From contig JAITVC010000006.1 in the NCBI GenBank assembly GCA_031286005.1, positions 1 through 19,310 on the forward strand: DNA of 19,310 nucleotides. The letters are read 5' to 3'. The notes beneath the pieces were generated by a model that was given only the letters and a program-made list of their open reading frames with translations, had not been told where the DNA came from and made no database searches. The translations under genes were made by a program, and so were the position numbers. Shown piece after piece: positions 1-19,310 of the stretch; the first letter of the stretch is position 1, and the number at the start of each line of letters is the position of its first letter. The stretch comes from Bacteroidales bacterium (GTDB taxonomy: Bacteria > Bacteroidota > Bacteroidia > Bacteroidales > P3).

Positions 1-578
1 AGTTGTTGATGACAAAGTGCAGGAAGTCCGGCATCATAAGAGAATCCATTTTTATTAAGCCACCAACTGCGAACAGCAGGCGCAATAAAGGGAGCGAAAA
101 AAGCCCCAATATTGATGAACATATAGAACAACGAAAAGCCCGAATCGCGCATTTTGCTGTATTGTTCGTTGTCGTACATTTGACCAACCAATGCTTGTAA
201 ATTCCCTTTGAAAAGACCGTTACCAAAGGCAATCATAAACAGAGCCAAACAGGTAAACGATAAAAACAGAGTCATGTTAGGCACCGGTGTTGGCGTAGGA
301 ATCGTCAACAATAAATAACCGCCAGCCATAACAAAAAGACCCGTCAAAATGGTGCCTTTATAGTTACGAGTTTTATCTGCAATCAAACCGCCGGCCAATG
401 CTAAAACATAGATTAGTGCGTAGAAAACAGAGTAAATAAGACCTGCATTTGTTCCGGTCAAACCAAATTTGGCTTGCAAGAATAATACTAAAATCGCCAT
501 CATGGTATAAAACCCGAAGCGTTCGCCCATGTTCGCAAGTGCTGCGGCAACAAGGCCTTTTGGATGATTTTTAATCAT
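1..578 (-). CDS. POT-family proton-coupled peptide transporter, N-terminal part (cut by window edge)
   Basis: Reading the minus strand from ATG at 578 gives 192 codons with no stop before the window edge, so the C-terminal part is missing. The visible part begins MIKNHPKGL and continues as hydrophobic helices. It carries the POT/PTR2 hallmark GERFGFYTM at residues 18-26, and a loop GGLIADKTRNYKG resembling the conserved GGxxADR-type motif between helices 2 and 3. POT proteins are inner-membrane symporters that import di- and tripeptides with protons. The gene starts 39 nt after the stop of the TlpA-like gene on the same strand, and I see no promoter in the gap, so the two are probably one transcript. 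Residue 16 is Asn where the classical ExxER motif has its first Glu. Substrate specificity cannot be read from this part. The family call is strong. Confidence 0.88.
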   Translation of the reverse strand, partial: MIKNHPKGLVAAALANMGERFGFYTMMAILVLFLQAKFGLTGTNAGLIYSVFYALIYVLALAGGLIADKTRNYKGTILTGLFVMAGGYLLLTIPTPTPVPNMTLFLSFTCLALFMIAFGNGLFKGNLQALVGQMYDNEQYSKMRDSGFSLFYMFINIGAFFAPFIAPAVRSWWLNKNGFSYDAGLPALCHQQ

Positions 579-617
579 AATTGAAAGTTTTGTTAATAAT
601 TATTTTTGTTTGTGATT

Positions 618-1751
618 TTATTTACCAAATGCGGTTTTCAGCATATCGTCCAATTGCTTGCTTTCTGGTTCGCCCATGCCGATTACGGTGCCCACAATTT
701 TGCCATCAGGGTCAATCAAAACTTTGGTCGGAAATGCTTTCACATTGTAAAGCGCGCCAACATCTTCGCCTTTGTATCTATCGAACAAATTGCAATGAAT
801 GAAATCCAATTTGTCTTTTTCGATAGCTTCTTTCCATTTGTCTTTGTTTTTGTCGCTGGCAAAACCAATCACTTGGAATTTCTCATCCTTGTAAGTGTTT
901 ACCAGTTCCATCAAGTGCGGATGCGACATCCGGCAAGGGCCGCACCATGAGCCCCAGAAGCACATCAACACATATTTACCTTTAAATTGTTTGAGTGTAA
1001 CGGTTTTTCCGTTGATGTCTTTTTGTGTGAAAGCAGGAGCTACGGCACCGGGAGCTACTTTTTTAGCCGTTTCCAAATAAGTCAGAATTTGTTGTCCGAA
1101 CGGCGAAGTTTTTACCTCTTCGCTCAATCCCGTATAGTAGGCTTCAACCTCATCGGCCGATTTTCCAAGCAAATTCTTACTGTACATATAACCGGCAAAC
1201 ACCGAGTTTTTGTTTCCTTCTATAAACTCTTTTTCAACCGTGTTATAGTTTTCTACGATGGAATCAAACTTTTTCTTCAATAATCCAACAATCTCCTCGC
1301 CCAACAAATCGCTGTGCTGTTCCATCAATGTATACAGCTTACTGAGATTAGACCAATTGCTTTGATTAGCCTCACGAAGTTTGGTTACATCGCCAAACAA
1401 CGGACTGCCTTGCGCTTTTACAGCATATAAATTCATCACATCGCCATCCAAAACAACAGGTGTTCCGTTTTGGATAAAGAATCCGGTGTTGGCCAGCGGC
1501 CCTTTCACCTTGTCGCCTTTATACAGCAAATCCGCCCAAACCAAATTAGGCAGCTTGTAGGCTTTCTTGAACGAAATAACATCGTTTTTGGCGATAATGG
1601 TGTCTACTAAGCGGTCGTCGCCCGAACGATAATGCAACGTAAACATATCGTTGCCCGCTCCCTTGATGGTTCCTGAAATCTCAATAGTCTCTTGAGCCGT
1701 CAGATGGCCGAATAAAAAGCTTATTGCGACCGTGAAAAGAAGTTTTTTCAT
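618..1751 (-). CDS. TlpA-like periplasmic thiol-disulfide oxidoreductase with DUF4369-type N-terminus
   Basis: The 377-residue protein starts with a Sec signal peptide (MKKLLFTVAISFLFGHLTAQ) without a lipobox cysteine, so it should be soluble in the periplasm. Residues about 21-110 resemble the DUF4369 beta-rich domain common in Bacteroidetes TlpA proteins. A helical linker follows, then an AhpC/TSA-TlpA thioredoxin fold from about residue 235 to the end. The active site WCGPC is clear, with Cys270 and Cys273, and the cis-Pro region is AFPTKVLIDPDG. Such proteins reduce or exchange disulfides in exported proteins; the specific partner is unknown. The start is supported by a signal peptide beginning at the first Met and by a TAnnTTTG promoter 23 nt upstream. 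The POT transporter follows 39 nt downstream, suggesting an operon. Confidence 0.93.
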   Translation of the reverse strand: MKKLLFTVAISFLFGHLTAQETIEISGTIKGAGNDMFTLHYRSGDDRLVDTIIAKNDVISFKKAYKLPNLVWADLLYKGDKVKGPLANTGFFIQNGTPVVLDGDVMNLYAVKAQGSPLFGDVTKLREANQSNWSNLSKLYTLMEQHSDLLGEEIVGLLKKKFDSIVENYNTVEKEFIEGNKNSVFAGYMYSKNLLGKSADEVEAYYTGLSEEVKTSPFGQQILTYLETAKKVAPGAVAPAFTQKDINGKTVTLKQFKGKYVLMCFWGSWCGPCRMSHPHLMELVNTYKDEKFQVIGFASDKNKDKWKEAIEKDKLDFIHCNLFDRYKGEDVGALYNVKAFPTKVLIDPDGKIVGTVIGMGEPESKQLDDMLKTAFGK

Positions 1752-1774
1752 AGTTTTGTTTTTATAAATTGCTG

Positions 1775-1805
1775 CAAAGATACGAAAAAATTAAGAACGC
1801 CACAA
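1775..1805 (-). promoter_or_regulatory. Bacteroidetes-type promoter of the TlpA/POT operon
   Basis: On the minus strand, TATCTTTG (1775-1782) matches the Bacteroidetes -7 consensus TAnnTTTG. A TTG (1803-1805) lies 20 nt upstream of its TA, at the spacing expected for the -33 element. The start codon of the TlpA gene at 1751 would leave a leader of about 20 nt. The sequence around the -7 box, TTTTTTCGTATCTTTGCA, recurs at other promoters in this window. Confidence 0.75.
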
Positions 1806-1846
1806 GACCTAAACGAAGTTAATTGTGAATTTTGGTCTTTGTTCGG

Positions 1847-1886
1847 TACTCGTTATTCACTATTCGCAATTTTTTTCGTATCTTTG
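1847..1886 (+). promoter_or_regulatory. Bacteroidetes-type promoter of the cysteine desulfidase gene
   Basis: The -7 element TATCTTTG lies at 1879-1886, preceded by a T-rich run and CG exactly as at the other promoters of the window. There is no clean TTTG at -33. That position instead carries three 7-bp units, TACTCGT, TATTCAC and TATTCGC (1847-1867). The ATG at 1917 leaves a leader of roughly 26 nt. The divergent TlpA promoter lies about 75 bp to the left. Confidence 0.7.
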
Positions 1887-1916
1887 CACCCGTAAAAAAT
1901 AAAATCTCGTTGCAAA

Positions 1917-3200
1917 ATGACATCAGAAAAACAAGACCAAATCATTGCCTTAATTCATCAGGAAGTTGTTCCTGCGTTAGGTTGTACAGAACCGATTGCC
2001 GTAGCGTTAGCTGTGGCCAAAGCACGCGAAACATTGGGCGCGAAGCCTACCGAAGTTCAAGTTTGGGTCAGCCCGAATATTTATAAAAACGGTATGGGTG
2101 TGGGTATTCCGGGAACGGCGATGGTGGGCTTACATATTGCCACAGCATTGGCTGCCATCACGGGACAATCGTCCGACAAGCTCGAAGTGTTGAAACACGT
2201 AACACCCGACTTGGTTAAGGATGCCCAACAATTGGTGGATAGCGGCATCATTCATGTAGACGCCGAAAATACCGACGAAAAACTTTATATCAAAGCCCTC
2301 TGCACCAACGGCACGCACACCTCCAGCGCCACCATTCGAGGTACACACAACAATATCACGCAAGTGATGCTGAACGACGAGGTCTTGCACGATACCAACT
2401 ATCAAACCGATGGCAATGCTTCAAACAATGTCGGTTTTGATGTGAGTATTGCCGATATTTACGAATTTGCAACAACGGCACCTCTATCCAAAATCGAATT
2501 TATTTTGGAGGGCGCACGGCTTAATTCTGCCCTTTCGGATTATGGTTTGGAACATAAAGCCGGGCTCGGTGTTGGTGCGAATATGCTTGATTCCATCAAG
2601 CAAGGTTATATTTCCGATGATTTGCAAAACAGGGCTATGGCCGTAACCGCCGCTGCTTCCGATGCACGGATGTCGGGTGCGATGCTTCCGGCAATGAGTA
2701 ATTCAGGTAGCGGCAATCAAGGCATCACGGCGATGCTTCCGGTGGTTTCCGTGGCCAAATCGTTGAATGCGGATAACGAGAAATTGTGCCGTGCACTCAT
2801 CATTAGCAACCTTGTGGTGATTCATATCAAGAAAAACTTTGGCCGTTTGTCCGCAGCGTGCGGATGCGTGGTAGCTTCGACCGGTGCGGCGTGCGGTGTT
2901 ACCTATCTCTTGGGCGGTACCGAACAACAAATCGAGTATGCCATCAAAAACATGATTGGCAACCTTACGGGAATGGTGTGCGACGGCGCCAAATTGGGCT
3001 GTGCACTCAAAGTGGCCACCGGAACTTGCGCTGCTATTCAATCGGCCTTATTAGCCAAAAACAACGTCTGCATCTCTGCCAACGACGGCATTGTGGAAGA
3101 AAGCACCGAGCGCACCATCAAGAACATCGGCATTATCGCTTCCGAATCTATGAACGAAACGGATCGGATGATACTTCAAATTATGACGAGTAAACAATAA
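1917..3200 (+). CDS. cyuA: L-cysteine desulfidase family protein (CyuA/UPF0597; serine dehydratase alpha-like)
   Basis: The 427-residue cytoplasmic protein has the full family length and hallmarks: ALGCTEPIAVALAVAKA (Cys23), a central MSNSGSGNQGITAMLPV block, and a C-terminal set of cysteines (Cys315, Cys317, Cys326, Cys355 and Cys362, the last two within MVCDGAKLGC). Family members cleave L-cysteine to pyruvate, sulfide and ammonia. The archaeal enzyme uses an oxygen-labile Fe-S cluster, and the conserved cysteines are consistent with cluster ligands. The E. coli homologue is CyuA (YhaM); the symbol is transferred by similarity and I did not test orthology. Related family members are often labelled L-serine dehydratase alpha, so serine remains possible. 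The gene is monocistronic: its own promoter is upstream and a strong terminator lies 30 nt after its stop. Confidence 0.92.
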   Translation: MTSEKQDQIIALIHQEVVPALGCTEPIAVALAVAKARETLGAKPTEVQVWVSPNIYKNGMGVGIPGTAMVGLHIATALAAITGQSSDKLEVLKHVTPDLVKDAQQLVDSGIIHVDAENTDEKLYIKALCTNGTHTSSATIRGTHNNITQVMLNDEVLHDTNYQTDGNASNNVGFDVSIADIYEFATTAPLSKIEFILEGARLNSALSDYGLEHKAGLGVGANMLDSIKQGYISDDLQNRAMAVTAAASDARMSGAMLPAMSNSGSGNQGITAMLPVVSVAKSLNADNEKLCRALIISNLVVIHIKKNFGRLSAACGCVVASTGAACGVTYLLGGTEQQIEYAIKNMIGNLTGMVCDGAKLGCALKVATGTCAAIQSALLAKNNVCISANDGIVEESTERTIKNIGIIASESMNETDRMILQIMTSKQ

Positions 3201-3229
3201 GGGCTGCGCCCCTGTCGGCCGTTGTGATA

Positions 3230-3262
3230 AAAAAAAGGAAATGCGTTGCATTTCCTTTTTTT
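3230..3262. terminator. Bidirectional rho-independent terminator between convergent genes
   Basis: A perfect 15-bp inverted repeat spans 3230-3244 and 3248-3262 around a GTT loop. Its core is GGAAATGC / GCATTTCC, flanked by A7 on the left and T7 on the right. It therefore works on both strands. It sits between the desulfidase stop (3200) and the S9 peptidase stop (3266). Confidence 0.93.
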
Positions 3263-3265
3263 GTT

Positions 3266-5761
3266 TTAATAATTCATCTGATAAATATCCGTTCGATTCA
3301 TTTGGCTGTCGCCGATGAGGTGTTCGGAGAAATAATCGGCCATGCGCCAGAAGTAGTATTCGTTCATGTCGCCGTAGCCGTGGCGTTGGGTGGGAAGCAC
3401 GATAAGGTCGAAACGTTTGTTGGCACGAATTAGGGCATGCACCATACGCATGGTGTTGGCCGGGTGCACATTGTTGTCGATTTCGCCGGTGGTGAGTAGG
3501 AGTTTTCCTTTCAGATTTTTGGCTATGCTGTGGTTGGTGGGCATGGTGTATTTGAAAGTCGTATCTTGCTTGGTGCCGGTGGTATCGCTTTTGTCTTTGA
3601 TGATTTCTTCCAAGATGCCGTGATGCTTTTCGCTCCACCAGCGGTTGTAGATGTTGTTGTCGTGGTTTCCGGCATTGGATACCGCCACTTTAAAGAAATC
3701 GGGATACATCAGTATCGCTGCCGTGCTCATAAATCCACCGCCCGAATGGCCTGTGATGCCCACTTTGTTAATGTCGATGAAGTTATGACGGTTAGCCAAT
3801 TGTTGAGCTGCCACCACTTTATCTTTCAAACCATAATCACGCAGGTTGCCATAGCCGTAGTTGTGATACCATTTGGAACGGCTTGGATGTCCGCCCAAAT
3901 TACCAACCGTAATCACAATCATGCCTGTTTGCGCCAAACGGTCAACCCTATCCATGCTTTTGGAAAACGTAAGATTCACGGCTTCGGTTTGCGGGCCGGG
4001 ATAGATGTACTCTACCAACGGGTAAAGTTTGGTTGAATCAAAATCAAACGGCTTATACATCACGCCGTACAAATCTGTGATGCCATCGTTGGCTTTCACT
4101 TTAAATGGCTCCGGAAATTTGTAACCGGCTTCAAACAGCAGCGACAAATCGGCGGTTTCTAATGTTGTAATCACACGTCCTGTGGCATCCATCAAGTCGG
4201 ATTTGGGCACGGTGTTCACACGTGAATAATTGTTCACGAAATGCGTGCTGTTATCATTCATATTCACACTGTGGAAGAAGTCGCCTTTGTTCAAGAGTTT
4301 GATACCGGAGCCATCAAGTTTCACGCTGTAAAGATGTTCGTAGTAGGGGTTTTCTTCGGTTTCACGAGCATTGGCCATAAAGTACAGAGTACGGGTTTTA
4401 GCATCTATGCTTTCTATTCTTTCGCTATGGAATGGGCCGGATGTGATAGCATTTTTGAGAGTTCCGTTGGCATCGTAGAGGTAGAAATGTCCCCAACCGG
4501 TGCGCTCGCTCCAATGGATAAGCTCGTTGGAGCCTTCCACGATTTGCAATGAACGGGCGTCCATAGACGTGTTCATGCGCTCTTCGATAATCACTTTGCA
4601 GGTGGTATCTTGCACGTTGACTTCACAGATGTCAATACGCTTCAAGTCGCGACTGATGCGTTGGATGTAGAATTTATCGTTGAAGCCCAACCAAATGGAC
4701 GGATTATAATCGTTGTCGTAATCTTTTTTGAGAGTAGGTTTGCGAAACTGGCTTATCTCTTGGTCTTTGAATGCCGAAACGTTGATAATTTTTGAAGTCT
4801 TTCCGGCTGTTTCAAAAACATACATATATTCTTTAACGGCATTCTTTTCGCCGGCCATGTGATATTTGTAGGATTCCAATGTGGGGCGAGGCGAGGCAAT
4901 GCTGTTGATAACCCACAAATCGCCGAGTTCACGCTCATCGCCACGAACAATGCTGAAATGTTTTGAGTCGGGCGACCATGCGGCATAGCAGGGATAGCGG
5001 TTGTCTTTATTTTTCTTTTTATCCACGTTGGTTTCGTTGCCGCCGTTGGAATAGGTGGAGCCCCAAGAGAAATGTTCTTCGCCGTCTTCGGTGATTTTAT
5101 GTTCTACAATGGTGGTGTCTTTTTCGTCTTTGCGGGCTTTGGCGAAGTTATCTTTATCCATCCAGTAGAGTTGATGATGTTTCATAAACAACACCGTTTC
5201 GCCATCGGGCGAAATGTTTGCCCAGCGGGGAAATTTCTTTTCGGGGTCGTAATCTTTCAACTCGGTAAGTTTTTTGCTTTGCAGATCATACTCAAACCAA
5301 AAGACTTTTTTCTCTTTGGCTTTTGTTGCATCGGCCGGTTCGTTGGATTTTTTGTCGTCTTTCTTATCTTCGTTAAGCGTGCTTTTGATACCGAAACGAA
5401 GTTTGGTTTCGTTGTCGATAAACTTCATGTCTTGCAAGGGCAAATGTTGTGCGTCGAACGGGTCTTTCACTACCAACATCACGTCTTCGGCTATTTTCAC
5501 AGCATCAAACAATTCCTTTTTGGCGCCTGTTGCGGCATCCACAATATAGAATTTTTTACCTTGGGGAGTGCTGTATTCATACCAAAAGCGGTTTGAATGT
5601 TTGAGCCAATGCGGTGCAATTCCGGTAGAATACACCATTTTGTTTACTTTTGCGGGCGAAAACCGTGCCGCCAAATCGTAGTTTGCCGTTTTTACAGGCG
5701 TGTTTTGTGCTGATAGTGCGAAACTTGCCATGCACAAAGCAAGAAGAATAAGTTTTTTCAT
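3266..5761 (-). CDS. Secreted S9-family serine peptidase (dipeptidyl peptidase IV-like)
   Basis: The 831-residue protein has a signal peptide (MKKLILLALCMASFALSAQ). A DPP IV-type beta-propeller covers roughly residues 30-560, and an alpha/beta-hydrolase catalytic domain follows to the end. The catalytic serine is Ser673 in GHSGGG. The acid is Asp762 in GEIDNNVHP and the base is His794 in QRHGYG. The Ser-Asp and Asp-His spacings of 89 and 32 residues fit the S9 arrangement. These enzymes remove dipeptides, often X-Pro, from peptide N-termini in the periplasm. A K/D/E-rich stretch at residues 127-152 looks like a low-complexity insert in the propeller. The gene is single, with a TATCTTTG promoter 23 nt upstream and a strong terminator after its stop. 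Exact cleavage specificity cannot be deduced. Confidence 0.93.
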   Translation of the reverse strand: MKKLILLALCMASFALSAQNTPVKTANYDLAARFSPAKVNKMVYSTGIAPHWLKHSNRFWYEYSTPQGKKFYIVDAATGAKKELFDAVKIAEDVMLVVKDPFDAQHLPLQDMKFIDNETKLRFGIKSTLNEDKKDDKKSNEPADATKAKEKKVFWFEYDLQSKKLTELKDYDPEKKFPRWANISPDGETVLFMKHHQLYWMDKDNFAKARKDEKDTTIVEHKITEDGEEHFSWGSTYSNGGNETNVDKKKNKDNRYPCYAAWSPDSKHFSIVRGDERELGDLWVINSIASPRPTLESYKYHMAGEKNAVKEYMYVFETAGKTSKIINVSAFKDQEISQFRKPTLKKDYDNDYNPSIWLGFNDKFYIQRISRDLKRIDICEVNVQDTTCKVIIEERMNTSMDARSLQIVEGSNELIHWSERTGWGHFYLYDANGTLKNAITSGPFHSERIESIDAKTRTLYFMANARETEENPYYEHLYSVKLDGSGIKLLNKGDFFHSVNMNDNSTHFVNNYSRVNTVPKSDLMDATGRVITTLETADLSLLFEAGYKFPEPFKVKANDGITDLYGVMYKPFDFDSTKLYPLVEYIYPGPQTEAVNLTFSKSMDRVDRLAQTGMIVITVGNLGGHPSRSKWYHNYGYGNLRDYGLKDKVVAAQQLANRHNFIDINKVGITGHSGGGFMSTAAILMYPDFFKVAVSNAGNHDNNIYNRWWSEKHHGILEEIIKDKSDTTGTKQDTTFKYTMPTNHSIAKNLKGKLLLTTGEIDNNVHPANTMRMVHALIRANKRFDLIVLPTQRHGYGDMNEYYFWRMADYFSEHLIGDSQMNRTDIYQMNY

Positions 5762-5784
5762 AGTTATTTAGATATTGTTGAATG

Positions 5785-5792
5785 CAAAGATA
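5785..5792 (-). promoter_or_regulatory. -7 promoter element of the S9 peptidase gene
   Basis: TATCTTTG on the minus strand matches TAnnTTTG and sits in the same TTTTTCGTATCTTTGCA context as the other promoters. The start codon at 5761 follows after about 20 nt of leader. The -33 position falls within AT-rich 14-bp repeats and shows only T-rich sequence, no TTTG. Confidence 0.65.
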
Positions 5793-5800
5793 CGAAAAAT

Positions 5801-5828
5801 AATTAAGAATTAAAAATTAAGAATTAAA
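5801..5828 (+). repeat. Two perfect tandem copies of a 14-bp AT-rich unit
   Basis: The unit AATTAAGAATTAAA occurs at 5801-5814 and 5815-5828 without a mismatch. It lies directly upstream of the S9 promoter and left of the 11-bp array. A further copy follows the array at 6044, and a related pair (AATTGAGAATGGAA) occurs at 11836. Confidence 0.85.
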
Positions 5829-5836
5829 AGATTTTG

Positions 5837-6012
5837 TAGCGGACTTGATACGAAGATGGTACGGACTTGGGGATAACCAGTACCGAACTTGTAGTGGACT
5901 TGTAGTGGAGTTGGTACCTACTTGGTGCCTATTTGGTAGCTTCTTGGTAGGTGCGAGGTGGCTGGATGAGGGGGACGAGGTGGCTGGGTGAGGGGGACGA
6001 GGTAATGCTCGC
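5837..6012 (+). repeat. Degenerate tandem array with an 11-bp period (about 16 units)
   Basis: Cut every 11 bp, this stretch gives units such as GTACGGACTTG, TACCGAACTTG, TAGTGGACTTG, TAGTGGAGTTG, GTACCTACTTG, GTGCCTATTTG and GTAGCTTCTTG. The phase stays constant for the whole length. The last base is G in the first 15 units, and the ending is TTG in most of the left half. In the right half the units shift to GTGGCTGGATG / AGGGGGACGAG, where two neighbouring units form a 22-bp period (5955-5976, 5977-5998). No coding frame is kept, since 11 is not a multiple of 3. It looks like a decaying minisatellite. Confidence 0.75.
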
Positions 6013-6043
6013 TTTGCTCGCGGTTAAAGGTTGGGGGATTAAA

Positions 6044-6065
6044 AATTAAGAATTAAAAATTAAGA
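6044..6065 (+). repeat. Right-hand copy of the 14-bp AT-rich repeat
   Basis: AATTAAGAATTAAA occurs at 6044-6057 and runs on into part of a second unit. A 21-bp stretch (6045-6065) is identical to 5802-5822, so the 11-bp array is bracketed by direct repeats 243 bp apart. Confidence 0.75.
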
Positions 6066-6180
6066 GATTACGGGATTACGAGTATCAAGTTAATGGTTAA
6101 AGCAGGGGAGCCGATGTGTGTGTTATGTGGTAGTTGTTGGTTTTTGGAGTTTATTTGGTTATTATGTTTATTGTTTGATA

Positions 6181-6276
6181 CTGTGTTTGAAATGCTATTT
6201 ACTGCTTCTTTTTGTGTTTTTTCTTTGTTAGGGATTGATTTTGTGATTTAAACGGTATTTACTGCTTCTTTTTTGT
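6181..6276 (+). repeat. Direct repeat pair spaced 60 bp apart
   Basis: The block around TATTTACTGCTTCTTTTT occurs near 6197 and again near 6256, exactly 60 bp apart. Roughly the first 36 bp of each copy align well. The T-rich composition lowers the significance, but the non-T core TTTACTGCTTC is exact in both. Confidence 0.55.
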
Positions 6277-6340
6277 TGAGGGCAAACGGCAAAGGGATGG
6301 CTGGAAGACGAGCACAGTTGGGAAACACAACGCAAACAGT

Positions 6341-6405
6341 TTATCAAAGATTTTTATTACCTTTGGGGCTAATTTTGGGGGATTTTTTGCAAGGGTCTTT
6401 GATAA
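6341..6405. promoter_or_regulatory. 10-bp inverted repeat upstream of the bacteriocin promoter
   Basis: TTATCAAAGA (6341-6350) and its exact reverse complement TCTTTGATAA (6396-6405) are separated by 45 nt. The pair lies about 65-130 bp upstream of the -33 box of the bacteriocin operon. It could be a paired operator or an RNA stem. The arms are real; the function is inference. Confidence 0.4.
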
Positions 6406-6471
6406 GTTATTAACAATTTTCATAACATGCTGATTTACAAAAAAAAAAAAACGATTTTTTTGCTCTGAAAA

Positions 6472-6503
6472 TTTGGTTAATTCAAATTTTTTGCTTAACT
6501 TTG
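6472..6503 (+). promoter_or_regulatory. Bacteroidetes-type promoter of the bacteriocin operon
   Basis: TTTG (6472-6475), 20 nt, then TAACTTTG (6496-6503) is a near-ideal match to the -33 TTTG / -7 TAnnTTTG promoter of this phylum. A 13-A tract at 6439-6451 lies just upstream and may act like an UP element. The precursor ATG at 6584 leaves a leader of about 75 nt, much longer than at the housekeeping genes of this window. Confidence 0.78.
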
Positions 6504-6583
6504 TTGCGTTAATTAACACCTTAACAAAAACAAAAAACCAAATTAAAACCGAACCCCGATGTGATAATGGTGGGTCAAAAATC

Positions 6584-6793
6584 ATGAAAAAATTAAGTAT
6601 TGAACAAATGGAACAAGTGAATGGCGGAGGACGAGCTAGTAATTGGTGTGCTGGTTTGATGGGTGGTTGGAGCTTTTTACTGAGTGTCGGTGCTGCCCTT
6701 GCTCCTGTAACTGCTGGCGTGAGTATTGGAATTTCTGGTGTCGCGACAGGGCTCTCCGTTGGTCTTTGTGCATTAGTTGCTATGGCCGAATAA
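6584..6793 (+). CDS. Double-glycine-leader bacteriocin/microcin-like precursor peptide
   Basis: The 69-residue product begins with the leader MKKLSIEQMEQVNGG, a typical double-glycine leader with the Leu/Met-Glu-Val spacing recognised by C39 peptidases; it also resembles the colicin V leader in layout. Cleavage after Gly15 would release a 54-residue core starting GRASNWCAG. The core is rich in Gly, Ala, Val and Ser and very hydrophobic, with GxxxG-like spacings and only two cysteines, Cys22 and Cys62 of the precursor (7 and 47 of the core), which could form one disulfide. An in-frame ATG further upstream at 6473 exists but is rejected: it lies inside the promoter and adds sequence unlike any leader. 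The gene heads an operon with a C39 exporter 1.6 kb downstream. Pore-forming antibacterial action is inferred; a signalling peptide is an alternative. Confidence 0.85.
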   Translation: MKKLSIEQMEQVNGGGRASNWCAGLMGGWSFLLSVGAALAPVTAGVSIGISGVATGLSVGLCALVAMAE

Positions 6794-6804
6794 CTAAACA
6801 TCGT

Positions 6805-7140
6805 ATGTCAGTTATAGATATGTCACCCGGCGACAAGAAGATATTTGTGATCCATAGTATTCTTTTTACTATCTCTGTCGTTTGTACACTATTTGTCCAT
6901 ATTGGCTTTCTTGCTCTGATGGGTTGTAGTCTTGGCTTTATTACGGGAACGTTGATAAGACACGGGCATTATATACTTACTAGCAAAAAAATTATATTGA
7001 TCGTTTTTTGTATCGCAGTTTTTGCTGTTGGCATAAGTTTTTTATTGTATCTCTATTCTTTTTTATGGGTCATAATCATTAATTCAATTGCTTTATTTAT
7101 TGCGACTTATTTATTATTACGATCATTAAAAAAGAAATAG
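6805..7140 (+). CDS. Small four-helix membrane protein, candidate bacteriocin immunity protein
   Basis: I do not recognise this family. The start at 6805 (MSVIDMSPGDKK) is 11 nt after the precursor stop; earlier in-frame ATGs overlap the precursor gene and give Cys/Trp-rich nonsense. The 111-residue product has a short polar N-terminus, hydrophobic segments at about residues 13-33, 35-51, 62-80 and 82-105, and a basic tail RSLKKK that should face the cytoplasm. Its position right behind the precursor, its small size and its membrane nature match the usual layout of immunity genes for membrane-active bacteriocins. It has no catalytic motif. The role is inferred from context only; an accessory export function is possible. 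Confidence 0.7.
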   Translation: MSVIDMSPGDKKIFVIHSILFTISVVCTLFVHIGFLALMGCSLGFITGTLIRHGHYILTSKKIILIVFCIAVFAVGISFLLYLYSFLWVIIINSIALFIATYLLLRSLKKK

Positions 7141-7172
7141 ATAACAAGCCTACTTATCAAACTTAAACAATT

Positions 7173-7209
7173 GGTGGCTATTGTTTCTGGCAGTAGCTAC
7201 CATTTGTTT
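7173..7209 (+). terminator. Weak hairpin with T-rich tail inside the bacteriocin operon (possible attenuator)
   Basis: GGTGGCTA (7173-7180) pairs with TAGCTACC (7194-7201) over 8 bp, one of them a G-U pair in RNA, around a 13-nt loop. ATTTGTTTT follows. It sits in the only sizeable gap of the operon, between the candidate immunity gene and the export genes, and would let the precursor and immunity genes be expressed above the exporter. Confidence 0.45.
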
Positions 7210-7226
7210 TAATTGCAAAAATACTG

Positions 7227-7871
7227 ATGAATAAATATTTAAGATTCTATCCTCTTTATTTCTTCTTTATCTATTGTGCTATATTTATAGGTTATAGCAT
7301 GATGGCTAACTATATTTTGTTTGATGATGCTTTGTATTACAGTACTTATGGCGAGATATTGGGAGCTGATAGGATTGAGCAAATGATAGAACAACAAAAG
7401 AATTATCAGATTTGGGGCTATCTGCTTATTCCCTTAATCCTTTTATTGCGGCCTTTTTATACTGCAACGTGCCTTATGACCGGCTCGCTTTTGAGTGAGG
7501 GTGAGCAGAACTTGAAGTTTGGACATAGCTTTAATTTGGCTTTGAAAGCAGACGCCATTTTCTTGCTGGAAGTGATGATTCGGATCAACTATTTTTCCAT
7601 TGTGGGGGCGGATTCTTTGCAGGAAATCAACATTCCTCTTTTCTCTGCTATACAATGGCTTGGCGTGGATAATGTAGTGTCCTATTTGGCCTATCCTTTG
7701 GGCATTTTGAGTGTGTTTGAGTTTATTTATTGGATTTTGCTTTCGGTATTTGTTTCTACGTATACCCAAAAGGGCTTTTGGCGCTCGTTGTATTTTGTAT
7801 TGACCACTTATGGCATTGGGCTGATTTTACTGTGTATTGCTGTTATGTATATCACTTCATTATTTGCTTAA
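7227..7871 (+). CDS. Unrecognised multi-pass membrane protein of the bacteriocin operon
   Basis: I do not recognise the family. The 214-residue protein has about five hydrophobic segments, near residues 7-31, 62-83, 106-126, 150-177 and 186-212. A polar stretch at 32-60 (with GEILGADRIEQMIEQQ) would lie on one side of the membrane between the first two. There are three cysteines (17, 82 and 203), no CxxC pair, and no clear catalytic motif. The overall look, short loops between paired helices, is somewhat Yip1-like, but this is only an impression. The stop is 4 nt before the thioredoxin-like gene, so co-expression with the export genes is very likely. It may be a second immunity or export helper. 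It is AT-rich like its neighbours. Confidence 0.75.
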   Translation: MNKYLRFYPLYFFFIYCAIFIGYSMMANYILFDDALYYSTYGEILGADRIEQMIEQQKNYQIWGYLLIPLILLLRPFYTATCLMTGSLLSEGEQNLKFGHSFNLALKADAIFLLEVMIRINYFSIVGADSLQEINIPLFSAIQWLGVDNVVSYLAYPLGILSVFEFIYWILLSVFVSTYTQKGFWRSLYFVLTTYGIGLILLCIAVMYITSLFA

Positions 7872-7875
7872 TAAG

Positions 7876-8397
7876 ATGAACAAAAAGATTGTGAAAACCG
7901 TTATTTTGGGCGTTGTTGGCTTGCTTGTTCTTTATTTGGGCATCCGGACTTATCAACGCTTGGAAACTAAGAAAAAGATAGAGACTGCTGTAAAAACCTT
8001 TCAGGATTTTTGTGCTTTTGACCTTAAACATTCGGGCGAATTATGCACCGATACGTTATCAAAAAAGCCCATTTTGCTCCTATTTATACATCCCGAATGT
8101 GAATTTTGCCAAGAGGAAATCAACTATATCAAAAATCTCAAAGCGCAATTGGAAGGCCTTACCCTTTTATTGGTTACCCATGCCGAAAAAGAGCAAGCAT
8201 TTGAGTTTTATACCCATCATCAATTAGCTCAATTCGACAATTTGCATTTGTTGGTAGACGATTACCTTAAAGTAGCGGGTTTGTATGGCACTCCGCCTGT
8301 TCCGTCGGTGTTTTTATATGATGCGGACAAGCAATTATTGTTCAAACATAGCGGTGAAATTAAAATAGAAGCAATCCTAAAATACATTTCAAACTAA
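7876..8397 (+). CDS. Membrane-anchored thioredoxin-like protein (CEFC) of the bacteriocin operon
   Basis: The start at 7876 (MNKKIVKTVILGVVGLL) follows the preceding stop by 4 nt; an ATG at 7837 overlaps the upstream gene and is rejected. The 173-residue product has one N-terminal membrane anchor (about 5-22), which would place the rest in the periplasm. A thioredoxin fold follows, with the redox motif HPECEFCQEE (Cys75, Cys78) after the strand KPILLLFI, and the cis-Pro loop PPVPSVFLYD. Two more cysteines, Cys46 and Cys57, lie before the domain. Redoxins of this kind accompany disulfide-containing bacteriocins and could form or isomerise the single disulfide predicted in the core peptide. Its stop overlaps the exporter start by one base (TAATG), which indicates translational coupling. 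Confidence 0.87.
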   Translation: MNKKIVKTVILGVVGLLVLYLGIRTYQRLETKKKIETAVKTFQDFCAFDLKHSGELCTDTLSKKPILLLFIHPECEFCQEEINYIKNLKAQLEGLTLLLVTHAEKEQAFEFYTHHQLAQFDNLHLLVDDYLKVAGLYGTPPVPSVFLYDADKQLLFKHSGEIKIEAILKYISN

Positions 8398-10487
8398 TGC
8401 TTGCTACCTACGATAAATACTTTGTTCGCCAACATGGGCAGGCTTCTTGCGGTATTGCTTGCTTGGCTATGATTGCCAAGTATTATGGCGGTCATATTCC
8501 GCAAGAGAAATTAATATCTACGAGTGGGACGTCTGTAACCGGGACTACATTGTTGGGCTTGTATCAGGCTGCCAACGCCATAGGGTTAAAAGCAGAAGGT
8601 TTTGAGGCGGGGATTGACGACCTGAAATCATTAGAACACCTGGCTATTTTACACTTTTCTTTGCCGGATGGCTTGGAGCATTATGTGGTTTGTTTTGGCT
8701 ACCGAAACGGTGCTTTTGTGATTGGCGACCCTGCCCAAGCCATGACTACGATGAGCGAACAAGAGGTGTTGGCCTTGTGGAAAAGCCACAAACTTTTGTT
8801 GGTGCAACGCGGAGAGCAATTTCGCACGGATGACGACACGAGCAAGCGCAAAAAGGCTTGGTTAAAGGAGTTGCTTACGCCCGATATGTCGATACTTTCC
8901 GTAGCAGCTGTTTTGGGCTTGGCGGTGTCGGTGGCCGGAATTTCGTTGGCTATTTTCTCTCAAAAATTGATTGACCAAATTCTTCCAGCCAAAGAACATC
9001 AAGAATTATGGATAGGTATTATCTTCTTGGCGTTGCTATTATCGGCTAAAAATCTGCTTTCATACGTTCGCACTATTTTGGTGGCTCGCCAAAGTCGGGA
9101 CTTTGCCAACCGGATTGTCGGCAGTTTTTACAATCAAATCTTGTATTTACCTAAATCGTTTTTTGACAGCCTAAAAACGGGCGAAATCACGGCAAGGCTC
9201 AACGATGCTGCACGCATTCAACGCACCATCAACTATGTGGCGGGAACGCTGTTGATAGATATTTTAACCGTTATTGTATGCACGGTGTTGCTGTTTGGCT
9301 ATTGGTGGATGGCCGGAGCCACTGCACTTTGCGGAGGCGTATTATTTGCTTTGGTTTTTGGGATATATAGTAAAAAGATTATAGACGGACAGCGCAACGT
9401 TATGATTTCTTACGCCGGAGCGGAAAGTAATTTTTTTGATACGGTGCAGGGTGCAGACGTGATTAAAGGCCATAACAAAGAGGAATTTTTTACACGCTAC
9501 ACCAAAGACATATATGCTGCATTTCAGACATCGGCATATGATTTAACGCTTTTGGGAAATAAAGTCGGATTAAACGTTCAGAACATCGGTACTGTGGCTA
9601 CTATTGGAGTTATTGCTTTTAGTTCGTTGGCAGTACTGAACGACCAATTGAGTTTGGGGGCATTGGTGGCTATTTTATCGCTTGCGGGGTCGGTTATTTC
9701 GTCGTCGGCATCACTTTCGGGTGCATATATCACCCTACAAGAGGCCAAAGTGGCTTATGACCGGCTGTATGAATTTGTGAGTTTAGACCGAGAGCCTGCC
9801 GACGCTGCTTTGGGACAGGTTGCGGAACATGTGGATACGCTTGACGTCAAAGACATTTGTTTTCGGTTTCCCGGCCGGCCGTTGTTGCTCAACAACATTA
9901 GTTTTGAAGCGAAAAGAGGCCAACTTACAGCTATTTTAGGCGAGATTGGTTCGGGAAAAAGTACGTTGTTGCACTTGATTTCTCGTTTTTATGAGCCGGA
10001 ATCGGGCGTGTTAACGATTGATGGGAAACCTTGGAACGCTGTTCCCTTGCACGATTGGCGACGTATGGTTGGAATCATGCCTCAACATATCAAATTGTTT
10101 AATGCTACCTTGTTGGAAAATATTTGCTTAACTAATGATAAAGAAACTTTAGATCGCTGTTTGGCTTTTTGTATGCAGTTGGATATTCAGACGTATTTTG
10201 GCAATCTGCCGTTGGGTGCGTTAACCAGAGTTGGGGAAGACGGTGTAAATCTTTCGGGCGGACAGCGTCAGTTGGTGGGGTTGTACCGTGCCTTGTTTGG
10301 CAATCCTAAAATTTTACTTCTCGACGAACCTACCAACAATATGGATCAGACGGCTACACGATTTGTGTGGGAACTTTTGGAACGTGAGAAACATGAGCGT
10401 ATTTGCATTTTGGTTACACACAACGAATTATTGGCGGGAAAGGCGGGAACTGTGGTGAGGCTAAGCTCCGTCGAAGCGACTACTTGA
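8397..10487 (+). CDS. C39-peptidase-containing ABC exporter for the double-glycine peptide
   Basis: The 696-residue protein has three parts. An N-terminal C39 peptidase (about 1-140) has Gln12, the catalytic Cys18 in QASCGIACLAMIAKYYG, His95 in LEHYVVCFGY and Asp111 in VIGDPA. A six-helix exporter membrane domain covers about 160-440. The ATPase domain has Walker A GEIGSGKST (from residue 515), Q-loop MPQH, signature LSGGQ (from 619), Walker B ILLLDEP (639-645) and an H-loop LVTHNE. All catalytic residues are present, so both leader cleavage after GG and ATP-driven export should work. The protein would cut and export the peptide of 6584-6793 across the inner membrane. It is the last gene of the operon. 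No HlyD-like adaptor follows, as would be usual for export across two membranes. Confidence 0.95.
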   Translation: MLATYDKYFVRQHGQASCGIACLAMIAKYYGGHIPQEKLISTSGTSVTGTTLLGLYQAANAIGLKAEGFEAGIDDLKSLEHLAILHFSLPDGLEHYVVCFGYRNGAFVIGDPAQAMTTMSEQEVLALWKSHKLLLVQRGEQFRTDDDTSKRKKAWLKELLTPDMSILSVAAVLGLAVSVAGISLAIFSQKLIDQILPAKEHQELWIGIIFLALLLSAKNLLSYVRTILVARQSRDFANRIVGSFYNQILYLPKSFFDSLKTGEITARLNDAARIQRTINYVAGTLLIDILTVIVCTVLLFGYWWMAGATALCGGVLFALVFGIYSKKIIDGQRNVMISYAGAESNFFDTVQGADVIKGHNKEEFFTRYTKDIYAAFQTSAYDLTLLGNKVGLNVQNIGTVATIGVIAFSSLAVLNDQLSLGALVAILSLAGSVISSSASLSGAYITLQEAKVAYDRLYEFVSLDREPADAALGQVAEHVDTLDVKDICFRFPGRPLLLNNISFEAKRGQLTAILGEIGSGKSTLLHLISRFYEPESGVLTIDGKPWNAVPLHDWRRMVGIMPQHIKLFNATLLENICLTNDKETLDRCLAFCMQLDIQTYFGNLPLGALTRVGEDGVNLSGGQRQLVGLYRALFGNPKILLLDEPTNNMDQTATRFVWELLEREKHERICILVTHNELLAGKAGTVVRLSSVEATT

Positions 10488-10537
10488 TACACGGGAGTGT
10501 AAAAATGAAATTATTAATCACTTTTCGTTAATCATTG

Positions 10538-10568
10538 TTCACTATTTCTAAATTTTTTCGTATCTTTG
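10538..10568 (+). promoter_or_regulatory. Bacteroidetes-type promoter of the TPR-secG operon
   Basis: TATCTTTG lies at 10561-10568 in the context TTTTTTCGTATCTTTGCA. TTCACTATT at 10538-10546 lies at exactly the same distance (23 nt) from the TA as the same 9-mer does in the cysteine desulfidase promoter. The start codon at 10579 is only 10 nt beyond the -7 box, so the message would be nearly leaderless. Confidence 0.7.
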
Positions 10569-10578
10569 CATCTCAATA

Positions 10579-11478
10579 ATGACACAGAAACTTTTGCAAC
10601 AGATATTGTCGGATTACACACAAATGAGTGTGGATAGCTTGATTGAGTTGAAAAACTTGATCGAGGACTATCCGTATTGTCAAACGGCGCAAATCTTGTA
10701 TCTGCTGAATTTGAAACGTTTGGGAGAGGATACGTTTGATGTGCGATTGCCATATACGGCTATTTGTGTGCACAACCGTGAGCGTTTGAAGGAAAATGTG
10801 CAAAGCATCGAACGTCTTTTAGCAAAGGAATTCGGCCAAGTTCAACCATCGAAAAAGAGCAAATCGGCAGAACATAGCCGTCAATCTAAACCGTTAGACC
10901 TTGCAAAACATAGTGAGAGTGTTCAGAAAAGTTCGAGTCTACCGCTTAACTTCCGAAATAAAACCATTTCAGAACTGTTTGAGCAAGTTGACCGTCCGCC
11001 TGTAACACGTGTTAAATTACCGGTAACAGCAACGGCCGACGATATTTTGCTTGAACAACTTCGGCAAGAGGCTGTGGCCAAAGTGAACGAACGGTTGTTG
11101 GAAATCCGTCAGACGGAAATGGTTGAGGTGGATTTTTCGGAAATGCCCAAACGGATGCGTTCGGCGCAAGCCTTAATCGACCATGTTATTGCCACCAATC
11201 CGACCGTTTCTAAACCGGACGAGGCCAATCAAAAGAGTTGGTCTCAGTGGAAAGTGAAAGAGGAACACAGTTTGCGCGACGACTACGAGCTGGTGAGCGA
11301 AACTTTAGCCACGCTTTATATCGCCCAAGGGGCACCCGACAAAGCGCTCGAAGTGTATAAAACATTGAGTAAGAAATTTCCCGAAAAGGCCGACTATTTC
11401 GCTAAACTCAGCAAACCAATTAATTCTAAAAAAACAAAATCTAAACATAAAAATCAAACATCAAAAATCAAAAAATAA
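10579..11478 (+). CDS. TPR-like protein of unknown function, upstream of secG
   Basis: The 299-residue soluble protein has no signal peptide. Its N-terminus (IEDYPYCQTAQILYLLNL, about 28-45) resembles a Bacteroidetes-conserved family found next to secG. The middle (about 80-145) is polar, Ser/Lys-rich and probably disordered. A single TPR-like helix pair near residues 233-275 (LATLYIAQGAPDKALEVYKTL, then KKFPEKADYF) precedes a Lys/Ser-rich tail that ends in KNQTSKIKK. Its stop overlaps the secG start by one base (TAATG), so the two are translationally coupled. It could scaffold membrane or secretion proteins, but no function is established. The start at 10579 keeps the conserved N-terminal block, although it leaves almost no leader; the next in-frame Met is residue 16. 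Confidence 0.85.
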   Translation: MTQKLLQQILSDYTQMSVDSLIELKNLIEDYPYCQTAQILYLLNLKRLGEDTFDVRLPYTAICVHNRERLKENVQSIERLLAKEFGQVQPSKKSKSAEHSRQSKPLDLAKHSESVQKSSSLPLNFRNKTISELFEQVDRPPVTRVKLPVTATADDILLEQLRQEAVAKVNERLLEIRQTEMVEVDFSEMPKRMRSAQALIDHVIATNPTVSKPDEANQKSWSQWKVKEEHSLRDDYELVSETLATLYIAQGAPDKALEVYKTLSKKFPEKADYFAKLSKPINSKKTKSKHKNQTSKIKK

Positions 11479-11831
11479 TGGGACTTTACATCACACTTTC
11501 TGTTCTAATTTTCTTATGCTGCCTGCTTTTGGCTGTCATTGTACTTGTTCAAAATCCTAAAGGCGGCGGACTTTCGCAAACGTTTGGCGGAGCCGGAAAC
11601 CAAATTATGGGTGCTCGTAAAACAGCGGATTTCCTCGAAAGAGCTACTTGGACGTTGGCTATTGCCTTGTGCTCGTTGAGCATTATTTCGGCGTTTTCAA
11701 TTCCTCGCGGAACAACGACCGGAAGCGGTATTTCAACCGAAATCACGGTTGACGAAACGGCTATGCCGCAATTGCCTACTATGCCTACGGCAGTGCCTGC
11801 TCCGGCAGAAGAGGCTGCGCCTGCGGAATAA
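11478..11831 (+). CDS. secG: Preprotein translocase subunit SecG
   Basis: The 117-residue protein has the SecG layout. A first transmembrane helix (about 3-24) is followed by the conserved VLVQNPKGGGLSQTFGG loop, GARKTADFLERATW, and a second helix (about 52-74). SecG joins SecY and SecE in the Sec translocon and assists protein export across the inner membrane. The C-terminal tail is an acidic Pro/Ala-rich extension (PTMPTAVPAPAEEAAPAE), a common extra in Bacteroidetes SecG. The ATG shares its A with the stop codon of the TPR-like gene. Confidence 0.95.
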   Translation: MGLYITLSVLIFLCCLLLAVIVLVQNPKGGGLSQTFGGAGNQIMGARKTADFLERATWTLAIALCSLSIISAFSIPRGTTTGSGISTEITVDETAMPQLPTMPTAVPAPAEEAAPAE

Positions 11832-11834
11832 TTA

Positions 11835-11910
11835 CAATTGAGAATGGAAAATTGAGAATGGAGAATATTGCTCACGCCTATAGCTACAGGCGCAGCATAA
11901 TTCTCAATTG
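11835..11910. repeat. Nested palindromic intergenic element with 14-bp tandem units
   Basis: The outer arms CAATTGAGAAT (11835-11845) and ATTCTCAATTG (11900-11910) are perfect inverted repeats. Inside lies CGCCTATAGCTACAGGCG (11875-11892), nearly self-complementary with one mismatch pair. The left arm is also the first of two tandem 14-bp units, AATTGAGAATGGAA and AATTGAGAATGGAG. It fills the gap between secG and the PfkB kinase and has no T tail, so it resembles a REP/MITE-like element more than a standard terminator. Confidence 0.65.
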
Positions 11911-11936
11911 AACAAGTAATTTCAAAAATTTCTTCA

Positions 11937-12911
11937 ATGTCTGTAACTTCAAAAAAGATTCTTGGTTTAGGCAATGCCTTGGTGGACATCATTATTCAGT
12001 TGGATGATGATAAGCAACTTGAACAGTTTAATCTTCCGAAAGGAAGTATGCAGTTGATCGATTACGACCGTGCGCAGGAAATCTTGAACTATTTCCAAGA
12101 CTATCCGCAAGTGTTGGCTTCGGGCGGCTCTACGGCCAATGTGATGAACGGTATTGCCAACTTGGGTGGTGATGCTTCGTTTGTGGGCTGCGTGGGTAAG
12201 GATAAGTATGGCGAGTTCTTTGAGAATGATATGCTTGAGCATGGCATCAAACCTCAACTGTTTAAAGGCACTGTGGGCACGGGCACGGCCATCACGTTGA
12301 TGAGTCCCGATTCCGAACGCACGTTTGCCACGTATTTGGGTTCGGCTATAGAGATGTCGGCGGGTCAGTTGTCGCCACAATTGTTTGCAGGCTACGACTA
12401 TTTCCATATCGAAGGGTATTTGGTACAAAATTACGACCTTATCCGCACGGGTATTCGATTGGCCAAAGAGGCCGGTTGTAAGATTTCTCTGGATTTGGCA
12501 AGCTATAATGTGGTGGAAGAAAGTCGGGAGTTTTTGACCGAAATGATCGAAAACTACGTGGATATTATTTTTGCCAATGAGGAGGAGGCTAAGGCATTTT
12601 GCGGTAAATCTCCCGAAGAGGCGTTGGCCATATTGGCACAACACGTAGACCATGCCATTGTAAAGATTGGCAAATACGGCTCGTTGGTTCAAAACAAAGC
12701 GCAAATGGAGCGCATTGGCGTTCCGCAAGGCCTCAACGTGATTGATACCAACGGCGCAGGGGATGTTTATGCAGCTGGCTTTTTGTATAGCTTGATGAGT
12801 GGAAAGGACTTGAAATCTTGCGGCGAGCTGGGCGCCAAGCTGGCAAGTGAGGTGGTGCAGGTGATGGGCGCCAAACTTCCCAAAGAGCATTGGCAAAATC
12901 TTAGAGGCTAA
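11937..12911 (+). CDS. PfkB-family carbohydrate/nucleoside kinase
   Basis: The 324-residue cytoplasmic protein shows both PfkB signatures. A glycine-rich block, GGSTANVMNGIANLGG, near residues 62-77 helps bind the substrate sugar. The C-terminal DTNGAGDVYAAGFLYSL starts at Asp270, with Asp276 as the catalytic base in the anion-hole motif GAGD. The start LGLGNALVDIIIQLDDD is typical. Such enzymes phosphorylate sugars or nucleosides with ATP. Many Bacteroidetes homologues are labelled adenosine kinase, but the substrate cannot be read from sequence alone. The gene opens a tight run of four genes (next start 4 nt after its stop). I found no clear TAnnTTTG promoter in the repeat-filled gap upstream. 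Confidence 0.92.
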   Translation: MSVTSKKILGLGNALVDIIIQLDDDKQLEQFNLPKGSMQLIDYDRAQEILNYFQDYPQVLASGGSTANVMNGIANLGGDASFVGCVGKDKYGEFFENDMLEHGIKPQLFKGTVGTGTAITLMSPDSERTFATYLGSAIEMSAGQLSPQLFAGYDYFHIEGYLVQNYDLIRTGIRLAKEAGCKISLDLASYNVVEESREFLTEMIENYVDIIFANEEEAKAFCGKSPEEALAILAQHVDHAIVKIGKYGSLVQNKAQMERIGVPQGLNVIDTNGAGDVYAAGFLYSLMSGKDLKSCGELGAKLASEVVQVMGAKLPKEHWQNLRG

Positions 12912-12915
12912 CGAA

Positions 12916-13452
12916 ATGGACACAAGTTTAGAATATCAGGCCGTTATAGCCGAATGTCGCACTCTTTTCAAGAAGAAGATGGGCGATTATGGCAGTGCTT
13001 GGCGCATCTTGCGCACGGCATCGATGACGGATCAAATCTTTATTAAGGCCAATCGCATCCGGAGTATTCAGATGGCCGGTATTCAGCATGTGGAAGAAGA
13101 TATTTACGGCGAATTTATTGCTATTGTCAATTATTCGATTATGGCGCTGGTTCAGTTGGAACTGAGCGACACAATTAAGCCAGACTTATCGCTTGAAAAG
13201 GCTCTCGAATTTTATGATAAATATGCCCAAGAAGCTCACGATTTGATGATGAAAAAGAACCACGACTATGGCGAGGCGTGGCGCGATATGCGGCAATGCT
13301 CGTTTGTGGATATTATTCTGCAAAAGATTTTCCGCATTAAGCAGATAGAAGATAACGGCGGACAAACCGAGGTTTCGGAAGGGGTGGATGCCAACTATTT
13401 TGATATGATTAACTATGCGGTATTTGCTTTAATACAAAACAAACAATTATGA
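12916..13452 (+). CDS. DUF1599 (nucleotide modification associated domain 1) protein
   Basis: The 178-residue soluble protein is an internal duplication. The first half has KKKMGDYGSAWRILR (about 19-33) and GEFIAIVNYSIMALVQLE. The second half repeats this as KKNHDYGEAWRDMR and YFDMINYAVFALIQNK. This tandem layout is the DUF1599 family. Its biochemical role is not established; the domain has been associated in comparative genomics with nucleotide modification. Position between a PfkB kinase and a DoxX/MauE protein is a common Bacteroidetes order as far as I recall. Its stop overlaps the next start (ATGA), so it is translationally coupled to the DoxX gene. Confidence 0.85.
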   Translation: MDTSLEYQAVIAECRTLFKKKMGDYGSAWRILRTASMTDQIFIKANRIRSIQMAGIQHVEEDIYGEFIAIVNYSIMALVQLELSDTIKPDLSLEKALEFYDKYAQEAHDLMMKKNHDYGEAWRDMRQCSFVDIILQKIFRIKQIEDNGGQTEVSEGVDANYFDMINYAVFALIQNKQL

Positions 13453-14717
13453 AAAAGACTTTAATTTACACCGTAATTCCGACTATTTTGCTTGCTCTGA
13501 ACATTGTGTTGGGGGGGCTGCTTGTGGAGGCGAAGGAGTTTGACCTTACGTTTTTGATCGCTTTGTGCCTTGTGTTTGGGGTAACTGTTGTTTATCGCAA
13601 CAAATTTAGCAGACCGCTTATCGTTATTGCCCGCACGCTGGTTGGGATGTTGTTTATCTTTTCGGGCTTTGTGAAGGGTGTTGACCCGCTTGGCACGCAA
13701 TATCAAATGCAGGATTATTTTATGGCCTACGGTACCACGTGGGCTAATCCGTTTGCTCTGCCACTTGCGGTGATTATGATTGCAGCGGAATTTGTGGTTG
13801 GGGCTGCCTTGATTTTGAATATTCGCATTCCGTTGGCTTCGTGGGGGGCGGTGTTGCTGATGATATTCTTTACGATTACCACCTTTTTTGATGCGATTTA
13901 CAATCTCGTTCCTGATTGCGGATGCTTTGGAGAAGCGGTTAAACTGAGCAATTGGCAAACGTTTTATAAAAACATTGTCATTGACACTTTTCTGGCGATA
14001 TTGTTCTTTGGCCGCTATCGTATTCGCAATACGTTTAGCTTGAAAAATGAAGTGATTATTATAGCCTCTGTGGCGATATTGTTTGTGGGCTTTGAAATCG
14101 GAACCTTGCGCCATTTGCCGGTTATCGACTTTTTGGATTGGAAAGTGGGTGTTAAGTTGAACCCTCCAAAGACAGAACCGATAACCTACTCCTTTGAGTA
14201 CAAAAACAAGACTACTCAAGAGGTTCAAACCTTTGATTCAAAAAGTTTGCCTGCCGATGTAACTACTAATTGGGAGTTTGTGAATAGCATTATCAACGAC
14301 CCGAATCCGAAGAACTTGATGATTCCTATCTTCGACCAGAGCGGTGGAGAAGGGCAAGAAATCACCGATATGGTGGCCGGCAATCCGGATTATTCGTTTA
14401 TCGTGGCCATGTATGATATAAAGAAAGCACGGAAAAGAAACATGCCTAAGATTTTTGCCCTGCAAGATTTGGCCAGACAAAAGGGTTTTGAATTTGTGTT
14501 TTTGTTCGATTTGAATGCAACAACCGAACAGATAGACCAATTCAAGCAAAAAGTGGGCAGAGAGGATTTGGACATGTACTATTCCGATGATAAATCCATC
14601 AAAGCCATTGTGCGCTCCAATCCGGGATTGATTTTGCTGAAAGACGGCGTTGTGGTTGACAAATGGGCCTGGCGAGATGTGCCGACGGTGGAAACAGTTC
14701 AAGAAATAATAAAATAA
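13449..14717 (+). CDS. DoxX/MauE-like membrane protein with C-terminal thioredoxin-like domain (BT_3928-like)
   Basis: The 422-residue protein has an N-terminal membrane half. Helices lie near residues 5-27, 32-47, 57-76 and 97-125, with further ones to about 215. The motif VPDCGCFGEAVKLSNW (Asp156-Cys157-Gly-Cys159) is typical of MauE/DoxX proteins that handle redox or quinol chemistry at the membrane. After about residue 230 a periplasmic domain follows. Its last stretch (SNPGLILLKDGVVVDKWAW) looks like the strands after the cis-Pro of a thioredoxin fold, but no CxxC is present there. It starts 4 nt before the stop of the DUF1599 gene. The exact function is unknown. Confidence 0.85.
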   Translation: MKKTLIYTVIPTILLALNIVLGGLLVEAKEFDLTFLIALCLVFGVTVVYRNKFSRPLIVIARTLVGMLFIFSGFVKGVDPLGTQYQMQDYFMAYGTTWANPFALPLAVIMIAAEFVVGAALILNIRIPLASWGAVLLMIFFTITTFFDAIYNLVPDCGCFGEAVKLSNWQTFYKNIVIDTFLAILFFGRYRIRNTFSLKNEVIIIASVAILFVGFEIGTLRHLPVIDFLDWKVGVKLNPPKTEPITYSFEYKNKTTQEVQTFDSKSLPADVTTNWEFVNSIINDPNPKNLMIPIFDQSGGEGQEITDMVAGNPDYSFIVAMYDIKKARKRNMPKIFALQDLARQKGFEFVFLFDLNATTEQIDQFKQKVGREDLDMYYSDDKSIKAIVRSNPGLILLKDGVVVDKWAWRDVPTVETVQEIIK

Positions 14718-14728
14718 CACGAAATATT

Positions 14729-15409
14729 ATGCCTATCATTTGGATTATCTTTGGCGGAACGATTCTCGCCAGTTGGATTGTGAGCCAATCCTTGAAATCA
14801 AAGTTTGAAAAATACTCTAAAATCCCTATCAATTACGGCTTGACCGGAAAAGATGTGGCCGAAAAGATGTTGAGAGAGTCGGACGTTCGAGATGTGGAAG
14901 TTACCTGCATAGAAGGTAAGCTGACTGACCATTACAATCCTCTTACTAAGACCGTTAACCTGAGCAAGCCTGTATATTATGGCAACAGTGTGGCTGCAGC
15001 CGCTGTGGCTGCCCACGAATGCGGACATGCGGTGCAACATGCGGAGGCTTATATGTGGTTGAGTATGCGCTCTAATCTTGTGCCGGTGGTTAGTTTCGCT
15101 TCGCGGTGGATGCAGTGGGTGCTGTTGGCGGGTATTTTATTGGTGCAGACTTTTCCGCCTTTGTTGCTTGCCGGAATTATTTTGTTTGCTATGACGACCG
15201 TGTTTAGCTTCATCACACTTCCCGTAGAAATCAACGCCAGTAAACGAGCTTTGGTATGGCTTTCAGCCAATAACATCACCGACCCGTTCAATCACTCCAA
15301 AGCCGAATCGGCCTTGCGCACGGCAGCCTATACTTACGTGATTGCGGCGTTGAGTTCGTTGGCTACGTTGTTGTATTATATCTCGATTTATTTGGGGCGG
15401 CGGGATTAA
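14729..15409 (+). CDS. YugP-type neutral zinc metallopeptidase, membrane-bound
   Basis: Starting at ATG 14729 (MPIIWIIFGGTILASW), the product has 226 residues. An earlier in-frame ATG at 14663 lies inside the DoxX gene and is rejected. An N-terminal helix (about 2-17) is followed by a peptidase region with VAAHECGHAVQHAEAY, giving the zinc motif HECGH at residues 96-100. The likely third ligand is the Glu in PVEINASKRAL (about 172), as in YugP proteins. Two hydrophobic segments lie near 125-165 and a last one near 200-222. The family is of unknown physiological substrate. It follows the DoxX gene by 11 nt and ends the operon; the convergent TlpA lipoprotein gene ends 66 nt further on, with no convincing terminator between. 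Confidence 0.9.
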   Translation: MPIIWIIFGGTILASWIVSQSLKSKFEKYSKIPINYGLTGKDVAEKMLRESDVRDVEVTCIEGKLTDHYNPLTKTVNLSKPVYYGNSVAAAAVAAHECGHAVQHAEAYMWLSMRSNLVPVVSFASRWMQWVLLAGILLVQTFPPLLLAGIILFAMTTVFSFITLPVEINASKRALVWLSANNITDPFNHSKAESALRTAAYTYVIAALSSLATLLYYISIYLGRRD

Positions 15410-15475
15410 TTCAACACTTTTTAACAAAAAATAGTTGTTCGGAAGCGGCTTTTTGCAACAAACCAACTCAAAATA

Positions 15476-16498
15476 TTAAAGAATCTCCTTTAATTTCTCT
15501 TCCAATGCTTCGCCTCGAAGGTCTTTGGCAATGATGATGCCGTCTTTGTCGAGTAATACCGTATGCGGGATGCCCGAAATGGTGTAAAGGTTAACAGCAT
15601 CGCTGTCAAACGCTTTTAAGTCGGACATTTGAGGCCATGGCATATTAAAATCGTTGAGACCGTTAAACCACGATTTCTCATCGGCATCAAACGAAACACC
15701 CACGATTTCAAAACCTTTATCTTTGTACTTTTTGTATGCTTGAATTAAGTTAGGTATTTCCCTGCGGCATGGGCCGCACCATGAAGCCCAAAAATCAACC
15801 AGCACATAGGTTCCTTTGCCGGCATAATCAGAAAGAGCAACGTCTTTTCCATCCGGAGTGCGCATTTGAAAATCGGCGAAGCGTTGCCCGATAGCCGTAC
15901 TTTCAAACCCTTGAATGCGGGCAATAAGTTTAGCCACAATTGGGTTCTTCAGTGTTTCTTCGGTAGCGCCGGAAACCGCTTCTTTTAACTGTTCGAGCGA
16001 AAAATCGGATACTTTATGCGCTTGACTCAAACCGGCAACGTTGTTGATGTTAGTTTTTACAAATTCCAAAACGAGCGCTTGCAAACCTTCAGTATTTTTC
16101 TGTTGTTTCAACTCGCTTTCCGCGTCCAGAAAGGCGTGAAGAATTTCATTTTGTTCTGTGCCTTCAACCTTGCTTTTTCTTTGCGCATCCGTTGTTATTT
16201 TGATTTTGGCGTTCTCAAGAATTAAACTCACCGGAATCCCGTCCATACGTCCCGCATAATTAATGATGATAGCAGCGGAAACCGGTTCTTCTACTTCTCC
16301 TTTGAATTGATATTTACCGTCCGTAATTATAACCGTATCCATCCAAATAAATTGGTTATCGACTTGCTTGCCCAACATCACCGGTTTGCCTTCATACAAG
16401 GATTCAGCGATAGTTCCTGTTATAGTGTAAGAATTCCGATTGCAAGCAAAAAATAAGCATGCAACGATTAAAATTGTAAGTTTTTTATAAGTATTCAT
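15476..16498 (-). CDS. TlpA-like thiol-disulfide lipoprotein with DUF4369-type N-terminus
   Basis: The 340-residue protein starts with a lipoprotein signal (LILIV-type core, then LFFAC with Cys19 as the lipidated residue), so it should be membrane-anchored in the periplasm. A DUF4369-like beta domain (YTITGTIAESLYEGKPVML) covers about 25-115. A helical linker and a TlpA-type thioredoxin fold follow from about 205. The active site WCGPC has Cys241 and Cys244, with the cis-Pro loop GIPHTVLLDKDG. It should act as a disulfide reductant or exchanger for periplasmic proteins. It is the second protein of this architecture in the window (the other is at 618-1751), but that one lacks the lipobox. No TAnnTTTG promoter is visible upstream; it may be read through from the M16 gene. 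Confidence 0.92.
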   Translation of the reverse strand: MNTYKKLTILIVACLFFACNRNSYTITGTIAESLYEGKPVMLGKQVDNQFIWMDTVIITDGKYQFKGEVEEPVSAAIIINYAGRMDGIPVSLILENAKIKITTDAQRKSKVEGTEQNEILHAFLDAESELKQQKNTEGLQALVLEFVKTNINNVAGLSQAHKVSDFSLEQLKEAVSGATEETLKNPIVAKLIARIQGFESTAIGQRFADFQMRTPDGKDVALSDYAGKGTYVLVDFWASWCGPCRREIPNLIQAYKKYKDKGFEIVGVSFDADEKSWFNGLNDFNMPWPQMSDLKAFDSDAVNLYTISGIPHTVLLDKDGIIIAKDLRGEALEEKLKEIL

Positions 16499-16527
16499 TA
16501 TTTATATAGTTTTAAGTTATATATTAT

Positions 16528-16609
16528 GGGATGTCTCGACTTCGCTACGCGCGCTTGACATGACAGGTGTCGTCATTCCGACCGGAGCGAAGCGGAGTGG
16601 AGGAGTCTC
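16528..16609. repeat. REP-like palindromic intergenic element
   Basis: A GC-rich 82-bp block stands out from the AT-rich spacer. CTTCGCT (16540-16546) is complementary to AGCGAAG (16586-16592). In the middle TGACATGACA and TGTCGTCA can pair around GG with a 2-nt bulge. The part ATTCCGACCGGAGCGAAG followed by CGGAGTGGAGGAGTCTC resembles a repeat I know from many Bacteroidetes intergenic regions. It ends directly against the stop codon of the M16 gene. Confidence 0.65.
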
Positions 16610-19310
16610 TTATTCGGGTCGCATGATGACTGTTAATATATTATTTGCTTCCAAAAGTTCTTTCAGTAAAACACGCAAATCTTCGGGAGTTAAATTTTTC
16701 ACAATCTCCGGTCCTTCTGTTCGATCGTTGCCATATAGAATGTAGTCGCGAAAAGCAAAACTCCAAAAGAAATTGCTCTTTATGCTTTGATCATATTGTT
16801 TAAGCATATATTCCTTGCCTTTTTGGAAATCGACCTCATCGATACCTTCTTTCACGAGTCGTTGCAGTTCTTGGTGCACAATCGGCGTAAGCGAATCCAA
16901 AAGTTCCGGATTGGTTTGGAATGTTACCACAGCGCTCAATGCGCCCACCGGCATTCTTTTCATAGAAGCTTCAACATCTACGGAATACACGCCGCTTTTT
17001 TCCTCACGAATCAATTTAGTGTAGCGAATTTCCAACACTTGTTGAAGCATCGTCATCGTAAAAGCTTTCTTTTGGTCATAGTCTACTTCTTTGGTATATT
17101 CAATAAATACAGAGGAAAGTGGTGTTTCCATTGCCCGTTTGAACTCCGATGTGCGAATGCCTTTCGGACCTCTTTTGCCGCGATCTACCCATTTGCTTGG
17201 AGCAGCAGGGCCTTTCAAACTACCGATATATTTTTCGACCAACGGACGCATTTGTGCAGTATCCATCGCACCCACAAAAAGAAAATTAAAATCTTGCGGA
17301 TTGCCAAACAGACGAGTATAAATTTCTTTGGTATCCTCAAATTTCGCCTTTTCTAAATCGTCCAAATTCATAATCATATTAATCGCACGAGGATGGTTGT
17401 TCCAACGAAGTAAGACCGCACTATCTTGAAACGAACTGAACGGCATGTTTTTTCTCGAAATGATGTTTTCTCTAATTTGTTTAAGATCGCGATTATAGTT
17501 TTCTTCATCAAAACGAGGTTCAGTAAAATAGAGATGAACGAGTTGCAACGTTGTTTCCAAATCGGTTTCATTAGTGGCACAACCGATTGTTTGAAACCAT
17601 TCGCCCACGAGCGGCGTTACACTCACAAATTTTCCGGCCAAGAATTTCGAAAGATCCGTTGCACTAAACTTACTAACTCCCGATAAGGCCGACGAAACCA
17701 TTCGTGCTGATGAATATTTCTCATCGCTCGCCGATGAATTTCCACCCGGTGCAAAGATTTCCATCAACAATTCATTTTCGCTATTATCGGTAGGAATCAT
17801 ATACACTTTTGCGCCGTTCGACAGTGTCCATTCGGTGGCGCCCATCACGGTTTTCTTTTCCGAAACGATCTTGCCCGGTGTTGGTTCTTTGCTCATCAAC
17901 GTTGTAGGCAATTCTTTTTCAGTATAGGGTTCAACATCCAACGAAGCCATACCTTTCAATTTCTTGTCAATCGTACTTTTGGTAGGAATGCTATCGGCTT
18001 CGGCCGACAACGTTACCATATCCACCACTTGATTATCGGGCGTAAAGAAACTTTTCACTCTGCGATTGGCTTCCTCCAGCGTGAAGTCTTCGATAATTTG
18101 CGTTTGAACTTTGCGATAGGTTTCCATATCCATATAGGGATTGCCATGGATAAAATGGTCGAAATAACTGTTGATATATTTGCCGTTGTCGCGCTTGTCG
18201 CGGTCGGCATAAAAACGCTCCACGTTGGTAAGCGCTTTGGCTTTGGCACGTTCCACTTCTTGCTTGGTAAACCCAAAACGTCGGAAACGCTCGCTTTCTT
18301 TCAACGCCATATCAATCCCCGGATTGATATTTTCGGCGCCACTACGGAATTGTGCACCGAACGAAAATATATCACGGTCGCCAGCCAAAGGACCATAGTT
18401 ATAGCCAATGCCGCTAACCGGATAACTGCCATTTTGAATGATTTCGCCCAAGCGGTTGTTCATCATACTTATCACTAATGAATTGTAATATTGTTCGGTG
18501 AAAATCGTTCCAAGTTTTCGGTCGGCTTTGGCTTTCGCCGGATGTTTGTACATCACTTCAAAGTTCGAAACGGTGGCTTCCGGATCGCTATACGTAACAT
18601 ACAGCAGATCTTTGTTATCCGGAATACTGTATTGCTCCACAGCACGACCATTTTCAACTTTTTTCAATTTTGAGAAAAGCGCAATCACATCTTTTTCCAT
18701 TTTGTCGATGTCAAAATCGCCGACAACAGCCACAGCCTGCAAATCGGGGCGATACCACGTGTGATAAAAATCCAGCAATGCGTTGCGTTCAAAATTTTGG
18801 ATGATGTCCATATCACCAATCACATTGCGTTTGGCGTGTTTTGAAAAGTTATAGACCGTAGGCAACAACACTTCTTGAACACGAAGTTGCAGCCCCCCGC
18901 GCGAACGCCATTCTTCTTGAATCACGCCACGTTCGGCATCAATTTCTTCCTGTTCGGCCAAAATCGAACCCGACCAATCGTAGAGCACCAACAAGCACGT
19001 GTCGATAATGCCTTGACGCAACATCGGCACGTCTTTCAGCAAGTAACGTGTGTAATAGGTTGCCGTTGCGGCATTCACATTAGCACCGAATTTCACACCG
19101 ATGGTTTCCATGTATTCGAGCATGGATTTGTTCGGAAAGTGCTCCAGCCCATTGAACGCCAAATGCTCCAAAAAGTGAGCCAAACCGTTTTGGTTATCTT
19201 CCTCTTGAAGTGCGCCCACAGAGTGGAATATCTCAAAATGCGCCCGTTTTGCTATATGGTTGTTGTACTTGATGTAATACACCATCCCATTGTCGAGCAC
19301 GCCATAGCGC
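16610..19310 (-). CDS. M16-family zinc peptidase (insulinase/pitrilysin-like), N-terminus cut by window edge
   Basis: The open frame enters from the right edge (RYGVLDNGMVYYIKYN), where the normal start and signal peptide are missing, and runs about 900 residues to the stop at 16610. The inverted zinc motif HFLEH lies at residues 42-46 counted from the GTG at 19300. The third ligand Glu lies about 77 residues after the second His, in ERGVIQEEW. This fits the HxxEH-X(74-76)-E rule. A second, non-catalytic half starts near WTLSNGAKVYMIPTDN. Its length matches long single-chain M16 peptidases with two paired halves. Such enzymes degrade oligopeptides in the periplasm. The GTG at 19300 is not the true start. 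It is followed by the REP-like element and the TlpA lipoprotein gene on the same strand. Confidence 0.93.
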   Translation of the reverse strand, partial: RYGVLDNGMVYYIKYNNHIAKRAHFEIFHSVGALQEEDNQNGLAHFLEHLAFNGLEHFPNKSMLEYMETIGVKFGANVNAATATYYTRYLLKDVPMLRQGIIDTCLLVLYDWSGSILAEQEEIDAERGVIQEEWRSRGGLQLRVQEVLLPTVYNFSKHAKRNVIGDMDIIQNFERNALLDFYHTWYRPDLQAVAVVGDFDIDKMEKDVIALFSKLKKVENGRAVEQYSIPDNKDLLYVTYSDPEATVSNFEVMYKHPAKAKADRKLGTIFTEQYYNSLVISMMNNRLGEIIQNGSYPVSGIGYNYGPLAGDRDIFSFGAQFRSGAENINPGIDMALKESERFRRFGFTKQEVERAKAKALTNVERFYADRDKRDNGKYINSYFDHFIHGNPYMDMETYRKVQTQIIEDFTLEEANRRVKSFFTPDNQVVDMVTLSAEADSIPTKSTIDKKLKGMASLDVEPYTEKELPTTLMSKEPTPGKIVSEKKTVMGATEWTLSNGAKVYMIPTDNSENELLMEIFAPGGNSSASDEKYSSARMVSSALSGVSKFSATDLSKFLAGKFVSVTPLVGEWFQTIGCATNETDLETTLQLVHLYFTEPRFDEENYNRDLKQIRENIISRKNMPFSSFQDSAVLLRWNNHPRAINMIMNLDDLEKAKFEDTKEIYTRLFGNPQDFNFLFVGAMDTAQMRPLVEKYIGSLKGPAAPSKWVDRGKRGPKGIRTSEFKRAMETPLSSVFIEYTKEVDYDQKKAFTMTMLQQVLEIRYTKLIREEKSGVYSVDVEASMKRMPVGALSAVVTFQTNPELLDSLTPIVHQELQRLVKEGIDEVDFQKGKEYMLKQYDQSIKSNFFWSFAFRDYILYGNDRTEGPEIVKNLTPEDLRVLLKELLEANNILTVIMRPE

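Follow-up and report, generated by a model that had tools for sequence, protein, structure and literature searches.

A putative bacteriocin operon from a Bacteroidales bacterium with a hydrophobic two-cysteine peptide, a candidate immunity gene and a bacteroidetocin-like export module

Operon layout and surroundings

Five open reading frames lie on the forward strand at positions 6584–10487 of the window, by which we mean the whole 19,310-nt stretch of Bacteroidales DNA analysed here. They encode a precursor peptide, a 111-residue membrane protein, a five-helix transmembrane (TM) protein, a redoxin and a C39 peptidase-containing ABC exporter. The genes are nearly contiguous, with intergenic gaps of 11, 86, 4 and −1 nt, in agreement with the close spacing described in an earlier note on this DNA. 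A pattern scan located a Bacteroidota-type promoter at 6472–6503 (+ strand), composed of TTTG (6472–6475), a 20-nt spacer and TAACTTTG (6496–6503); the consensus for such promoters is TTTG-N19-21-TAnnTTTG. The downstream edge of the operon is set by TATCTTTG (10561–10568, + strand), a promoter-like box of the next gene.

A prolyl oligopeptidase/DPPIV gene flanks the operon on one side. On the other is a downstream block of genes for p299 (an unnamed 299-residue protein), SecG, PfkB, DUF1599, MauE and a Zn-peptidase. The oligopeptidase gene is separated from the operon by an AT-rich intergenic region of 822 nt (5762–6583, no strand assigned; 36.1% GC). It contains the repeat-rich stretch remarked on earlier, with eight rows of tandem repeats scoring 33 or more within 5801–6176. 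The operon itself had been called more AT-rich than its flanks, which is only partly the case. The genes for the 111-residue protein (31.2% GC), the TM protein (36.9%) and the redoxin (37.4%) are AT-rich, but those for the precursor (46.7%) and the exporter (45.3%) are not; the 11 flanking genes measured have 42–49% GC.

The module was examined in the six best loci (L001–L006) of 80. The order precursor, small membrane protein, TM protein, redoxin and C39 exporter is found in L002, L004 and L006, and L001 and L003 have additional precursors or additional small genes. Exporters of the relatives are 53–86% identical to that of the window. The machinery genes are under strong purifying selection, with dN and dS between the window and L001 of, respectively, 0.16 and 1.35 for the TM protein, 0.22 and 1.43 for the redoxin, and 0.08 and 1.22 for the C39 exporter. 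Since the gene set recurs in five relatives examined and these three genes are selected, the arrangement is more than chance. Four relatives have the downstream gene block with no operon beside it; the module lies elsewhere in two of them, and in two no TM gene was found, the genomes being drafts. The operon is therefore patchily distributed, which supports the proposal that it was acquired.

Components of the operon

The first gene (6584–6793, + strand) encodes a 69-residue precursor, in which the leader MKKLSIEQMEQVNGG (6584–6628) is followed by a 54-residue hydrophobic core with a GRAVY of 1.21. Double-glycine leaders are short, end in GG and carry hydrophobic residues at positions −4, −7 and −12. 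The window's leader has Val, Met and Leu at these positions, confirming the predicted double-glycine precursor, and the leaders of relatives are similar. The core has cysteines at positions 7 (6647–6649) and 47 (6767–6769). Among eight precursors (28 pairs), identity averages 68% for leaders and 22% for cores, compared to 21% for shuffled cores. All eight cores contain exactly two cysteines, one within the first 9 positions and one within the last 8.

No Pfam family reached its cut-off on the precursor. Its scores stayed under the curated cut-offs of Bacteriocin_IIc (PF10439; 10.1 against 27.1 bits), bacteriocin_sig (TIGR01847; 14.1 against 15.7 bits) and lactobin A/cerein 7B (TIGR03949; 8.3 bits, cut-off 21.5), and the MccV model gave no match at E ≤ 0.01. 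A search of the core against 5.8 billion proteins returned the window's own as the sole match, in keeping with the earlier note, in which the core was not recognised as a described bacteriocin family; this search was shallow, because only 6 candidates shared words with the core. Modeling of the core as a hairpin gave low confidence (pLDDT 59, pTM 0.29).

The second gene (6805–7140, + strand) encodes the 111-residue protein, which has four hydrophobic segments and no family match above cut-off, Pfam included. In five relatives the module is kept, while the core and the small membrane protein are replaced. Different proteins occupy the slot there, most with at least two hydrophobic segments; in L001 the genes after the precursors have only one such segment each by the same measure. 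A membrane protein that follows the precursor and varies between relatives as the core does fits the candidate immunity gene suggested previously, and this protein likely confers self-immunity. The comparison further suggests that precursor and immunity genes are swapped together, as one cassette, ahead of an export module that stays conserved.

The third gene (7227–7871, + strand) encodes the TM protein, a 214-residue candidate maturation or export factor with five hydrophobic segments and an AlphaFold2 model of pLDDT 88.5 and pTM 0.84. Pfam gave nothing reaching cut-off for the window's protein, and none of 86 aligned family members matched at E ≤ 0.01. In relatives the TM genes adjoin redoxin and C39 genes, and the trio recurs across Bacteroidota. 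The redoxin (7876–8397, + strand) has a thioredoxin fold, an N-terminal anchor, CEFC at residues 75–78 and VPS at 142–144. It matches AhpC-TSA in Pfam (3.5e-8) and, in the PDB, ResA and further chains of the thioredoxin family.

The exporter (8397–10487, + strand) has intact motifs. Its C39 domain contains Gln12, Cys18, His95 and Asp111, which include the catalytic Cys, His and Asp, and its ABC domain has the Walker A motif at 515, the signature at 619, Walker B at 639 and the H-loop at 673. Pfam matches are to Peptidase_C39 (PF03412, 5.9e-29), ABC_membrane (3.1e-26) and ABC_tran (1.2e-30). These motifs and matches substantiate the anchored CxxC redoxin and the C39 exporter reported at first reading. 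In the PDB, the exporter matches the bacteriocin transporter 4ry2 at 1.8e-80 over residues 9–675. This PCAT1-type transporter, from a Clostridium, is homologous to the window's exporter but has a different substrate.

Proposed function and alternative readings

Class II bacteriocins typically have a small membrane immunity partner. Those of the Bacteriocin_IIc and lactobin A/cerein 7B groups share with the window a GG leader, a small hydrophobic Gly/Ala-rich core and a C39 exporter, but the window's precursor scores under both models' cut-offs. Microcin V-type class II peptides of Gram-negative bacteria combine a GG leader, a Cys pair, a dedicated membrane immunity protein and a C39 exporter. 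The window differs in the missing MccV match, and neither a membrane-fusion nor a TolC-type gene was seen in it; among its Pfam-scanned genes, a set that excludes an M16 gene at 16610–19300, no outer-membrane exit component was found. Of the double label in the earlier note, bacteriocin or microcin, the second term fits less well, given that fusion and TolC-type genes were not seen. The first, an operon equipped with dedicated genes for processing, redox chemistry and export, is supported by the comparison with relatives, antibacterial activity being the presumed function.

We consider it likely that the operon encodes a class II-type (unmodified) bacteriocin, in which the two cysteines are joined by the redoxin and immunity is provided by the 111-residue protein. 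Judging from motifs and homology, the C39 domain of the exporter would recognise the leader, cut after Gly15 and export the peptide. Beyond the inner membrane, the anchored redoxin would link Cys7 to Cys47 of the core, giving a closed hydrophobic helical hairpin. In related bacteria the mature peptide may insert into the inner membrane; the producer itself would be protected by the 111-residue protein.

Bacteroidetocins, proposed as class IIf (Coyne et al. 2019, PMC6671954), resemble the window in several respects. Their description gives a small region in Bacteroidota with a 15-residue GG leader, a Cys-containing core, a thiol oxidoreductase, a five-TM protein and a C39 exporter. Gene order differs, with TM protein, peptide, oxidoreductase and exporter there, and peptide, small membrane protein, TM protein, redoxin and exporter here. 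According to the same source, activity is attenuated when the gene for the TM protein, the peptide or the thiol oxidoreductase is deleted, the four genes of the region suffice in E. coli, and the TM protein and oxidoreductase are typically missing from class IIa regions. By description and by its partners, the window's TM protein is a probable counterpart of the five-TM protein of these regions and may likewise be a dedicated maturation or export factor. The membrane protein once listed as unrecognised lacks a Pfam match but has, by description, a published counterpart, so the type of pathway is already known.

This likeness raises the possibility that the window encodes a strict bacteroidetocin, acting from outside without an immunity protein, with the 111-residue protein otherwise employed. 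Bacteroidetocins kill Bacteroidales through BamA, as published in PMC8546649. The kinds of genes, the 15-residue leader and the two cysteines all fit what is described for the 19 members. Two further loci, L185 and L187, encode 42-residue, four-Cys peptides and have the window's TM (A1 profile, 1.1e-10 and 7.2e-8) and redoxin families (A2 profile, 3.7e-16 and 8.6e-14). However, the cores of L185 and L187 are not hydrophobic (−0.46), unlike that of the window. In addition, PMC6671954 reports no obvious immunity gene in bacteroidetocin regions, whereas the window has a candidate that varies among relatives like the core. We regard this reading as unlikely; the window more likely departs from bacteroidetocins in the type of its peptide and in carrying an additional candidate immunity gene.

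The peptide could instead be a signal, since C39 exporters also carry pheromones, as in competence systems, and the window's exporter matches the ComA structure 8hf4 (2.1e-58). Small HTH genes are present upstream of the precursors in L001 and L003, but in the window neither an HTH nor a receptor-like gene was seen next to the operon. Cores that are long, hydrophobic and hypervariable, and whose membrane partners differ, are better suited to toxin–immunity pairs, and we judge a pheromone quite improbable. Self-protection by the TM protein or the exporter, with the 111-residue protein as a maturation helper, is very doubtful. It would accord with the lack of a family match for that protein, and with microcin J25, for which the exporter itself confers immunity according to PMC10352776. 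However, the TM protein is conserved while the small protein varies as the core does, and expression of the TM protein gave no protection from bacteroidetocins in PMC6671954. A decayed or unexpressed relic, which the restriction of the precursor to one contig in a shallow search might suggest, is hardly credible given five open frames, a promoter box and selection on the machinery.

Precursors and partner genes in wider surveys

Two surveys of precursors beside the module found hydrophobic cores in 44 of 63. Cysteines occur at both ends in 41 of these 44, compared to a mean of 10.2 and a maximum of 20 in 2000 shuffles; the limits for the Cys ends and for hydrophobicity (0.65) were set after the data were seen. 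Of 24 hydrophobic precursors, 13 have a Bacteriocin_IIc match and 2 an MccV match at E ≤ 0.01, all of them weak (best 3.3e-5). The leader pattern gave no precursor at 24 of 54 loci in the first survey and at 23 of 33 in the hold-out; contig ends cut some loci. Rows were left out as broken or fragmentary (G437, G495, G431, G444 and G526:C178), as already in the first set (G001 and G332) or for stops (G994:C3 and G943), as were G368 and G246. Hold-out loci L296 and L297 come from a source other than the phylum sample.

In the first survey, the next gene encodes a polytopic protein for 30 of 32 hydrophobic cores versus 1 of 15 other cores (p=5e-9). Six partners of hydrophilic peptides were scanned with Pfam; CarbopepD_reg_2 was found in four, Porph_ging in one, and one had no match. 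A rule framed after looking at this survey, pairing hydrophobic cores with membrane partners and other cores with secreted ones, was not confirmed by the hold-out (7/11 versus 1/2, p=1), mostly because hydrophilic cores were too few (2 usable), and is kept as a hypothesis. The hold-out criteria were fixed beforehand; the script, rewritten afterwards under these criteria but with a less strict HMM limit, was applied to both sets. Three of 16 hold-out precursors were skipped, as the next gene belonged to the module. A tree-based pair test of core type against partner had too few pairs, with 5 of 40 rows dropped as mixed or untestable.

The window may belong to a phylum-wide, yet-unnamed Bacteroidota class of hydrophobic hairpins with one end-to-end disulfide, bacteroidetocin-type export and exchangeable inner-membrane immunity genes, a reading whose chances we rate about even. 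If it is true, one module would deliver two weapons, of which the first acts at the outer membrane and has no immunity gene, whereas the second acts at the inner membrane and has one. The same kind of module next to a probable toxin–immunity cassette would allow a test of why only one peptide type would need immunity, bacteroidetocins being published as toxins with no evident self-protection. The unannotated five-helix family also offers a search handle for Bacteroidota peptide toxins, as the precursors are too short and variable for easy sequence search. Immunity partners across the phylum, so read, comprise small membrane proteins, ABC permeases and proteins with about 12 hydrophobic segments.

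Operon layout and predicted peptide pathway

The operon comprises five plus-strand genes (6584–10487) with intergenic gaps of 11, 86, 4 and −1 nt. Upstream of the precursor gene lies a promoter matching the Bacteroidota-type consensus (6472–6503), and a similar −7 box is found at 10561, immediately ahead of the next gene; given these two elements, the five genes look like a single transcription unit. The repeat-rich stretch that the earlier note placed ahead of the operon is indeed there, as short tandem repeats within 5801–6070. They are of AATTAAG type at 5801–5829 and again at ~6037–6070, and the same intergenic region carries a 22-nt GC-rich repeat (5954–6003).

The precursor begins with a 15-residue leader that ends in GG; its 54-residue core (GRAVY 1.21) contains two cysteines, at core positions 7 and 47. 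The exporter carries the C39 residues Q12, C18, H95 and D111 as well as the usual ATPase motifs, and its residues 9–675 align with a solved bacteriocin transporter (4ry2). The redoxin, a member of the ResA/thioredoxin superfamily, contains a CEFC motif and, further on, a VPS motif. The third gene product (TM), with five hydrophobic segments, is modeled with good confidence (pLDDT 88.5) as a helical membrane protein; none of 86 aligned relatives matched Pfam at E ≤ 0.01.

At the level of sequence, the leader, protease, exporter and redox motifs are established, as are gene order, conservation, and replacement of the core and its partner. The precursor would be cleaved after Gly15, and a Cys7–Cys47 disulfide may form in the core, for which a low-confidence model (pLDDT 59) suggests a hairpin shape. 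The membrane is the presumed target of the peptide, and the 111-residue small membrane protein would confer immunity. No membrane-fusion or channel gene for outer-membrane crossing was seen among the Pfam-scanned genes of the window.

Close relatives and genomic context

Scanning species genomes with the exporter left 80 loci, of which the best six, from Bacteroidales and Prevotellaceae MAGs (L005, Bacteroidetes), were examined. Five of these six (L001, L002, L003, L004 and L006) contain the complete TM–redoxin–C39 module, and L005 has the exporter end only. Some of the relatives' isolate codes are presumably termite-gut codes, so that the habitat of the window can only be guessed at.

The exporters of L001, L003, L006, L002 and L004 share 86, 85, 79, 78 and 53% identity, respectively, with that of the window; identities across the five relatives run from 76 to 31% for TM and from 65 to 25% for the redoxin. 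For all three genes, dN is far below dS between the window and both L001 and L003. Over the 28 pairs among eight precursors, mean identity is 68% for leaders and 22% for cores (shuffled cores, 21 ± 6), and all eight cores have exactly two cysteines, near both ends. The small proteins behind these precursors are mostly unrelated when compared by BLASTP; the sole strong pair is two tandem L003 genes (1.1e-15; next, 0.004). The sequence pattern in the relatives is that of a putative toxin–immunity cassette exchanged ahead of fixed machinery. In L003 (3872–6760), one TM–redoxin–C39 module is preceded by two tandem cassettes, each made up of an HTH gene (80 residues), a GG precursor and one or more small membrane protein genes; a single related HTH gene is present in L001.

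The earlier note had suggested acquisition, citing an AT-rich operon set between housekeeping genes. Comparison among draft genomes of relatives agrees in that four of five regions (G001, G537, G557 and G002) keep the downstream block p299–SecG–PfkB–DUF1599–MauE, p299 being an unnamed 299-residue protein, and lack the operon upstream of it; the fifth (G538) has a p299 match only. Neither the operon nor the oligopeptidase gene that flanks it occurs upstream of the block in the stretches compared (only 1.5 kb in G001), and the genes found there differ from the window's. In these drafts, the module lies elsewhere in G001 and G002, two TM genes lie elsewhere in G538, and G537 and G557 yielded no TM gene. 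AT-richness held gene by gene for the small membrane protein, TM and redoxin, which alone have low GC, and not for the other two genes.

Relation to bacteroidetocins

The published bacteroidetocin region has four genes, encoding a five-TM protein, the peptide, a thiol oxidoreductase and a C39 exporter (Coyne et al. 2019, PMC6671954). According to that account, the four genes are enough in E. coli, deletion of the TM, peptide or oxidoreductase gene attenuates the toxin, and the region has no obvious immunity gene, producers being self-inhibited. BamA is the reported target (PMC8546649), and a commentary describes class II bacteriocin genes as already mined at large scale, including in Bacteroidota (PMC12648078). 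Given this published region and the mining, the window system is not a new kind. It differs from the bacteroidetocins in peptide type and in the accompanying membrane protein gene. The peptides of loci L185 and L187, whose TM and redoxin proteins match the window's family profiles, have a 15-residue leader and a 42-residue core with four cysteines, the dimensions published for bacteroidetocins A and B (PMC6671954).

Distribution of the module and its partner genes

The TM-protein profile matched 15 of 393 genomes in the order, or 19 of 393 when a broader profile was used; one family gave matches in 34 of 140 genomes and the phylum in 30 of 395. Redoxins and C39 proteins were counted as neighbors if encoded no more than 6 kb from the TM gene and on its strand. 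Among the 54 loci of the first set, which includes the window, close relatives and a plasmid, a redoxin was near TM in 48 and a C39 protein in 45; 30 of the loci carried GG precursors, 47 altogether. The corresponding counts for the 33 loci of the hold-out were 19, 22 and 10 (16 precursors). By these counts, the module is a durable association, looser in the phylum-wide sample. Cores were hydrophobic (hydrophobicity limit, 0.65) in 44 of the 63 precursors of both sets, and 41 of these 44 have cysteines at both ends (shuffled mean 10.2, maximum 20); this limit and those defining the ends were set once the data had been inspected. The window clusters with L001 and L003 (100/100) in a tree built from 40 TM proteins, over which core type switches at least five times.

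We hypothesize that core type is linked to the kind of partner protein. In the first survey, the next protein was polytopic, with at least two hydrophobic segments, after 30 of the 32 hydrophobic cores and after 1 of the 15 other cores; CarbopepD_reg_2 proteins and Porph_ging proteins (annotated GLPGLI) are among the partners of the non-hydrophobic cores. Criteria were fixed in writing ahead of the hold-out, which did not confirm the rule (polytopic after 7 of 11 hydrophobic versus 1 of 2 other cores), mainly for want of other cores, of which just two could be tested; a tree-based test had too few pairs.

Hydrophilic GG peptides precede proteins of 293–445 residues, four of CarbopepD_reg_2 and one of Porph_ging/GLPGLI type (L104:8614–9495, L107:3319–4581, L185:6719–8056, L190:587–1897 and L162:8412–9320). 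Behind the L162 TM–redoxin–C39 module, on a Flammeovirga pectinis plasmid (4826–10907), come a GG peptide of 51 residues, a GLPGLI protein and a member of the LanC family. In L107 (2925–15866), units comprising a GG peptide, an accessory gene, a TM protein and a redoxin are repeated in series; three TM proteins, three redoxins and five GG peptides were found. Two small proteins in L108 (1971–2363 and 3821–4093), with weak HTH similarity and a C-terminal GG-leader-like motif (TNDDMSKISGG) plus tail, resemble a regulator fused to a leader peptide.
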